A stretch of 64,000 bases of DNA from Sulfurihydrogenibium subterraneum DSM 15120 (GCF_000619805.1 NZ_JHUV01000008.1:124001-188000), one strand, 5' to 3'. Positions 1 through 64,000 are shown, numbered from the stretch's first letter. Numbers and translations are program-made. The notes: generated by a model from the sequence alone, not told the origin.

Positions 1-429
1 CATGAGTGTTTCTTGATATTCTATGGAGAGATAATCTAATATTAGCTCATCAACTGTAGGAGCAGAAGATCTTATAAGAGCTTCTGTATTTCCATCACAG
101 TCTTGAATGTTTATCCATATAACAGGGACTCTATTCATAACTTCTGCAGCTTGAGCAACCAACGGCTCAAAAGACGGTGGGAGCATTAAAGTTGCGGTCA
201 TCATTGAAACCCATTTAAAAAAGTCTCTCCTTGAAATATCCCACATTGAAAGGTATTCATCAAACTTTATATCATCTTCTCTAACAGGCTTTTGTGATTT
301 AAGCCAGTTTAACCTCTCTTCTGCCTTTTTGTAAAGTTGATCGTAATACTCTTTCCCTTTATTCGTATCTATAAGGTTTGTTGGTTTTATAAACATCTCT
401 CTTAAAAAATCTCTTCTAAAAAATTCCAT
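1..429 (-). CDS. [NiFe]-hydrogenase small subunit with Tat signal (3' part outside window)
   Basis: Partial gene: 143 codons are readable from ATG at 429 down to position 1, where it is cut by the window edge. The start follows a clear GGAGG. A twin-arginine motif SRRDFFKW (residues 66-73) is followed by a hydrophobic stretch and an AQA-type cleavage region near 92-95, so the mature protein should be exported to the periplasm. The mature part opens PVIWINIQDCDGNTEALIRS, the usual start of small subunits that carry the Fe-S relay from the Ni-Fe site. The Tat motif is preceded by 65 residues, which is long. The first cluster motif is C-D-G-N, so the second Cys of the usual CxxC is Asn. The large subunit should lie just outside. 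Probably a group 1 respiratory uptake hydrogenase; subgroup not certain. Confidence 0.88.
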   Translation of the reverse strand, partial: MEFFRRDFLREMFIKPTNLIDTNKGKEYYDQLYKKAEERLNWLKSQKPVREDDIKFDEYLSMWDISRRDFFKWVSMMTATLMLPPSFEPLVAQAAEVMNRVPVIWINIQDCDGNTEALIRSSAPTVDELILDYLSIEYQETLM

Positions 430-530
430 AGCTAAACCTCCAGATAAAGATTTTTTTATTCGGTAGAAATTTTTTACCTCTTACGTAGTGGTGGTGATCT
501 TTCTCTTTTTAAAGTTTTCATTTCTACATC

Positions 531-582
531 CCTGAATAGTTATTCATTCATATAATGATAAAAGCAAAAAATTTTTTGTCAA
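531..582 (-). promoter_or_regulatory. Promoter and palindromic operator of the exported hydrogenase
   Basis: On the minus strand TTGACA (577-582), 16 bp, TATCAT (555-560) forms a near-consensus sigma70-type promoter. Six bases downstream lies AATGAATAACTATTCAGG (548-531), with GAAT/ATTC arms. The same core, GAATAA-N2-ATTCA, recurs at 3321-3338 and 11588-11605. Its position at the transcription start suits a repressor. Which protein binds it is inferred, not seen. Confidence 0.72.
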
Positions 583-600
583 CGTAAATGTTTACTAACC

Positions 601-945
601 TTAGACTTCCAATTCTATACTTTTTAAAATCATATCCGTTCCGTCTATAACATCTATATTAAAACTTTGGCAAAATTGACAGACAAAGTTGTAATCTTCA
701 ATGGTAAAATCCTGATTACAGTCATTACATCTACAAATTACACTTTGAATTTCAATGACAAACTCTGCATTTTCTGCTATAGTTTTTTCTTTAAAAGTAT
801 TGAAAGCCACCTCTAAAAGATGTGGCTCTACTCCGGACATTTTTCCTATTTTCACTACTACTTTTGAAACAGATTTTGCATTATTTTTTCTAGCGTTTTC
901 TTCTATAAGGTCTAACAAACTTTGCACTATTGAAAACTCATGCAT
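601..945 (-). CDS. hypA: HypA, hydrogenase nickel metallochaperone
   Basis: HypA hands nickel to the hydrogenase large subunit, working with HypB. The protein of 114 residues starts MHEFSI, the conserved N-terminus in which His2 is a nickel ligand. I therefore chose ATG at 945 instead of an in-frame upstream start at 1005 that lies inside hypE. Two CxxC pairs in the C-terminal half (CNDC and CQFC) form the structural zinc site. The start lies one base after the hypE stop, so the gene is translationally linked to hypE as the last gene of hypCDEA. The length is usual for the family. Confidence 0.93.
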   Translation of the reverse strand: MHEFSIVQSLLDLIEENARKNNAKSVSKVVVKIGKMSGVEPHLLEVAFNTFKEKTIAENAEFVIEIQSVICRCNDCNQDFTIEDYNFVCQFCQSFNIDVIDGTDMILKSIELEV

Positions 946-946
946 C

Positions 947-1945
947 TTAACATATCCTCGGAAGTATCTCACCAGCTGGTGGCTCCATAATTCTTGAAGA
1001 TCCATAAGAAGCTTTCAGTATAACTCTTTTCTTCCCTTTGGATTTTACTTTTCCTATAAGTTGCGCATCTTTTCCAAGGGGGTTTTTCCTTAATGTTTCT
1101 AAAGTTTTTTCCGTATCTTCTTTTGATACTGCTAATACTATCCTACCTTCGTTTGCTAAAATATACGGTTCTAAACCTAGCAGTTCACATAATCCTTGAA
1201 CCTGTGGTTTAACAGGTATTTTCTCTTCCAAGACTTCTATTTCCACACTTGAACTTTCAGCCCATTCATTTAAAACAGCAGACAATCCGCCTCTGGTAGG
1301 GTCTCTCATAGCCTTTATTTTTACGTTTACTTTTATTAAGTCTTCTACTAAACTCCATACGGAAGCACAGTCTGAAGTCAGGTCTGTCTGCAAATCTATA
1401 CCTTCTCTTTGAGCCATAATACAAGCTCCGTGATCTCCAACAGTTCCCGATACAATTATAATATCTTCTTCTGATAAATTATGAGCAGATATTCCTTCGT
1501 AAACTACTTTCCCTAATCCAGATGTATTTATAAAAATTTTATCAACAAAACCTTTTGGAACTACTTTTGTGTCCCCTGTCACAATTAAAGCACCTGTTTT
1601 TTTCAGCTCTTCTGCCATAGATTTTACTATCCTTTCTAAATCTTCAAAAGGAAAACCTTCTTCTATAATAAAACTACAGCTTAAATACAATGGTTTTGCT
1701 CCCATTACAGAAAGATCGTTTACAGTTCCAGCCACTGCTAACTTTCCAATATCTCCACCATTGAAAAATATTGGAGATATGGTAAAAGAATCTGTTGTAA
1801 ATGCAATTTTTGAATTTATGTTTAAAATGGCAGAATCTTCCATACTTGAAAGAATCTCATTGTTAAAATATTTAAAAAAAAGTTCTTTTATCAATTTTTG
1901 AGTTTCTTCTCCGCCTCCACCGTGAGCAAGCATAATTTGTTTCAT
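947..1945 (-). CDS. hypE: HypE, carbamoyl dehydratase in CN ligand synthesis
   Basis: HypE takes the carbamoyl group from HypF onto its C-terminal Cys and dehydrates it to a thiocyanate, the source of the cyanide ligands of the Ni-Fe centre. The protein (332 aa) has the family's glycine-rich N-terminus AHGGGGEETQ, the PurM-like ATP-binding fold motifs (FTTDSF, GDTKVVP, DPTRGG) and ends in PRIC, the conserved terminal cysteine. The ATG overlaps the hypD stop by four bases and the stop lies one base before hypA. No hypF is present in the window, so the carbamoyltransferase must be encoded elsewhere. Confidence 0.95.
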   Translation of the reverse strand: MKQIMLAHGGGGEETQKLIKELFFKYFNNEILSSMEDSAILNINSKIAFTTDSFTISPIFFNGGDIGKLAVAGTVNDLSVMGAKPLYLSCSFIIEEGFPFEDLERIVKSMAEELKKTGALIVTGDTKVVPKGFVDKIFINTSGLGKVVYEGISAHNLSEEDIIIVSGTVGDHGACIMAQREGIDLQTDLTSDCASVWSLVEDLIKVNVKIKAMRDPTRGGLSAVLNEWAESSSVEIEVLEEKIPVKPQVQGLCELLGLEPYILANEGRIVLAVSKEDTEKTLETLRKNPLGKDAQLIGKVKSKGKKRVILKASYGSSRIMEPPAGEILPRIC

Positions 1946-3060
1946 TGTTTAAAAACCTCCGGATTTCCATACTTATAGTAAGCCGCGCAGGCACCTTCTG
2001 ATGATACCATACACGAACCTAAAGGATTTTCAGGTGTACAAGCTTTTCCAAAAACTTTACACTCATAGGGCTTTGCAATACCTTTAAGAATATCTCCACA
2101 TATACACAGTTTATGGTCATCTACTGGTTTATTTGGAAGAATATCTTTAAATACAACTTCAGCATCTAAGAAAGAAAATTTATCTTTAATTTTTAAAGCT
2201 GAAAATGGAATATCTCCTAAACCTCTCCACCGGAACGTATCTCTAATTTCAAAATACTTTTCTATTAACTTTTGAGCTTTTATATTTCCTTCCCAGTTAA
2301 CAGCTCGTGTGTATTGTATTTCAACCTCTCTTTTGTTTTCTTTAAACTGTCTAATTATTTTCAAAACACTTTCCATAATATCAACTGGTTCAAATCCAGC
2401 TACAACTATAGGTGTTTTGTAAGAATCAACTATTTCTTTGTATATTTTGGCTCCGGTAATAACCGAAACGTGAGAAGGTCCTATAAATGCATCTATCCTT
2501 GCTTCTTTACTTTCCATAATTGCTTTTATAGGAGGAGGCACTAAAACGTGATTTACATGAAAAAAAACGTTTTTTATTTTATTCTCTAAAACTTTTTCCA
2601 TCACAGATGCAGTCATAGGAGTAGTTGTTTCAAAGCCTATTGCAAAGTATATAACATTTTTATCAGGGTTCTCCTGTGCTATCTTTAAAACATCAAATGG
2701 AGAGTAAACCATTTTTACGTTCTTCCCCTTTGACCTCTCCTTTGCAAGAGAACTCTCAGAACCCGGAACTCTTATCATATCTCCAAGTGTAACGAGAATA
2801 TTCTTTTCATTTTGACATAAAGCTATCCCGTGGTCTATCCTTTCTTTTGGCATTACACAGACGGGACATCCTGGACCATGGATAAATTCTATCTCTTTCG
2901 GAAGAATTTGCTTTAAACCATACTTCATAATAGTGTGTGTATGGCCACCGCAAACTTCCATTATATTAATAGGTCTATCTATTTCTTTCTCTATTAGTTT
3001 AGAAATTGCAATAATCTTTTTTCCATCTCTAAAATCTTTTAAAAAATCTACTTTTCCCAT
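1942..3060 (-). CDS. hypD: HypD, Fe-(CN)2CO cofactor scaffold
   Basis: HypD together with HypC holds the iron while the CN and CO ligands are added. In 372 residues it shows the expected motifs: CGGHTH near residue 37, GPGCPVC near 63, the GFETT segment, and a C-terminal cysteine set (CICGDILKG, KACTPENPLGSCMVS, EGAC) that binds the 4Fe-4S cluster. The start lies two bases after the hypC stop and the end overlaps hypE by four bases, so the two should be co-translated. Length and motifs are complete; nothing is missing. Confidence 0.96.
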   Translation of the reverse strand: MGKVDFLKDFRDGKKIIAISKLIEKEIDRPINIMEVCGGHTHTIMKYGLKQILPKEIEFIHGPGCPVCVMPKERIDHGIALCQNEKNILVTLGDMIRVPGSESSLAKERSKGKNVKMVYSPFDVLKIAQENPDKNVIYFAIGFETTTPMTASVMEKVLENKIKNVFFHVNHVLVPPPIKAIMESKEARIDAFIGPSHVSVITGAKIYKEIVDSYKTPIVVAGFEPVDIMESVLKIIRQFKENKREVEIQYTRAVNWEGNIKAQKLIEKYFEIRDTFRWRGLGDIPFSALKIKDKFSFLDAEVVFKDILPNKPVDDHKLCICGDILKGIAKPYECKVFGKACTPENPLGSCMVSSEGACAAYYKYGNPEVFKQ

Positions 3061-3062
3061 TG

Positions 3063-3308
3063 TTAACTTAATTCTCCTTCTTCTTCCAAATGTTTTACAA
3101 TTTCTTCATATATCTTTAAACTTTCCAAAGCATCTTCCTCGTTCATTTTAGTTATAGCGTACCCAACATGAATAAGAACATAATCTCCGACGTTAACAGA
3201 TTCTGGAAGGAGATGGAGAGAAACTTTTCTTTTTACACCCATTGTATCTACTATCGCTGTTTCGTCTGGAAAAATTTCCTCTACTCTTGATGGAATTGAT
3301 AAACACAT
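3063..3308 (-). CDS. hypC: HypC/HupF-family hydrogenase maturation chaperone
   Basis: Small chaperone (81 aa) that binds HypD and then the large subunit precursor through its N-terminal Cys2. The family needs Met-Cys at the N-terminus; here ATG at 3308 gives MCLSIPSRV. An in-frame ATG two codons upstream (3314) would bury the cysteine and stands too close to the GAGG, whereas 3308 has a seven-base spacing. It is the first gene of hypCDEA and sits directly below the promoter-operator at 3321-3371. Confidence 0.93.
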   Translation of the reverse strand: MCLSIPSRVEEIFPDETAIVDTMGVKRKVSLHLLPESVNVGDYVLIHVGYAITKMNEEDALESLKIYEEIVKHLEEEGELS

Positions 3309-3320
3309 TTTCATACCTCA

Positions 3321-3371
3321 AATGAATGATTATTCATTAATTATATTAATTAAATTTTTAAAAATTGTCAA
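3321..3371 (-). promoter_or_regulatory. Promoter and palindromic operator of hypCDEA
   Basis: Minus strand: TTGACA (3366-3371), 17 bp, TAATAT (3343-3348), then after four bases the palindrome AATGAATAATCATTCATT (3338-3321), with perfect 7-bp arms AATGAAT/ATTCATT around four bases. It is the most symmetrical of three copies of this element in the island. The hypC start is only 13 bases further on, so a bound protein would block initiation. Confidence 0.78.
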
Positions 3372-3372
3372 C

Positions 3373-4725
3373 CTAATGGGTTAAACATACCGAACAAACA
3401 TCAAAACTTCTTAAAACCATCTGTGCTTTCAAAGGATCTTCTAAACCTACAATTGCTTTTTCGGCCGGAGATTTAAATTTATTACATCTTGATCCTAAGT
3501 TCCACATTGTTGGCGTAATTATGCTGTAGCTTTTTATAACCCCTTTTTCTACTTTTACTTTATGTATCAAAGAACCTCTCGATGCTTCCACATAACCAAA
3601 AGCTTCACCGTAAAGTTTTTTGTAATCATTTGGTTTAATGTAAGATTTTTCATTTACATTTATCTTTAAAAGCCAATCTTTCATGTTTATTAGTATTCTC
3701 AAAATTTCATCAACTCTTGCCCATACTCTAACTAAATAGCTATCTTTATAGGTACGATAAAGATTAAAAAATAATTCTATTTCCGATGTTAACCTTCTTG
3801 CCAAAGGTCCAGTTTGCATAGGTAATCCATCGTACCTAACACCGTTTGCATAAGTATATCCTGTTTCTTTATTATGCAAAATATTAAAATCTTTAACCTC
3901 TTTTATCTTTTTTAGATTAAGTTTACATTTTTTCTTTTTTATAACACCTTTATTTATACAAGGATACACAGTTGACACTGTAATAAAATGTTCATAAGAT
4001 TGTCCTTCTTTATCAAGACCAGATTTTATACAAAAATCTATAAATGTAGTTAAATCTCCACCTTTTGATTTTGATAAAAATTCTTCTAAGTTTTTAACGT
4101 TTAAATAATCTTCATAACTCATTCCAAAAATCTCTTCTTCTGTATACTTAATTAGCCTATCTACTATAGATAAAGCATCTACTATATCGGTTTTTAAAGG
4201 CTCGCTTGTTACGCCACCAGGAATAGCATAGGATGTATGAGGCCATTGTCCTCCAAAAATAGCAATGATTTTTACTATTTCAGAAGAATACTTTACAGCC
4301 TTTTTCCATTTTTCCCCTACAAAAGGTTTGAATTTTTCATTTTCCAAAGAAGGAAATAACTTTAAGAAATCAGGCATAACAAAAAGATAAAACCATTTCA
4401 GATGATTTTGAACAATTTCACTACAGAGGGTTATTTGTCTTATAAGCTTTGCTTTTTCAGTAATCTCTACATCTATTGAATTATTTTTGTAAAGGTTTTC
4501 TATAGCGTTTACAGTTGCCATAAGATGAGCATGACCACAGATACCACATATTCTTGGATTTATAACCAAAGCATCTAACAAATCCCTTCCTTGTAAAATA
4601 TGCTCAAAACCTCTATAGTTGTAAGCAACAATGTAAGCATCAGATATTCTTCCATTTTGATCCCAGCAAAGTTTAAGGTTAACATCACCTTCAACTCTAT
4701 TTAAAACAATTTTTTGAACTCTCAT
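3373..4725 (-). CDS. Group 2-like cytosolic [NiFe]-hydrogenase large subunit, no C-terminal propeptide
   Basis: Carries the Ni-Fe active site. The N-terminal ligand motif is RICGICGHAH (about residues 58-67) and the C-terminal one is SFDVCSVCLTH, where the final His is the last residue before the stop. Most catalytic large subunits continue 10-30 residues beyond this His and are cleaved by an endopeptidase; H2-sensing HoxC/HupV proteins end at the His as here. The usual DPC is DVC. The protein has 450 residues and starts one base after its small subunit. Either an H2 sensor (group 2b-like) or the soluble Aquificota-type enzyme (group 2d, proposed to feed reductive CO2 fixation) is possible; the adjacent TetR gene makes sensing worth testing. 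Confidence 0.85.
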   Translation of the reverse strand: MRVQKIVLNRVEGDVNLKLCWDQNGRISDAYIVAYNYRGFEHILQGRDLLDALVINPRICGICGHAHLMATVNAIENLYKNNSIDVEITEKAKLIRQITLCSEIVQNHLKWFYLFVMPDFLKLFPSLENEKFKPFVGEKWKKAVKYSSEIVKIIAIFGGQWPHTSYAIPGGVTSEPLKTDIVDALSIVDRLIKYTEEEIFGMSYEDYLNVKNLEEFLSKSKGGDLTTFIDFCIKSGLDKEGQSYEHFITVSTVYPCINKGVIKKKKCKLNLKKIKEVKDFNILHNKETGYTYANGVRYDGLPMQTGPLARRLTSEIELFFNLYRTYKDSYLVRVWARVDEILRILINMKDWLLKINVNEKSYIKPNDYKKLYGEAFGYVEASRGSLIHKVKVEKGVIKSYSIITPTMWNLGSRCNKFKSPAEKAIVGLEDPLKAQMVLRSFDVCSVCLTH

Positions 4726-4726
4726 A

Positions 4727-5665
4727 TTAATCAGTATCTTCCAACTTTTTATTTAATCTTTGATTTGTAAATGTTTTTGCTACACCTGTTAGCATTATAT
4801 AAGCTCTTTTTGTTACACCCAGTGGAACTTCTTCAGGAATCCCTATGTTAGTTTTCGTCTCAAAGTACTTTGATCTTAGAGGAAAATCAAACTCTGTGCA
4901 ACCGATACACGGCATACCACTTCTTGTTTTTGAAGACTTTTCATTCCAAAGTATTTTATTGCATGGAGAGTGTGTTAAAGGTCCCCTACATCCTAACTCG
5001 TAAAATAAACATCCTTCTTTAGTTCCAAACTCATGAGCCTCAACTTTCCATTCAAAATACTCATTTCTAATGCATCCATCATGGGCTAAGTACATGTAAA
5101 AATCTTTAGGTCTGTTAAAATTATCAAGATTAATATCGTATCCAAAATCGAGACTTAAAATAGTTCTTACTATCCATTCAGGGTGAGCCGGACAACCTGT
5201 TATATTTATAATTTGGTATCCAGATTTTGTTTTAAAACTCTCCCCTAAAAAACCTCCTTTATCTTTAAATCTGTACTGTAAACCATTTACGTTTTCGTTA
5301 TACAAAGCAGGAAAATTTCCATAACAGGCACAGTTTCCAACTGCCAAAATGTAATCTGACTTATCTTTTAAATTATTTAAAATCTCAAATACATCAAACC
5401 CTTGGAAAAACACTTCATTCTTTTTATTGCTGACTGCACCTTCAACTACTAAAAAATTCAAACTCTCTTTTCCGGAAAGTATTCGTTTATATACATCTTT
5501 AAACTCTATTTCCGAAGTAAGTATAGGGTGGTAAAGAATGTTAATATTACTTAAAAATGTATCTAACAATGTATCGTTTATAGACAAAAAAGAATGTGAG
5601 TTTCCATTGCAAGTTAGACCTTGTATCCATACAAGATTTTTCAATCCTTTTTTAATGCTCTCCAA
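4727..5665 (-). CDS. Group 2-like [NiFe]-hydrogenase small subunit, cytosolic
   Basis: Fe-S relay subunit of 312 aa without any Tat signal, so it should stay in the cytoplasm. Cluster motifs are LTCNGNSHSF (about residues 17-26), GNCACYG, TGCPAHPEW, HDGC, EGCLFYELGCRGP, SPCNK and GMPCIGCTEF. The first motif lacks the second Cys (Asn instead) while GNCACYG offers one extra Cys. The start codon is TTG at 5665, chosen because AGGAG lies 7 bases upstream; it overlaps the end of tetR by 25 bases, implying translational coupling between regulator and hydrogenase. Confidence 0.87.
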   Translation of the reverse strand: MESIKKGLKNLVWIQGLTCNGNSHSFLSINDTLLDTFLSNINILYHPILTSEIEFKDVYKRILSGKESLNFLVVEGAVSNKKNEVFFQGFDVFEILNNLKDKSDYILAVGNCACYGNFPALYNENVNGLQYRFKDKGGFLGESFKTKSGYQIINITGCPAHPEWIVRTILSLDFGYDINLDNFNRPKDFYMYLAHDGCIRNEYFEWKVEAHEFGTKEGCLFYELGCRGPLTHSPCNKILWNEKSSKTRSGMPCIGCTEFDFPLRSKYFETKTNIGIPEEVPLGVTKRAYIMLTGVAKTFTNQRLNKKLEDTD

Positions 5666-6240
5666 ATGTTTTCTCCTATATCTTCTGCATACTCTATAGG
5701 TCTTTTAGGTAGTACATTCTCTCCTTTTAAAAATACAATACCACCCAAGGGTCCCATCACAGTAACAAATGCAGGGAAAAAATCCTGCTGTCTTAAATCT
5801 CCTTTCTTTGCACCTTCTTCCAAAAACAACATCAATTCAGTTACAACACTACTCACACATAAAAATCCTTCACATCCTTCCTTAAAAACTTCCCTGTTTG
5901 AGAGAAAAACTCTTAAAAAGTAATCAATAAGCTCTGGCTTTTCTTCTGCTATCTCTATAAACCTTCTTACTAAAAGTAATATTTTTTCTCGTGTAGATAT
6001 ATCCATTTCAGAAATCTTTCTTATCTCTTCACCTAAAATATTGGAAGAGTATTGCATTATATACTTTGCAAGCTCTTCTTTAGATTCAAAGTAGTTGTAG
6101 AAGTTTCCAACGCTCATTCCCAAAGCTTCAGCTATATCAGGAATAGTAGTGTTGTAAAAGCCTTTTTCTGCAAACAACTTTAAAGCAACATTTACAATTT
6201 CTTCTTTCTTTTTCTCCTTTAAACGTTTTCTAATCAACAT
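5641..6240 (-). CDS. TetR/AcrR-family transcriptional regulator
   Basis: A 199-residue one-component regulator. The N-terminal helix-turn-helix is clear (TIPDIAEALGMSVGNFYNYF, about residues 27-46, then ESKEEL). The C-terminal half is a helical ligand domain with two Cys close together near residue 125 (EGCEGFLC). It starts directly after the hypB stop (TAGATG) and its end overlaps the hydrogenase small subunit, so it is expressed with the nickel importer and this hydrogenase. The three 18-bp palindromes at 531, 3321 and 11588 have the size and symmetry of TetR sites, making it the best candidate repressor. The ligand is unknown. Confidence 0.9.
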   Translation of the reverse strand: MLIRKRLKEKKKEEIVNVALKLFAEKGFYNTTIPDIAEALGMSVGNFYNYFESKEELAKYIMQYSSNILGEEIRKISEMDISTREKILLLVRRFIEIAEEKPELIDYFLRVFLSNREVFKEGCEGFLCVSSVVTELMLFLEEGAKKGDLRQQDFFPAFVTVMGPLGGIVFLKGENVLPKRPIEYAEDIGENIWRALKKD

Positions 6241-6990
6241 CTACTCCATCATTTCTTTTTTAAACTTTATATATTTTATCCATTTATCCATTCCTTCTCC
6301 ACTTTTTGAAGATACTATCAGAATGTCTGCTTTTGGATTCAATCGCCTTACCTCTCTTTTTACATTTTCAACATTAAAATCAAAGTAAGGTATTAAATCA
6401 GATTTTGTTATTAAGACGATATCGGCAGATCTAAACATAACAGGATATTTTGCAGGTTTATCATCTCCTTCCGGAACGGAGAGTAAAACTACGTTTACAT
6501 GAGTTCCTATATCGTAAGATGCAGGACATACAAGATTTCCTACGTTTTCAACAAACACTATGTCTAAATCCTGTAAAGGTAAATGATGAATGCCTTCGTG
6601 AACCATAAAAGCATCTAAATGGCAAGCTTGACCGGTTGTAATTTGATAAGTTGGAACTCCTTTTGCCTTTATTCTTTCTGCATCTTTATTTGTTTCTAAA
6701 TCTCCTTCTATAACTCCTATTCTGTACTCATCTTTTAAAAGATCTATCGTTTTTTCAAGTAAAGTTGTTTTACCAGAACCCGGAGAGCTCATAAGGTTAA
6801 AAGATAAAATTCCATACTCTTGAAAATGTTCTCTATTGCTTTGAGCCTGTTTATCGTTGGCATCGAGTATCTTTGTCAAAACCTCTACAGTCTTTTTATC
6901 CTCTGTAATATGATTAGTATGAACATGATGATGGTGATGACCTTCCTGATGTTCATGTGTAGTTATAGAGCATCCACAGTCTTTACACAT
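6241..6990 (-). CDS. hypB: HypB, hydrogenase nickel-incorporation GTPase
   Basis: GTPase that drives nickel delivery with HypA. In 249 residues it has the high-affinity N-terminal nickel motif CKDCGC (2-7), a His-rich stretch (about 12-27) able to store nickel, Walker A GSGKTT (71-76), the QACHLDAF metal site (C123, H124), VENVGNLVCP (147-156) and TKSDL for guanine recognition. GGAGG precedes the ATG. HypB is separated from hypCDEA and co-transcribed with nikR and the nickel importer instead, which ties metal supply to its insertion. Confidence 0.95.
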   Translation of the reverse strand: MCKDCGCSITTHEHQEGHHHHHVHTNHITEDKKTVEVLTKILDANDKQAQSNREHFQEYGILSFNLMSSPGSGKTTLLEKTIDLLKDEYRIGVIEGDLETNKDAERIKAKGVPTYQITTGQACHLDAFMVHEGIHHLPLQDLDIVFVENVGNLVCPASYDIGTHVNVVLLSVPEGDDKPAKYPVMFRSADIVLITKSDLIPYFDFNVENVKREVRRLNPKADILIVSSKSGEGMDKWIKYIKFKKEMME

Positions 6991-7006
6991 TTTTAAAACC
7001 TCCTTA

Positions 7007-7423
7007 TTACAGTTTAATATTAGCTGTTTTTGTTAACTTTGCAAATTTAACTCCATTTAATCCAGATATACTGTTTACCACGTTTAAAATCTCATCTGCT
7101 TTTCCTTTTATAATTATCACTTCTAAACAGTTATGATGGTCTAAGTGAATATGTGTAGAACATAAAATATTTATATAATGGTTATGTTGTATATCTATCA
7201 TCTTTTGAGATAATTCTCTTTTATGATGATCGTAAATAATTGTAAGGACACCTATTACCTCTTCTTTTGGTTTATTCCAGCTTTCTTCTACAGCAAACTC
7301 TCTAATCATATCTCTGATAAATTCTGATCTTGAAGAGTATTTATTTTTAATAACTAAATCGTCTAAAAAATCTGCAAGGTCTTTTGGTATTGAAATAGAT
7401 ATTCTTACCAGCTCCTTTTCCAT
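7007..7423 (-). CDS. nikR: NikR, nickel-responsive regulator
   Basis: Ribbon-helix-helix repressor with an ACT-like nickel-sensing domain, 138 aa. The N-terminal strand [10 protein letters not shown] and helix [14 protein letters not shown] match the family. The high-affinity nickel ligands of E. coli NikR (H76, H87, H89, C95) have counterparts at H80, H91, H93 and C99 with the same spacing. It sits between the nickel ATPase gene and hypB. Known NikR sites have half-sites separated by 11-16 bases, unlike the compact palindromes found in this island, so its target is not clear from the sequence. Confidence 0.93.
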
Positions 7424-7435
7424 AAAAAAACCTCC

Positions 7436-8209
7436 TCAATCCCAGTCGTGAATATGATAGTGTGTATGGATAATATTGTTATGTCTGTGTTTGTGAATAT
7501 GTACCAGATTTGCTTTAATAAGCAAATTTTTATCCTTTAAAAATGTTTCAACTTTACCATCGTATAAAATTTTATGATTTTCTCCCAATACAATAGTTCT
7601 TTCTGCTAATTCTCCAGCGATACTGAGATTATGGGTTGTTACTATCATAGTAAGGTTCAAATCGTTTAAAAAGTCTATAAACCAGCCTGTTGTCTTAGGA
7701 TCAAGGTTTGAAGTAGGCTCATCAAGGAGTAAAACTTCTGGTTCTATGGCTAAGATAGATGCGAGACAAACTTTCTGTTTTTCACCACCACTTAGGTCAA
7801 TAGGGGATTTATCAAGATATTTAGTAATACCAAAAATATCAGCCCAGTATTTAACTCTGTCATCTATATCACTAAAATCAAATTGCCTAAGACCAAAAGC
7901 AATCTCATCATAAACTGTTGGGTTAAACAGCATAACATCAGGATTTTGAAAAAGCATAACAACCTCTTTTCTAAACTTTTTGTTAAAAGATTTATTTTTT
8001 AATTTGTTTTCATCTAACTTTTCTCCTTTGTAAAGATAGATACCTTTCTGTGGAAAGATAAGTCCGTTTAAAATTTTTAATAAGCTTGATTTTCCTACTC
8101 CATTTATTCCCAGTAAAACTACTTTTTCTTTTTCATTAACAGAAAATGTTATATCACTTAAAATAACGTCTGTTTCACTTCTATATGTTATCCTCTTTAA
8201 CTCAATCAT
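7436..8209 (-). CDS. nikO: NikO, ATPase of ECF-type nickel importer
   Basis: ATP-binding subunit energising the NikKMLQO transporter at the inner membrane. Walker A GINGVGKSS (34-42), Q-loop FQNPDVMLFNPT, signature LSGGEKQK (139-146), Walker B VLLLDEP and switch His in TTHNLS. The last 20 residues are rich in His (about nine of them, LVHIHKHRHNN and HTHYHIHDWD), a tail suited to binding nickel and unlike cobalt or general CbiO proteins. The start overlaps the nikQ stop by eight bases. Confidence 0.9.
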   Translation of the reverse strand: MIELKRITYRSETDVILSDITFSVNEKEKVVLLGINGVGKSSLLKILNGLIFPQKGIYLYKGEKLDENKLKNKSFNKKFRKEVVMLFQNPDVMLFNPTVYDEIAFGLRQFDFSDIDDRVKYWADIFGITKYLDKSPIDLSGGEKQKVCLASILAIEPEVLLLDEPTSNLDPKTTGWFIDFLNDLNLTMIVTTHNLSIAGELAERTIVLGENHKILYDGKVETFLKDKNLLIKANLVHIHKHRHNNIIHTHYHIHDWD

Positions 8210-8753
8210 TAAAAAATCCTCTTGATTTCATTGCCTGAGATATTTCTTTATTAGATTTTAAAGATTTATCAAAGAAAAACAAAGTCAAGTATCCGTATAA
8301 TTTTAAATAATTATCAAATGATAAATTTTTAACAGTTCGACTTTTTATAACCATCTTAAATTCCTTAAAAAGTTTTTTATAATTTAGTATTTGACTGTAA
8401 GTCAATATTAAAACATAACCTAAATCCTTTGAAAAGGAAAATACTTTAAATAAGTTTAACTTGGAAAATGTATAAATCGTAAGATAAGTAAGTGCAAAGA
8501 CTCTAAGATTTATAACTGTTAGGTAATCTGCATTAATGTTGTTTCTAAAAAATCCGACTGTAAAATAAAGAATAGATACAGACCCTGTAAAAAGTATAGT
8601 AGAAACAATAACTTTTTTTGTTATTTTTAAAGCATCTTTAAAACTAATAGCTATCAAAAATAAGATAGTGGATACAAGCAAAACTTTATTAGAAATTGAA
8701 GATATAAAAATCATAGTGATTACATACACCAAAAAAAGCAGTTTTTCATACAT
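8202..8753 (-). CDS. nikQ: NikQ, transmembrane coupling subunit of nickel importer
   Basis: EcfT/CbiQ-type membrane protein joining NikO to NikM. It has 183 residues from ATG at 8753 (preceded by AGGA at seven bases); a TTG two codons upstream has no better site. Four to five hydrophobic segments are visible, and a charged cytoplasmic part contains the KSRTVKN and AMKSRGFF segments that match the two short ATPase-contact helices (A-R-G type motif) of the family. It is shorter than most CbiQ proteins (about 230-260). Overlaps nikM and nikO. Confidence 0.8.
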   Translation of the reverse strand: MYEKLLFLVYVITMIFISSISNKVLLVSTILFLIAISFKDALKITKKVIVSTILFTGSVSILYFTVGFFRNNINADYLTVINLRVFALTYLTIYTFSKLNLFKVFSFSKDLGYVLILTYSQILNYKKLFKEFKMVIKSRTVKNLSFDNYLKLYGYLTLFFFDKSLKSNKEISQAMKSRGFFND

Positions 8754-9393
8754 TAACAAGTCCTTTTGATTTTAAAATTTTATAGACTGAAGCTGTATAT
8801 AACCCTTCAACTATACCCGCCAAAAAGTGAGGTATCAACAAAGCTGGAATTGTAACATTCCAAGAGAAAGGGAAATAAAGAGGATTTCCACTGTTATCGT
8901 GAGCTATTAACGGAATAAGCCCAAGGACAAGAGCAACTATCAGAGCAGATAAATTTATAGAAACCCAACCAGATATAAAACAAGAAATCTCTTCCTTTAA
9001 GAAGTTTTTCAAAAACTTAAAAATTAAGTATGCGCTAAGACTTCCAAAAAAGGATATAGATAGACTATTTACAGGGAAAGAGGTAATCCCTCCTTCCCCA
9101 AATAAAACAGCTTGCAAAAACAAAATCAAAGATGTTGAAAAAAAACTAATCCAGTATCCAAAAACTATCGAAAGTATAGCAACTCCTGTAATGTGAACAG
9201 AAGTTCCTCCAAATACAGGAAACGATATAGACATAAGAATGAAAGATAGGGCAGATAAAACAGATAAGGTTGGAAGAGTATCTTCATTAAGATTTTGTTT
9301 GATCTTTTTAAACCCGTAAACTAAAAGTCCTAAATCTACTATATAAGCTGGAACGTAAACTATAGGAGGAATAAAACCATCTGGTATATGCAT
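8746..9393 (-). CDS. nikM: NikM, substrate-specific component of nickel importer
   Basis: CbiM/NikM-type membrane subunit that binds nickel. The protein begins MHIPDGFIPP: in this family the N-terminal amine and His2 are metal ligands, so I chose ATG at 9393 (AAGGAG six bases upstream) over a GTG one codon earlier. About six to seven membrane segments follow in 215 residues, with a HITG segment and HFLAGIVEG near the end. The typical fused NikN domain is absent; NikL, encoded separately upstream, replaces it. Confidence 0.9.
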   Translation of the reverse strand: MHIPDGFIPPIVYVPAYIVDLGLLVYGFKKIKQNLNEDTLPTLSVLSALSFILMSISFPVFGGTSVHITGVAILSIVFGYWISFFSTSLILFLQAVLFGEGGITSFPVNSLSISFFGSLSAYLIFKFLKNFLKEEISCFISGWVSINLSALIVALVLGLIPLIAHDNSGNPLYFPFSWNVTIPALLIPHFLAGIVEGLYTASVYKILKSKGLVNV

Positions 9394-9403
9394 CACTGAC
9401 TCC

Positions 9404-10441
9404 TTAAAAAAGTGCGGAGAATGTTATTATTAATCTGTACTTTTCCTTCCCTTCTCCTCCTTGTTGGGTACTTTCTTCGTTTAAACGTTTCCATACAGGT
9501 AGCTTAACCCCTATTCCTAAACTCGTGCTTTTATAATATAATCTTCCGCCTAAAACGCCGTAAAGTATCTTTCCTCCAGAACCTTCAGCTTTTATCCCAT
9601 CTTCTTTATCTCTTTGATTGTATTGATACGTCGCCTCTAAGGAAGTATCTAATCTTAACTTCTTTTCGGGAACAGTTAAAACTCTATAGGTTAAAGCCGT
9701 ATTAAATCTAAATTCGTCTCCGTATTTATACCTTTTATTACTTCCATCTAAATTTTTGTAATTGTAAGTTTTTTCAAAAAATTTTATATAATTTGTGTCA
9801 AAAAGGATTGTAAATCTGGGATTACTCACAAGCTGTTTTGTAGCAGTTTGACCTATCATTATGTAGGGTTTTCCAAAACCTGTAGCCATATCCGCTTCAA
9901 AATCGTTTCTAACTTTATCTACTGTAGACCCATTGTAATCTCCCGTAGGGATTGAAAAACCAAAGTAAGTTGTAAAATGCCAATCCATCATATCGTCAAG
10001 ACTTTCTTTTTTAGGAACGAGTTTAAAACCTTTGTCATACTTATAGCCTAACACAGCCATAAAAGATATATCAGCAAAACCAGAAGAAGTAAAGTTATAC
10101 TGCCCTCCCGACGGATTTTCTTTTATCTCTTTCTTTGTGTAATAAGGAATGAACATATAAGCAGATAGATACGGCTTTATACCATAACCAATTCCATAAG
10201 TCCAAAAGTAATACTCATCTTTTTGATCAGGAAATTCAGACCAACTGTATTTTTTCCATTTTACATAATCAAGTTTCCCGTAAAACAACCAACTTCCTTC
10301 TGGTAGAGTTGCACTACTTGAGGTCTCTAAGGGAGCTCCCGGACCTTCTAAACCTGCTGCTCCTAAAGATGCAACTCCGTGATGTGCAAATGCAGAAATA
10401 GGAATCAGAGAAAAAATTCCTACTAAAACTTTTTTCGTCAT
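9404..10441 (-). CDS. Outer membrane beta-barrel protein of the nickel operon
   Basis: A 345-residue protein with signal peptide (MTKKVLVGIF to AFA) and a mature start HHGVASLGAAGLEGPGAP, then alternating amphipathic strands and a terminal Phe typical of outer membrane barrels. ATG at 10441 was chosen because GGAGG lies eight bases upstream; an in-frame ATG six codons earlier would contain that site. It overlaps nikL by four bases and precedes nikM, so it is embedded in the importer operon. Inference: a porin giving nickel passage across the outer membrane. I cannot name the family; it resembles generic 'transporter' barrels annotated near metal genes. Confidence 0.72.
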   Translation of the reverse strand: MTKKVLVGIFSLIPISAFAHHGVASLGAAGLEGPGAPLETSSSATLPEGSWLFYGKLDYVKWKKYSWSEFPDQKDEYYFWTYGIGYGIKPYLSAYMFIPYYTKKEIKENPSGGQYNFTSSGFADISFMAVLGYKYDKGFKLVPKKESLDDMMDWHFTTYFGFSIPTGDYNGSTVDKVRNDFEADMATGFGKPYIMIGQTATKQLVSNPRFTILFDTNYIKFFEKTYNYKNLDGSNKRYKYGDEFRFNTALTYRVLTVPEKKLRLDTSLEATYQYNQRDKEDGIKAEGSGGKILYGVLGGRLYYKSTSLGIGVKLPVWKRLNEESTQQGGEGKEKYRLIITFSALF

Positions 10442-10866
10442 CTTACACTCCTCCCACATTTAAAAATTGATATAAAACCAAATATTCCCAAAATTAGTCC
10501 AATTCCTACAAATACTTTTTCATATCTTTTAAACACACCCTCATCTAAGGACACATAACCTGCTTTTTCTACTGATACTTTTACAGTAGAGCCGTGTCCA
10601 TCTTCTGAAAAAATTTTGACTGACCAATTACCTTCTTTATCCGGAACAAAAACAACTCTTCCAAGAGCATCTGTCCTTCCTACTTGAAAAGGGATCTTTT
10701 CACCATCTCTATAAATTTCAAAGTTTTCATAAGAAAATTTTGTTCCATCTGGAAAGTAGAATGAAATCACTACAGTATCATCAACTTTTTTAACAGAATG
10801 CTGTAAATCGTGAGCAAAGACAGATACTGTCAGAAAAAGTAATAAAGAGAGGATAAGATTGAGCAT
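10438..10866 (-). CDS. nikL: NikL-like accessory protein of nickel importer
   Basis: 142 residues: signal peptide (MLNLILSLLL to VFA), a mature start HDLQHSVKK, a small beta-domain with GRTDALGRVVF that looks like a carboxypeptidase-regulatory or Ig-like fold, and one C-terminal membrane helix (about 118-136). This layout matches NikL of NikKMLQO-type nickel importers, in which NikL substitutes for NikN. ATG at 10866 follows GAGG by nine bases; an upstream TTG is rejected because it spoils the signal peptide. It overlaps the barrel gene by four bases. Confidence 0.75.
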   Translation of the reverse strand: MLNLILSLLLFLTVSVFAHDLQHSVKKVDDTVVISFYFPDGTKFSYENFEIYRDGEKIPFQVGRTDALGRVVFVPDKEGNWSVKIFSEDGHGSTVKVSVEKAGYVSLDEGVFKRYEKVFVGIGLILGIFGFISIFKCGRSVR

Positions 10867-10867
10867 T

Positions 10868-11545
10868 TTACTTAACCTCAAAGTTCAAAGTTGAAGTATA
10901 AATTGTAAAATCAGCTTTTTCTGATTCTTCTTTTAACTTTAAAGATGTTGAAATGTTTTGAATGCCACCGTGTTTTATTCTAATATTTATTTTACCTTCT
11001 TCTTCGGTTGTTCCTATAGGTTTTTCATCGTAAGCAACAACAGTATCTCTAACGGGCTTTCCGTTTAAAGTAACCAAAAATGTAATTTTATCACCGATTT
11101 TTACGTTTTTTATATTATTTAAAGGAGTAATTTCTAAATTAGCTGTTAAAGGTTTATTTATATCAGAATCCAATCTTTTAACATACTCTACAGACTTCCA
11201 ACTTTCTAAAGGTATTTGTACTTGATTTTTAGGTAAATTTTTTAATCCGTAGGGCGTTTTTGTCCAATATCCTGAAGAAAACCCTACAAAAACAGCATCG
11301 CATTTTCCAAAAATTTTTAAAGGATAAGACTTTTCAACTTTTATACTTTTTTCTTTTCCATCTTGAGAAAAACATTTTACTTCAAAGACAGCATCAGGAT
11401 TGTACTCAATACTTCTTTGTTCATTGTCTAATGGATTTAAATGTCCATAAAAAAGGATGTAGAAATTATCTTTTTTTTCTAACCATAGATCGTGAGAAAA
11501 AGCTATCCCAACTGAAAACAAGAGAGGAATTAATAACTTTTTCAT
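10868..11545 (-). CDS. nikK: NikK-like periplasmic DUF4198 protein
   Basis: First gene of the nickel operon. It encodes 225 residues: signal peptide ending AFS, then HDLWLEK, which resembles the start of DUF4198/NikK proteins (periplasmic, often beginning with His after cleavage), followed by beta-rich segments and a C-terminal carboxypeptidase-regulatory-like part (GKPVRDTVVAYDEKPI). NikK is an accessory of NikKMLQO importers and probably captures nickel in the periplasm. GGAGG lies six bases before the ATG; the promoter-operator is at 11583-11620. Confidence 0.78.
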   Translation of the reverse strand: MKKLLIPLLFSVGIAFSHDLWLEKKDNFYILFYGHLNPLDNEQRSIEYNPDAVFEVKCFSQDGKEKSIKVEKSYPLKIFGKCDAVFVGFSSGYWTKTPYGLKNLPKNQVQIPLESWKSVEYVKRLDSDINKPLTANLEITPLNNIKNVKIGDKITFLVTLNGKPVRDTVVAYDEKPIGTTEEEGKINIRIKHGGIQNISTSLKLKEESEKADFTIYTSTLNFEVK

Positions 11546-11582
11546 ATCTCCTCCATATTAAAAATTTAAAATTTTTAATACT

Positions 11583-11620
11583 ATATTAATGAATATTTAT
11601 TCGCTTGTCAATAAGCGAAT
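11583..11620 (-). promoter_or_regulatory. Promoter and double palindrome of the nickel/hydrogenase operon
   Basis: Minus strand: TTGACA (11606-11611), 17 bp, TAATAT (11583-11588). The spacer is filled by AGCGAATAAATATTCATT (11605-11588), the third copy of the island operator. A second inverted repeat overlaps it: arms ATTCGCTT (11599-11606) and AAGCGAAT (11613-11620) around six bases, covering the -35 box. The site therefore offers three half-sites, consistent with tight repression of this promoter. Confidence 0.78.
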
Positions 11621-11711
11621 AAGAATTAAGTAAATTAGAGTTATATCAATATAAAGGTAGATTGCTATTATGAAAATAAAAATTAAAATTGTTATTAACT
11701 TAAAACTAAAG

Positions 11712-14700
11712 TTAATTTCCGAAATTTCTTTTTACAAACAAGAAAAAAAGTGGAATAATCAGTAAGTTAACAACTATCGCAAAGGATAGACCACCAAGTA
11801 TACTTATAGCAAGATTTTGTATAATTTGAGTTCCACTACCGATTGATAAAGCTATAGGTAGCATTGCTAAGGAGTTTGATAGCATAGTCATTGTAATAGG
11901 TCTAAATCTTGATGAAACTGCTTCTAAAACTCTCTTTATTTCGTTTGTTTCAGTACTGTTTTTGTAAAAATCAAATATTAGAATGTTGTTGTTTATTGTT
12001 ATACTTAAGACTATAAGTATTCCCATTAGTGCTGTGATGTCTAACGGTTTACCTAATATAAGTAATAAAGCAAATATTCCAAAGAGAGGTAGGATTACAG
12101 CAAATAGTATAGATAAACTTATTATAACATCGGCAAAGACTAAAGACAAAGATATAAATATAATTAATATAGCTAACGTTATGGCTATACTCATTTCTTT
12201 AAATGATTTTTTTTGTTGTTTGTAAAATCCAGATAAAACTGGGGTAATGTCAGAGGGTAAGTTCATCTCACTTATAGTAGCATTTATAACTTTTATAGCT
12301 TCAGACATGTTATCTCCTTTAAACCTGCTTGTTATAACCGCAACTGGAGAAAGGTTGTAATGAGTTATTTCTGGTACGTTATTTTTTAGTTGCAAATATG
12401 CAATTTGATTTAAGGGTACAAAACTATCAGATTTTGGCGAGTAAATAAGTGTTTTTTCTAAGTCGTATAAAGATGTGTTTTTTAAATAAATGAGCCTTAA
12501 GTTTATAATCTGCTCTCCTGATATTATACTTCCAAAAACTTGCCCCCAGTAAATTGTGTTTAACTGGTTATATATATCATCTACGGTTAATCCGTATATT
12601 TCGTAAGATGAAGGCTTTACTTTTATAGTTATTTCAGGAGCTGTGTAGTTTGTTTTTAAGTTGACTTCTTCTAATATGCTTTTTTCTCGTAGCTTATCTC
12701 TAAGTTTTTCTCCGTAGGTTATTAGCTTGTCTGGGTCTTTTCCGTAAAGAATAACAGAGATAGGAGCTTCTTCTCCCATAATATCTGCAAGACGGTCTTC
12801 TATTACCTGTGGTAAGTCAAACTCTTGTAAATTTTTAAACCTTGTCTCAACTTTTTCTCTGATTTCATCTTGAATCTGAAAGATAGACCTATCCCTATCT
12901 TTTTTTAAAATAACTAAAAAGTCTCCTACGTTAGAAGACTCTGATAAATGACCTAAAGACGTTCCTATCCTTAAAGTCCAGTTTTCAACCTCAGGAATAC
13001 TGCTGATTATCTTACCTATTTCCAGAGCTTCTTTATAACTATCTTCTAAAGATGTTCCAGGTGTAAAAGTAAAGTCTACCACCAAATTACCTTCATCCCA
13101 TTTAGGTAAGAACGTAGAAGGGATTTTTGTATATAAAAAGTAAGTTAAAAGAAAAAGGATTATAATTACAGGTATTGATAGGTAATCAAACTTTATGGCT
13201 TTTTTGAAAAAGTTTAAGTATTTTAACTTAATCTTCTCTATAAAGTCATTTTCTTGTTTAGACTCTTCTGGAAGAAGCAAGTAGGCCATAATAGGAACGA
13301 AAAATATTGCTAAAATTTGAGATATTAAATAAGTGATTACCATAACAATAGCTAGCTGTTTAAAGAAAACTCCTACTATACCAGATACGAGTATTAGAGG
13401 AATGAATATTAGGACAGATACTAAGGTTGCAATAGTCATTATTGGTAGTATTTCTATAGACCCATCTATGACAGCTTTATACTTAGGCTTTCCCATTTTT
13501 TGATGTCTTTCTAAATTCTCTATAACGATAATTATGTGGTCAACTAAACCCCCTATAGCAGCTGCCATACCTCCAAGGGAAAATAGGTTAAAGTCTATTC
13601 CAATAAGTTTAATTCCTATAATTGTCGTGAAAAAAACAACAGGTATGATAAATAGGGTAACTATGGAGATTTTTACTTTTCTTAGGAAGATAAAAAATAT
13701 TATTACAGATATTAAACTACCAAGTACAATAGCATCTCTTACACTTTTAATTGACTGGTCAACAAATATGGTAGAGTCGTAAGATTTAACTATTTTTACT
13801 CCATCTTTTGCTAACTTTTTATTTAAACTTTCAATTAAAGCGTCAAACTCATTTACGATAGATATAGAATTAGCATTAGGTTGTTTTAACAGGTTAAACA
13901 CAACTGCATTTTTGCTTCCTGAAAAAGCAGACGTAGCCCTTGAAGGATTTGTAGATTCTACTATCATAGCTATGTCTGAGAGATTTAGGTAGTTTCCAGA
14001 CTTTGTTGGTATTCTAACGTCAAGTAGTTTATAGATGTCTTCTGGTTTTTGATTTAAAGAGAGAATAAACTGTTTATCCGCTGTATCAAACTTACCTATA
14101 AAGTTTATCTGAGACTGTTCTCTTAAAACTTGTAAAAGGATATTGGGGTCTATTTGATTTTCTACAAGTTTGTTATAATCAATTACAATGTGGTACTCTC
14201 TCCATAAAGGTGCTCTTAAATCTATATCGTAAACACCATTAATAGAAAGCATAACTGGTTTTAAATTGTAGTAAAGGATTTCTGTTAGTTTTTCTCTTGG
14301 AAGGACGTCGGAAGTTATGGCGTATATAGCTATTGGATAAGCACTTGGAGTTGCCTGTCTTACAAAAACTTTTGCATTAGGTGGTAGATTACTTCTTATA
14401 TCAGCCATTTTTGCTTGAACAAGTTGAAGAGCTACATATGGGTCAACATTCCAGCTAAAGTAGAGATTTATCTCTGTAGAACCTACTGAGGTTTTAGACA
14501 CTACCTTTTCAACGTACTGGACACTTTTTAATGACTCTTCCACTGGTTTTGTTATTTCTATAAGCATCTGTTTTGTAGGTGTATAACCATTTTCAATTGA
14601 AACTTCTACTCTTGGGAAAAAGACATTTGGAAAAACATCTTTTGGTATATTTAAAGAAAGGTAGTACCCTACAGCTGACGTTAAAAAGAGAAGTAGAATT

Positions 14701-14750
14701 ATAAAAATCTTTCTCTTAATTAAGTAATGAAAAAATTTTTCATTAATCAT
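11712..14750 (-). CDS. RND-type efflux pump permease (HAE-like)
   Basis: Inner membrane proton-driven pump subunit of 1012 aa with the duplicated RND plan: TM1, a large periplasmic loop, TM2-7, a second loop, TM8-12. The TM4 region reads GGMAAAIGGLVDHIIIVIEN, giving the Asp and Glu expected for proton relay. It lacks the DFG-x3-D motif of metal-exporting RND pumps, so substrate class is uncertain and an organic substrate is plausible. It is the last gene of a six-gene operon and overlaps the adaptor gene by four bases. Confidence 0.88.
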   Translation of the reverse strand: MINEKFFHYLIKRKIFIILLLFLTSAVGYYLSLNIPKDVFPNVFFPRVEVSIENGYTPTKQMLIEITKPVEESLKSVQYVEKVVSKTSVGSTEINLYFSWNVDPYVALQLVQAKMADIRSNLPPNAKVFVRQATPSAYPIAIYAITSDVLPREKLTEILYYNLKPVMLSINGVYDIDLRAPLWREYHIVIDYNKLVENQIDPNILLQVLREQSQINFIGKFDTADKQFILSLNQKPEDIYKLLDVRIPTKSGNYLNLSDIAMIVESTNPSRATSAFSGSKNAVVFNLLKQPNANSISIVNEFDALIESLNKKLAKDGVKIVKSYDSTIFVDQSIKSVRDAIVLGSLISVIIFFIFLRKVKISIVTLFIIPVVFFTTIIGIKLIGIDFNLFSLGGMAAAIGGLVDHIIIVIENLERHQKMGKPKYKAVIDGSIEILPIMTIATLVSVLIFIPLILVSGIVGVFFKQLAIVMVITYLISQILAIFFVPIMAYLLLPEESKQENDFIEKIKLKYLNFFKKAIKFDYLSIPVIIILFLLTYFLYTKIPSTFLPKWDEGNLVVDFTFTPGTSLEDSYKEALEIGKIISSIPEVENWTLRIGTSLGHLSESSNVGDFLVILKKDRDRSIFQIQDEIREKVETRFKNLQEFDLPQVIEDRLADIMGEEAPISVILYGKDPDKLITYGEKLRDKLREKSILEEVNLKTNYTAPEITIKVKPSSYEIYGLTVDDIYNQLNTIYWGQVFGSIISGEQIINLRLIYLKNTSLYDLEKTLIYSPKSDSFVPLNQIAYLQLKNNVPEITHYNLSPVAVITSRFKGDNMSEAIKVINATISEMNLPSDITPVLSGFYKQQKKSFKEMSIAITLAILIIFISLSLVFADVIISLSILFAVILPLFGIFALLLILGKPLDITALMGILIVLSITINNNILIFDFYKNSTETNEIKRVLEAVSSRFRPITMTMLSNSLAMLPIALSIGSGTQIIQNLAISILGGLSFAIVVNLLIIPLFFLFVKRNFGN

Positions 14751-15754
14751 TTCACTTGTACTCTTACATCGTCATCTAAAGTGTAAGGCATAGACACGAC
14801 AACGGGCGAACTTTCGTCAAAATCGCCACTTAAAACAACTTCGTCAGTTAAATCTTTTATAACTTTTACTTTTACTCTTTTTGTAAGGTTGTTTTTTACA
14901 GTAAGGATGTAAGTCTCTCCATCTTTAATAAACACAGATTTTTTTGGTAGCTGATAGGCTGATATCTTATTTAATGAGATAGAGACAGGTAAAGTGTAGT
15001 TTAAAGGATAGTTAAAATTATCTTCTAACTTTAACTTTATTTTTATAAGATTTGAAGAGGATACAGGAATTATTTGTAAAACAGTCGCTTTTGTCCATCT
15101 ATCTTGTATTTTTATATTTACAAGTTTTTTGTTTAAGTAGTTAACATAAGGATAATTTAGCATAAGTGTTAAAACGTTATCATTTGGGTTATAAACTCTT
15201 GCTACTTCTGTCCCAAGTCCAATGTAAGTATTATCTGGGACAATGTTTAGTATGTAGCCTTGACAGTTAGATACAACATTACTTTTGCTTTTCTGTAATT
15301 TTAACAGCTTAATTTGAGCATCTAAACTTTCTACCTGTCCTTTTGCTGTTAAATAGCTGTTTTTTAAGTCTATCAAATCACTTTTTGACTTTAAACCAAG
15401 TTGGTAAAGTTTTTCATAACTTTTTATCTTTTCTTCTAAATTTTGCATCTGTAAAACCGTAGCTTCTTTTTCTTTTAATAGGCTGGTAATTTTTAAATCA
15501 GTAAAGTTGTTTGTAGTTTTACCTACTATTTGACCTTGTTTTACAAAATCACCATTGGCTACGTTTGAAGTAAAATAACCTTCAGTTTGGGAAGTTATAC
15601 TACAGTACTTATTTGCTTCAATTTTTCCAAATGTTTCTACTGTAAGTTCTGTTTCTACCTTTTTTGGATACTTAACTTCAACTTTTATAGTATTATCTAA
15701 ACTGTACGTTTTTAAAGTAATAACCATAAAAAACAACAGAATTTTTCTCATCAT
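14747..15754 (-). CDS. RND pump periplasmic adaptor (membrane fusion protein)
   Basis: HlyD/AcrA-like adaptor, 335 aa. N-terminal signal sequence, a barrel-lipoyl half (ANGDFVKQGQIVGKT near 68-82), a coiled-coil hairpin (about 95-155, rich in Lys, Glu and Leu), the second lipoyl half (NCQGYILNIVPDNTYIGLGT) and beta-barrel domains. It links the inner membrane pump to the TolC-like channel. The start overlaps the TolC-type stop by four bases (ATGA) and the end overlaps the pump by four bases. Confidence 0.86.
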   Translation of the reverse strand: MMRKILLFFMVITLKTYSLDNTIKVEVKYPKKVETELTVETFGKIEANKYCSITSQTEGYFTSNVANGDFVKQGQIVGKTTNNFTDLKITSLLKEKEATVLQMQNLEEKIKSYEKLYQLGLKSKSDLIDLKNSYLTAKGQVESLDAQIKLLKLQKSKSNVVSNCQGYILNIVPDNTYIGLGTEVARVYNPNDNVLTLMLNYPYVNYLNKKLVNIKIQDRWTKATVLQIIPVSSSNLIKIKLKLEDNFNYPLNYTLPVSISLNKISAYQLPKKSVFIKDGETYILTVKNNLTKRVKVKVIKDLTDEVVLSGDFDESSPVVVSMPYTLDDDVRVQVK

Positions 15755-16980
15755 TGATATATATCCCCTGTAATCTGATGTTTTAAAAGATTATAGTTAA
15801 AAAGTATTTCATACTTAGTTTTTATGTACTCTTGGGAAGAAGCTGAGTAGTCGTTGTAGTATTTGTTTAAAGTAATAAAGTCTGCCATCTTCATCTTATA
15901 AGCAGTTACATATCTGTTGAAGTTATCTTTTGCAATGTTTATTTTCTCTTTAAGCATTTGAATTACTTCAAGATTAGTGTATAACTTGCTAAATGTTGTA
16001 TTTATATATTCTGTTAAATCTATAACTTTTTGATTTTTGGTTATTTCTACTATATTTTTCCTGTTTTCTAAACTTAAAAGTCTGTACTTAACAGATGGGT
16101 TAAATAGGTTCATATTTAAAGAAAGTCCGTAAATAAACTGATTTCCATTTCCCGTAGGGTCTTTGTTCCATTGATGCTCTACAAATAGATTTAAATCAGG
16201 TAGCCAGTACATCTTCTCTTTTTCAAATTGGTACTTTAATATAGTGCTTTCATATTTTAAGGTCTGAAAATCAGGACTGTTTGTTATAAGTTTATCTCTT
16301 TCACTGTAAAGATTATCTACCTCTTCCTTTTTGGGAAAGTCTAAATTTGAGTTTAAGTTTACATTCTCACCACAGAGATTTTTTAGATTTAAAGTAAATA
16401 GATTTAACTCTTCTTGGTACTTTAATAGAAGTATCTTTTCAGTTGTAAGCTGATACTCCCAGTTGTTAAGCTCTATCTTTGGCATTATATCACTTTTTAC
16501 GGCTTCTTCTACGCTTTTTTTAATTTCTTCAACAATACTTATTTTTTCCTGCTGGAGTTTTATAAGTTCTTGGATAGTATGTATCTGGGTGTAAAGTGTA
16601 AGTATTCTGTAAAAAAGATTTTCTTTTTCTTTTTTTGTCAAGGTTAGCTGTCTTTGTTTTTCAGCCAAAACAACATTAGCTTGATATTTAGTTTTATTAA
16701 ATACATCTACAGCATTACTAATGTTGATTGTGGTTATGTTGTATGGTTGTGTAAGTTGGGTTTTTACTCTTGAGAAAGAAGAGTTTAAGTTAAAGTTAAC
16801 ATAACGGCTTGCCTTTAGCGAGTCTAAATCAAAGTTGTAAACTTTTTCTGTAGTACTTTCAGCTTTTTCTATAAGATTGTTTTGTTTTGCTTTTGAAAAT
16901 AACTCATAAATTTCATCACAGAAAGAAAAATGATATAGGGAAAGTATAATAAGTATTTTTAAACTAAACCTTGACTTCAT
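15751..16980 (-). CDS. TolC-family outer membrane efflux protein
   Basis: 409 residues with signal peptide (MKSRFSLKIL to about residue 21, where Cys22 could be a lipid site but the box is weak) and two repeats of long helical segments separated by short beta strands, as in TolC channels. Forms the exit duct of the tripartite pump with the two following genes. The start lies within the last codons of the upstream hydrolase gene (17 bases overlap), so translation is coupled. Confidence 0.83.
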   Translation of the reverse strand: MKSRFSLKILIILSLYHFSFCDEIYELFSKAKQNNLIEKAESTTEKVYNFDLDSLKASRYVNFNLNSSFSRVKTQLTQPYNITTINISNAVDVFNKTKYQANVVLAEKQRQLTLTKKEKENLFYRILTLYTQIHTIQELIKLQQEKISIVEEIKKSVEEAVKSDIMPKIELNNWEYQLTTEKILLLKYQEELNLFTLNLKNLCGENVNLNSNLDFPKKEEVDNLYSERDKLITNSPDFQTLKYESTILKYQFEKEKMYWLPDLNLFVEHQWNKDPTGNGNQFIYGLSLNMNLFNPSVKYRLLSLENRKNIVEITKNQKVIDLTEYINTTFSKLYTNLEVIQMLKEKINIAKDNFNRYVTAYKMKMADFITLNKYYNDYSASSQEYIKTKYEILFNYNLLKHQITGDIYQ

Positions 16981-17797
16981 GGCAAGAGTTAGTTTCTAAA
17001 CTTTTTTCTGTATCTATCTCAAAAAACTCTTTCGTTTGTTCAAAAACTGTCTCTTTATCGTTATCTATGGTTATCATGTGATAACTATTTTCTAATATTA
17101 AAAGTTTTTTCTTCTTGGAAGAGATATTTTGGTAAACTGTGTAGGCACTTTTTACACTTGAGACATCATCATACTTTGAATGGATAATTATCACAGGTTT
17201 TGTTATAGTTGGTAATTGTTTTATAAAATACTTAGAGAAATCTAAAAGCTCCTTTAAAACAATACCTGTAAATCTATCGTAAACAAAAGAGGGTTTCTCT
17301 GCAAGACTTAAAACTTTTTTTCTAACTTTATCGTTTTTTATGCCGTAAGGATACTTTTCTTTAAAGTAAAAGATATGTTTTAAAGGTGTTGATAGAACTA
17401 ACGGAAGAAATATTACTGTTTTAGGTATTGTCCAGCCATCAAGGTAAACAAGAGGCGACCAGCTGGCTACCGCTTTAACCTTTTCACTTTTTTCAGATAA
17501 AAGTAAAGCTATCATTCCTCCTACACACAGACCTGCCAAGTATATTTCTTCATAGTCTTTTTCTATAGTTTTTAACAGTGTTTGACCAGCTTCTAACCAG
17601 TCCTGCCATTTAGTTTTTTCTAAATCTTTTATCGTACTGCAGTGCCCAGGAAGGATAGGACAGTAGACGTCATAACCTTCTTGGTTAAACTTTCCTCCTA
17701 TCCATCTAAGCTCAAAAGGACTTCCAGTAAGTCCGTGAAGTAATATTAAGGCTTTTTTACCTTCGCCTTTTAACATAAAACCATCTTTATAATTCAT
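16964..17797 (-). CDS. Alpha/beta hydrolase with Cys in the nucleophile elbow
   Basis: 277-residue serine-hydrolase-like enzyme of the carboxylesterase/monoacylglycerol lipase type. Oxyanion-hole motif LLHGLTGSP (about 19-27); nucleophile elbow GLCVGG, where Ser is replaced by Cys; acid in HSKYDDVSS and His in ENSYHMITID. Cys nucleophiles are known in dienelactone hydrolases, so activity is possible. No signal peptide. It lies between an aminotransferase (11 bases overlap) and a TolC-type gene, so it probably acts on the compound this operon makes or exports. Substrate unknown. Confidence 0.82.
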   Translation of the reverse strand: MNYKDGFMLKGEGKKALILLHGLTGSPFELRWIGGKFNQEGYDVYCPILPGHCSTIKDLEKTKWQDWLEAGQTLLKTIEKDYEEIYLAGLCVGGMIALLLSEKSEKVKAVASWSPLVYLDGWTIPKTVIFLPLVLSTPLKHIFYFKEKYPYGIKNDKVRKKVLSLAEKPSFVYDRFTGIVLKELLDFSKYFIKQLPTITKPVIIIHSKYDDVSSVKSAYTVYQNISSKKKKLLILENSYHMITIDNDKETVFEQTKEFFEIDTEKSLETNSCHEVKV

Positions 17798-19160
17798 CTT
17801 TTGCTATCCTTGAAAATTGTATATCAAGAAACTCTACTGCAAGGTTTATCTCTTCATCTGTGATATCAAGTGAAGGTGCTAAAGTTAAAACATTTTTGTA
17901 GTATCCTCCTACGTCTAACACTAAGCCGTAAGTCTTTTCATTTAAGTTTAAGTTTGCTTTAAGTCCTTCTTCTACTATTTTATCTGTTAGTTTTTTTGAT
18001 GGTGTGTATCCATCTTTTTCACATATCTCCACTCTTAATGCAAGTCCTAAACCATCAACATCCCCTATAAACGGATACTTTTTCTTTAAATCTTTTAAAT
18101 AATTTAAGAATTTTTCTCCTTTTTCTTTTACAATTTTCTCGTAATCTTTCTCTTCAATTATTTTAAATACCTCTAAACCAGCTCTAACGCCTATAGGATT
18201 AGACGAAAAAGTAGAATGGGTACTTCCTGGTGGGAAAATTTCTGGATTTATAAGTTCCTCTTTAGCCCATAAGCCTGATAGTGGATTCATTCCGTTAGTT
18301 AATGACTTTCCAAAAACTATTATGTCTGGTACAACACCAAAATGCTCAATACTCCAAAGTTTACCAGTCCTATAAAATCCCATCTGTATCTCATCACTTA
18401 CGAGTAAAACTTTATACTCATCAAGGACAGGTTTTATCTTTTTAAAATAATCTTTAGGTGGGATTATGTATCCTCCTGTCCCTTGTATAGGTTCTATATA
18501 AAACGCTCCAAATTCACAATTTTTCGTTTTTGGATTACAAACTGTGTAGTATTCACTTTCAAATAGTTTTTCAAACTCTTTTGCACAGTATAGGTCGCAA
18601 GTTTCTTTATCCTTTCCGTAAGGACATCTAAAACAGTAAGGAAAAGGAATAAAAAAAGCTCTATCAGAAAAGTGTCCATATCTTTCTCTGTATCTATAAC
18701 TTGAAGTAATATTGGTAGCTCCTATCGTCCTACCGTGATAACCTCCCATAAAGGCAAAGTTAAGATTTTTTTTGGTGTAGTTTCTTACTATTTTAAGGGA
18801 ATCTTCAATAGCCTGAGAACCTCCAACGTTAAAGTGAACTCTACCTTTTACTTTAAACCTGTCTTCTACAGACTTTGCTATCTTGTAAGATAAAAGTATC
18901 TTTTCTTTTGTTAAAAACTGGGAAGCAAGCTGTCCTAAAGTATCCATCTGATTTTTAATTCCATCGTTTATCCTTTTATTGTTATAACCAAAATTACAAG
19001 CTGAGTACCACATCTGCAAGTCAAGGTACTGTTTTCCTTCAAGGTCGTAAAGATAGCTTCCTTCTGATTTTGCAAATATTTTTGGTGGATTTAAGTAATG
19101 AACAGTATCTCCAAAGGAACAATACTCAGATTCAAGCTGAAGCAACTCTTTTTCTTCCAT
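17787..19160 (-). CDS. Class III PLP-dependent aminotransferase
   Basis: 457 residues of fold type I. The Schiff-base lysine is in VFGKSLTNG (about 283-291) and the PLP-ring Asp in LLVSDEIQMGF. N-terminal substrate region MWYSACNFGYNN and the GGSQAIEDSLK phosphate segment are present. A Cys-rich insert (PYCFRCPYGKD, ETCDLYC, CNPKTKNC, about 163-207) could hold a metal or disulfides; such CxxCP segments occur in some thermophile class III enzymes. It resembles 4-aminobutyrate, ornithine or diamine transaminases, and the amino donor cannot be decided. GGAGG precedes the ATG; overlaps the HAD gene by 29 bases. Confidence 0.87.
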   Translation of the reverse strand: MEEKELLQLESEYCSFGDTVHYLNPPKIFAKSEGSYLYDLEGKQYLDLQMWYSACNFGYNNKRINDGIKNQMDTLGQLASQFLTKEKILLSYKIAKSVEDRFKVKGRVHFNVGGSQAIEDSLKIVRNYTKKNLNFAFMGGYHGRTIGATNITSSYRYRERYGHFSDRAFFIPFPYCFRCPYGKDKETCDLYCAKEFEKLFESEYYTVCNPKTKNCEFGAFYIEPIQGTGGYIIPPKDYFKKIKPVLDEYKVLLVSDEIQMGFYRTGKLWSIEHFGVVPDIIVFGKSLTNGMNPLSGLWAKEELINPEIFPPGSTHSTFSSNPIGVRAGLEVFKIIEEKDYEKIVKEKGEKFLNYLKDLKKKYPFIGDVDGLGLALRVEICEKDGYTPSKKLTDKIVEEGLKANLNLNEKTYGLVLDVGGYYKNVLTLAPSLDITDEEINLAVEFLDIQFSRIAKDEL

Positions 19161-19800
19161 TTAAAAATTCCTCCGATTTTAAGTAATTGATAACGTCTTT
19201 AAAATTTTCTATCTTAATAGGACTGCGTCCTATTGATTTAAGATACTGATAAAGTTTTTCTTTTGCAAAAACATTTTCTACTGTAGAAGCAACACAAAAA
19301 TCAGACCTTCCATCTCCAACATAAAAAGTTTTATCTTTATAGCTTTGTTTCTCGTAATGTTTACACTTACAGTTTCCCATACCTGCTTGACAAAAAGGAT
19401 TTTGGTAAGGAAAAATAACTTCCAATGTTTTATCATTTATAACAAATTCATTAGATAAAATAGCATCAACTTTTACTCCGTAGTTATTTAAAATTTTTTC
19501 TATGAAGTATCTAAATCCGTCGCTTAATATAACTACTTTCCCGTTATACTTTTTTATGAAATTTACAAAATCCTTGAAGAAAGGGTCTATCTTAACTGTG
19601 TTTAAAAATTCATCAATGGTATTTTTATCTACGTTTCTAACAAGGGATATCTGTTTTTGTAAACACTCTAAAGAAGATATTTCTCCTTTTAACCATCTTT
19701 CTTCAATTTCTAAATACTCTTTATCAGCAAACTTTTCTAAAAATGTGTCTACTACGTCAACTTCTGTAATAGTTCCGTCAAAATCACAGAAAAAAATCAA
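19132..19800 (-). CDS. HAD-superfamily phosphatase (MtnX/SerB-like)
   Basis: 222-residue phosphatase. Motif I FFCDFDGTIT (nucleophile and acid Asp, 3-12), motif II VVILSDGFRYF, motif IV YVGDGRSDFCVA. A short Cys-rich piece (NPFCQAGMGNCKCKHY) sits before motif IV. The closest look is to the 2-hydroxy-3-keto-5-methylthiopentenyl-1-phosphate phosphatase/phosphoserine phosphatase group. The start codon is TTG with AGGAG seven bases upstream. It heads the operon running to the RND pump at 11712 and lies below the regulator box at 19849-19866. Confidence 0.82.
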   Translation of the reverse strand: MIFFCDFDGTITEVDVVDTFLEKFADKEYLEIEERWLKGEISSLECLQKQISLVRNVDKNTIDEFLNTVKIDPFFKDFVNFIKKYNGKVVILSDGFRYFIEKILNNYGVKVDAILSNEFVINDKTLEVIFPYQNPFCQAGMGNCKCKHYEKQSYKDKTFYVGDGRSDFCVASTVENVFAKEKLYQYLKSIGRSPIKIENFKDVINYLKSEEFLNGRKRVASA

Positions 19801-19832
19801 AATCTTACTCCTAAAAATTTAATCACTGCTTT

Positions 19833-19866
19833 ATTTTATTTCTGAAATATTACAAAAAAATTACAA
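19833..19866 (-). promoter_or_regulatory. Response-regulator box and -10 of the HAD-aminotransferase-RND operon
   Basis: Minus strand TTGTAATTTTTTTGTAAT (19866-19849) is a direct repeat of TTGTAAT with 11-bp period, the usual layout for OmpR-family regulators. Eleven bases after the second TTGTAA comes TAAAAT (19838-19833). The identical 18-mer, with the same 11-base distance to a TAAATT, precedes the CzcCBA-like operon at 21872. Confidence 0.65.
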
Positions 19867-19868
19867 AA

Positions 19869-21188
19869 TTAAGAAAGTATCAGCTCTACGGAAGTTCCTA
19901 ATCCTTCTTGACTTTGAATGTTTACCTTTATGTCTAAAAGGTCTGAGTAAATTTTAACTATTGAAAGTCCTAAACCTAAACCTTCTGAGTTATAGGATTT
20001 ATAAAACTCGTCAAAAATATTTTTTAGGTCTTCTTCCTTTATTCCTATGCCTGTATCTGATATAGTGATTTTAATCTTGTTTTCTTCTTTTTTTGCTTTT
20101 ATAACTAACTTACCTGAAGGCTTGTTAAACTTTATAGCATTACTTATTAAATTTTGAAGTATCTCTTGAAACATCACTTCGTCTATCTGTATCGTTAAAT
20201 CTTCTTCAACATCTACAAAAACTGATAAGTTTTTTTCTTTTATTTGATTTTCAAACATTTTTAAAACTCTGTCTATTACTTGATTTAGATTTACAGTTTT
20301 GTAATCTGGGTAAAAATTCTCTTTTGTTAAGTATAGGTTTTTCAAAACGTTAAAAATGTTTAACATATAAATGGCTAACTCTCTTATGTTTTTTAAAGCT
20401 TCAACGTAATCTTTTTTTTCTCTGTCTTTTCTTAGAGTTATATCTATGTCTGTTAGAATGGTTGTTATAGGTGTTTTAATCTCGTGGGACAGAATCATTA
20501 CAAAATCTTTTTCTTTCTTATAACTTTCTTTTATGTGGTTTAGTAGTCTGTTGAAAATTTCTATGATTTCTTTAAACTCTTTTGAGTATTTATTACTGTC
20601 TATTGGTTTTAGGTCTAAAATTGATATTTCTTTTATATCATTGTAAAGCTTATTTATATTTTTCAGATTTTTATCTACTACAAAGTAGATAAAGCCGTTG
20701 GTAAAGATTAACGTTAAAAAGTAAAGAAGTATTAAAATATCGTTATAGGTATCTAAAATTTTAATAGCTCTATTCATGTTTTTAAATATTATCACGTGAT
20801 AGTTATCCATTGTAAAGTGCATTAATCTGTAAGTATTTTTCCCAATTTTTACATTTTCTATCGTATTTTCTTTTAACTTTTTCGTAATTTCATAAAGTTT
20901 TTCTGTGGTGTCTAGGTCGTGAATAGTTTTGTAAATAAGTTTTCCATCCTTATCGTAAATTATGATTTCTATGTCATAATCTTTAAACACGTCTATATCG
21001 TCCATTAAGTCTTTTTGCTGAATCAGTCTTTCTATTATGTGTTTTCTTTTTTCAATCTCTGAGTCTATGTTATCGTATACTAAACTTTCAAGCATAAAGT
21101 ATGAAGTAAAGCTAAATAAAGATAGTAAAATTATTGAAATGGCTAAAAGTTGAATTGTAAGCTTAAATTTTAAACTATTACTCTTCAT
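19869..21188 (-). CDS. Sensor histidine kinase (CusS/CzcS-like)
   Basis: 439 residues from ATG at 21188, overlapping the response regulator by 11 bases. Two membrane helices (about 10-32 and 145-165) flank a periplasmic sensor region of some 110 residues, without an obvious Cys, Met or His cluster. Cytoplasmic part: HAMP-like linker, H-box LSHEIKTPITTIL, N-box NLISNAIKFN, G1 SDTGIGI and G2 GLGLGLSIVK. It is the partner of the adjacent OmpR-type regulator and probably senses a metal or envelope stress, judged from the divergent efflux operon. Confidence 0.88.
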   Translation of the reverse strand: MKSNSLKFKLTIQLLAISIILLSLFSFTSYFMLESLVYDNIDSEIEKRKHIIERLIQQKDLMDDIDVFKDYDIEIIIYDKDGKLIYKTIHDLDTTEKLYEITKKLKENTIENVKIGKNTYRLMHFTMDNYHVIIFKNMNRAIKILDTYNDILILLYFLTLIFTNGFIYFVVDKNLKNINKLYNDIKEISILDLKPIDSNKYSKEFKEIIEIFNRLLNHIKESYKKEKDFVMILSHEIKTPITTILTDIDITLRKDREKKDYVEALKNIRELAIYMLNIFNVLKNLYLTKENFYPDYKTVNLNQVIDRVLKMFENQIKEKNLSVFVDVEEDLTIQIDEVMFQEILQNLISNAIKFNKPSGKLVIKAKKEENKIKITISDTGIGIKEEDLKNIFDEFYKSYNSEGLGLGLSIVKIYSDLLDIKVNIQSQEGLGTSVELILS

Positions 21189-21846
21189 CAAAGATGTATC
21201 CTAAACCTCTTATAGATTTTATGTACTTATGGTTTTCGTCTTCTATTTTAGTTCTCAGTCTTGATATTAAAACTTCAAGGGCATTACTGTTTAACTCAAA
21301 TGATAGGTCATAAACAGCATTGATTAAATTGTCTTTTGTTAAGATTTTTCCTTTATTAAAAATAAAATATCTTAAAAGTAGATACTCTTTAGAAGAGAGT
21401 TTTATAAGCTCCCCTGATTTTTTTACTGTAGATTTAGATAAGTCTATCTCCAAATCTCCTATACGTATAACAGAAGATTTTATGTCTTTATCTCTTCTTA
21501 CAACCGCTCTTATCCTTGCTAAAAGCTCATCAAAGTCAAAAGGCTTTGTTATGTAATCGTCAGCTCCTGCATCTAACAGCTCTATTTTATCTTTAACTTC
21601 ATCTTTTGCAGTCAAGACTATAACAGGTGTTTTTATACCACTGTTTCTTATCTTTATTAATACATCTTTTCCACTTATGTCAGGAAGCATTAAATCAAGA
21701 ATGATAACATCGTAAGACTGGGTTGTAATAAAATCCAGAGCTTCTTTTCCTGTATAGACTAAATCCACTATAAAGCTTTCTTCTTCAAGACCTTTTTTTA
21801 TAAGTTTGCCTAACTTTTTTTCATCTTCAATGATTAAAACTTTCAT
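21178..21846 (-). CDS. OmpR/PhoB-family response regulator
   Basis: 222 residues: receiver domain with acidic pocket in IEDEKK, phosphorylation Asp in VIILDLMLPD, Thr in VLTAKD and Lys in YITKPFD, then a winged-helix DNA-binding domain (SKEYLLLRYF, NALEVLISRLRTKI, SIRGLGYIF). ATG at 21846 gives the family start MKVLIIEDE. No Shine-Dalgarno lies before it, while TAAAAT stands about 11 bases upstream, so the mRNA may be nearly leaderless. Direct repeats at 19849 and 21872 are its likely targets. Confidence 0.92.
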   Translation of the reverse strand: MKVLIIEDEKKLGKLIKKGLEEESFIVDLVYTGKEALDFITTQSYDVIILDLMLPDISGKDVLIKIRNSGIKTPVIVLTAKDEVKDKIELLDAGADDYITKPFDFDELLARIRAVVRRDKDIKSSVIRIGDLEIDLSKSTVKKSGELIKLSSKEYLLLRYFIFNKGKILTKDNLINAVYDLSFELNSNALEVLISRLRTKIEDENHKYIKSIRGLGYIFDEE

Positions 21847-21871
21847 AGTCAAAATTTTATCACAATGAAAC

Positions 21872-21912
21872 TTGTAATTTTTTTGTAATCTAATTTATGT
21901 AAATTATTTACA
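21872..21912 (+). promoter_or_regulatory. Response-regulator box and palindrome upstream of CzcCBA-like operon
   Basis: TTGTAATTTTTTTGTAAT (21872-21889) is a direct repeat of 11-bp period, identical to the one at 19849-19866. TAAATT (21900-21905) follows the second TTGTAA after 11 bases. It lies inside a perfect palindrome TGTAAATTATTTACA (21898-21912) that may be a second protein site. The stretch is shared with the divergent response-regulator gene, so autoregulation is possible. Confidence 0.65.
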
Positions 21913-21936
21913 AAGGACAATAGATTAGAGGAGTGT

Positions 21937-23136
21937 ATGAAAAAGTATTTAGTAGGTGTTTTAACTGTATGTACTGTTTCTTTTGGGCAAACTCTAACAT
22001 TTGAAGAAGGTTTAAACAATTTTATAAATAAAAATTACGACATACTTATCCAAAAAAATGAGATTGAAAAATCAAAGGCAGACATTATAACAGCTAAACT
22101 GCGTCCTAATCCAACTTTCTCATCAAACTTTACATTTTATAACTTACAAAATTTTCAAGATAGATCAAACGCACAAAACTCCTTTAGAATAGACCAAGAG
22201 ATAGAAACTGCAAACAAAAGAGGTTTAAGGATAAAACTTGCAGAAAAGATGTTAGAATATACACATCTTAACTTTAAGTCATCTTTAAAAGATTACTTAA
22301 ATACCTATCTTTCTTCTTACACTCAGCTACTTTCTGATAAACTACAGCTTGAAAATTCAAAAAGTAATCTACAAGATTATCAAAAGATACTTGAAGTAGC
22401 TAAATTACAATACGAAAAAGGATTTTTATCCCAACTTGACTACGAGAAATTAAAGCTAAACCTGATAGACTATCAGAAAGACTACTACTCAAACTTAGAA
22501 AATTATGAAAAAGATAAAGAGTTTTTAAAATTTTTAACTCAAACAGATTTTGACGACGTAGCTTTGATAGAAATAAAAGACACAAACTTAAATAACTTAG
22601 ATGATTTAATAAAAACAGCTTTAGAAAAAAGGTACGACATAAAAAGCAGTAAAGCAAACATAGAGGCCTCCCAAGCTCAGTTAAATTTAAACAAAGCTAT
22701 GGCAATACCAAACATTACAGTTGGTTTTGAGATAGATGGATACGGAGAAAAGTATAAATTTTTTGGAGTTGGATTTAGCGTTCCTATTCCGATTTTTGAC
22801 AGAAATCAAGGAGAGATAATAAAATCAAAAATAAACTTAATGCAGGCAGAACTTCAGTATGAAAAAAGTATACAGCAGGTTAAAACAGAGGTTAGACAGC
22901 TTTACTACTCATTAAAGTCAAAAGAAACTATACTTAAAGAGTACCAAGAAAAGTATGAAGAGATAAAAAAACTTAAAGAAAATACAGAAAAGGCATTTAG
23001 TCTTAGAGGTATAAACGTCTTGACTTTACTTGATACTTATAAGCTATACAGAGAGTTTCAAAAAAATTATACTCAAGCAAAGATTGATTACTACACAGCT
23101 TTATATCAATTAAAACTTGCTATCGGAGATTACTGA
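21937..23136 (+). CDS. TolC-family protein of heavy-metal efflux (CzcC-like)
   Basis: 399-residue outer membrane channel subunit with signal peptide (MKKYLVGVLT to FGQ), two helical hairpins and the NQGEI segment near the middle typical of CzcC/CusC-type proteins. It is the first gene of a three-gene operon; AGAGGAG precedes the ATG. The stop overlaps the next start (TGATG). It should connect with the adaptor and pump that follow to expel cations across both membranes. Confidence 0.86.
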   Translation: MKKYLVGVLTVCTVSFGQTLTFEEGLNNFINKNYDILIQKNEIEKSKADIITAKLRPNPTFSSNFTFYNLQNFQDRSNAQNSFRIDQEIETANKRGLRIKLAEKMLEYTHLNFKSSLKDYLNTYLSSYTQLLSDKLQLENSKSNLQDYQKILEVAKLQYEKGFLSQLDYEKLKLNLIDYQKDYYSNLENYEKDKEFLKFLTQTDFDDVALIEIKDTNLNNLDDLIKTALEKRYDIKSSKANIEASQAQLNLNKAMAIPNITVGFEIDGYGEKYKFFGVGFSVPIPIFDRNQGEIIKSKINLMQAELQYEKSIQQVKTEVRQLYYSLKSKETILKEYQEKYEEIKKLKENTEKAFSLRGINVLTLLDTYKLYREFQKNYTQAKIDYYTALYQLKLAIGDY

Positions 23137-24176
23137 TGAGAAAAATTATAGCTTTTACTTTAACAGCTTTTACGCTAACATTTTCTTGTGGTGAAGACAA
23201 AGAAAAAGCAAAAGAAAGTCAAACTCCAAAAGTAAGTTATCAAACTACTTTACCTTCTACCGAAAATTCAAAAGTTATTAGAGTTTTTCCAGCTACGGTA
23301 TCTTTTACGCCAGAAGGAGTAGTAAGTATTAATCCGCCTATAAGTGGTCAGGTAGAGAGTATCTTTATAAAGGTTGGAGATAACGTTAAAAAAGGAGAGA
23401 AACTTGTAAAGATAAAAGCTTTAGACGTTTCTGATATAAAAAGCAACTATCTTTCTGTAAAGGCTCAACTTGAAAAAGCAAAGAGAATATACCAGCTTAA
23501 CAAAAGTCTCTATGAGATAGGTGCAATTTCAAAAAATGACCTTATTGCTTCAGAAACAAACGTAAAACAACTTGAATACACATTAAAAGGTTTAGAAGAA
23601 AAGGAAAAACTGTTAAACGTTAAAAACTTTACAGATTTTTACGTAAACTCTCCAATCGATGGTGTTGTTTACGAAATAGATACTACCGTAGGTGCAAGAG
23701 TTCAACCTGACTCATCTCAACCACTGATTAAAATTGCTAACAAAAATCAGTTTATAGTAGTAGCAAACGTGTATGAAAAAGATATTAAATTTTTCTCTAA
23801 AGGAGATAAAGTAGATATTATATTTGATGACAAATCAAAAATATCAGGTGAGGTTTACTACATATCAGACGTTTTAGACCAAGACACAAAAACTGTAAAA
23901 GTTTACATAAAACCGTCAAAAACAGACAATTTAAAAGCGAATATGTTTGTTAGTATAAAAGTTCAAAAAGAGTTAAACAACTATCTATCCATACCTAAAA
24001 ACGCAATCATCTTTAAAGATAATCACTTCTATGTCTATTTACTTAAAGATGGTCAAGTTGTTAAAAAAGAAGTTCAGCTGATTGGAGATGCAGAAAATGA
24101 AAAATTTGCAATAGTAGATGGGCTAAATAAAGATGATAGAGTTATTCTTAATGCTATCAACGTTGAGGGTGAGTAA
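23136..24176 (+). CDS. RND periplasmic adaptor, predicted lipoprotein (CzcB-like)
   Basis: 346 residues. Signal peptide ends in a lipobox TFSC, so Cys18 should be lipidated. Then a lipoyl half (IKVGDNVKKGEKLVKIKA), coiled-coil hairpin (about 95-165), second lipoyl half (SPIDGVVYEIDTTVGARVQP) and beta-barrel (VYYISDVLDQDTKTVKVYI). Fits the adaptor of HME-type pumps. Overlaps both neighbours by one to three bases. Confidence 0.87.
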   Translation: MRKIIAFTLTAFTLTFSCGEDKEKAKESQTPKVSYQTTLPSTENSKVIRVFPATVSFTPEGVVSINPPISGQVESIFIKVGDNVKKGEKLVKIKALDVSDIKSNYLSVKAQLEKAKRIYQLNKSLYEIGAISKNDLIASETNVKQLEYTLKGLEEKEKLLNVKNFTDFYVNSPIDGVVYEIDTTVGARVQPDSSQPLIKIANKNQFIVVANVYEKDIKFFSKGDKVDIIFDDKSKISGEVYYISDVLDQDTKTVKVYIKPSKTDNLKANMFVSIKVQKELNNYLSIPKNAIIFKDNHFYVYLLKDGQVVKKEVQLIGDAENEKFAIVDGLNKDDRVILNAINVEGE

Positions 24177-27100
24177 TGCACAAAGTCTTTAGATTTGTTA
24201 TAGAAAATGCTGTTGCCATTCTTTTAATAAACTTTATCTTAATAGTGTCTGCTATTTTTATAGTAAGACAGCTGAATATAGAAGTTTTTCCAGACCCTTC
24301 TCCTCCTATTGTAGAAATAGTTACAGTTTACGAAGGAAGGTCGGCAGAAGAGGTTGAAAAACAGATAACAATACCTTTAGAAGTTGCTCTGGCAGGTATG
24401 CCAGGGCTTGAAAACATCTACAGTATATCTCTTTACGGACTTTCTGACATAAAGTGTAGATTTTCTTTTGACGTAAGCTATAAAGAGGCAAGGCAGGAAG
24501 TTTTAAACAGAGTTTCTCAGGTAAATCTTCCACCAAACGTTTCACCATCTATCAATCCAAGTCCAATTGGCGAAGTTATGAGATACAGAGTAAAAGGAAA
24601 CAGAAGTTTAGTGGATTTAAGGACTATACAAGATTGGATTGTTGCAAGGAATCTTCAAACAGTACCAGGAGTTGCGACTGTTTCAAGCTACGGAGGTTAT
24701 ATAAAAGCTTACTCTGTAATAGTTCATCCAGAAAAACTGATAGAGTACAAAATACCTTTATCTCAGGTTATAGACCAGCTTTCAAAAAGCAATATTAACG
24801 TTGGAGGAAGAGTTTTAGAATTTGGAGACCAGTTTTACAACATCCGTGGAATAGGTTTAATAAAAAACATATCAGACATTGAAAATACAGTGGTAGGTTA
24901 TAAAAACAATATTCCTATACTTGTTAAAAACATTGCTGATGTTCAAATATCACACCTTCCAAGGACTGCATACGTAGGTTTAAACAGAAACGACGATATA
25001 GTAATGGGCGTTGTCGTTCTAAGAAAAAATGAAAAAAGTATTCCAGCTTTAAAAGCACTTCACGAAAAGATAGATTATCTAAATAAAGTAATCCTACCAA
25101 AAGACGTAAAAGTTATACCATTTTACGATAAACAAGATTTAATAGACAAGGTTATCCATAAGATAACAGAAACAGCAATAACAGGTATTATACTGGTTTT
25201 AGTCGTTATACTAATATTTTTAGGAGAAGTAAGGTCTGCCATTATTGTAGCTTCTATAATTCCAATTTCGCTACTTTATACTCTATCAGTAATGGCAATA
25301 AATAAAGAGTCAGCAAACTTACTTTCTATAGGTGCTATAGACTTTGGTATTATCGTAGATATACCACTTATATTTATTGAAAACTACTTTAGATTGAAGG
25401 AAGAAAGGAAAAATCACATCCAAGCTTTACATGAAAACATAAATCAAATCTTTAAACCTATTTTATTTTCTATGATTATCATACTTTTAGCATTTATTCC
25501 ACTGCTTACTATGAAAGGTTCAGAATCTCAAATATTTATGCCTATGGCAAAAACTTACATATACGCTCTACTTTTTGCACTTGTTTTAACCTTTACATAC
25601 CTACTTGCAGGAAGTTATCTCATTCTTAAAAATAGCCATGAAAGAAAGTTTAAATTTTTCACTTACTTAGAAAATTTTTATCTATCGTTGATGGAAAAAA
25701 TAAACGTGAAGGTAGCAATTTTATCAACAGTAGCTGTATTTATAATTTCTGTTATTTTATTTAAATCTTTAGGTGCCCAATTTTTACCTAAGATGGACGA
25801 AGGAAACATTTACGCAAGAATAATATTCCCTTACACAATATCACTGAAAAAATCTTATGAAAATGCTAAAGAAGTAAGGGACATATTTCTATCTTTTCCA
25901 GAAGTAGAGCAGGTAGAGTTTCAAGTAGGAAGACCTGAGGACGGAACAGACCCTTCTGGACCTTTTAACAGTGAGTATTTTGTGAAACTAAAGGATTATG
26001 ATAAATGGACAAGAAACATAACGAAAGAAGAGTTAGAGAAAGAGATAAGAGAAAAAATTAGGCAGAAGTTTCCAAATTTTGATATAAACCTATCTCAGTA
26101 TATTCAAGATAACTTAGATGAGGCTATGTCTGGGGTAAAAGGGGAAAACTCTGTTAAAATATTCGGTTCTGATTTGAAAATACTTACAGAAAAAGCCCAC
26201 GAAGTAGCAGATAGAATAAAGAAAGTTCCTGGAATAGTAGATGTGGGCATATTTGAAGAATTAGGACAACCTAACTTAATCATTCAAGTTGACAGAGAAA
26301 AGGCTTCTTTATATAACCTTACTGTAGAAGACGTATTAGACGTAATCCAATCTTCTTTAAATGGAAGATTTATAACTCAAGTTATGGAAGAGGATAAATT
26401 TTTTGATTTAGTTATAAAGTTTCCAGACAAGTACAGAGATAGCATAGAAGATATAAAAAACATCCCTATAATATTACAAGATGGCTCTCTTATACCTATT
26501 TCTAAAGTTGCAAACATTTACTACGATACTGGAGCTTCGTTTATATACCGAGAAAGCTATAGAAGGTACATACCTATAAAATTTTCTGTAGAATCAAAAG
26601 ATTTAGCTGGAACAGTGGCAAAAGCTCAAGAAGCAGTAAAAGACATAAAACTTCCAGAAGGATACTTCATATCTTGGTCTGGTCAGTTTGAACAGATGGA
26701 AAAAGCTTTTGAAAGATTGAAAATATCTATCGGTTTTACTCTATTTATAATTGTAATTGTTTTATTTATCATAAACAGCTCCATTAAAAACACGTTTATT
26801 ATTTTAATGTCTCCTCTTTACGCTGTTTTTGGTGGGTTATTATTCTTACTTATATGGAAAGAACCTATCAGCGTTTCAGCTTCTGTAGGATTTATATCTA
26901 TCTTAGGAATTGCGGTATTAAATGCAAATATAATGTTGTCTACTTACTCTAATTTTGTAAGGTCTGGTATAAAGGAAGAAGAAGCTATTAAAATGACAGT
27001 AAAAGAAAAATTTAGGTCTATTCTGATAACAGGTTTAACTGCATCTGTAGGGCTTCTTCCTGCATCTTTATCTCAAGGTGTAGGTAGTCAGGTACAAAAA

Positions 27101-27202
27101 CCTTTGGCTGTCGTAGTAGTTGGTGGTATGTTTTTAGGAACTATCTTACTTCTACTATTTTTCCCAAAACTACTAAAATTTACAGAGGTTAAAGAAAGTT
27201 GA
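24176..27202 (+). CDS. Heavy-metal RND efflux pump (CzcA-like)
   Basis: 1008-residue proton/cation antiporter. TM4 carries DFGIIVD followed by IEN, with spacing Asp, +6 Asp, +13 Glu exactly as Asp402, Asp408 and Glu415 of CzcA, pointing to divalent cations such as Co, Zn, Cd or Ni rather than Cu/Ag. Other CzcA-type segments: NVGGRVLEFGDQFYNIRGIG, SQYIQDNLDEAMSGVKGE, and GLTASVGLLPASLSQGVGSQ near the C-terminus. The residue after the second Asp is Ile-Pro instead of the usual Gly-Ala. Ends two bases from convergent murJ. Confidence 0.9.
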   Translation: MHKVFRFVIENAVAILLINFILIVSAIFIVRQLNIEVFPDPSPPIVEIVTVYEGRSAEEVEKQITIPLEVALAGMPGLENIYSISLYGLSDIKCRFSFDVSYKEARQEVLNRVSQVNLPPNVSPSINPSPIGEVMRYRVKGNRSLVDLRTIQDWIVARNLQTVPGVATVSSYGGYIKAYSVIVHPEKLIEYKIPLSQVIDQLSKSNINVGGRVLEFGDQFYNIRGIGLIKNISDIENTVVGYKNNIPILVKNIADVQISHLPRTAYVGLNRNDDIVMGVVVLRKNEKSIPALKALHEKIDYLNKVILPKDVKVIPFYDKQDLIDKVIHKITETAITGIILVLVVILIFLGEVRSAIIVASIIPISLLYTLSVMAINKESANLLSIGAIDFGIIVDIPLIFIENYFRLKEERKNHIQALHENINQIFKPILFSMIIILLAFIPLLTMKGSESQIFMPMAKTYIYALLFALVLTFTYLLAGSYLILKNSHERKFKFFTYLENFYLSLMEKINVKVAILSTVAVFIISVILFKSLGAQFLPKMDEGNIYARIIFPYTISLKKSYENAKEVRDIFLSFPEVEQVEFQVGRPEDGTDPSGPFNSEYFVKLKDYDKWTRNITKEELEKEIREKIRQKFPNFDINLSQYIQDNLDEAMSGVKGENSVKIFGSDLKILTEKAHEVADRIKKVPGIVDVGIFEELGQPNLIIQVDREKASLYNLTVEDVLDVIQSSLNGRFITQVMEEDKFFDLVIKFPDKYRDSIEDIKNIPIILQDGSLIPISKVANIYYDTGASFIYRESYRRYIPIKFSVESKDLAGTVAKAQEAVKDIKLPEGYFISWSGQFEQMEKAFERLKISIGFTLFIIVIVLFIINSSIKNTFIILMSPLYAVFGGLLFLLIWKEPISVSASVGFISILGIAVLNANIMLSTYSNFVRSGIKEEEAIKMTVKEKFRSILITGLTASVGLLPASLSQGVGSQVQKPLAVVVVGGMFLGTILLLLFFPKLLKFTEVKES

Positions 27203-27204
27203 TT

Positions 27205-28719
27205 TTACTTACGTATAAGTTTTCTTTTTAAGATATTAAAAAATAACATAGCAGAATCTTCTTTAAGTAGAAGGTTTAAAGCTACATAAATCAAACCACC
27301 TAAAAGTATGCCTCCAAAGATAAGAATTGAAAGTTTTAAATGAAGAGTTTTTAAAAACTCTAAAACCAAAACCATACCACAAGTTGAAATAAAAACTTTT
27401 ATAAAAGATACAAAAATACTTTTTAACTCCAGCTCATACTCATACTTAAAGTATAGGTAGATAGAGTTAACATACGCACCGATTGACGATGCTAAAGCAA
27501 GTCCAAAAACTTCCCACTTTAACACAAAAGTAAAGAAAACAGCAAAAAACATACTAGACAGTAAACCGATTATAGTTGAAACAAGGGGTGTTTTTGTATC
27601 TCCAACTGCAAAAAAAGCACTCTTAAAAGGTCTTGTAAAAGCGTATCCTAAAAGCCCAGTAGCATAACCAGCCAACGCGTAATAAGTCAAAACAGCATCT
27701 TTTTCTGTAAAGGCTCCCCTTAGTAGAAGAAGGTCTATAATTTCCTTTCCTAAAAAAATCATACCAGCCATAGCAGGAAGAGATATAAATATAGATACCT
27801 TAAAACTTAAAGTAAGGTCTTTTTTGAAAGCTTGAATATTACCTTCCGCATAATACTTAGACAGAGATACTAAAAGGGCATTCCCAAGACCAATTATAAA
27901 AAGTCCCAGAGGTAGCTGAAATATTCTGTTTCCATAGTAGAGGTAAGTTATAGCTCCAGCGTATAAAAAAGATGCAAGAAAGGTATCTATAACAAAAGAA
28001 AACTGGCTTACTCCAAAAGATGCAAAAGCTGGAACCATCTTTTTTAAGGTTGTCTTTATAGCAGGATGTTTTTTTAAAGATGGTTTAAAAAGTAATCCTA
28101 CTTTATATACTTGAGGCATCTGAATTAAAAACTGTAGCAGTCCTCCAAGTAGAGCTCCCACAACCAGAGCATATATACCTAAATAACTGGAAAGAAATAC
28201 AGAACTAAATATAAAAGATAGATTTAAGAGTGCTGGAGCAATACCGGGAATAAAAAATCTATCTTTTGTATTAAGTAAAGCCATAAAGAAAGAAGTCCAG
28301 CCTATAAGAATAAGATACGGAAAAACCAGTCTTACAAGGTCAGCTGTAAGCTGTAGATTTCCCTTTTCTGAAAATCCGGGAGCTAATACTTTTACGAACC
28401 CTTCTGCAAATAAGAGAACAAAAACAGTTATAACAGATAAAACGATTGTATAGTAGCTAAATAAAGAAGATACATACTCTTTTGCATTTTCATAGGACTT
28501 TTGTCTTTCCTGAGTATAGATAGGTATAAACGCAGCGTTGAAACTACCTTCTGCAACAAGTTGTCTTAGAGTGTTAGGAAGTCTCCAAGCTACATAAAAA
28601 GCATCTGTTATCTGATTTGACCCAAAGTAAAAGGCTACAACTGCATCTCTAATGTATCCAAGTATACGGCTTATAAATGTAGCAACTGAAAATATTATTG
28701 TGTTTTTTAAAAAGTTCAT
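27205..28719 (-). CDS. murJ: MurJ, lipid II flippase
   Basis: MviN/MurJ-family transporter of 504 residues and about 14 membrane helices, moving lipid II to the periplasmic face for peptidoglycan synthesis. Start FLKNTIIFSVATFISRILGYIRD is typical, with the conserved Arg in SRILGYIRD, and GSNQITDAFYVAWRLPN follows. The ATG comes right after the stop of the upstream gene. The 3' end meets the RND pump gene with a two-base gap, leaving no separate terminator. Confidence 0.94.
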   Translation of the reverse strand: MNFLKNTIIFSVATFISRILGYIRDAVVAFYFGSNQITDAFYVAWRLPNTLRQLVAEGSFNAAFIPIYTQERQKSYENAKEYVSSLFSYYTIVLSVITVFVLLFAEGFVKVLAPGFSEKGNLQLTADLVRLVFPYLILIGWTSFFMALLNTKDRFFIPGIAPALLNLSFIFSSVFLSSYLGIYALVVGALLGGLLQFLIQMPQVYKVGLLFKPSLKKHPAIKTTLKKMVPAFASFGVSQFSFVIDTFLASFLYAGAITYLYYGNRIFQLPLGLFIIGLGNALLVSLSKYYAEGNIQAFKKDLTLSFKVSIFISLPAMAGMIFLGKEIIDLLLLRGAFTEKDAVLTYYALAGYATGLLGYAFTRPFKSAFFAVGDTKTPLVSTIIGLLSSMFFAVFFTFVLKWEVFGLALASSIGAYVNSIYLYFKYEYELELKSIFVSFIKVFISTCGMVLVLEFLKTLHLKLSILIFGGILLGGLIYVALNLLLKEDSAMLFFNILKRKLIRK

Positions 28720-29184
28720 CTACAGTTTTATGCTAAACTCTGACTTTAAAAAGTATTTTTTTCCTGATTTGTCAAAGATAGTTAATCTTACAAAGTAATC
28801 TCCTGAAGGAACTTCTTTTCCTTCTATATCTTTTTGATTCCAACACCATTGTTTCTTCTCTTTAGGTTTTATAACAGTTATAATCTGGGCACTTACAGGA
28901 GAAAATATCGCAACTTCTGGTTTTTCTTTTTCAAAGATAGCGTAAGGAGCTGTAGATGGAAGTAAAATATCATTATTTGAGTTATTTTCTAAAACAAAAC
29001 ATACATTTCCCCCTTTTTTATATAATGGTTTTTCTGAGTAAAATTTCACGCTTTCTATATTTTCTTCTTCCTGTTTAACCTGTTGTTTAGTTTCTATCAC
29101 TTTTATCACTTCTTTATCCTGTTTTTGGGACATAGCCAGAGAAAAATTTAGGGTTATTAGAGCTAAAAGCAATAAAATTCTCAT
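28720..29184 (-). CDS. Exported protein with Ig-like (BsuPI/FlgD-type) domain
   Basis: 154 residues: signal peptide (MRILLLLALI to AMS), a charged linker rich in Lys, Glu and Gln (about 20-45), then a beta-sandwich domain. Segments such as KKGGNVCFVLENNSNNDILLP and PSGDYFVRLTIFDKSG resemble intracellular-proteinase-inhibitor (BsuPI) or FlgD-like Ig domains. Two Cys (one in each sheet) could form a disulfide. It lies between an L,D-transpeptidase and murJ, so a cell-envelope role is likely, but the function is unknown. Confidence 0.75.
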   Translation of the reverse strand: MRILLLLALITLNFSLAMSQKQDKEVIKVIETKQQVKQEEENIESVKFYSEKPLYKKGGNVCFVLENNSNNDILLPSTAPYAIFEKEKPEVAIFSPVSAQIITVIKPKEKKQWCWNQKDIEGKEVPSGDYFVRLTIFDKSGKKYFLKSEFSIKL

Positions 29185-29199
29185 CTATCAACCTCTTTC

Positions 29200-29949
29200 T
29201 TAGTATATTACAACGTTAGCGTTTAAATTTACAAAATTATAAAGCCTTTCTATATCTTCATTTCTTAAAACTATACAGCCGTAGCTTATGTTCATTCCCA
29301 CTCCTTTTTCACTTCTTTTACTTGTTCCGTGTATCATATAAGAAGAGCCATTGAGCCTTAACGCCCTTGTTCCAAGGCCATTTTCTGGACTTCCGTAAGG
29401 TACAACTGGTGGAAGATTAGGATTATTTATTTTTGCACTTGGTGGAACTACCCAATCTGGATTGACTTTTTTTTCAGTTATTTTAAACTCTCCTTTAGGT
29501 GTTGGAAAGTCATCTCCACCAAGTCCTACTGGAAAAGTTATAACATAATTTTTACCTTCTATCTCAAATGGGTAGTAAAGTCTATGGTCTTGAGTTGATA
29601 CATATACAGTGTTTAGTTTGAAATCTTCGGGAAGTTGTTTTTTTAAAGGTACTTTTATGTAAGTATTCTTTAGAACTTTAAAAGGGTTTATATCTGGATT
29701 TGCCTGTTTCAATTCATAATAGCTTACTTTAAGCTGGTATGCCAAATCTACAAAAGTTGTATCCTTTTCTACCCTGTATTTGTAATCTTTTCCAAAACTG
29801 TTTCCTTCTAACTCAAAAAGTTCTAAGTTTTTGATAAAGTAAACATCTTTTATTTTTACAACTTCTTGGTCAAAACCGTAAACCTCTAATCTTTCAGCTT
29901 TGGCAAAACCTATCAAAAAAACTATAAAAATAAAAATTAACTTTTTCAT
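29200..29949 (-). CDS. L,D-transpeptidase with LysM domain
   Basis: 249-residue YkuD/ErfK-family enzyme forming 3-3 crosslinks or attaching proteins to peptidoglycan. Signal peptide (MKKLIFIFIV to AKA), a LysM-type repeat (DLAYQLKVSYYELKQANPDI, about 70-89), then the catalytic domain with FPVGLGGDDFPTPKGEF, the HGTSKR histidine and the catalytic SYGCIVLRN cysteine motif. Catalytic residues are complete. Fifteen bases downstream of gyrB's stop, in the dnaN-gyrB-murJ gene string. Confidence 0.93.
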   Translation of the reverse strand: MKKLIFIFIVFLIGFAKAERLEVYGFDQEVVKIKDVYFIKNLELFELEGNSFGKDYKYRVEKDTTFVDLAYQLKVSYYELKQANPDINPFKVLKNTYIKVPLKKQLPEDFKLNTVYVSTQDHRLYYPFEIEGKNYVITFPVGLGGDDFPTPKGEFKITEKKVNPDWVVPPSAKINNPNLPPVVPYGSPENGLGTRALRLNGSSYMIHGTSKRSEKGVGMNISYGCIVLRNEDIERLYNFVNLNANVVIY

Positions 29950-29963
29950 ACTGTCTTTTCGGA

Positions 29964-32408
<2,445 letters not shown>

Positions 32409-33497
32409 TTAAATATTCATTGGCATTACAACTGATAAATATGGTTCATTTTCATCTTTTGGTATGATAACTGTTTGACTGTCTTTGTTTATAAATTTTA
32501 TAACAACTCTAATATCTTCTATCTCATTTATTGCATCTATGATGTATTTACCGTTAAATCCTATCTCAAACTCTTCTTGTTCGTATTCTATATCTATCTC
32601 ATCTTCCGCAAATGTATCTTCAGTTGTAGGTGTTGATATTATGAGCTTATTTTCTTTAAGTATTAACTTTATAGGTTTTGCATCGCTTTCTTCTGCAACC
32701 ACAACCCTTTTAACGGCATCTAAAATCTCTCCCTTTGAAACTTCTATTTCTATATTAAAGGAGTTTGGAATAACTTGAGTGTAATCAGGGAACGCTCCCT
32801 CTAAAAGCCTCGCTGAAAGTATCCAGTCAGAACCTTTAAAAAATATGCTACTTCCAGATATAGCAACTTCAACGTCTTCATACTCTGAAACAAGTTTTTT
32901 AATCTCACCTAGTGCCTTTTGAGGAACTATATACTTTCCTTCTATATTACTACCAGATACCTCACCTTTATAAAGAGCTAATCTATGTCCGTCAGTTGCT
33001 ACAAAATCCAAATACTTTTCTATAAAAGAAAAACAAACCCCATTTAAAGCAAACCTACTTTCATCTTTAGATGCTGCATAAACAGTTTTCGTAATTCCTT
33101 TTAACAATGTATCTCCTGATATCCTTACAGCAAGGTCGAAAGGGAACTCTTCAAATACTGGAAAATCATCTGGATCTGTTGTAGGAATAGAGTATTTTGT
33201 CTTTCCAGAAACTATTTTTAAATTATTTTTATCTAAATATAAACTTACAGAAGCTGCAGGTAAAACTTTTGATATATCAGTAAGTTTTTTGGCATTAACA
33301 CATACAGAACCTTCTTCTTTTACGTCAGCGTTTATCCAGTAAGTTGTAAAAACTTCTAAATCTGTTCCTTGAATTATTAACTTTCCATCTTCTGCTTTTA
33401 AAAGAAAATTTGTAAGTACAGGCAGAGCTGCTTTTTTCTCTGAAATAACCTTTTTAACAGCATCTTGAAAACTTTTTTTATCAACAACGATATCCAT
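32409..33497 (-). CDS. dnaN: DNA polymerase III beta subunit (sliding clamp)
   Basis: 362-residue clamp built from three repeated domains (KKSFQDAVKKVIS near the start; LKGITKTVYAASKDESRFAL; SKGEILDAVKRVVV) and ending in VVMPMNI, which matches the usual V-x-PMR/N-L/I end. ATG at 33497 is preferred to a GTG three codons upstream because GGGGTG stands six bases before it. Encircles DNA and tethers replicative polymerase. Heads the string dnaN-gyrB-transpeptidase-murJ. Confidence 0.95.
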   Translation of the reverse strand: MDIVVDKKSFQDAVKKVISEKKAALPVLTNFLLKAEDGKLIIQGTDLEVFTTYWINADVKEEGSVCVNAKKLTDISKVLPAASVSLYLDKNNLKIVSGKTKYSIPTTDPDDFPVFEEFPFDLAVRISGDTLLKGITKTVYAASKDESRFALNGVCFSFIEKYLDFVATDGHRLALYKGEVSGSNIEGKYIVPQKALGEIKKLVSEYEDVEVAISGSSIFFKGSDWILSARLLEGAFPDYTQVIPNSFNIEIEVSKGEILDAVKRVVVAEESDAKPIKLILKENKLIISTPTTEDTFAEDEIDIEYEQEEFEIGFNGKYIIDAINEIEDIRVVIKFINKDSQTVIIPKDENEPYLSVVMPMNI

Positions 33498-33605
33498 TGA
33501 AAACACCCCGTGAGAATTTTATATATACTATTTTACCATTTTTATCATAGAAAAATTTGAAAAGTTTTGTGATATTATAGATGTCAAAATTAGTGGAGGT
33601 TTGAC

Positions 33606-34037
33606 ATGTTTAAATTTTTTACAGTGAAAGAAGCAAATGCAATCCTACCTCAAATAAAAGTACTTGTAGAAGAAATAGCAGAAAAAAGAGATGAGATTTA
33701 CTACAATATAGCTAGGTATGAAGAGTTAGCTGATTTAGAAGAAAAGTCAGACAAAGAAGACCTTGAGATGATGTACGCAAAAAGTATGGTGATGATGTTA
33801 GAGTCAGAAATAAAAGAGATTATAGATACTATACAAAACTTTGGGGTTTTAGTTAAAGGTATAGACCCAGTTTTAGTTGATTTCCCTTCAAAAAACGAAG
33901 ATGAAGATATATTTTTATGCTGGAAAGAAGATGAAGAAGAAATAATGTACTGGCACGGAATAAATGAAGGGTTTAAAGGAAGAAAACCAATATCACTGCT
34001 AAAAAATCCTCCAAAAAGAAGTTTTTATAATTTTTAA
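33606..34037 (+). CDS. DUF2203 family protein
   Basis: 143-residue acidic protein. N-terminal FFTVKEANAILPQIK is the family's typical opening, followed by a long helix pair and the segment DIFLCWKEDEEEIMYWHGINEGFKGRKPI that ends these proteins. Function is unknown. GGAGG lies seven bases before the ATG. It is transcribed away from dnaN and its end overlaps lptD, which comes from the opposite strand, by four bases. Confidence 0.82.
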   Translation: MFKFFTVKEANAILPQIKVLVEEIAEKRDEIYYNIARYEELADLEEKSDKEDLEMMYAKSMVMMLESEIKEIIDTIQNFGVLVKGIDPVLVDFPSKNEDEDIFLCWKEDEEEIMYWHGINEGFKGRKPISLLKNPPKRSFYNF

Positions 34038-36049
34038 TTCCTTACAAAAGGAAATTTATAATGTATATCTAATATGTTAATCATTACATAGATAGTTTTG
34101 TAATGTTTTTGAGTGGTAATGTTGTAATCATCTAAATAGCCAAAGGATAAGCTCCAGCAACCTCTGTTCCAGTTAAATGTAAACATCTTTCTCTGGGTGT
34201 ACTTTTGTTGTAAATTTGTGAGAATGTATCCATTAAAACTGTAGTTTAGATAGTTAATAGATAAAGCGTTAGAAATCTGTTTATTTTGTTGTGTTTCTCC
34301 TTTGTCTTCTATGTAAGATACAGAATAGGTAGCGTACTTATAAATAGGTATAGAAGCTGTAGAAACCGTTCTTGAGATGTTCTTTTTATCCCAGTCGTAG
34401 TACAAAATACTGTCAAGGCTATAACCTTTAATATTTAAGAAAATGCTACTTTCTAACGGTTTTGTTTTAGAGTTATACTTAGTTTCTCCAATGTAGTAGT
34501 AATTTAAAAAGGAATAACCTTGAGATAACTTCCATCGGAGAAAGTAATCGTTTTTAAAGTTTAAGATGTTGTAAAGTGTAAGGTCTATATCTTCTTTTTC
34601 ATTTATACGGTCGCTCCTGTCATAGATAGGTAGGTTTGACTGATTTACTTTAGATATGTATTCAAAAGAGATTTGAGGAATTATTATATGGTTAAAGTCT
34701 GAGTAATTTTTAATAAAGGTTGTTTGTGTTGTATTTTTCAGAGGAATTAAAAATCTTGTATCTATCGTGTTTCCGTCTTTTGTGTTTAAATATAGAGTTA
34801 GCCTTGGAGAAAGTTCAAAGTTATTTAGAATACTGCCAAAGTAAGTGTAGTTAGATAATCTTAAAGTGTTATCAAACCTTAATCCAGATGTTCCCTCTTG
34901 TCTGTAAAAGTAGGTTGATTCTGATAAAAAGTCGTAGAATACAGGCAGATTAAAAAGTTGTCTTTCTTTCCAGTAAAATCTAATTTCTGGAAGCCTCTGT
35001 AATGTTTGTTTATTGTTTGGAGCTGTAAGGTCGTAAAAATAGTTAAGGTTAGTTTCTAAAAGGTAATCTTTAGTCCCTGTTCTTGCTGTGATGTAAGATT
35101 GAGTAAAAGCTGTATACTTTAAAAATGAGAAGTTATAAAAATCTTCAAAGAAGTACTTATCACTTGGAATGTCAATTTTTGTATAAATTTGCCAGTTGTT
35201 AAAAGGTGAGTAATTACTGTCTAACTTTATTCGCCATCTGTTTGTTATAGGTGTTTTATCCCTGTTTTGCCACCAAGACCCATTGGATTTTTCTTTAAAT
35301 AAGTCTATCTGTGAATTTAAATAAACTCCTTTATCAAACAATCTTCTGTACTCTGTAGATAATCCAAAACCTTGTTTGTTCCTGTAATCTGTCGTAATGG
35401 TAATATCGGAGCTGTTGTTTATAACTAAAAATAAAGGTTGTTTATAAACAAAAGTGTTGTAAGTATCTTGACCTATAATTGGTTGTAAAAGCCCTGATTT
35501 TCTATCGATTGTAGGATAAGAAAAGTAAGGAGTATAAAAAATTGGAATTTTACAAAATCTAAAAGTCATATTGTATGCTTTAAGTTCATCTTTTTCTTTT
35601 AACTTTCCAGATTTAGCTTTTATATTCCAGTCATACTGATTAAAAGGACAAGAAGAAAACTCTCCGTCAGTAAAGTAATAAGTGTCTTTAACTTTTTTTA
35701 AATACTTTCCTCTTACTGAGTATACTCCATCAACTTTTCCTTCATAATCAAAAATCTCCCCTTCATCTTCTTCTATACTAAACCAACCTTTACCACCTGT
35801 TCCTTCAAAGGTTTTTGTTTTGATGTAAAATTTTTGTGGAAGTGTAATTTTTTTGTTTTTAGTATCGTATATAACTTCATCAGACTTTAAGACTTTATCA
35901 AAGTATGTGATTACAACGTTACCTTTAGCTGAAATAACATCATCTTTATCTCTCTCTATACTATCTGATTCTATTAAAACATTATTAACCTGTCCGTATG
36001 CAAGTATAAAGACAAAAAAATTTATTAAAAGAAAAAATACAAATCTCAT
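34034..36049 (-). CDS. lptD: LptD (OstA), outer membrane LPS assembly protein
   Basis: 671 residues. Signal peptide (MRFVFFLLIN to YGQ); an OstA jelly-roll domain (VLIESDSIERDKDDVISAKG); then the LptD barrel with FYTPYFSYPTIDRKSGLLQP, the hallmark of the family. LptD inserts lipopolysaccharide in the outer leaflet, so the cell makes LPS. Conserved cysteines near SSCPFNQYDW and FRFCK could form the plug disulfide. The promoter at 36088-36096 drives it. Confidence 0.93.
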   Translation of the reverse strand: MRFVFFLLINFFVFILAYGQVNNVLIESDSIERDKDDVISAKGNVVITYFDKVLKSDEVIYDTKNKKITLPQKFYIKTKTFEGTGGKGWFSIEEDEGEIFDYEGKVDGVYSVRGKYLKKVKDTYYFTDGEFSSCPFNQYDWNIKAKSGKLKEKDELKAYNMTFRFCKIPIFYTPYFSYPTIDRKSGLLQPIIGQDTYNTFVYKQPLFLVINNSSDITITTDYRNKQGFGLSTEYRRLFDKGVYLNSQIDLFKEKSNGSWWQNRDKTPITNRWRIKLDSNYSPFNNWQIYTKIDIPSDKYFFEDFYNFSFLKYTAFTQSYITARTGTKDYLLETNLNYFYDLTAPNNKQTLQRLPEIRFYWKERQLFNLPVFYDFLSESTYFYRQEGTSGLRFDNTLRLSNYTYFGSILNNFELSPRLTLYLNTKDGNTIDTRFLIPLKNTTQTTFIKNYSDFNHIIIPQISFEYISKVNQSNLPIYDRSDRINEKEDIDLTLYNILNFKNDYFLRWKLSQGYSFLNYYYIGETKYNSKTKPLESSIFLNIKGYSLDSILYYDWDKKNISRTVSTASIPIYKYATYSVSYIEDKGETQQNKQISNALSINYLNYSFNGYILTNLQQKYTQRKMFTFNWNRGCWSLSFGYLDDYNITTQKHYKTIYVMINILDIHYKFPFVRN

Positions 36050-36087
36050 TAACTGCTCTCAAAGTTTAATCTTTTTAAGGCAAAACA

Positions 36088-36096
36088 ATTATAGCA
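36088..36096 (-). promoter_or_regulatory. Extended -10 promoter of lptD
   Basis: Minus strand TGCTATAAT, a perfect -10 with the TGn extension, 39 bases before the lptD ATG. No good -35 is seen 17 bases upstream, which fits an extended -10 promoter. Confidence 0.55.
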
Positions 36097-36123
36097 TATC
36101 AAAACAGTATATTTGGTTAGTGT

Positions 36124-36152
36124 TTGACAACCTCATAATTTTTGTATTCAAT
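36124..36152 (+). promoter_or_regulatory. Candidate promoter of the FadL/SCP2 genes
   Basis: TTGACA (36124-36129) followed by TATTCA after 15 bases or TTCAAT after 17. The -35 is consensus but the -10 is weak, so the exact start is uncertain. The fadL-like ATG is at 36198 after AGGAGG. Confidence 0.4.
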
Positions 36153-36197
36153 GTTTACCGTAAATAAAACTTTATTAAAATACAGGAGGTTAGTATT

Positions 36198-37439
36198 ATG
36201 AGAAAAGTGCTTGCAGCATCGGCAATCTTGGCAGTGGCAGCAGGGTCAGCCTTTGCAACAAACGGAGATAACATGATAGGTGTTACTCCAGCTTCTGAGG
36301 CAATGGGTGGTATAGGTGTTGGTATGCCTATAGGTTCTATTGACTCAATTTTCAGAAACCCAGCATGGATGAACAGTGAAAAAGGATTTACAGTAAGCTT
36401 TGGTGGAATCCTCTTTATGCCTGACGTAAAGGCTAGAGCAAAAGACCCAATGAATGGTGATAGTGGATACGTATCTTCAAGATCAAACTTTTTTACAGTC
36501 CCAGAAATTGGTATTACAAACAGAATTAACGACCAAGTTGTATTAGGTATTGCAGCTTACGGTGTGTCTGGTATGGGCGTAGACTACAGAAATAAAGACC
36601 AAAGACTTGCTAATATGCATACAACACTTCAGTTTATGAGAATCATACCTGCAGTCTCTTATCAGATTAATCCTAACCTTTCTGTAGGTGTAGGATTAGA
36701 TTTAGCATGGGGTTCTCTTGATTTGGGAGCATCTATGCCTAATAACCGAGGTGGTGGTCAATCTTCCTCTTATGGAATAGGAGCACAGATTGGTATTGGT
36801 TATAAAATTGGAGATTTAACAGTTGGTTTTAACTATCAGTCTCCTGTAAGTATGAAATATAAACATGTATTTGATTCAAATGGAGATGGGTCTTTTGAAG
36901 ACTTAAAATTACAACAACCTCAAGAAGTGGCAGTTGGTATAGGTTATAAAGTAATGCCTAACTTAAAAGTAGGTTTAGATCTAAGATGGATTAACTGGTC
37001 TGATGCAGACGGATACAAACAGTTTAAATGGAAAGACCAAACCGTAATAGCAGTAGGTGGAGAGTATCAAGTAAATCCATCTTTAAAATTAAGAGCTGGA
37101 TATAACTATGGTAAATCTCCAATAAGAAGCTATAGTAATTTAGCTACTTGTATGCCTGGAGATCCTACCCCTTGTCATTTAAATTCTATTCCTAACTTTA
37201 CGCAACCATTCCCAGATTACAACGTTCAATGGTTTAATCTTATAGGTTTCCCTGCTATAACAGAGCATCACATTTCACTAGGTGGAAGTTATCAATTTAC
37301 AAAGAATTTTGCAGTTGATTTAGCTTACGTTCATGCATTTGAGAAAAAAGTAGAATCTACAGCAATGAATGGTATGGTTTTAGCTGGAGCTAAAAACGCA
37401 CAAAATGAAGTTGGTATAGCTTTAAGATGGTCTTTCTAA
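36198..37439 (+). CDS. FadL/OmpP1/TodX-family outer membrane channel
   Basis: 413 residues: signal peptide (MRKVLAASAI to AFA), then TNGDNMIGVTPASEAMGGIGVG, the N-terminal plug sequence of the FadL family, the NPAWM motif, and a 14-strand-type barrel ending in WSF. FadL proteins pass hydrophobic compounds such as fatty acids or hydrocarbons through the outer membrane. AGGAGG lies upstream. An exported SCP2-like protein gene follows 18 bases later, so both probably handle the same lipophilic substrate. Confidence 0.9.
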   Translation: MRKVLAASAILAVAAGSAFATNGDNMIGVTPASEAMGGIGVGMPIGSIDSIFRNPAWMNSEKGFTVSFGGILFMPDVKARAKDPMNGDSGYVSSRSNFFTVPEIGITNRINDQVVLGIAAYGVSGMGVDYRNKDQRLANMHTTLQFMRIIPAVSYQINPNLSVGVGLDLAWGSLDLGASMPNNRGGGQSSSYGIGAQIGIGYKIGDLTVGFNYQSPVSMKYKHVFDSNGDGSFEDLKLQQPQEVAVGIGYKVMPNLKVGLDLRWINWSDADGYKQFKWKDQTVIAVGGEYQVNPSLKLRAGYNYGKSPIRSYSNLATCMPGDPTPCHLNSIPNFTQPFPDYNVQWFNLIGFPAITEHHISLGGSYQFTKNFAVDLAYVHAFEKKVESTAMNGMVLAGAKNAQNEVGIALRWSF

Positions 37440-37457
37440 GGTTGGAGGTAGGGAGTT

Positions 37458-37949
37458 ATGTATAAAAAGGCTATTTTAGGGACGGTTTTGTCCCTTTCTT
37501 TTATGAGTTTGTCTTATGCAGCTGACCCTTGGATGAGTCCAGAGTGGACTAAAAAGTTTTGTGATTATTGGAATCAACATCTTCAAACTACTATGGCAGA
37601 GTGGGCTGAGTATAACGTAAAAAAAGAAAAAGGTTATAAAACTATACAGTTTTACAGACAAGACTGTAATCCTCATAAAAAAGTAGAAGTTAGAATTAAA
37701 TACGAAAATGGAAAATCTGTTTGTATTTATGGCGGAGAAGCTAAAGACCCTAATCCTGAGTTTGTAATGTACGCAACAGACCAAAACTGGAAATCTTTAG
37801 CGAAAGGCGAGTTTGGCTTTATGGGAATGGGGATTATGTCAAAAATGACTTTCCAAGGCTCAAAAGTTGAAGCTATGAAATTTATGGAACCTTTTAAAGC
37901 CTTTTTAATAGGACTTGGGAAAGTTCCTTACTCTGACAGCTGTCCTTAA
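37458..37949 (+). CDS. Exported SCP2 sterol-transfer-like protein
   Basis: 163 residues with signal peptide (MYKKAILGTV to SYA). The mature part, with WTKKFCDYWNQ, GEAKDPNPEFVMYATDQNWKSLAKGE and FGFMGMGIMSKMTFQGS, looks like the SCP2 lipid-binding fold: a five-strand sheet over a hydrophobic tunnel, and a met-rich segment. Four Cys (including one two residues from the end) may form disulfides in the periplasm. Placed after a FadL channel; likely a periplasmic carrier of hydrophobic molecules. Function inferred from context. Confidence 0.7.
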   Translation: MYKKAILGTVLSLSFMSLSYAADPWMSPEWTKKFCDYWNQHLQTTMAEWAEYNVKKEKGYKTIQFYRQDCNPHKKVEVRIKYENGKSVCIYGGEAKDPNPEFVMYATDQNWKSLAKGEFGFMGMGIMSKMTFQGSKVEAMKFMEPFKAFLIGLGKVPYSDSCP

Positions 37950-37961
37950 TCTATAAATCTT

Positions 37962-37996
37962 CCTCTCCCGTGGAGGGAGGGGGTCTGTTATATAAT
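37962..37996 (+). promoter_or_regulatory. GC-rich imperfect hairpin and -10 before pabB
   Basis: CCTCTCC and GGAGGGAGG around CGT (37962-37980) can form an imperfect stem in this AT-rich gap, perhaps ending the fadL/SCP2 transcript. It is followed by TATAAT (37991-37996), six bases before the pabB ATG at 38003. That spacing would start the mRNA at or next to the ATG. Confidence 0.4.
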
Positions 37997-38002
37997 ATTC
38001 TT

Positions 38003-39163
38003 ATGATTTTTCTCTACAGTAATTCTTCTGACGGATGGTTAGGTAAACAAGGTCTATTTTTGTTTAATAAACCTATATTCACACTAAAAGTATACAAAAG
38101 TCGCACATATCTAAACAACTTCTTAATAAAAACAAAAAAACCTTTAAAAATTGCAGAAAGTATAATAAAAAAACAAAAACTCTTTGCAGTAGGATTTATA
38201 TCCTATGACTACAACGATTTTATATTATCTAAAAAAATCCCAAAAAAAGACGATACTGATTTTCCTCTTATTTACTTAGAATTTCATAAAAAGTATACTG
38301 AGATTGAAAGGAATTTTAAAAATAGCTTTGTATCAAAGATAAAAGATATAACCTATAACACAGAGAAAGATGAATTTATAAAAAAAGTAAACATTGCAAA
38401 AAAATACATAGAAAATGGAGACTTTTATCAAATCAACCTATCCCACAGAATAGATATAAACGGTTATTTTAACAAAGATGCAATATTTTTTAACCTAATA
38501 AACATTCAACCAACCGATTATATGATGCTTATTAAAAATCCAGAGTTTTCTCTAATATCAGCTTCTATGGAGCTTTTTTTAGAAAAAAATGGGAATTTAA
38601 TAAAAACAAAACCAATTAAAGGAACTGTAAAGAAAACAGGAAATCCTGAGTTAGACAAAAAATTAAAGGAAGAGTTAAGAACAAGTCAAAAGGAACAAGC
38701 AGAAAACCTTATGATAACAGACCTTATGAGAAATGATTTAGGTAAAGTAGCCAATAATATAAAAGTAGAAAATTTATTTGAGATAACAGAGTACTCAACA
38801 CTCTACCAGATGAGCTCTACTGTAAGTGGTATCTTAAAAGAGGGCTTATCTATTGATGAAATAATAAAAAACACATTCCCTCCAGGGTCAATAACAGGAG
38901 CTCCAAAAAAGAGATCTATGGAAATTATAGAAGAACTTGAAGATAAAAGAAGGTCTGTTTACTGTGGTGCTACAGTTTTAATCAAACCAAACCTTGACTT
39001 TGTTATGAGTGTAGCCATTAGACAGATTCTTTTTAAAAAAGATAAAGCTTATATATACGTAGGTAGTGGAATAGTGTCTGATTCAAACCCAGTAAAAGAG
39101 TGGGAAGAAACATTGTTAAAGGCTAAAGCTAACCTCAAGGCAATTGGCATAGGAGATTTGTAG
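38003..39163 (+). CDS. pabB: Aminodeoxychorismate synthase component I
   Basis: 386-residue chorismate-utilising enzyme that makes 4-amino-4-deoxychorismate for folate. The motif KTKPIKGT carries the PabB-type Lys (PIAGT in anthranilate synthase), and other core segments are SPGSITGAPKKR-like (FPPGSITGAPKKRSMEII), SASMELFLE and GSGIVSDSNPVKEWEE. Start ATG at 38003 gives MIFLYSNSS; an upstream GTG at 37970 has no ribosome site. No Shine-Dalgarno precedes the ATG. It meets rluA from the other strand with an eight-base gap. Confidence 0.88.
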   Translation: MIFLYSNSSDGWLGKQGLFLFNKPIFTLKVYKSRTYLNNFLIKTKKPLKIAESIIKKQKLFAVGFISYDYNDFILSKKIPKKDDTDFPLIYLEFHKKYTEIERNFKNSFVSKIKDITYNTEKDEFIKKVNIAKKYIENGDFYQINLSHRIDINGYFNKDAIFFNLINIQPTDYMMLIKNPEFSLISASMELFLEKNGNLIKTKPIKGTVKKTGNPELDKKLKEELRTSQKEQAENLMITDLMRNDLGKVANNIKVENLFEITEYSTLYQMSSTVSGILKEGLSIDEIIKNTFPPGSITGAPKKRSMEIIEELEDKRRSVYCGATVLIKPNLDFVMSVAIRQILFKKDKAYIYVGSGIVSDSNPVKEWEETLLKAKANLKAIGIGDL

Positions 39164-39171
39164 CCAAAAGT

Positions 39172-39987
39172 TTATAGATTCAAGTAATTAAGAACATTTT
39201 TAAAATCAGTTGGAATTTCTGCAGTTAAATCTATCTTTTTGTTTTTATAAGGATGGAAAAAAGAAAGTTTATAAGAATGAAGCATCTGACGACTTACTCT
39301 TTTAAGTAGATTATGCTCTAACTTTTTAACTCCGTAAATTTTATCTCCTACTATTGGATGTCTTATACTTGCAAGATGTTTTCTTATTTGATGTTTTCTT
39401 CCTGTTTCTATCCTTACCTGAAAGTAAGAAAATCCATTGCCTTTTTTTATAAGTTTTATGTGGCTTACAGCTGGTTTGTCATCTATTGGTAAATTTACTG
39501 TTAAATGATTAAAGTTTGCCTCGTTGTGAGATATAGCAAGATAAAGTTTGAATACGTTTTTATCTTCCCATAACTCTTTAAATCTTTCAAAAATTTTAAA
39601 ATTTTTTGCAAGTAGCAGTATTCCTGATGTTTCTTTGTCAAGTCTGTGAATTGCTTTTATTTTTGGATTTTTTAGTTTTTCTCTTAATATAAACTCTACA
39701 GAGTCTTTTTCTCTATCACTCACCAGTGTTGGCGGCTTGTTTACAGCTACTATATACTCATCTTCGTATATTATTTTTAGATTCTTTGTATCTATATGTT
39801 GGGCTTGTAATATCTCAACTACATCTCCTTCTTTCAAAGTGTGAGATGCTATCCAAACTCTTTTATTATTAACTAAAACATTTCTACTGTCTATTATATC
39901 TTTTGCTTGGTTTTTTGAGATTTTTAAACTGTCTGCTATAAAATCTTTCAAGTTTACAGCTGTTTTTACGTAAAATTTTTTAATCAT
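39172..39987 (-). CDS. RluA-family pseudouridine synthase
   Basis: 271 residues: an N-terminal S4 RNA-binding domain (KDFIADSLKISKNQAKDIID) and the RluA/RluD catalytic domain with HRLDKETSG holding the catalytic Asp, plus GRKHQIRKHLA and HPIVGDKIYG. Converts uridines to pseudouridine in rRNA or tRNA; the exact target is not clear from sequence. Overlaps the upstream DUF4416 gene by eight bases and is the last gene of the string starting at 44836. Confidence 0.9.
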   Translation of the reverse strand: MIKKFYVKTAVNLKDFIADSLKISKNQAKDIIDSRNVLVNNKRVWIASHTLKEGDVVEILQAQHIDTKNLKIIYEDEYIVAVNKPPTLVSDREKDSVEFILREKLKNPKIKAIHRLDKETSGILLLAKNFKIFERFKELWEDKNVFKLYLAISHNEANFNHLTVNLPIDDKPAVSHIKLIKKGNGFSYFQVRIETGRKHQIRKHLASIRHPIVGDKIYGVKKLEHNLLKRVSRQMLHSYKLSFFHPYKNKKIDLTAEIPTDFKNVLNYLNL

Positions 39988-40495
39988 TATCTATCCATTC
40001 TAAATAGTATTTTCTTACTTCATTAAAAAAAGGAATGTTTTCTTTATAATCTAAGTACGTCCATATCAAAGGCTGGAAGCTCCCGTGGTGGTAAAGAAGC
40101 TCTATCTCCCCATAAACACCTTTTCCTATGTAAACCCTTGAACCTTTATATTTGTGGCTTAGAGCTATTACTTGATATTCATCAAGATAAACAGGGTCTA
40201 TATTTACCGTTCTACCACCGTTTTCTCTAAATTCATCTTCTAAATTCATACAGAAATGTTTTAAACTTACACTTTCTTCTCTGTCTATTAAACAATCTAA
40301 CACAAAAAAGTTTTTTAACAAGCCTTCTCCCATCTCTTTTTCGTAGTAGCTTGAATAAGAGAGTGTAAAAGCTTGAGTTTTTTTCAATACCTTTCCAAAC
40401 TTGTTTTCGATTATTTTTAACACTTTGTCTAAATTTTCTGACTTTTCTTTATTCCACATTATTGCAAATAATAGTAATGCTTTTTTGTTTATCAA
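39980..40495 (-). CDS. DUF4416 family protein
   Basis: 171 residues, function unknown. Segments FTLSYSSYYEKEMG, NLEDEFRENGGRTVNIDPVYL and HHGSFQPLIWTYLDYK are those of DUF4416, a family found in Aquificota and delta-proteobacteria. TTG start codon overlaps the moaC-moaB stop by four bases (TTGA); GGTGAG is eight bases upstream. Cytosolic, no signal. Confidence 0.72.
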   Translation of the reverse strand: MINKKALLLFAIMWNKEKSENLDKVLKIIENKFGKVLKKTQAFTLSYSSYYEKEMGEGLLKNFFVLDCLIDREESVSLKHFCMNLEDEFRENGGRTVNIDPVYLDEYQVIALSHKYKGSRVYIGKGVYGEIELLYHHGSFQPLIWTYLDYKENIPFFNEVRKYYLEWIDND

Positions 40496-41406
40496 TGCTT
40501 TTTCTCACCTTTTGCCATTCTTATTGCGTGTTTTAAAAGTGGTGCTATCATTCTAAGATTGTCTTTAACTCCTGAGGAACTTCCTGGTAAGTTTATTATA
40601 AGAGTGTGGTCTCCTGCTACACCGCAAACAGCTCTTGATAGAAGAGATTTAGGTGTAAATTTTACTCCAATTACTCTCATAGCTTCTTCAAATCCTATCA
40701 TTTCTTTTTCTATTACTTCTTTTGTAGCCTCGGGAGTGTTATCTCTTTTACTAAATCCAGTCCCTCCTGTTGTGAAGATTATGTCTACTTTGTTAGTCAA
40801 CTCTTTTAATTTTTCTACTATCATCTCTTTGTCATCTGGAAGTATGTCGTAGTGAATTACTTTTCCTCCAAATTCGTTTTCTATAATATCAATTGCTACT
40901 TTTCCACTTTTATCTTCAGCTTCTTTTTTATAACAGCTATCGCTTAAAGTAATTACTGCACAGGTTATTCCTGATAAATCTTCTTCATAATCAGATTTGC
41001 CACCTTTTTTAGATACAAGTTTAATATCAGATATAACCATATTTTTATCAAATGCTTTACACATATCGTAAACATTTAAAAGGGCAGCTGAAACTGCCGT
41101 TAGAGCTTCCATTTCCACTCCTGTTCTTCCTATACATCTTACAAAAGATTTAACGTATATCCCGTCTTCTTGAAGCTCTACTTCTACAAAAGCTTGGTCT
41201 ATAAGGATAGGATGGCAGAAAGGTAAAACTTCTGGAGTCTTTTTAGCACCAAGGAGTCCTGCCATCTGGGTTGCAGTTATTACATCTCCCTTTGGAATCT
41301 GTTTGTTTTTTATCATTTCTATTGTTTCTTTTGAAAGATATATTTTACCTTCTGCTAAAGCTTCCCTGATAGTTTCAAATTTCATTGATACATCTGCCAT
41401 TTTCAT
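40492..41406 (-). CDS. MoaC-MoaB fusion, molybdenum cofactor synthesis
   Basis: 304 residues with two complete domains. Residues 1-160 are MoaC, cyclic pyranopterin monophosphate synthase (KGDVITATQMAGLLGAKKT, PFCHPI, GRTGVEMEALTAVSAA). Residues 165-304 are MoaB/MogA, molybdopterin adenylyltransferase (AVITLSDSC, FTTGGTGFSKRDNTPEA, NLPGSSSGVKDNL). The fusion joins an early and a late step of molybdopterin synthesis in one chain. No internal stop or frameshift. GGAGG lies nine bases before the ATG. Confidence 0.93.
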   Translation of the reverse strand: MKMADVSMKFETIREALAEGKIYLSKETIEMIKNKQIPKGDVITATQMAGLLGAKKTPEVLPFCHPILIDQAFVEVELQEDGIYVKSFVRCIGRTGVEMEALTAVSAALLNVYDMCKAFDKNMVISDIKLVSKKGGKSDYEEDLSGITCAVITLSDSCYKKEAEDKSGKVAIDIIENEFGGKVIHYDILPDDKEMIVEKLKELTNKVDIIFTTGGTGFSKRDNTPEATKEVIEKEMIGFEEAMRVIGVKFTPKSLLSRAVCGVAGDHTLIINLPGSSSGVKDNLRMIAPLLKHAIRMAKGEKKH

Positions 41407-41418
41407 CTAAAAACCCTC

Positions 41419-41946
41419 CTACACAACTGCGTAAATCTCTTTTAAGTTTCTTCCTTCTTCTGCCCAATCAAGTCCGTATCCTACAACAAATTTATCTGGT
41501 ATAACAAATCCAGTATAATCAGCGTCATAATCTACTTCCCTTCTTTCTTTTTTATCAAGGAGTACCACAGTTTTTAATTTTTTAGGACTTCTTAAACTTA
41601 AAGCTTCAACTAAAGCCTTTAAAGTCCTTCCTGTATCTATAATATCGTCTATAATCAAAACGTTTTTATCTTTTATATCAACGGACATATCTTTTATAAA
41701 TACAACTTCTCCCATACTTTCCATAGATGTTTGATAAGATGAAACCTGCATAAAATCAATGTAAACTTTACCTTTTAAATTCCTAACTAAATCTGCAAAA
41801 AACATAAAAGAGCCTTTAAGTATTCCTACCGCGTAAATTTCTTCTCCTTGGAAATCTTGATTTATTTTTTCAGCAATTTCTATAACTTTCTTTTTAATTT
41901 CATCTTCACCTATCAAAAGTTCTAACTTTCTTCCTCTTATCTCCAT
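41419..41946 (-). CDS. hpt: Hypoxanthine phosphoribosyltransferase
   Basis: 175-residue purine-salvage enzyme turning hypoxanthine or guanine and PRPP into IMP or GMP. PRPP motif VLIIDDIIDTGRT (about 95-107), the family's flexible loop (MQVSSYQTSMES) and C-terminal purine site DKFVVGYGLDWAEEGRNL are clear. Length is normal. It lies 12 bases before moaC-moaB and 3 bases after the GNAT gene in one string. Confidence 0.93.
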   Translation of the reverse strand: MEIRGRKLELLIGEDEIKKKVIEIAEKINQDFQGEEIYAVGILKGSFMFFADLVRNLKGKVYIDFMQVSSYQTSMESMGEVVFIKDMSVDIKDKNVLIIDDIIDTGRTLKALVEALSLRSPKKLKTVVLLDKKERREVDYDADYTGFVIPDKFVVGYGLDWAEEGRNLKEIYAVV

Positions 41947-41949
41947 AAT

Positions 41950-42369
41950 TTACTCCTTTAAATCTTTTTTCATAACTATAGCATCTTTTCCATCAGCGTA
42001 ATATTTTTGTCTTATTGCCAAAAATTTAAATCCTAACTTTTCATAGAGTTTTTTTGCAGGTTGGTTGTCTAACGCAACCTCAAGGTAAACAAATCTAACA
42101 TTTTTTGTTTTTAAATACTCAAAAGTTTTCTCAAGTAAAATTTTACCATATCCTTGTCTTTGAAACTCCTTTTTTACGGCTAATATTGTTATCTCAGCTT
42201 CATCAAACAGATGCCAAAATTGAATAATGCCTATGATTTTTTTATCTTCCAATATAAAAGTTTTGAAAAAATCAGATTTTTTCTCGAGGATAAAATTTTC
42301 TCCGAATAAATCTTTTAAGATAGATTCAACATAGGAATAATCCTCAATTTTAGCTTCTCTAAAAGTCAT
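41950..42369 (-). CDS. GNAT-family N-acetyltransferase (RimI-like)
   Basis: 139 residues. Acetyl-CoA site VKKEFQRQGYGKILLEK (Q/RxxGxG/A motif) near 73-89 and C-terminal LEVALDNQPAKKLYEKLGFKFL, as in ribosomal protein or protein N-terminal acetyltransferases. Substrate not decidable. The start overlaps the stop of the upstream cytochrome gene by 11 bases. Confidence 0.85.
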   Translation of the reverse strand: MTFREAKIEDYSYVESILKDLFGENFILEKKSDFFKTFILEDKKIIGIIQFWHLFDEAEITILAVKKEFQRQGYGKILLEKTFEYLKTKNVRFVYLEVALDNQPAKKLYEKLGFKFLAIRQKYYADGKDAIVMKKDLKE

Positions 42370-43267
42370 AAGATGCTATTTTTTCAGCCTCTTTCTGCCA
42401 AGATAATTTTCTACTTAAGATAACTTTAACTTTATCATAATCTTCAGAGTAAGAAATGTTTATAACTTTCTCCTGTTTTGGTAAAAATGCTTCTTTTGGG
42501 GTTATCATCTGGGAATCAGAGTAAACTTCTTTTCCATCTTTGTAAATTACAATATCAACGTAATACTTAGGATTTCCGTGGTCTGCTGTTGGAACGTTAT
42601 GTGGAACTTTTAAGTTAGTTATCTTTACAACAAGAGCTGAGCTATCTTTAGATACTTTTACGTCAAAGAAATCCTTTTTAGACTTTGGAACCATAAAACC
42701 GTGATGATGGATTTCCTTAGATGCATGAAATAGGTCAAAAGGAAACTTTTGAATAAGCTTTCCCTTTTCAGCAGGCATATGACACTGCTGACAGTTTTTA
42801 TCTGTTGCAACTGTTTTCCACTGTTTGTAAGTTTCTTGATGGCATCCAGAACATATTTCTGCTTTTGTATACTGTAAGTCCTGAGTTGATGGATGGGGTG
42901 GCGAAAATACATCGTATGGTCCGTGCATAGATTTAGTAGAGTCTCTAAAATGGCATGCTGCACAGTTAACACCGTCTTCCTTGTGAAAATCTCTTAAATT
43001 CGGTTTATCGTTGACTGTTATCTCATAAGCTGCATGACAAGATAGACATTTTGTTTTAGTGTAGTTTTCCGAGGCCCTTTTAAATTCTGGACTTGTCCAA
43101 GCTACAGCGTGCCTTGAATCTTTCCACTGCTTGTATATATTTTGATGACAATCTGAACATCTTTGAGCAACAGGTCTTTGTAAAAGGTCTTTTTCTTGAA
43201 AAACATCTTTTACTTTATCACAGGAAAAAAGTAAAAACCCTCCTAAGAGGATAATTATAAATCGCAT
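42359..43267 (-). CDS. Pentaheme c-type cytochrome, predicted lipoprotein
   Basis: 302 residues. Signal ends in LLFSC, a lipobox with Cys16. Five CxxCH haem motifs: CSDCH (about 37), CLSCH, CAACH, CSGCH and CQQCH, all within the first 165 residues, resembling the cytochrome c554 family (for example [20 protein letters not shown]). The rest, after a [12 protein letters not shown] segment, is a beta-rich domain with [12 protein letters not shown]. Likely a periplasmic electron carrier, perhaps in sulfur or nitrogen metabolism. Overlaps ribBA by 13 bases. Confidence 0.9.
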
Positions 43268-44493
43268 TTTTCTCCCTCAAAATCTTCTATTAAATGGCCT
43301 AACTTATTTTTCTTAGTAAGAATATACTTTTCATTATGAGGGTTTGTACCTGTAAATATAGGTACTCTCTCTACAACCTCTAATCCAAAACCTTCTAATG
43401 CTACTATCTTTCTGGGATTGTTAGTCATAAGTTTCATCTTTCTAACGCCAAGGTCTAACAGTATCTGAGCTCCTGTTCCAAAGTCTCTCAAATCAGATTG
43501 AAATCCTAATTTGTGGTTAGCTTCTACAGTGTCGTACCCTTCATCTTGTAATTTGTAAGCTTTTAATTTATTTATAATACCTATACCTCTCCCTTCATGA
43601 CCTCTCATGTAAACCAATACACCTTTTCCTTTTTCCGCTATCTTTTTAAGTGCTTGGTGGAGTTGATTTTGACAATCACACCTTAAAGATCCAAATATAT
43701 CTCCTGTTAAACATTCTGAGTGAACTCTGACTAAAGTAGGTTCATCTGGATTTATATCCCCCATAACTAGTGCAACGTGCTCATTTCCATCAACAAGACT
43801 TTTATAACCATATATTTTAAATACTCCATATTTTGTTGGTAAGAATGCCTCTGCTTCCCTTGATATAAGTTTTTCTCTTTTTAACCTATGCTGGACTAAA
43901 TCTGCAATAGTTATTATTTTTAAGTTATGTTTTTTTGCAAACTCCATCAAATCTGGAAGTCTTGCCATCGTTCCATCATCTTTCATTATCTCACATATAA
44001 CCCCTGCTGGGTACAATCCTGCCAGTTTTGCCAAATCAACAGAAGCTTCTGTATGTCCTGTTCTTTCTAATACTCCTCCTTTTTTTGCCATTAAAGGAAA
44101 AATGTGTCCTGGTCTTACAAAGTCTTCTGGCTTAGCATCAGGACTTACTGCAAGCTTTATGGTTAAAGCTCTATCAAAAGCAGATATTCCAGTTGTCGTC
44201 CCAAAATTTGGATGGGCGTCTATAGAAATACAAAACGCAGTTCCTTTTGGGTCTGTGTTATAAGTTGTCATAAGGGGTATATCAAGCTCTTTTAATCTAT
44301 CGGGAAGTAATGATAAGCAGATTAATCCCCTTCCTTCTTTTGCCATAAAGTTTATTATCTCTGGTGTTATTTTTTCAGCAGCTGCAACTAAATCCCCTTC
44401 GTTTTCCCTATCAGGGTCATCTACAACTATTACCATCTTTCCTTCTTGGATATCTTTAATTGCTTCTTCTATAGTATTAAATTTAAATTCCAT
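43255..44493 (-). CDS. ribBA: RibBA, bifunctional riboflavin biosynthesis protein
   Basis: 412 residues. RibB half (3,4-dihydroxy-2-butanone 4-phosphate synthase): [25 protein letters not shown]. RibA half (GTP cyclohydrolase II): zinc site [35 protein letters not shown] at 44493 gives [11 protein letters not shown] with GAGG upstream; an earlier in-frame start would overlap the preceding gene and has no support. Supplies both precursors of riboflavin. Confidence 0.95.
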
Positions 44494-44494
44494 C

Positions 44495-44836
44495 TTATTC
44501 CTCTTTTTTTTCTTTATTAGTAAAAAACATTTTAGCACTATTTATAAAATTTTCAATTTTTTCCTTTATTTCTTCGTACTTTTCCTTTACCCTGTCTTTA
44601 AATGTTTTTGGTTTTTCGTTTTCCTCTATTCCTAATATTTCATTAATCTTTTTTTGCTTTTCCTGTTGAGATAAATCTATTTTCTTATCTTCTTCTTTTT
44701 GATTTTCTACCTGACTTTCTGAGTGTTTACCTGAATAGATATAATTGTTAAAATCTTCCCAAGATTTAAAAGGAAAATATTGGTATAAATAGTAAGCCCC
44801 GATTATAATTATTAGAATATAAATAATTTTTCTCAT
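44495..44836 (-). CDS. Small membrane-anchored protein, unknown function
   Basis: 113 residues: one N-terminal hydrophobic helix ([20 protein letters not shown]) and a very charged, mostly helical rest rich in Lys and Glu with coiled-coil tendency ([19 protein letters not shown]). No known domain recognised. The stop is one base before the ribBA ATG, so it heads that gene string. Probably real, given spacing and codon use. Confidence 0.6.
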
Positions 44837-44886
44837 AATATATAAGTATAGAATAAATCAGATTGTTTTGCAATAAAAATTTTGAG

Positions 44887-44907
44887 AAGGGGGAGAGACT
44901 CCCCCTT
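44887..44907 (-). terminator. Hairpin after bpsA
   Basis: Perfect 9-bp stem AAGGGGGAG/CTCCCCCTT with a 3-base loop, very GC-rich for this genome, 10 bases after the bpsA stop. The minus-strand T-run after it is broken (TCTCAAAATTTTT), so termination may be partial. Confidence 0.7.
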
Positions 44908-44917
44908 AAAGAACATA

Positions 44918-45997
44918 TTAAGTTGTTGAACCTTCTTCGTCTAAATACAACTCTCTGAATACTTCGTCTGTTATTTGGACATTTTCCCCTTTAAATCCTG
45001 GGAGTGCTTCCATTCTTACCCATGCAGACCTGTACCATATATCAGTTGGTACTTTATTTACAGGAGCAACTTCTTGAGCTTTTGTTTCTGCGTGGTAATC
45101 CCAGTTCATATAAGCGTTAAAGTCCTGTATTATATCAGTAATAACCATTCCATAATCATTTATAAGAGCTTTTTGGAATTGATGCCATCTTGTTATAGAT
45201 GAATCTCTTAAAGTAAGTCCAAAGTATCCTACACTACCTTCTTGTCTTAAAGCAGCTATTCCTCTCGCTATGAATGCTTTAAATGCTTTCAATGTTTCTG
45301 GTGGGTCAGTAATAAATACGTCAAAAGATTTTAGCCACTCTTCAGGGAATGGATTTCTAAGGTCAAATCTTATAGCCTCTGCGTTATCTATTCCAAGTTC
45401 TTTAAATATTCTGTTATCAAAATCTATAGACCTTTCGTCTATATCAAGGATTAAAACTCTTCTTGGCAATCTTGTTAATGCTACTGCTAAACCTGTAAGG
45501 TCGTCTTCAGCTCCCATAACAAGTATATCTCTGTCTCTCAAATCTTCTCTTGAGTCAAGGAATAAAACTCTTGAAACTGTTGTTTCTGGAGTTACGCTAC
45601 CTTGGTCGTACTCTTGAATTGCTTTTGGCCTGTCTTTTGTAACTTGTAAAAATGTATGATACCACTCTAAATTTGCATAGAAAGGTATTCCTCTTCCTTC
45701 ACAAGCTTTACAAGAGTAATCAACAGCAGGAGGAATTTTTAAGTCTTTTACAAGTTGTAATCCTTTTTCTGTTAAAAGGATTTCATCATTTTCAATTTTA
45801 GCTAATCCTTCTGCAACAAGTTCTTTTACTATCTGTGAGGTTGCTGGAACTGGTTGGTCTGCAAGGTCTACCACTTTCCAAAAGTCAGATGTTGTTAAAA
45901 GTCCTGCTAAAACTCTCTCAACACTTCTGCCGTAAAGCTTGATACCTGTCTTTTCTGAAGCTCTCTGTGCAATAACGTTTAAAACTTCTCTTGCCAA
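44918..45997 (-). CDS. bpsA: N4-bis(aminopropyl)spermidine synthase
   Basis: 359-residue aminopropyltransferase that adds two aminopropyl groups to spermidine to make a branched polyamine, used by thermophiles to stabilise nucleic acids. N-terminal winged-helix-like part (TSQIVKELVAEGLAKIENDE), a SCKACEGRGI cysteine pair, then the catalytic methyltransferase-like domain with MGAEDDLTGLAVAL, LDIDERSIDF and TDPPETLKAFKAFIARGI. TTG start with GAGGTGAG just upstream. It follows speE by 16 bases, its likely substrate supplier. Confidence 0.93.
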   Translation of the reverse strand: MAREVLNVIAQRASEKTGIKLYGRSVERVLAGLLTTSDFWKVVDLADQPVPATSQIVKELVAEGLAKIENDEILLTEKGLQLVKDLKIPPAVDYSCKACEGRGIPFYANLEWYHTFLQVTKDRPKAIQEYDQGSVTPETTVSRVLFLDSREDLRDRDILVMGAEDDLTGLAVALTRLPRRVLILDIDERSIDFDNRIFKELGIDNAEAIRFDLRNPFPEEWLKSFDVFITDPPETLKAFKAFIARGIAALRQEGSVGYFGLTLRDSSITRWHQFQKALINDYGMVITDIIQDFNAYMNWDYHAETKAQEVAPVNKVPTDIWYRSAWVRMEALPGFKGENVQITDEVFRELYLDEEGSTT

Positions 45998-46013
45998 TTT
46001 CTCACCTCTTTAG

Positions 46014-46844
46014 TTATTTTATTAAATCTGATACAAATTTAGGTAATGCGAAAAGAGAAGTATATATTTTATCACAAAAGTATCTTGTGTTCAAATTATT
46101 GATTTTTTCATAATCTTTATCGCTGTTATCAAATATTTTTACATCATCAGAAGCCATAGTAAAGCTCCACATTCCTGCAGGATAGGTAGGTATAAAAGCA
46201 AGATAAGTTCCATAGTTTTTAAAAACTTTTTGTATCTCTTTTACAGCTGTTTTAAAGTACTCCTCCTGTAAAAAAGGAGATTCTGTTTGTGCCGTCATTA
46301 TACCGCCTTTTCTTAATGCACCTTTTACCTTTTCGTAAAAAGATCTTTTAAATAATGCTTCTGCAGGTCCAACGGGGTCTGATAAATCAAGTAAAATTAC
46401 ATCATAGTACTCTTTTCTCTCATCTAAAAATTTATTTCCGTCTTGAACAAAGATAGACACTTTCGGATTGTTTAACTCACACGAAATAGTAGGTAGATAC
46501 TGCTTTGATACGTTTATAACATCTTCATCTATTTCACATAAGTGAACTTCCTTTACAGAAGGGTGTTTTAACACTTCTCTTACAGTTCCTCCATCTCCAC
46601 CACCTATAACCAATACTCTCTCAGGGTTTTGATGCTTTATTAAAGCAGGATGTGCAAGCATTTCATGATATATAAACTCATCTCTTTCTGTTGTTTGAAC
46701 AGCTCCATCAAGTACCAGCATCTTTCCATACTCGTAAGTGTCAAGTAAAAGTATCTCTTGATAATTTGATTGGAGGTATTTAGCTTCTTTTACTTTTACA
46801 GTTAAACCTGTATTTTTAGTTTGATACTCTGTAAACCAGATCAC
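46014..46844 (-). CDS. speE: Spermidine synthase (aminopropyltransferase)
   Basis: 276 residues. Transfers the aminopropyl group of decarboxylated S-adenosylmethionine to putrescine or agmatine. Motifs: YGKMLVLDGAVQTTERDEF, YHEMLAHPAL, VLVIGGGDGGTVREVLKH, EIDEDVI, LLDLSDPVGPAE. The GTG at 46844 is chosen because AAAGGAGG lies seven bases upstream; an ATG 12 codons earlier sits ahead of this site and overlaps the M16 gene. First of two polyamine genes in tandem. Confidence 0.93.
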   Translation of the reverse strand: MIWFTEYQTKNTGLTVKVKEAKYLQSNYQEILLLDTYEYGKMLVLDGAVQTTERDEFIYHEMLAHPALIKHQNPERVLVIGGGDGGTVREVLKHPSVKEVHLCEIDEDVINVSKQYLPTISCELNNPKVSIFVQDGNKFLDERKEYYDVILLDLSDPVGPAEALFKRSFYEKVKGALRKGGIMTAQTESPFLQEEYFKTAVKEIQKVFKNYGTYLAFIPTYPAGMWSFTMASDDVKIFDNSDKDYEKINNLNTRYFCDKIYTSLFALPKFVSDLIK

Positions 46845-46858
46845 TTCTTTTCCTCCTT

Positions 46859-48136
46859 TTACGGTTTTATTATGATACATGTAGAGCCTTGATTAAAGTA
46901 CTTATCGTATAGAGACTCTAAATCTTTTAATTTAACATTTTTTATTAAATCTGTATACATTTTATCCATTTGATAACCAAGTCCAACCGTTTCAAACCAG
47001 CCTAAGTAGTACGCCTGTTTTACTCTTGTCTGATGATCCATTAAAAATCCACCTATGATTTTTTCTTTAGCAGTGTTTATTTCTTCTTCTTTAATTCCCT
47101 CTTTTAAACTTTCAACAACTCTTTTAATTCCTGATACAGCTTCTTCTGTTTTTTTTGGGTCAGTACCTATGTAAGCTACAACAGTTCCTATATTTATTCT
47201 TGTTGGAAAGAAAGACCCAACTGCATAGGCAAGCCCTCTTTTTTCTCTAAGTTCTTGGAATAATCTCGAAGTAAAGCCACTTCCAAGTATTGAGTTTAAA
47301 ACTCTAAAAGATATGTAATCTTTATCTTTAATTGTAGGAGCGTTATAAGCTATCATAATTGTAGATTGAGCACCTTCTCTTTTTATTTCTTTACATGGAA
47401 GATTTTCTATTTTTTTATCTATTTTAGCAAAGTTAAAAGACTCACCTTTTGGAATACTGTTAAATACTTTTAAATACTCGTAAGCTTTTTTATATTCTAA
47501 ATCTCCTACAATAGATACAACCATTCTATTACCATTGTTTAACTGTTTCCATCTGCTGAATACATCTTGGATAGTTATATTAGGAATAGTTTCCTCCAAT
47601 CCTAAAGGAGAGTACTCATAGTTTGTCCCTTTAAAAATCTCTTTTCTTAACTCATCAAATCCATACGCAAAACCTTCTTCTTTTTTAGCTTTTATTTGAG
47701 CTACTACATTCTTTTTTTCTTGTTCTAATTTATCTTCAGGAAATTTAGGATTATTCAGTATGTCTTGGATAATAGATAGAGCTTTCGGAAAATCTTCTAC
47801 TTTTACCGCAAAATCTATCTCTGAAAAGTCTTCAGATGTAGAAGTAGATATAAAACCACCACTATCTTCAAAAAATTTACTAATTTCATACTGAGAATAA
47901 TTTTTTGAACCTTGAAGTAAAAGTTTTAAAGTTAAATTAGTTAATCCTGCCTTTTCTTTTGTATCTTCAAAACTTCCACCTTTTATAAAAATCGACCCAC
48001 CAATTATCCCTCTGCCTTCTGTCTCTTTATATATTAGTGTAATACCATTAGGATAAATATTTTTAACCAAATTCTCTCCTCCAAAAGAAAGGTAAAATAA
48101 ACAAATATTTAATACAATTATTAATCTGATTACCAT
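46859..48136 (-). CDS. M16-family peptidase homologue lacking the zinc motif
   Basis: 425-residue exported protein (signal-like VIRLIIVLNICLFYLSFG) with the two M16 domains: EDTKEKAGLTNLTLKLLLQGS and, later, LREKRGLAYAVGSFFP. The HxxEH zinc site expected at GLTNLTLKL is absent, as in the non-catalytic partner subunits of M16B peptidases. Substrate-binding RGLAYAV is kept. ATG at 48136 has GAGG six bases before it; the ATG four codons upstream has none. It precedes speE by 14 bases, without an obvious functional tie. Confidence 0.83.
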   Translation of the reverse strand: MVIRLIIVLNICLFYLSFGGENLVKNIYPNGITLIYKETEGRGIIGGSIFIKGGSFEDTKEKAGLTNLTLKLLLQGSKNYSQYEISKFFEDSGGFISTSTSEDFSEIDFAVKVEDFPKALSIIQDILNNPKFPEDKLEQEKKNVVAQIKAKKEEGFAYGFDELRKEIFKGTNYEYSPLGLEETIPNITIQDVFSRWKQLNNGNRMVVSIVGDLEYKKAYEYLKVFNSIPKGESFNFAKIDKKIENLPCKEIKREGAQSTIMIAYNAPTIKDKDYISFRVLNSILGSGFTSRLFQELREKRGLAYAVGSFFPTRINIGTVVAYIGTDPKKTEEAVSGIKRVVESLKEGIKEEEINTAKEKIIGGFLMDHQTRVKQAYYLGWFETVGLGYQMDKMYTDLIKNVKLKDLESLYDKYFNQGSTCIIIKP

Positions 48137-48173
48137 AACTAACCTCATGATTTAAATAAGAAGATTATACCAT

Positions 48174-48203
48174 AAAAAGAAAAAGCCCCCTAAAAGGGGG
48201 CTT
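48174..48203 (-). terminator. Intrinsic terminator of the cbb3 oxidase operon
   Basis: Minus strand: AAGCCCCC, loop TTTTA, GGGGGCTT, then TTTCTTTTT. An 8-bp GC-rich stem plus T-run, 25 bases after the last oxidase gene. Confidence 0.9.
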
Positions 48204-48228
48204 GTAATATGAAAATAATTGGAAAAAT

Positions 48229-48453
48229 TTAATTTCTCATTAACTCTCTTAACCAGATATACTTATCTGCAGCTTCGGTACCTTGTCCTACTACTGACAT
48301 CCATCCAAGAAAATCTGGAATCCAATCAAAAACAATGTAGGATACAGTAAACAAGATATACCCTATCCAGAACATCATCCACCAAGTTGGAACTGCATCA
48401 GTAACATAGGTTATTTTGTCTATTGCTCTTGTATTTTCTAAATGTCCAGCCAT
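48229..48453 (-). CDS. CcoP-type membrane anchor without haem domains
   Basis: 74 residues with one membrane helix (about 24-45). The segment VPTWWMMFWIGYILFTVSYI matches the N-terminal FixP_N anchor of CcoP (P-x-WW-x-F pattern), but the two haem c domains of CcoP are absent. GGGAGG precedes the ATG. Last gene of the oxidase operon. Inference: together with the diheme cytochrome at 50922 it replaces CcoP. Confidence 0.7.
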   Translation of the reverse strand: MAGHLENTRAIDKITYVTDAVPTWWMMFWIGYILFTVSYIVFDWIPDFLGWMSVVGQGTEAADKYIWLRELMRN

Positions 48454-48456
48454 ATT

Positions 48457-48744
48457 TTAATACCTCCCTGATTTTTTCTCAGCTTCTATTAATTTTTCTT
48501 CTCTTTCTAATAATTCGTATTTTGGACCTTCAATATCTTTAAAATCTCCCTTTAGATAAGAGTAAATAAAAAGAGTTAACCATCCTGTTAGAGCTACTAT
48601 GTAGCTTATTACTTCTACTAAGAATCCTTTAAGCTCAAATCCAGCTTCTAAGTATGCAACTGTTCTTACAGCAATAATTGAACCTACAACAAAAAGGAAT
48701 ATAAACAGAACCATCAAAGAAACTGTTCGTTGTGTTATCTTCAT
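48457..48744 (-). CDS. Small two-helix protein of cbb3 oxidase operon
   Basis: 95 residues, two hydrophobic helices (about 10-30 and 42-64) and a charged cytoplasmic tail (LLEREEKLIEAEKKSGRY). Position between ccoO and the CcoP-like anchor is that of ccoQ or a small assembly subunit, but length and two-helix shape differ from CcoQ. GGAGG precedes the ATG. A hairpin lies between it and ccoO. Confidence 0.6.
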   Translation of the reverse strand: MKITQRTVSLMVLFIFLFVVGSIIAVRTVAYLEAGFELKGFLVEVISYIVALTGWLTLFIYSYLKGDFKDIEGPKYELLEREEKLIEAEKKSGRY

Positions 48745-48770
48745 TTAATCCACCTCCGGTGGTGTTAAAA

Positions 48771-48786
48771 TGGGGCAAAAGCCCCA
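48771..48786 (-). terminator. Hairpin between ccoO and the small subunits (attenuator-like)
   Basis: Minus strand: TGGGGC, loop TTTT, GCCCCA, then TTTTAA. A 6-bp GC-rich stem with short T-run within the operon could stop part of transcription, or protect the ccoNO message 3' end. Confidence 0.6.
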
Positions 48787-48803
48787 AACTTTTGATAAAT
48801 TCA

Positions 48804-49478
48804 TTACTTTAAGGCCCATTCTTTTGTAGGTTTAACTTCCCAAGAACCTAGCCACATAACATAAGTAAGAAGTCCGATACCTCTTTCGTTAGGAACGATA
48901 TTACCGTTTTTATCCTTTTCAAAGTACCAAGGATATCCAGGCATGTTAGACCCTGGTGAAGTAGTTAGTGGGTTATATAGGTGAGCTACTTGCCAGTCTA
49001 TGTTATGTACTGCAGCTTCTCTTATTAAATCTGGACCGATTCTCTTTGTACCCCATAGAACTGGAGCTTGTAGTTCATTTTGATACTCAGAAGGATAAGA
49101 TACAGTATTAGATACACCGGGGATTCCAAATCTGAGAGTTTCGTTAGAAACCGGTCTTATCATTTGAGAGTGGCAGTTCCAACATCCTTCTGCAACATAC
49201 CAGTGATGCCCAATTCTTAAAGCTTTTTCAAAAGACTTTTCATTTACTTCGCCATAATACTTTTTAAACTGTTCAGGATAGTACATTGCTAATCTTTCAA
49301 AGTCTGCCCATGCAGATGTATTTTTAGCCTTAGCTTCTGCAGCAAGGTCTGATACCTTTTTCATTGGTATATCTTTCAAAACAAACATAGGTAAAGCCCA
49401 AGATATAAAGTCAGCAAATAGGAAGAAGCCCAGCCCTGCTACTAATACTATAAACGGAAAACGTTCCATTTTACCCAT
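48804..49478 (-). CDS. ccoO: cbb3-type cytochrome c oxidase subunit II, CcoO
   Basis: 224-residue membrane-anchored monoheme cytochrome c passing electrons to CcoN. One N-terminal helix (about 8-30), haem motif GCWNCHSQMIRPVSNET with the conserved continuation, Met ligand in SNMPGYPWYF. These are the signature segments of CcoO/FixO. The ATG follows GGAGG and lies 15 bases after ccoN. Confidence 0.93.
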   Translation of the reverse strand: MGKMERFPFIVLVAGLGFFLFADFISWALPMFVLKDIPMKKVSDLAAEAKAKNTSAWADFERLAMYYPEQFKKYYGEVNEKSFEKALRIGHHWYVAEGCWNCHSQMIRPVSNETLRFGIPGVSNTVSYPSEYQNELQAPVLWGTKRIGPDLIREAAVHNIDWQVAHLYNPLTTSPGSNMPGYPWYFEKDKNGNIVPNERGIGLLTYVMWLGSWEVKPTKEWALK

Positions 49479-49493
49479 TTTTAACCACCTCCA

Positions 49494-50903
49494 TTAAGCA
49501 TTTCTGAGTTGAGCTTCTAAACCTTTTCCAGCAGTTGCTGTTTTGTAGAAGTTCATAGCGTACATTAGTAATCCAGTTAACATCATAATACCTGCAACAG
49601 ATCTAAAGTACCAGAAAGGTTTAGAGAAGTTTACAGAGTCGATCCAAGGGTTTAATCCTATCCAGTCAAATCCTTGTACTAATCCAGCGGCTGTAAGGTC
49701 TACAAACATAGCTATAACACCTATTGTTAATAACCAGTAAGCACCCTCTGACATACCTTTTGAGTACATTGTCTCTTTACCAAATAATCTTGGCCATACA
49801 TACTCAGCCATTCCAAGAACCCACATACCAAATGTTCCAAACATTATAAGGTGTGCGTGTCCAGTAACCCAGTCTGTAAAGTGGATAACTTTTTGGAAAG
49901 TTAATGTAACGTGGAATGCACATTGGAAGCAAGTAATCCAGTAGAAGATAGCTCCTGTGTACATATATCTTAGTGGAACGTTGTATTTTAATACTTCTGC
50001 AGAACCTCTTAAAGTCATCATAAAGTTAATTAAAACTGATGTTACTGCAAACTCAATAGCAACTGTTGCAAATACTGCTGAGTACTGAGCAAACATTGGA
50101 ATTGGAGACCATAAGAAATGGTGAACTCCATTCATTGGGTAGAAAAACGCTAATCCCCAGAAACCAAGTAAAGAAAGACCATGAGACCACATTGGTTTTT
50201 TCATTATAACAGGTACGAAGTAGTACATTAATCCCCAAGCAACTGGAGTAACGTAAAGACCAACTAAGTCATGAATGAATGTAGATTGTACAGCTCCTGC
50301 TCCAGAACCTGCAGACCAGAATCTTGGTATAAAGTTACCCATAAATACAACGAGAGGAGTCCATACTAACATTGCAGAAACATACCAACCTGTAACATAA
50401 AGTGGAGCTTTTTGAGATGCTTTAATTATAGGAGCTCCAAATTGTATAGCGTGCAATAATAACCAAGCAACTATTATTGGATCGAGCCACCATGGAGTTT
50501 CACCCCATTCAACGTTATCTGCCTGACCTAAGAAAAGTATAGCTACAACAGTTATTAAAACGGCTGCTTGAAGACCTATAAACATAAATCCACCAAGATA
50601 CTTTTCATTAAGTACTTTATAACCGGTAAATCTTGGAACAGCCCAGTAAAGCAACCCAGTAAACATGTTTACTAAAAATCCATAAGCTGCACCAGCAGTA
50701 TGAATCATTCTTACTCTACCGGGGGATAAAAATTCAATTCCAGGGAAAGGATATATACCGTCAAGCTGTAAAGAGTAGAGGAAACCCATTAAACCTACTA
50801 TAATGAAGAAAATCAAACCCATTGCAACATGAAGCTTAACAAGGGTGTAGTTAACCAAATTGGTTAACTGAACTTCACCTGCTGTTGAAGTAGCAGTTGC
50901 CAT
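49494..50903 (-). CDS. ccoN: cbb3-type cytochrome c oxidase subunit I, CcoN
   Basis: 469-residue, 12-helix catalytic subunit. All haem-copper ligands align: RMIHTAG for low-spin haem b, FIHDLVG and NGVHHFLW for CuB, TGHAHLIM for the two haems, and the cbb3 cross-link Tyr in FFYPMNGVHH. Local sequence around them is divergent from proteobacterial CcoN (for example LIMFGTFGMW). ATG at 50903 has AGGAGG eight bases upstream; the GTG three codons before falls in that site. High-affinity O2 reduction suits a microaerophile. Confidence 0.9.
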   Translation of the reverse strand: MATATSTAGEVQLTNLVNYTLVKLHVAMGLIFFIIVGLMGFLYSLQLDGIYPFPGIEFLSPGRVRMIHTAGAAYGFLVNMFTGLLYWAVPRFTGYKVLNEKYLGGFMFIGLQAAVLITVVAILFLGQADNVEWGETPWWLDPIIVAWLLLHAIQFGAPIIKASQKAPLYVTGWYVSAMLVWTPLVVFMGNFIPRFWSAGSGAGAVQSTFIHDLVGLYVTPVAWGLMYYFVPVIMKKPMWSHGLSLLGFWGLAFFYPMNGVHHFLWSPIPMFAQYSAVFATVAIEFAVTSVLINFMMTLRGSAEVLKYNVPLRYMYTGAIFYWITCFQCAFHVTLTFQKVIHFTDWVTGHAHLIMFGTFGMWVLGMAEYVWPRLFGKETMYSKGMSEGAYWLLTIGVIAMFVDLTAAGLVQGFDWIGLNPWIDSVNFSKPFWYFRSVAGIMMLTGLLMYAMNFYKTATAGKGLEAQLRNA

Positions 50904-50921
50904 CTTAAGCACCTCCTTTTA

Positions 50922-51686
50922 TTATTTTCCTTGATTCATTAGATACGCAATGTAAGAAACTAAATGCCATCTGTCTTCTTCTGATAAATGGTCAAACTTA
51001 GGCATTGGAGAGCCCTCTAAACCTACTGTTAAAACTCTAAAGGTATCTTTTGGAGAAGGACCTGCAGCTCTTACAGGATATGTTAAGTTTGTTGGTGGAA
51101 CTGGTAAAGTTGATGCAATTGGACCATCTCCTTTTCCATTTTCACCATGACAAGCAGTACAGTTTGCAGCGTATAACTCTTTTCCTTTCTCAATAGATTC
51201 TTTCGTAGCAAAGTAAGGTGGTATTTGTTTGATTTGTGAGTAGACAGATTCTCCTGGTTGTTCTTTTTTCCATCTGTCAGAGAATGTTTTGATGTAAGCA
51301 ATAACAGCTCTCTTTTGAACTTCTGGAACTAAGTGGAAAGATGGCATTGGAGTTTGAGGTATACCCCAATCTAACACGTGTAAAAGGTCTTCATCTGTTG
51401 GAAGTGTACCTTCTGGAGTTGACTTCCATCTAAACACACCAGTGTGGAAGTTTGGTGGTTTGTCCTTGAAGAAAGGAGCCGCCATACTGTTACCGTCTCC
51501 ATTTTCACCGTGACAACCAACGCAGAACTTGTTGTAAACCTTGCGACCTGCCTCTTCCATCTCTGTCAGCTCAGCTGTCTTTTTAGCTTGAGCTGGTTTG
51601 GAAGAGTAAACGTGGAGCAGCCCATACACAAAAAGTGCTGGGAAGAAGAAGAACAGGATCCACCTGATAGCTGTGTTTTCTCCCAT
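50922..51686 (-). CDS. Membrane-anchored diheme cytochrome c of the oxidase operon
   Basis: 254 residues: N-terminal helix (about 8-26), then two class I cytochrome domains with FCVGCHGENGDG (about 56) and NCTACHGENGKG (about 171), plus Met ligands in TPMPSFH and SPMPKFDH. The domains resemble those of CcoP or cytochrome c4. It is the first gene of the operon, before ccoN. Because no full CcoP gene follows, it probably serves as the CcoP haem module. GGAGG precedes the ATG. Confidence 0.88.
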   Translation of the reverse strand: MGENTAIRWILFFFFPALFVYGLLHVYSSKPAQAKKTAELTEMEEAGRKVYNKFCVGCHGENGDGNSMAAPFFKDKPPNFHTGVFRWKSTPEGTLPTDEDLLHVLDWGIPQTPMPSFHLVPEVQKRAVIAYIKTFSDRWKKEQPGESVYSQIKQIPPYFATKESIEKGKELYAANCTACHGENGKGDGPIASTLPVPPTNLTYPVRAAGPSPKDTFRVLTVGLEGSPMPKFDHLSEEDRWHLVSYIAYLMNQGK

Positions 51687-51705
51687 GAAAACAACCTCCT
51701 ATAGA

Positions 51706-51749
51706 ATATGATTTAAATCAATATTAAACAAATTGTAAATAAATTTCAA
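51706..51749 (-). promoter_or_regulatory. Promoter and FNR-like palindrome of the cbb3 oxidase operon
   Basis: Minus strand: TTGAAA (51749-51744), 17 bp, TAATAT (51726-51721), directly followed by TGATTTAAATCA (51720-51709), which resembles an FNR/CRP half-site pair TTGAT-N4-ATCAA. The 18-mer ATATGATTTAAATCAATA (51706-51723, plus strand) recurs exactly at 58286-58303 before sco. Its place at the -10 suggests repression rather than class II activation. Confidence 0.68.
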
Positions 51750-51789
51750 GCTTATAATTTAATGTTAAATTTTGTAAAATTTAACACGA

Positions 51790-52110
51790 CTAAATTTCTT
51801 TAATTGTCTCATATATCTCAACAGAAGGATTACCAGCAAACCATTCTTTTGGTGGTGGGTTTTTGTGTGCTTCCGCAAATGCTTGACTTTTTGTATAGTT
51901 TAAAAAACTATCCATATCTTTCCAATATGTAATAATTACAACTTGATTATTAGGTGGCATAGAAGGAAAACTTCTTCCGGCTAAAATCTTCATACCTAAA
52001 AAGCCTTCCATCTTATCAATTCCGTGTTGTCCAAACTTTTCTTTAGACCTTTCTTCAAAATCTTTCATAAACTCTGGCTTGATTGGGAATTTTGTTAAAA
52101 CTACAACCAT
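51790..52110 (-). CDS. Antibiotic biosynthesis monooxygenase (ABM) domain protein
   Basis: 106 residues with a ferredoxin-like dimeric alpha-beta barrel: VVVLTKFPIKPEFMKDFEERS, GFLGMKILAGRS and VVIITYWKDMDSFLNYTKS. Related to IsdG/HmoA-type haem oxygenases and to uncharacterised ABM proteins; the haem-binding residues cannot be judged. GGAGGTG precedes the ATG. One base separates it from pyrD upstream. Confidence 0.78.
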   Translation of the reverse strand: MVVVLTKFPIKPEFMKDFEERSKEKFGQHGIDKMEGFLGMKILAGRSFPSMPPNNQVVIITYWKDMDSFLNYTKSQAFAEAHKNPPPKEWFAGNPSVEIYETIKEI

Positions 52111-53052
52111 TTACACCTCCTTTAAAATCATTTTATGAGCTTTTCCTATTATTTCAGAATAATGTTTATAACCTTTTCTTTTTACATGCTGTTTTAACCC
52201 ATCGATTATTTTTAATGGAGAGTATGGATCATAAAAGTTTGCAGTTCCTACTTGTATAGCAGAAGCTCCGGCTAATATATGTTGAAGAGCATCTTGTATG
52301 TTTGATATACCACCAACTCCTATTATAGATACTTTACTGCCATACTTTGCATAAACTTGCCATATCATTCTAACAGCTATAGGTAAGATTGCAGGTCCTG
52401 ATAATCCACCTGTTATTGTTGAAAGTATAGGTTTTTCTTTTTCTACGTCTATGGCCACACCTAAAAGAGTGTTTATTAAAACTAATCCATCAGCGTTTGC
52501 ACTTACGCAGGCATCCGCAGTGTCAAGAATATTAGTTACATTAGGAGAGAGTTTTACTAAAAGTGGTTTTTTTGTTATCTTTTTCATTTTATAAACAAGG
52601 TCATAAAGGACTTGTGGGTCGCTACCAAAAGCTATTCCACCTTTTTTCACGTTAGGACAGGAAACGTTTAGCTCAAGTCCATCAACACCATCTGCTTTGT
52701 CTAACTTTTCTGCAACAGCTAAATATTCCTCTTCATCTTCTCCAAAAACGTTCGCAAATATCCTTGTATCGTACTTTTTTAATTTAGGTAATGTCTCATT
52801 TATAAAGTAATCTACTCCTGGATTTTGCAGTCCAATAGAGTTAAGCATTCCAGCAGGAGTCTCAACAATCCTTTCTGGCATATTACCTTTTCTTGGTTTT
52901 AAAGAAAGCCCTTTTACAACTATGGCACCAAGAAGTGATAAATCATACAGTTTTGCAACTTCAAGACCATAACTAAAAGTTCCCGAAGCAGTCCAAACAG
53001 GATTTTTAAACTCTATTCCAAATAACGTATGTTTTAAAACATCTTTTTCCAT
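52111..53052 (-). CDS. pyrD: Dihydroorotate dehydrogenase, class 1B
   Basis: 313 residues; oxidises dihydroorotate to orotate with FMN. Start [15 protein letters not shown], catalytic Cys in [15 protein letters not shown], and [27 protein letters not shown] for the FMN phosphate. Class 1B enzymes usually pair with the PyrK Fe-S/FAD subunit, which is not encoded nearby. Length is standard. Confidence 0.93.
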
Positions 53053-53110
53053 TCTCTGCCCTCATTTAATGATAAAATAATATGATACCTTAAAAGTAAA
53101 GGAGTATCAA

Positions 53111-54091
53111 ATGAAAAAAGTTCTTCTAACTGGAGCTGCAGGATTTATAGGCTGGAAAACAGGAAAATTTTTGTTAGAAAAAGGTATTGAAGTTATAGGT
53201 ATTGATAATATGAACGATTACTATGACATAAGACTTAAAGAATACAGGAAAAAAGATTTAGAAAAGTATGAAAACTTTAAATTTTACCATGTTGATATAG
53301 AAAATTTAGGAGCTTTAGAGGTGATATTTAAAGACCACAAATTTTACTGTGTTATCAATCTTGCTGCAAGAGCTGGAGTAAGGTATAGTATGATAAATCC
53401 TCACGTTTATATGACTACAAATGCAAATGGGACTTTAAATTTATTGGAAATGATGAAAAAGTATCAAGTTAAAAAGATGGTTTTGGCTTCAACATCTTCA
53501 CTTTATGCAGGTCAACCAATGCCTTTTAAAGAAGACCTCCCTGTAAACACTCCTATATCTCCTTATGCTGCTTCAAAAAAGGCAGCTGAAGTGATGGCTT
53601 ATACTTACCACTACCTATACGGTATTGATGTTTCAGTTGTAAGATACTTTACTGTGTATGGACCTGCTGGAAGACCTGATATGAGCATTTTTAGATTTAT
53701 AAAATGGATAGATGAAGGAAAGCCTATAATACTTTACGGAGATGGCTCTCAATCAAGAGATTTTACATACGTTGACGATATCGCAGAAGGAACAATTTTA
53801 GCAACTAAAGAGGTTGGTTATGAGATAATAAACTTAGGTGGTGGTAAAAATCCTATAAGTTTAAAAACGGTAATAGAAACTATAGAAAGATATCTTAACA
53901 AAAAGGCAGTTATAGACTACAGACCTTTCCACAAAGCAGACTTAAAAGAAACATGGGCTGATATAACAAAAGCAGAGAAACTTTTAGGCTGGAAACCAAA
54001 TGTAAGCTTTGAAGAGGGAATAAAGAAGACTGTTGAATGGTACTTAGAAAACAGAGAGTTTTTAAAAGATATAGAGGTTGGAAAAGAATAA
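53111..54091 (+). CDS. NAD-dependent epimerase (UDP-glucuronate 4-epimerase-like)
   Basis: 326-residue extended SDR protein. NAD motif TGAAGFIG (about 7-14), IDNMNDYYD typical of UDP-glucuronate 4-epimerases, STSSLYAG, the catalytic YAASK and RYFTVYGPAGRPDM. It probably makes UDP-galacturonate for surface polysaccharide. GGAG precedes the ATG. It stands alone on the plus strand, meeting recO from the other strand three bases after its stop. Confidence 0.88.
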   Translation: MKKVLLTGAAGFIGWKTGKFLLEKGIEVIGIDNMNDYYDIRLKEYRKKDLEKYENFKFYHVDIENLGALEVIFKDHKFYCVINLAARAGVRYSMINPHVYMTTNANGTLNLLEMMKKYQVKKMVLASTSSLYAGQPMPFKEDLPVNTPISPYAASKKAAEVMAYTYHYLYGIDVSVVRYFTVYGPAGRPDMSIFRFIKWIDEGKPIILYGDGSQSRDFTYVDDIAEGTILATKEVGYEIINLGGGKNPISLKTVIETIERYLNKKAVIDYRPFHKADLKETWADITKAEKLLGWKPNVSFEEGIKKTVEWYLENREFLKDIEVGKE

Positions 54092-54094
54092 CAT

Positions 54095-54691
54095 TTATAA
54101 AGAGTGAGCAAAAGACAGGAGCTTCTCTTTTATTTTTTGAAGGTTAATATTTTCTTTATTTGAGATAGAAGAGATTTGTGAGATGGGAGTTTTCAAAAGA
54201 TGAATTAACAGTTCTTTTTCCTGATTTTCAAGGTCAATAATGTTTAAATTTAGTTCGCCGTTTAAATACATAAGTCTTACTAAAAATGAAAGTTCTAACA
54301 AATCAGTGTCGTTTGTTAAAGTAAGATAATATAAAGTTTTTTTTAGGAGTATAAAAATTTTCTCATCTTGATGAGGAGCAAAACTATAAATCCAGCTAAT
54401 AACATTATAAGCTGATAAAAATCTGTTATAATCTTTTACAATTTCAATAGCAACATTTTTAAAATTATCAATCTCGTTTATATAAAGTTTGTCTTTTATC
54501 TTGAAAAAAACACCAGAAAACCAGTTAAACTCTGTTAGGGATACTATCGGTAAATTTTTTATCAGTTGTCCGTTTTGAATAAAAATACTTTCTTTACCTA
54601 ACTTTTTTGTGTAAACAGTTAAACTTAAATCTTTTTCTCCAACAAATGTTCTTTTTAAGACTATGGCTTGGTCTTTGAAAAGTGTGTACAA
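54095..54691 (-). CDS. recO: RecO-like DNA repair protein, short form
   Basis: 198 residues. N-terminal OB-fold (FKDQAIVLKRTFVGEKDLSLTV-like start, then KLGKESIFIQNGQ) and a helical C-terminal domain. It is shorter than typical RecO (about 230-250) and I see no zinc-finger cysteines. TTG start, immediately after the polA stop (TAGTTG). RecO loads RecA together with RecR. Assignment rests on the N-terminal half, so moderate confidence. Confidence 0.68.
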   Translation of the reverse strand: MYTLFKDQAIVLKRTFVGEKDLSLTVYTKKLGKESIFIQNGQLIKNLPIVSLTEFNWFSGVFFKIKDKLYINEIDNFKNVAIEIVKDYNRFLSAYNVISWIYSFAPHQDEKIFILLKKTLYYLTLTNDTDLLELSFLVRLMYLNGELNLNIIDLENQEKELLIHLLKTPISQISSISNKENINLQKIKEKLLSFAHSL

Positions 54692-56452
54692 CTACTCTTT
54701 ACTCCAAGATTTTGATACATTTATCTCGAACTCAACTGGAACTTCTTTTAGTAAATACTTTCCTGCCTTTTCCATAGATTTAGAGAGTATTTCTTTAACT
54801 TTGTCTACATCTTCTTGTTTTACTTCAACAACTATCTCGTCGTGAACGAGATTGACAACCTTTGCGTCTAAGTCTGATAAACTCTTGTAAAATAATACTA
54901 CTGCCATTTTAAGTAAATCACTTCCAGTCCCTTGTATAGGGTAGTTTACTGCGTCTGTAAATTTATAAGCTATAAGTTTTCTTCCAAGTAGTGTTTCAAC
55001 CTGAATAAACTTGTGTTTTTCTAAGTAATTTTTAACTTTTTCGTGCCACTCTTTAAATTTTGGATAAAAATTAAAAAAGTTTTCGTGGAAAGTTTTTGCT
55101 TGAGAAAGTGTTATATTTATATTGTAGTTGTTTTTTGCATACTCTACCAATGATTTTGGAGATATCCCGTAGATAAGTCCAAAGTTTATAGCTTTTGCAA
55201 GATTCCTCTCTTCTTTCGTTATATCTTGATAATCTTTCCCTGTGATTACGGAAGCTGTAAGTTTGTGAAGGTCTTTCTTTTCTTTAAATGCGTTTATCAT
55301 ATTTTCGTCTTTTGTATACTCTGCCGCTATTCTAAGCTCTATCTGAGAGTAGTCTGCAATTATAAATAAGTATCCATCAGATGCTCTGAAAATGCTTTTT
55401 AAATTTTTTGGTATGTTTTGAAGATTTGGTTTATAAGAGGACATTCTACCAGTTGAAGCACCTATCTGTTTAAACTCTCCGTAAATTCTTGAGTTTTTAA
55501 CATACTTAGAAAGTTCTTCTAACTTATCAAGGGTTTTTTTCTCATATCTTAAAGAAAGAAGATTTTTTACTTCTGGTCTATCTTCGTAAGGTTTTAAGTG
55601 TACATCTTGAGATGAGAAAGAGCCTTTTTCTGTTTTAGGTAGTTTTAAGCCTAACTTTTTTGTTAAAAAGTTTGCTACTTGCTGTGGAGAAAAGGGGTCT
55701 ACTGAATACTTTCTTTTAAATTCTATGTAAAGGTTTTGAAAATTAGTTTTAGACTTTTTTATCTGACTGATTAGCTCTGGTTCATCTATTGGTATTCCTG
55801 ACAGCTCTATCGATACTAAACATGGTAAAAAAGCCATTTCTAAAGCTGCTGTCCCATTTTTTACTCCAAAGACTTTATAAGTGTCTCCTGAGGATTTTAA
55901 ATTAGATTGTTCCTCATTAAGTCTTACGACTTGTTCTTTAAAAATTGACCTTAAAACTTCTATATCTTTTACTGCGTATTCTATCTGTTCTTTTGTTAGG
56001 TTTTCTATCCACCAAGGTGAAGTTTGAAAAGATTTATCTACTTCTTCATCTGTTAATCTCATTGCTACTGCAGAAAGGGAATGTTTTTGAGAGTTATCTC
56101 CTTTAGCAAGGATTTTAGAGGCTATAAATGTATCAAATACAACTTTAGGATACACGTTAAAATTAGTTGCTAAAAACTTTAAATCAAACTTAAGATTATG
56201 CCCTACAATACCTTTACTTTCTAAAACTTCTTTTAAAAAATCTGTAAGAGCTTCTTTTTCTACTTTAAAAGCATCTATAACAAAGATGTCTTCTTCTGTT
56301 CCTATCTGGATAAGTCTTACTCTATCGTTAAAATAATCTACCTTTTCAAAGTCTTTTACAGCTACTTCAGTATCTAAGTAAATGAAAGGAACGTTTTTTA
56401 ATTTTTCTTTTAATGGCTCAAGCTGTTGAGACTGTGTTATATAGTTAACCAT
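54692..56452 (-). CDS. polA: DNA polymerase I without 5'-3' exonuclease domain
   Basis: 586 residues, family A. An N-terminal 3'-5' proofreading domain with all acidic residues: YLDTEVA (Exo I), VGHNLKFDLKF (Exo II), YAVKDIEVL (Exo III). Then the polymerase domain: motif A DYSQIELRIAAE, motif B RNLAKAINFGLIYG, motif C LVHDEIVVE. The Taq/E. coli-type flap nuclease domain is missing. This short form is known from Aquificota and is related to polymerases of hot-spring viruses and the apicoplast. ATG overlaps the pncA stop by eight bases. Confidence 0.93.
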   Translation of the reverse strand: MVNYITQSQQLEPLKEKLKNVPFIYLDTEVAVKDFEKVDYFNDRVRLIQIGTEEDIFVIDAFKVEKEALTDFLKEVLESKGIVGHNLKFDLKFLATNFNVYPKVVFDTFIASKILAKGDNSQKHSLSAVAMRLTDEEVDKSFQTSPWWIENLTKEQIEYAVKDIEVLRSIFKEQVVRLNEEQSNLKSSGDTYKVFGVKNGTAALEMAFLPCLVSIELSGIPIDEPELISQIKKSKTNFQNLYIEFKRKYSVDPFSPQQVANFLTKKLGLKLPKTEKGSFSSQDVHLKPYEDRPEVKNLLSLRYEKKTLDKLEELSKYVKNSRIYGEFKQIGASTGRMSSYKPNLQNIPKNLKSIFRASDGYLFIIADYSQIELRIAAEYTKDENMINAFKEKKDLHKLTASVITGKDYQDITKEERNLAKAINFGLIYGISPKSLVEYAKNNYNINITLSQAKTFHENFFNFYPKFKEWHEKVKNYLEKHKFIQVETLLGRKLIAYKFTDAVNYPIQGTGSDLLKMAVVLFYKSLSDLDAKVVNLVHDEIVVEVKQEDVDKVKEILSKSMEKAGKYLLKEVPVEFEINVSKSWSKE

Positions 56453-57026
56453 CTATGTCTTCTAAAGTTAAAGCCGTAGCAGTTTTTTCTAAAAGGTCTT
56501 TAATAATATCCTGCTCTTTTTCTGGGAATACTGCTTTTACTGCATCAGTTAATATAAAAACTTGATAACCTAAGTTTAAACCGCCGATTACAGTATTTTT
56601 AACACAAAAATCAGTTGCAACACCACAAACAAAAATTCTTTTTATACCCCTTTCTTGTAGTAGAGAGTGCAGATTTGTACCTTGAAATCCAGAGTATGCG
56701 TCAAAATCTGGACTTATCCCTTTTGAAATTATAAATTTATTGTCAGAAGGTATTTTTAAATCTGGATGTAATTTTGCACCTTCTGTGTTTTGAACGCAAT
56801 GGGCAGGCCAGATACCACCAAAACCTTTAAAAGATATGTGATTTTCCGGATGCCAGTCCCTTGTAAAGAAAACAGGGTTTAATTTTTTTTCAAAAAGCTC
56901 TATATAACTGTTTATAGTAGGTACTATCTTATCAGCATCTTTTACAGGAAGAACGCCATAAGGCATAAAATCGTTTTGCATATCAACCACTATTAAAGCA
57001 TCTTTGTCTGTTATCTTTACTTTCAT
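56445..57026 (-). CDS. pncA: Nicotinamidase
   Basis: 193 residues of the isochorismatase-like cysteine hydrolase fold. Catalytic Asp in VVDMQNDFM (about 14-22), metal site DWHPENH, Lys near SKGISPDFDAYSG and nucleophile Cys in VCGVATDFCVKNT. It deamidates nicotinamide for NAD recycling. The PncA-type D-x-HxxxH set favours nicotinamidase over other isochorismatase relatives. Overlaps dksA-like stop by four bases (ATGA). Confidence 0.87.
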   Translation of the reverse strand: MKVKITDKDALIVVDMQNDFMPYGVLPVKDADKIVPTINSYIELFEKKLNPVFFTRDWHPENHISFKGFGGIWPAHCVQNTEGAKLHPDLKIPSDNKFIISKGISPDFDAYSGFQGTNLHSLLQERGIKRIFVCGVATDFCVKNTVIGGLNLGYQVFILTDAVKAVFPEKEQDIIKDLLEKTATALTLEDIDG

Positions 57027-57376
57027 TCTTCATCTTCCTCCTGCTTAACTTTACAGTTAATACATAAAGATGCAACAGGACGTGCTTTTAATCTCTCATA
57101 AGGAATCTCTGCACCACAAGACTCACATATACCATAAACACCATACTCTATTTTCAAAAGAGTATCTTCTATCTTTTTAAGGAGTTTTCTTTCTCTATCT
57201 AAAGTCCTTAATGTAAGGATTCTTTCGGTTTCAGCTTCTGCTCTTTCCATTTCATCTGCACCTTCAAAGGATAAAGCTTCTCCAGTATTTTGTTTCGTAT
57301 CTTCTATGATTTTATTTTTCCACTCAATAAGTATATTTTTTAACTCTTCTATCTGCTGTGGTGTTAAGTGGTTCAT
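57023..57376 (-). CDS. DksA/TraR-type C4 zinc-finger protein
   Basis: 117 residues: an N-terminal coiled coil (LTPQQIEELKNILIEWKNKI and on), acidic tip containing DEMERAEAE, then the zinc finger GICESCGAEIPYERLKARP and CINCK. Binds RNA polymerase through the secondary channel in DksA; this short form may be a DksA paralogue. The acidic tip (D-E-x-E) differs from the DxxDxA of E. coli DksA. Heads the pncA-polA-recO string. Confidence 0.88.
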   Translation of the reverse strand: MNHLTPQQIEELKNILIEWKNKIIEDTKQNTGEALSFEGADEMERAEAETERILTLRTLDRERKLLKKIEDTLLKIEYGVYGICESCGAEIPYERLKARPVASLCINCKVKQEEDEE

Positions 57377-57431
57377 AATTTTACCTCTTAGCTAAATTTT
57401 TTTATACTAAGAGGCTAATTATAACATAAAT

Positions 57432-58145
57432 TTAGAAAAATTTAAAAGTTATTCCACCGTAAAATGAGTAATTATTATCTGGATTAAAAATCTTTCCTAA
57501 CCCTATACCAATTTCTACTTTTCCTTTACTATATCCTATTCCTATCAATCCACCTTTTTCTGTTTTATCATAGGAACTTAGGTAGAAAGTTGTAATTACA
57601 CTTAAAGCATCTGTTAAGTAGTATTCTGCGGAAATAGATTGAAAAAACTCATTCTGCCCCGATATTCTATTTTTATGTACCATAAAAGACGTATTAGCGT
57701 AGAAAGTTAATCTTTCAAAATCTGCTTGAGATACGAGAGTTATACCATAGCTAAGGTGATGTTCGCTAAAATCACTGTCTTTCTTTACAGGAATACCTAA
57801 AAAAGGTTTTATTGCAAATTTTAATCCATCTTTTTCGAAAAATCTGTATTTAACTTCTACAAACGGGTCAGATATGTCAGAGTATGCGTTTTCATAGTTT
57901 TTTAAATATCCAAAAGGTATATTTAAAGCCAAGTCTGTTTTGTCGTTGTAGCCGTAAGTAAAGTTAAATATGTAGCTACCATCTGATTCATCCGTATGTT
58001 TCTTATAAAAGAAGTAGTTTTCATTTTGATAGTTGCCTGTTCCAAGGGTTTCCGTGTCATCCCATATTAAAGCTTTTTTACCTGCAAAAGCATTTATAGA
58101 TAGAGTTAAAATAACTAGAAACCCTGATATTAATTTTTTATTCAT
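57432..58145 (-). CDS. Outer membrane beta-barrel protein, unknown function
   Basis: 237 residues from ATG at 58145 (AGGAGG eight bases upstream); the longer reading to 58262 has no signal peptide and no ribosome site. Signal peptide MNKKLISGFL to AFA; mature protein GKKALIWDDTETLGTGNYQNE, then about twelve amphipathic strands and a terminal Phe. Similar in style to the barrel in the nickel operon (phenol-degradation 'MetA'-type). No partner gene is evident; it is divergent to sco. Confidence 0.72.
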   Translation of the reverse strand: MNKKLISGFLVILTLSINAFAGKKALIWDDTETLGTGNYQNENYFFYKKHTDESDGSYIFNFTYGYNDKTDLALNIPFGYLKNYENAYSDISDPFVEVKYRFFEKDGLKFAIKPFLGIPVKKDSDFSEHHLSYGITLVSQADFERLTFYANTSFMVHKNRISGQNEFFQSISAEYYLTDALSVITTFYLSSYDKTEKGGLIGIGYSKGKVEIGIGLGKIFNPDNNYSFYGGITFKFF

Positions 58146-58254
58146 GTAAAACCTCCTACCTAAATATTTTAAATTAACCCTCAAAAATTTGAGTTTTATT
58201 CTATTGTAATTGAGACTTAATTTCAATGATAAAATTAGAAAGTTAATCATGTTA

Positions 58255-58303
58255 AATTTCAAGTTGAAATTAACACAAAATTAATATATGATTTAAATCA
58301 ATA
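58255..58303 (+). promoter_or_regulatory. sco promoter with two palindromes
   Basis: TTGAAA (58264-58269), 17 bp, TATGAT (58287-58292). The -35 lies in a perfect palindrome AATTTCAAGTTGAAATT (58255-58271) and the -10 overlaps TGATTTAAATCA (58289-58300). The 18-mer 58286-58303 is identical to that of the oxidase promoter at 51706-51723. Confidence 0.68.
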
Positions 58304-58323
58304 AATATTCAGGAGGTGTGAAG

Positions 58324-58932
58324 ATGAAGAAGCTCCAAAGTTTACTGCTTGTTTTTGTTTTATCTGCTTTATCTATGGCTTATACTTTACAGGGAAGTAC
58401 AAAGGGATACCCTAAACCTGTGATTGAAGTGGAGAATCTTGTTAATGAAGAAGGTAAACCTACAAAACTTTCAGACTTTAAAGGAAAGGTTGTTATACTT
58501 TATTTTGGATTTACAAACTGTCAACACGTATGTCCTACAGTAAGTGCATCGTTAAAAAGAGTTTCTGATGCATTAGTTCAAAAAGGATTAAAAGACAAGT
58601 TTCAGATTGTTTTTATAACAGTTGACCCTAAAAGAGATACTCCAGAAGTTTTAAAAGAGTATAAAAAATCTCACGAATTTGACACCTTCACATTTTTAAC
58701 AGGTAAAGAAGAAGACCTAAAAAAAGTTTGGAAAGCTTACGGTATAGAAGTCAAAGAGAAAGAAATGGAGATGAAACACGGAGACCACATTATGAAGCAC
58801 AAAATGATTTCTCATACTCCTGTTATAACCTTTATAATAGACAAAAATGGTAAAATTGTTGAAGATTACAAAGGAATATACCTACCAGAAGACAAAATGA
58901 TACAGGATATTGAATATCTCATAAAAAATTAG
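58324..58932 (+). CDS. SCO1/SenC-family copper chaperone
   Basis: 202 residues with signal peptide (MKKLQSLLLV to SMA) and a thioredoxin fold. The copper motif is NCQHVCPT (CxxxC), and the third ligand His is in ISHTPV. Before it is a Met/His-rich insert (MEMKHGDHIMKHKM), which could hold extra copper. Delivers copper to cytochrome oxidase; shared promoter elements with the ccoNO operon support this. ATG at 58324 stands seven bases after AGGAGG, preferred to a GTG two codons earlier. Confidence 0.9.
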   Translation: MKKLQSLLLVFVLSALSMAYTLQGSTKGYPKPVIEVENLVNEEGKPTKLSDFKGKVVILYFGFTNCQHVCPTVSASLKRVSDALVQKGLKDKFQIVFITVDPKRDTPEVLKEYKKSHEFDTFTFLTGKEEDLKKVWKAYGIEVKEKEMEMKHGDHIMKHKMISHTPVITFIIDKNGKIVEDYKGIYLPEDKMIQDIEYLIKN

Positions 58933-58940
58933 CATAAGAA

Positions 58941-58955
58941 GGGGCTTTTAGCCCC
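58941..58955. terminator. Bidirectional terminator between sco and the RND operon
   Basis: GGGGC-TTTTA-GCCCC hairpin. On the minus strand it is followed by TTCTT and later a T6 run and includes the pump gene's stop codon in its loop. On the plus strand it lies 8 bases after the sco stop with a weak T-run. Confidence 0.68.
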
Positions 58956-61900
58956 TGTTGAACATTCTATAAACAACTGGAAGGATAAGTAAAGTTAGCA
59001 TTGTAGAAGTGAAAATTCCGCCTATAACGACAATTGCTATTGGTTTTTGAGTTTCTGAACCAATATCTCCACTAAACAGTATCGGAAGTAGTCCTAAAGA
59101 TGCAGCTGTTGCTGTTATTAGTATAGGACGGAGCCTTAGTTTTGTGGCTAAGTTAATAGCATCGTCTATGTTTCTTCCTTCGGCTATAAGTTGCCTTATG
59201 TAGGATATTAAAACTACTCCGTTTAAAGTGGCTATTCCAAAAACTGCTATAAATCCTATCGCAGCAGGAACAGATAAATTAAAACCTGATAAATATAAAG
59301 AGATTATTCCTCCGATAGTAGCAAATGGAACATTTAGTATAACTATTAAGGCATCTTTTATAGAGTTATAGTTTAAGTAAAGGATCATAAAAATCAAAAG
59401 TATAACGATAGGAATGATTATTGAAAGTTTTTTCATTGCTCTTTCTTGATTTTCAAACTGCCCAGAAAACTGTATAAAGTACCCTTGAGGAAGTTTGACT
59501 TCTTTTTCTATTTTCAGTTTAAGTTCTTGTATAAATCCTCCAAGGTCTCTTCCTTCAAGGTTTGATTGAACTAAAGCGTATCTTAAGCCATTTTCATGTC
59601 TTATTTTAAAGAAACCTTCTGTAATCTCTATATCAGCCAACTCTGATAAGCTCAAAAGATAACCATCTTTTGTTGTTATTGGAATTTGAGACAGTTTTTC
59701 AATGCTGTTTATGGTATCTTGTGGAAGTCTAAGAATGATAGGAAAAGTTATTAAACCTTGTTTTAAGTAGTTTGCTTCATAACCTGTAAAGTATCTACCA
59801 ACTATAGACAACAGCTCCTCGGGTTTGATGTTGTACTTAGCTAAAACTTCTTTTTTAGGGGTTATTTTTAGTTGTAATTTTCCTGATTGTGCCTCTGTTT
59901 CTACGTCAACAGACCCTTTTGTATTTTTTACAATTTCTTCTATTTTGTGTCCTATTTGATTTACTTTTTCAAGGTCATCTCCAAAAACTTTTATAGCAAC
60001 AGTTGACTTTACTCCTGATAAGAGCTCATCTATCCTCATCTGAATAGGCTGTGTAAATCCAAAGCTAACTCCAGGAATGTCTTTTAACTTTTCCCTTAAA
60101 ATGTTTTCAAACTCTTCTCTTTTTTTGAAGTTTTTCCATTCTTCGTAAGGTTTTAAAATAATAAATGTTTCTATATAATTTACCTCTTCAGGCTCTCCTT
60201 TTTCAGCTCTACCAATGTTAGAAAAGGCATTTTCTACTTCTGGAAAATCTTTTGCAGTTTGTTCAACTATACTTGCAACTCTTTTTGCTTCATCAAGACT
60301 TACATTAGGATTTAGAAAACTTTTTACTAAAACAGACCCTTCATTTAAAGTTGGTGCAAACTCTGTACCTATTCGTGTAAAAAGGAATAGAGAGAATAAA
60401 AAAACAATAACAACAGAAATAAGAACGGTTTTACCATGTTTTAAAGTTTTGTTAAGTATTTTGTGGTAAACTTTGTTTAAAATTTCCATCGCTTTTGTTT
60501 CTTCTGATTTTGGTTTACTTAAAAAGTAGTAGGATAAAGCAGGCATAAACACAAAAGCAACTATTAAAGAAGATACAAGGGCAAATATAATTGTAAGGGC
60601 AAGGGGCTTGTAATACTTACCTTCAACTGACTCAAAACTAAATATAGGTATAAAGACAACTGTTATAATCAATATTGCAAAAGCAACGGGTTTGAAAACT
60701 TCTTTAACAGAATTTTTTATAACCTCTAACTTTGATGCTTCTTTGCCGTGAAACATATGTCTGAATGTGTTTTCTACTACAACAACTGTTGCATCAGCAA
60801 AAAGTCCTATTCCTATTGCAAGTCCTGATAAAGACATAAGATTTCCAGAAAGTCCAATTTCTTTCATAAATATAAACGCCATTAAAAGAGTAATTGGAAT
60901 AGACAAAACAACTAAAATAGCCGACCTTACACTTCCAAGGTAAAAAATCATAGCAATGGATACTAAGATTATACCTTCAACTAACGCTTTTTCTACCGTT
61001 GAAACAGCTTTTTGTGTAAGATAAGACTGGTCGTACAGAATTTTTATATCAACATCTTTAGGAAGGATTTTTTTAATTTCTTCAAACTGTTTGTAAAGCC
61101 TGTCAACAAGCTCTTTTGTATTTACGTTAACCCTTTTTAAGATTATATTACCTTGGACTTCTTGACCATTTAGTGTAAAAGCTCCTCTTCTGTTTGGAAT
61201 CTCTCCTTCTTCAACATCTGCCACGTCTGAAAGTTTAAGATAAGAGCCGTTTTCTGTTTTAATAGCTATGTTTTTTATATCTTCCACAGAAGTGATGTAA
61301 TTTACAGCTCTAACTATCAAATCTCCTTGAGGTGTTTTTGAAAATCCTCCAGGAGTTACTATTCCATATTTTTCAACTGCATCGCTTACATCATTAAAAG
61401 AAAGTCCATAAGATAAAAGTTTATCAGGATATATCTTCACTAAAAAAGCTTTTTCTGGACCCCACTGGCTTATTTCTTCTACTCCGTCAACAGACTTTAT
61501 AAGTGGTTTTATTTTCCATTCCTGAATAGTCCTTAAATCTGTTAAAGGTTTATCTTTTGAAGTTAATGCGTATATCAGAACATTTCCAAGTCCTGAGCTG
61601 TTTGGTCCCATAACAGGATTATACTGGGAAGGTATTTGGGATTTTGCATCAGAGAGCTTCTCCATAACCAACCTTCTTGCAAAGTAAATATCTGTCCCAT
61701 CTTTAAAAAATACGGATATGTAAGACAGCCCAGGCAGTGAAACACTTCTAACTGTACTTACGTCTTTAATTCCTGACATTACTGTTTCTATCTTCTTTGT
61801 TATGAGTGATTCTACTTCTTCTGCAGACAGTCCTGGAGCTTCTGTGTATATGTTTACTTGAACAGGCGTAGGGTCTGGAAAAGTATCTATAGGAAGGGTT

Positions 61901-61983
61901 TTATAAGAGTAAAATCCAAAAGAAACTATTAAAACAAGCAAAAATAAAACAAAAATTCTGTATCTTAACAATAAGTCTATCAT
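58948..61983 (-). CDS. Heavy-metal-type RND efflux pump (CusA/CzcA family)
   Basis: 1011-residue inner membrane pump. TM4 reads GLAIGIGLFADATVVVVEN: Ala at the first acidic position, then Asp and Glu, a pattern shared with CusA rather than CzcA. The three substrate methionines of CusA appear replaced, however (EEVNYIET in place of DMIET, FTQPIQMRID in place of FTMPIK), so copper or silver specificity is unproven. C-terminal SLGLLPILFSGDIGSETQKP is typical of the family. Overlaps the adaptor by four bases. Confidence 0.88.
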   Translation of the reverse strand: MIDLLLRYRIFVLFLLVLIVSFGFYSYKTLPIDTFPDPTPVQVNIYTEAPGLSAEEVESLITKKIETVMSGIKDVSTVRSVSLPGLSYISVFFKDGTDIYFARRLVMEKLSDAKSQIPSQYNPVMGPNSSGLGNVLIYALTSKDKPLTDLRTIQEWKIKPLIKSVDGVEEISQWGPEKAFLVKIYPDKLLSYGLSFNDVSDAVEKYGIVTPGGFSKTPQGDLIVRAVNYITSVEDIKNIAIKTENGSYLKLSDVADVEEGEIPNRRGAFTLNGQEVQGNIILKRVNVNTKELVDRLYKQFEEIKKILPKDVDIKILYDQSYLTQKAVSTVEKALVEGIILVSIAMIFYLGSVRSAILVVLSIPITLLMAFIFMKEIGLSGNLMSLSGLAIGIGLFADATVVVVENTFRHMFHGKEASKLEVIKNSVKEVFKPVAFAILIITVVFIPIFSFESVEGKYYKPLALTIIFALVSSLIVAFVFMPALSYYFLSKPKSEETKAMEILNKVYHKILNKTLKHGKTVLISVVIVFLFSLFLFTRIGTEFAPTLNEGSVLVKSFLNPNVSLDEAKRVASIVEQTAKDFPEVENAFSNIGRAEKGEPEEVNYIETFIILKPYEEWKNFKKREEFENILREKLKDIPGVSFGFTQPIQMRIDELLSGVKSTVAIKVFGDDLEKVNQIGHKIEEIVKNTKGSVDVETEAQSGKLQLKITPKKEVLAKYNIKPEELLSIVGRYFTGYEANYLKQGLITFPIILRLPQDTINSIEKLSQIPITTKDGYLLSLSELADIEITEGFFKIRHENGLRYALVQSNLEGRDLGGFIQELKLKIEKEVKLPQGYFIQFSGQFENQERAMKKLSIIIPIVILLIFMILYLNYNSIKDALIVILNVPFATIGGIISLYLSGFNLSVPAAIGFIAVFGIATLNGVVLISYIRQLIAEGRNIDDAINLATKLRLRPILITATAASLGLLPILFSGDIGSETQKPIAIVVIGGIFTSTMLTLLILPVVYRMFNRG

Positions 61984-63029
61984 TCTCCACCACCTCCAAA
62001 CACAGAAGACCTTAAGAAAATAACTCCACTGTAAACAACTTCCTCACCTTCTTTTATTCCAGACAGAATAACTGTTTCTTTATCGTCTCTACTACCTATC
62101 TGAACTTCCCTTAAAACAAATTTATCTCCCACCCTTACAAAACAGTAATCTTTACCATTTTCTTTAAACACAGAAGAAGAAGGTATAACTAATCCTTTTA
62201 CAGAAGAAACAGGAATTTCAACATCTACAAAGAGATTTGGTTTCAATAAATCTCCTACATTGTTAACTACTATTCTAACGTCGTTTCTTCTTGTTTTAGG
62301 GTCTATTTCGTGGTTTATGTAAGTAAGGATTCCTTCAACCTTTTTCCCAGTAGGCGTTTTAATATAAACTTTCTGTCCTAATTTAAGATTTTGAGCATCT
62401 TGGAAAGGAAGCTGAGCTATAACCCAAAGTCTTTCGTGGGAATGGATATACATTATCTCCTGACCTACATTTACAGGACTTCCTTTTATAGCTTTTAAAT
62501 CAGCTATAAAACCATTTATTTTACTCCTTAAAATGACAGAATTTCCCTTAATCTCTCCGTAAGAAGACAGTATTTTTCTCAAAGCGTTTAACTCTCCCAC
62601 AGCTTTTTGATACTCTATTTTTGCGTTGTAATACCTAACGTATGGAATAACCTCTTCTTTATAAAGCATCTCTTCTCTGTCTAAAACTTGTCTTGCAGTA
62701 TCTACTTTGACTTTTGCCATCTCTATGTTTGCCTGAATATCTACTATCTTTGGAGAGTATAAAGTAAGCAAAACTTGACCTTTTTTAACAAGGTCTCCCT
62801 GCTTTACGTATAAATTTTCAACAATACCATCCACACTTGAAGATACGCTGTAAGAAAGTGTTGGGTCTTCGTTTACTACAGCTGGGTAGGTTTTAGTTAA
62901 AGAATATTCTTTATACTTTGCAACTACAGTTTTTATGCCAAGTTTTTCAGCTTTATCTTTACTTACAACAACTTCTTGAGAAAAGCTAAAAGAAAATAGC
63001 AATGCAATTAATAAAAGTGCCTTTTTCAT
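61980..63029 (-). CDS. RND periplasmic adaptor (CusB/CzcB-like)
   Basis: 349 residues. Signal peptide (MKKALLLIAL to SFS), lipoyl half VKQGDLVKKGQVLLTLYSP, helical hairpin (about 100-155), second half INGFIADLKAIKGSPVNVGQ, and barrel domain with YINHEIDPKTRRNDVRIVV. It has no N-terminal Met-rich copper site of CusB. AGGAGG precedes the ATG; both ends overlap neighbours by four bases. Confidence 0.88.
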   Translation of the reverse strand: MKKALLLIALLFSFSFSQEVVVSKDKAEKLGIKTVVAKYKEYSLTKTYPAVVNEDPTLSYSVSSSVDGIVENLYVKQGDLVKKGQVLLTLYSPKIVDIQANIEMAKVKVDTARQVLDREEMLYKEEVIPYVRYYNAKIEYQKAVGELNALRKILSSYGEIKGNSVILRSKINGFIADLKAIKGSPVNVGQEIMYIHSHERLWVIAQLPFQDAQNLKLGQKVYIKTPTGKKVEGILTYINHEIDPKTRRNDVRIVVNNVGDLLKPNLFVDVEIPVSSVKGLVIPSSSVFKENGKDYCFVRVGDKFVLREVQIGSRDDKETVILSGIKEGEEVVYSGVIFLRSSVFGGGGE

Positions 63030-64000
63030 AATGAACCTCCTATTTCTAAGTATTTACTGTACAGCTGATGTAAGTTTTTGTAGATTTCCAGCTTATATTT
63101 TAAAGTCTCAAAATAAAGGGTTTTTGTATTGAAAAATTCAAAAAGAGAGATTGTTTTTAACTTATAACTTTTTTCTGCTAAGTTTAACTCGTTTTTAGCA
63201 GTCTCAATACTCTCGTTAAGCTGGGAGATTAAATCAAGGTCAGATTTGTAGCTTTCTAAAATAGATGAATACTTAATTTTTAAACTGTTTACTGTGTAAT
63301 CCTTTAAAGAAGTATAGCTTACTTTTTGACTTTTTACAGACACTATCTCACCAAGGTTTCTGTAAAAGACAGGCAGTGTAAAGTTAACCACTAAGCCACT
63401 TTCATACTTGTTATTAGAGTATTCTTTAGCTATTACTCCTACGCTGATCTGTGGATAAGACAATGCTTTATAATACTTTTCTAAAGCTTGTAGAGACCTT
63501 ATCTTCTCATCAAAGCTTTTAACTTCTGGAAGGGATAAAAAGTCTATTTCTTTGATATCTCTAACATGATAAAAATCTCCTTCTACGTCTTTAATTTCAT
63601 ACCCAACCAAAGAAGACAAACATTTAAGACTTTCAAGGTAAAGTAATTTTTGCTGATTTAACTTTGAGACTGAAAGCTGATATTCCCTTTGAGCTTTAAG
63701 TAAATCAAGTTTAGAAGCTTCTCCTAACTTATAAACTTTTTCTGTAAAGTTAAAAATCTCTTTAGACAAGTTAGCCTCATTTTCGGCTATTTTTAAAAGC
63801 TCTTTGTTATAGAGTGCTTCATAGAATGATTGATATAATACTGATAAATACTTTCTTTTAAGAGACTCAAACTGTAAAGACTGATACAGCTTCTCACTTA
63901 CAGCAGATTCTATGTTATACCTTCTCTGATTGTAAAGTTTTAGGGGTTGTGATATGTAAAACTCTGTAATTGTAGCAGAAGAGTTTCCTCCTACAAGTCT
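63026..64000 (-). CDS. TolC-family outer membrane efflux protein (5' end outside window)
   Basis: 325 codons are open to the window edge, where the reading continues (first visible residues RLVGGNSSATITEF); the start and signal peptide are missing. Helical hairpin repeats such as EKVYKLGEASKLDLLKAQREY and the later FYRNLGEIVSVKSQ segment are those of CusC/CzcC-type channels. It would be the first gene of the CzcCBA-like operon that ends at 58948. A TTG inside, at 63769, is not the real start. Confidence 0.85.
   Translation of the reverse strand, partial: RLVGGNSSATITEFYISQPLKLYNQRRYNIESAVSEKLYQSLQFESLKRKYLSVLYQSFYEALYNKELLKIAENEANLSKEIFNFTEKVYKLGEASKLDLLKAQREYQLSVSKLNQQKLLYLESLKCLSSLVGYEIKDVEGDFYHVRDIKEIDFLSLPEVKSFDEKIRSLQALEKYYKALSYPQISVGVIAKEYSNNKYESGLVVNFTLPVFYRNLGEIVSVKSQKVSYTSLKDYTVNSLKIKYSSILESYKSDLDLISQLNESIETAKNELNLAEKSYKLKTISLFEFFNTKTLYFETLKYKLEIYKNLHQLYSKYLEIGGSL

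Follow-up and report, generated by a model that had tools for sequence, protein, structure and literature searches.

A group 2d-type [NiFe] hydrogenase coupled to a dedicated TetR-family regulator: a probable H2-sensing module in Sulfurihydrogenibium subterraneum

The window analysed here is a stretch of 64,000 nucleotides from Sulfurihydrogenibium subterraneum DSM 15120 (NZ_JHUV01000008.1:124001-188000). On its minus strand, a DUF4198 gene, a small-protein gene and an outer-membrane protein gene are followed by cbiM, cbiQ, cbiO, nikR, hypB, a tetR gene and the genes for the small and large subunits of a [NiFe] hydrogenase (Table 1). The maturation genes hypC, hypD, hypE and hypA come after the large subunit. 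Beyond the window lie a Tat-exported group-1 hydrogenase, a cytochrome b, a HycI protease, a HypF-like protein and HypF. The HycI protease gene is found 3′ of the group-1 large subunit, whose protein has a C-terminal extension.

Table 1. Genes, promoters and predicted operators of the locus (positions counted from the first nucleotide of the window).
Feature	Position	Strand	Remarks
Group-1 uptake hydrogenase small subunit, 5′ part	1..429	-	Tat-exported; L009:15180-16430; operon runs on outside the window
Predicted TetR operator TGAATAGTTATTCA	533..546	.	Just 3′ of the -10 box, group-1 uptake hydrogenase operon
Promoter, group-1 hydrogenase operon	555..582	-	TTGACA-16-TATCAT, 11/12 consensus positions
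hypC, hypD, hypE, hypA	601..3314	-	Maturation genes; putative target operon
Predicted TetR operator TGAATGATTATTCA	3323..3336	.	Just 3′ of the -10 box, hypCDEA
Promoter, hypCDEA	3343..3371	-	Sigma-70 -35/-10 match
Large subunit, group 2d-type [NiFe] hydrogenase, putative H2-sensing	3373..4725	-	450 aa; PF00374; without C-terminal extension
Small Fe-S subunit, cytosolic	4727..5665	-	312 aa; PF01058 and PF14720; proximal motif CNGN
TetR-family repressor (putative)	5641..6240	-	PF00440 at 7e-17
hypB	6241..6990	-	Directly upstream of tetR; TIGR00073
nikR, nickel-responsive regulator	7007..7423	-	
cbiO, cbiQ, cbiM, nickel/cobalt uptake	7436..9396	-	CbiM match; gene order conserved
Outer-membrane-type protein, small protein, DUF4198 protein	9404..11545	-	Operon head
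Promoter, nickel/hypB/tetR/sensor operon	11583..11611	-	Sigma-70 -35/-10 match
Predicted TetR operator TGAATATTTATTCG	11590..11603	.	One mismatch; between -35 and -10, DUF4198-cbiMQO-nikR-hypB-tetR-sensor operon

The large subunit ends in ...SFDVCSVCLTH, with the stop codon directly after the last residue of the cysteine motif. The same stop point is found in all 43 Aquificota relatives and in 60 of the 62 Campylobacterota relatives, the remaining two being truncated or broken. Of these 103 relatives, 74 end in His; the other 29 have Gln (25) or Lys, Arg or Tyr (four) at that position. Conservation was scored over 105 sequences, in the members reaching the positions concerned; the active-site residues Cys60, Cys63, Cys444 and Cys447 are invariant, and the gate Glu and canopy Arg are also kept. 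The small subunit starts with a TTG codon at 5665, about 8 nt downstream of an AGGAG ribosome-binding site, and its reading frame overlaps the 3′-end of tetR by 25 nt. No twin-arginine (Tat) motif was found in this small subunit, whereas the neighbouring group-1 small subunit carries one (SRRDFFK). A first-pass annotation of this DNA had described a large subunit terminating at the last His of its cysteine motif, a small subunit lacking a Tat signal and a TTG start within the 3′-end of tetR, all of which are borne out. It had also read the junction as translational coupling, and the tight layout recurs: in 16 of the 17 listed Aquificota and plasmid loci that have both genes and an intact junction, tetR and the small subunit gene overlap or are at most 9 nt apart (the exception is L062).

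In a maximum-likelihood tree of large subunits, with references taken from annotated plasmids and group 2 represented by 2a, 2b and 2d-type sequences, the window protein falls in a single clade of Aquificota and Campylobacterota sequences (support 100). This clade is sister to group 2a (support 92), while the group 2b sensors are separate (support 99). Phylogenetic placement, proposed as a check at first pass, thus puts the large subunit in a clade of its own beside 2a and apart from 2b, rather than in a catalytic clade. Among the family's records are some named Aquifex, Hydrogenobacter, Persephonella, Sulfurimonas and Arcobacter, lineages for which papers report group 2d. The window protein also shows two traits of the Aquificae-type 2d enzymes, monophyly with the soluble enzymes of Aquificota and the missing C-terminal extension. 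The subunit pair most probably belongs to HydDB group 2d, an assignment based on matching lineages. It shares its lineages, its soluble nature and the missing extension with the described members of that group (A. aeolicus hydrogenase III, H. thermophilus Hup2 and huaSL of Campylobacterota), and the TetR partner and operator appear in no paper found. The role of group 2d is given as “unresolved; may generate reductant for carbon fixation or have a regulatory role” (PMC5037454), and Hartmann et al. placed 2d beside 2b among the H2-sensing enzymes that have no extension (PMC7294309).

Among solved structures, both subunits are closest to Huc of Mycobacterium smegmatis (group 2a; 7utd for the large subunit, the Huc small subunit for the small one). 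The small subunit also shares the proximal-cluster motif CxGN with Huc, in which all three Fe-S clusters are [3Fe-4S] (PMC10017518). This resemblance to a catalytic enzyme was counted against a sensor reading. Together with the retention of all active-site residues, it favours an alternative in which TetR runs the H2 regulon while itself sensing a small molecule or redox state, and the group 2d hydrogenase is a catalytic enzyme, reducing ferredoxin or quinone, that is merely adjacent. A catalytic role was proposed by Brugna-Guiral (2003) and Sievert (2008), as far as these proposals are relayed by the papers citing them (PMC4584964, PMC10052474). Membership of the Huc-like catalytic group 2a was itself rejected on clade, the missing extension and partner genes: Huc-type loci have a C-terminal extension, a maturation protease and NifU/NHL partners, and the window pair has none of these.

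Known H2 sensors (HoxBC and HupUV, group 2b) act via the kinase HoxJ or HupT and the NtrC-type regulator HoxA or HupR. Like them, the window pair is a soluble two-subunit [NiFe] hydrogenase with no C-terminal extension on the large subunit and no Tat signal on the small one, and it would likewise have uptake-hydrogenase genes under its control. In Aquificota the likeness extends to the Ile/Phe gas-channel pair (Ile62/Phe115 in the window, Ile62/Phe110 in 2b), and this sensor-like build was counted in favour of an H2 sensor. The Phe is kept in most Aquificota; at the same position, Campylobacterota mostly have Thr or Val, and because of this the regulatory hydrogenase (RH)-like gas channel was dropped as a family-wide mark of sensors. 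Group 2b is marked by a Gln in place of the conserved His of the L1 motif (PMC5665086). At this position (HoxC read from the alignment), the window protein has His67, and His is found in 102 of 105 relatives. Since the 2b Gln is His here and the Ile/Phe pair is missing from Campylobacterota, the family is not a member of 2b, which its separate clade, its proximal cluster motif (CxGN versus CxxC in 2b) and its partner genes also exclude. The His, the missing Campylobacterota Phe and the presence of NtrC-type regulators elsewhere in the genome were all counted against the sensor reading.

The partners of HoxBC and HupUV are a PAS kinase and an NtrC activator; in the window and homologous loci, the histidine kinase and NtrC are replaced by a putative one-component TetR repressor. 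The reference 2b loci have an NtrC gene upstream and an ATP-binding protein gene downstream (L084), or an ATP-binding protein gene upstream (L087 and L090). No NtrC gene was found in the window locus, in keeping with the first-pass annotation, and the six strong NtrC-type ATPase matches in the genome are all on other contigs. These six could be taken to mean that the hydrogenase senses in the HoxBC manner, through a histidine kinase and an NtrC-type regulator encoded elsewhere, with TetR repressing the same genes independently. Such an arrangement is very improbable, given that none of the six is on the hydrogenase contig, that the small subunit, at 312 aa against 347 aa for HoxB, is missing the longer C-terminal region of the latter, and that no kinase or NtrC partner recurs beside the cassette, whereas TetR does.

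The association with tetR is found in both phyla. In Campylobacterota, tetR is directly upstream of the small and large subunit genes in 53 of the 55 loci with room upstream, and an uptake hydrogenase lies within 1.5 kb after the cassette in 48 of 54 loci. Plasmids of Sulfurimonas paralvinellae and Sulfurovum mangrovi have the same arrangement, with tetR and the two subunit genes followed by the uptake hydrogenase. Most Hydrogenothermaceae loci with sufficient flanking sequence have the order hypB, tetR, small subunit, large subunit, and in two Aquificaceae tetR is near the subunit pair. Where tetR lies apart from the hydrogenase, as it does in many Aquificaceae, it is mostly among hypD, hypE/hypA, cbi, nikR or uptake-hydrogenase genes (of the genomes inspected, G001 is the exception). 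Among the 298 Campylobacterota genomes searched, 67 have both the TetR and the large subunit, one the large subunit only, two TetR only and 228 neither; the corresponding numbers for the 136 Aquificota genomes are 54, three, six and 73. TetR is therefore present in 67 of the 68 hydrogenase-bearing Campylobacterota and 54 of the 57 hydrogenase-bearing Aquificota. These counts, like those for the operator below, treat genomes as independent and are uncorrected for shared ancestry, so that their weight rests on the agreement of two phyla, the unlinked copies and the joint decay of both partners.

Most exceptions trace to contig ends (G436 L229, G101 L135), broken or partial TetR copies or a sensor remnant. 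The three Aquificota with a large subunit and no TetR are draft genomes, and in the sole such Campylobacterota genome the contig stops at the small subunit. Among the TetR-only genomes, which were considered as evidence for an independently acting TetR and mostly rejected as such, G101 is at a contig end, G058, G345, G052 and G008 have broken or partial TetR copies, and the Hydrogenobaculum-like G030 retains the first residues of the small subunit after tetR; the likewise Hydrogenobaculum-like G032 is a further case. Campylobacterota genome G284 remains as an exception, with an intact TetR and an operator but no hydrogenase; it counts against the sensor reading and in favour of a merely adjacent catalytic hydrogenase. 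G030 and G032, which likewise retain TetR and operator in the absence of the hydrogenase, were also counted against the sensor reading. G030 and G284 indicate that TetR can outlast the hydrogenase.

Pairwise distances between TetR proteins of Campylobacterota correlate with those of the small (r 0.80) and large (r 0.83) subunits, but only at r 0.22-0.25 with those of the adjacent group-1 uptake hydrogenase genes, a correlation that may be lowered by loci with more than one group-1 hydrogenase. The near-absolute co-occurrence and cassette structure in two phyla, and the fact that TetR co-varies with the hydrogenase alone among its neighbours, make a catalytic enzyme that happens to lie beside the TetR of the H2 regulon rather unlikely. 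From these genome comparisons, the TetR-hydrogenase link is real and general across the two phyla.

The first-pass annotation had placed promoters at 531, 3321 and 11583. All three are strong consensus -35/-10 matches of the sigma-70 type, and each carries the same palindrome, TGAAT-N4-ATTCA. A relaxed pattern with three mismatches gave only noise, and the strict form was then tested against a control and shuffles. In the 1.61-Mb genome, the strict palindrome TGAATRNNYATTCA has three perfect copies (at 533, at 3323 and at a DUF302 site). The pattern with one mismatch is no commoner than its control (19 versus 36), so the information lies in the perfect copies and their places. Repressor sites are usually on or just after a sigma-70 promoter. 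Two of the window sites come after the -10 box and one is in the spacer, which fits the placement expected of a repressor; the site at 11590, before the operon that contains tetR, suggests putative autoregulation.

Across Aquificota, 13 of 17 uptake-hydrogenase loci have the palindrome in the upstream region, against 0.15 expected; the corresponding figures are 15 of 23 (0.09) for hypB, four of five (0.04) for DUF4198 and four of 11 (0.10) for hypC. Almost no other gene is preceded by it. When gapped palindromes were sought without bias in Campylobacterota, the region between the large subunit and the uptake hydrogenase returned TGAAT-4-ATTCA as the top five-base match, in 38 of 47 loci; shuffles of these regions had it in at most seven. 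Upstream of tetR, it is present in only four of 52 regions, which points to the uptake hydrogenase as the target and leaves the sensor and repressor genes mostly operator-free. Such an arrangement, expected where the sensor is constitutive and its target regulated, also argues against a bystander hydrogenase. No perfect operator precedes the uptake hydrogenase in Campylobacter-type loci whose large subunit is a compact 387 aa, which was counted against the sensor reading.

The palindrome might instead belong to another regulator, its association with TetR reflecting only ancestry and gene clustering. The operator counts are not corrected for phylogeny and a few TetR-less genomes contain copies, as such a reading would allow. 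Copies exceed the reversed control pattern only in Aquificota genomes with TetR (96 versus 29), however, and not in those without it (26 versus 36). The palindrome is also of the kind usual for the TetR family, and decay of TetR accompanies hydrogenase loss, so that ownership by an unrelated regulator is hardly to be expected.

The AlphaFold2 model of the window TetR has a TetR fold (pLDDT 90), with low confidence in the loop at residues 114-129, and Foldseek matched it to TetR structures at up to TM 0.8. It resembles TetR-family repressors such as FadR and PfmR in its fold, helix-turn-helix and predicted palindromic operator, but differs from them in that its effector domain has an invariant C-x4-C loop and its gene shares an operon with a hydrogenase. 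The loop, NREVF...GCEGxxCV, is among the best-conserved parts of the protein, and all 48 aligned orthologues have both Cys123 and Cys128. Conserved yet poorly predicted, it may be where the protein meets a partner, a metal or a redox state.

Taken together, the TetR unit in two phyla and the site before uptake-hydrogenase, nickel and maturation genes make an H2 sensor the most likely role of the enzyme. The group 2d-type hydrogenase and its dedicated TetR probably form an H2-sensing module that controls H2 metabolism. The predicted regulon, the cassette and the operator are well supported by the comparative data; what we infer is the role of the hydrogenase as input, the action of TetR as a repressor that H2 releases, and a cysteine or contact step between the two. 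Without H2, a TetR dimer would occupy TGAAT-N4-ATTCA sites overlapping the target promoters and keep the uptake hydrogenase, hyp maturation and nickel-uptake/hypB/tetR/sensor operons low. With H2 present, the hydrogenase would split it and the small subunit would alter the state of TetR. The two proteins would probably touch, and electrons may be handed on to the invariant pair of loop cysteines; TetR would then leave the DNA, allowing the H2-oxidation genes to be expressed. By this account, the small subunit would touch or reduce the TetR loop upon H2 splitting. A more specific version, in which the small subunit docks on TetR and electrons from H2 reduce Cys123/Cys128, or a metal site there, so that H2 itself would switch a one-component repressor through a metalloenzyme with no kinase, phosphorylation or small ligand, is put forward tentatively and is more doubtful than the module itself. 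The putative signalling from hydrogenase to TetR, as raised at first pass, is now supported by a cassette conserved in two phyla, by the joint presence and loss of the partners, by their correlated divergence and by the operator that H2-related promoters share; the large subunit stands in its own clade, and the operator is on the very promoters named there.

Published observations are compatible with a sensor. In A. butzleri hDNRA1 grown with H2, group 1b hydrogenases increased 2- to 6-fold and group 2d decreased, a comparison that is supportive only, because electron donors were changed along with H2 (PMC12286921). No CO2-fixation pathway is recognised in this strain (PMC12286921), and the presence of a 2d enzyme there, falling with H2, speaks against a catalytic role. 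So does Sulfurimonas denitrificans, in which the cytoplasmic group II hydrogenase is transcribed, yet no soluble H2 uptake was found (PMC4584964). Hydrogenase III of A. aeolicus was hard to detect in extracts (PMC10052474). A link between TetR and a hydrogenase was sought in the open-access literature and none was found; TetR-coupled hydrogenase sensing is thus not described in the literature searched.

Group 2d hydrogenases are widespread in hot-spring and deep-sea-vent chemoautotrophs and also occur in Arcobacter and Campylobacter relatives, and their role has been disputed since 2003 between ferredoxin reduction for CO2 fixation, H2 recycling and sensing. The pairing with a TetR of its own and a defined operator opens this question to direct tests and predicts the H2 regulon of whole lineages. 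If the sensor reading is correct, the module would be a form of H2 sensing distinct from the kinase-based 2b system and would offer a compact part for an H2-responsive promoter. The third perfect copy of the palindrome, on another contig, is located upstream of a gene for a DUF302-like secreted protein, and the site recurs before the orthologue in genome G078.

The putative TetR operator also occurs outside the main H2 promoters. Its presence before the gene for a DUF302-like secreted protein in S. subterraneum (G000), and likewise before the orthologue in genome G078 (locus L132), suggests that the H2 regulon unexpectedly includes this protein. In genome G053, the operator also precedes the group-2a-type hydrogenase paralogue of Aquificaceae (L075:11888), and the regulon may therefore take in a second uptake enzyme. 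The two proteins encoded at the head of the nickel operon are possibly an outer-membrane route for nickel uptake.

Features associated with the putative operator, the proposed sensor genes and hydrogenase maturation
Feature	Location	Strand	Context
Outer-membrane-type and DUF4198 proteins	window 9404-11545		head of CbiMQO-NikR operon, with operator
DUF302-like secreted protein	L122:4566-5075 (G000:C10, ~141 kb)		preceded by the genome's third perfect operator
HypF-like protein, 657 aa	L009:10164-12137	minus	just beyond the window
Sensor small-subunit remnant	L123:7300-7560 (G030)		complete Hydrogenobaculum-like genome

The HypF-like protein matches acylphosphatase and the HypF zinc finger, and its C-terminal part weakly matches carbamoyltransferase; none of its domain matches is to YrdC. 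It adjoins a full HypF, an arrangement that its relatives repeat in many uptake-hydrogenase clusters of Aquificota and Campylobacterota. The relative on the S. paralvinellae plasmid is annotated as "hypothetical".

Campylobacter-like genomes (L219-L223 and L225) carry the tetR-sensor cassette with a compact large subunit (~387 aa versus the normal 435-455), which retains the L1 and L2 cysteines in the sequences read; no perfect operator precedes their uptake hydrogenase. In G030, the small-subunit remnant directly 3′ of an intact tetR indicates that the sensor was lost recently. In some Hydrogenothermaceae (L045 and L048), a PIN-domain, VapBC-like toxin-antitoxin pair splits the two sensor subunit genes. 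An Aquificaceae-like hypB-SSU-LSU-hypE cluster within a metagenome-assembled genome labelled Acidobacteria (L161) probably represents a misbinned contig.
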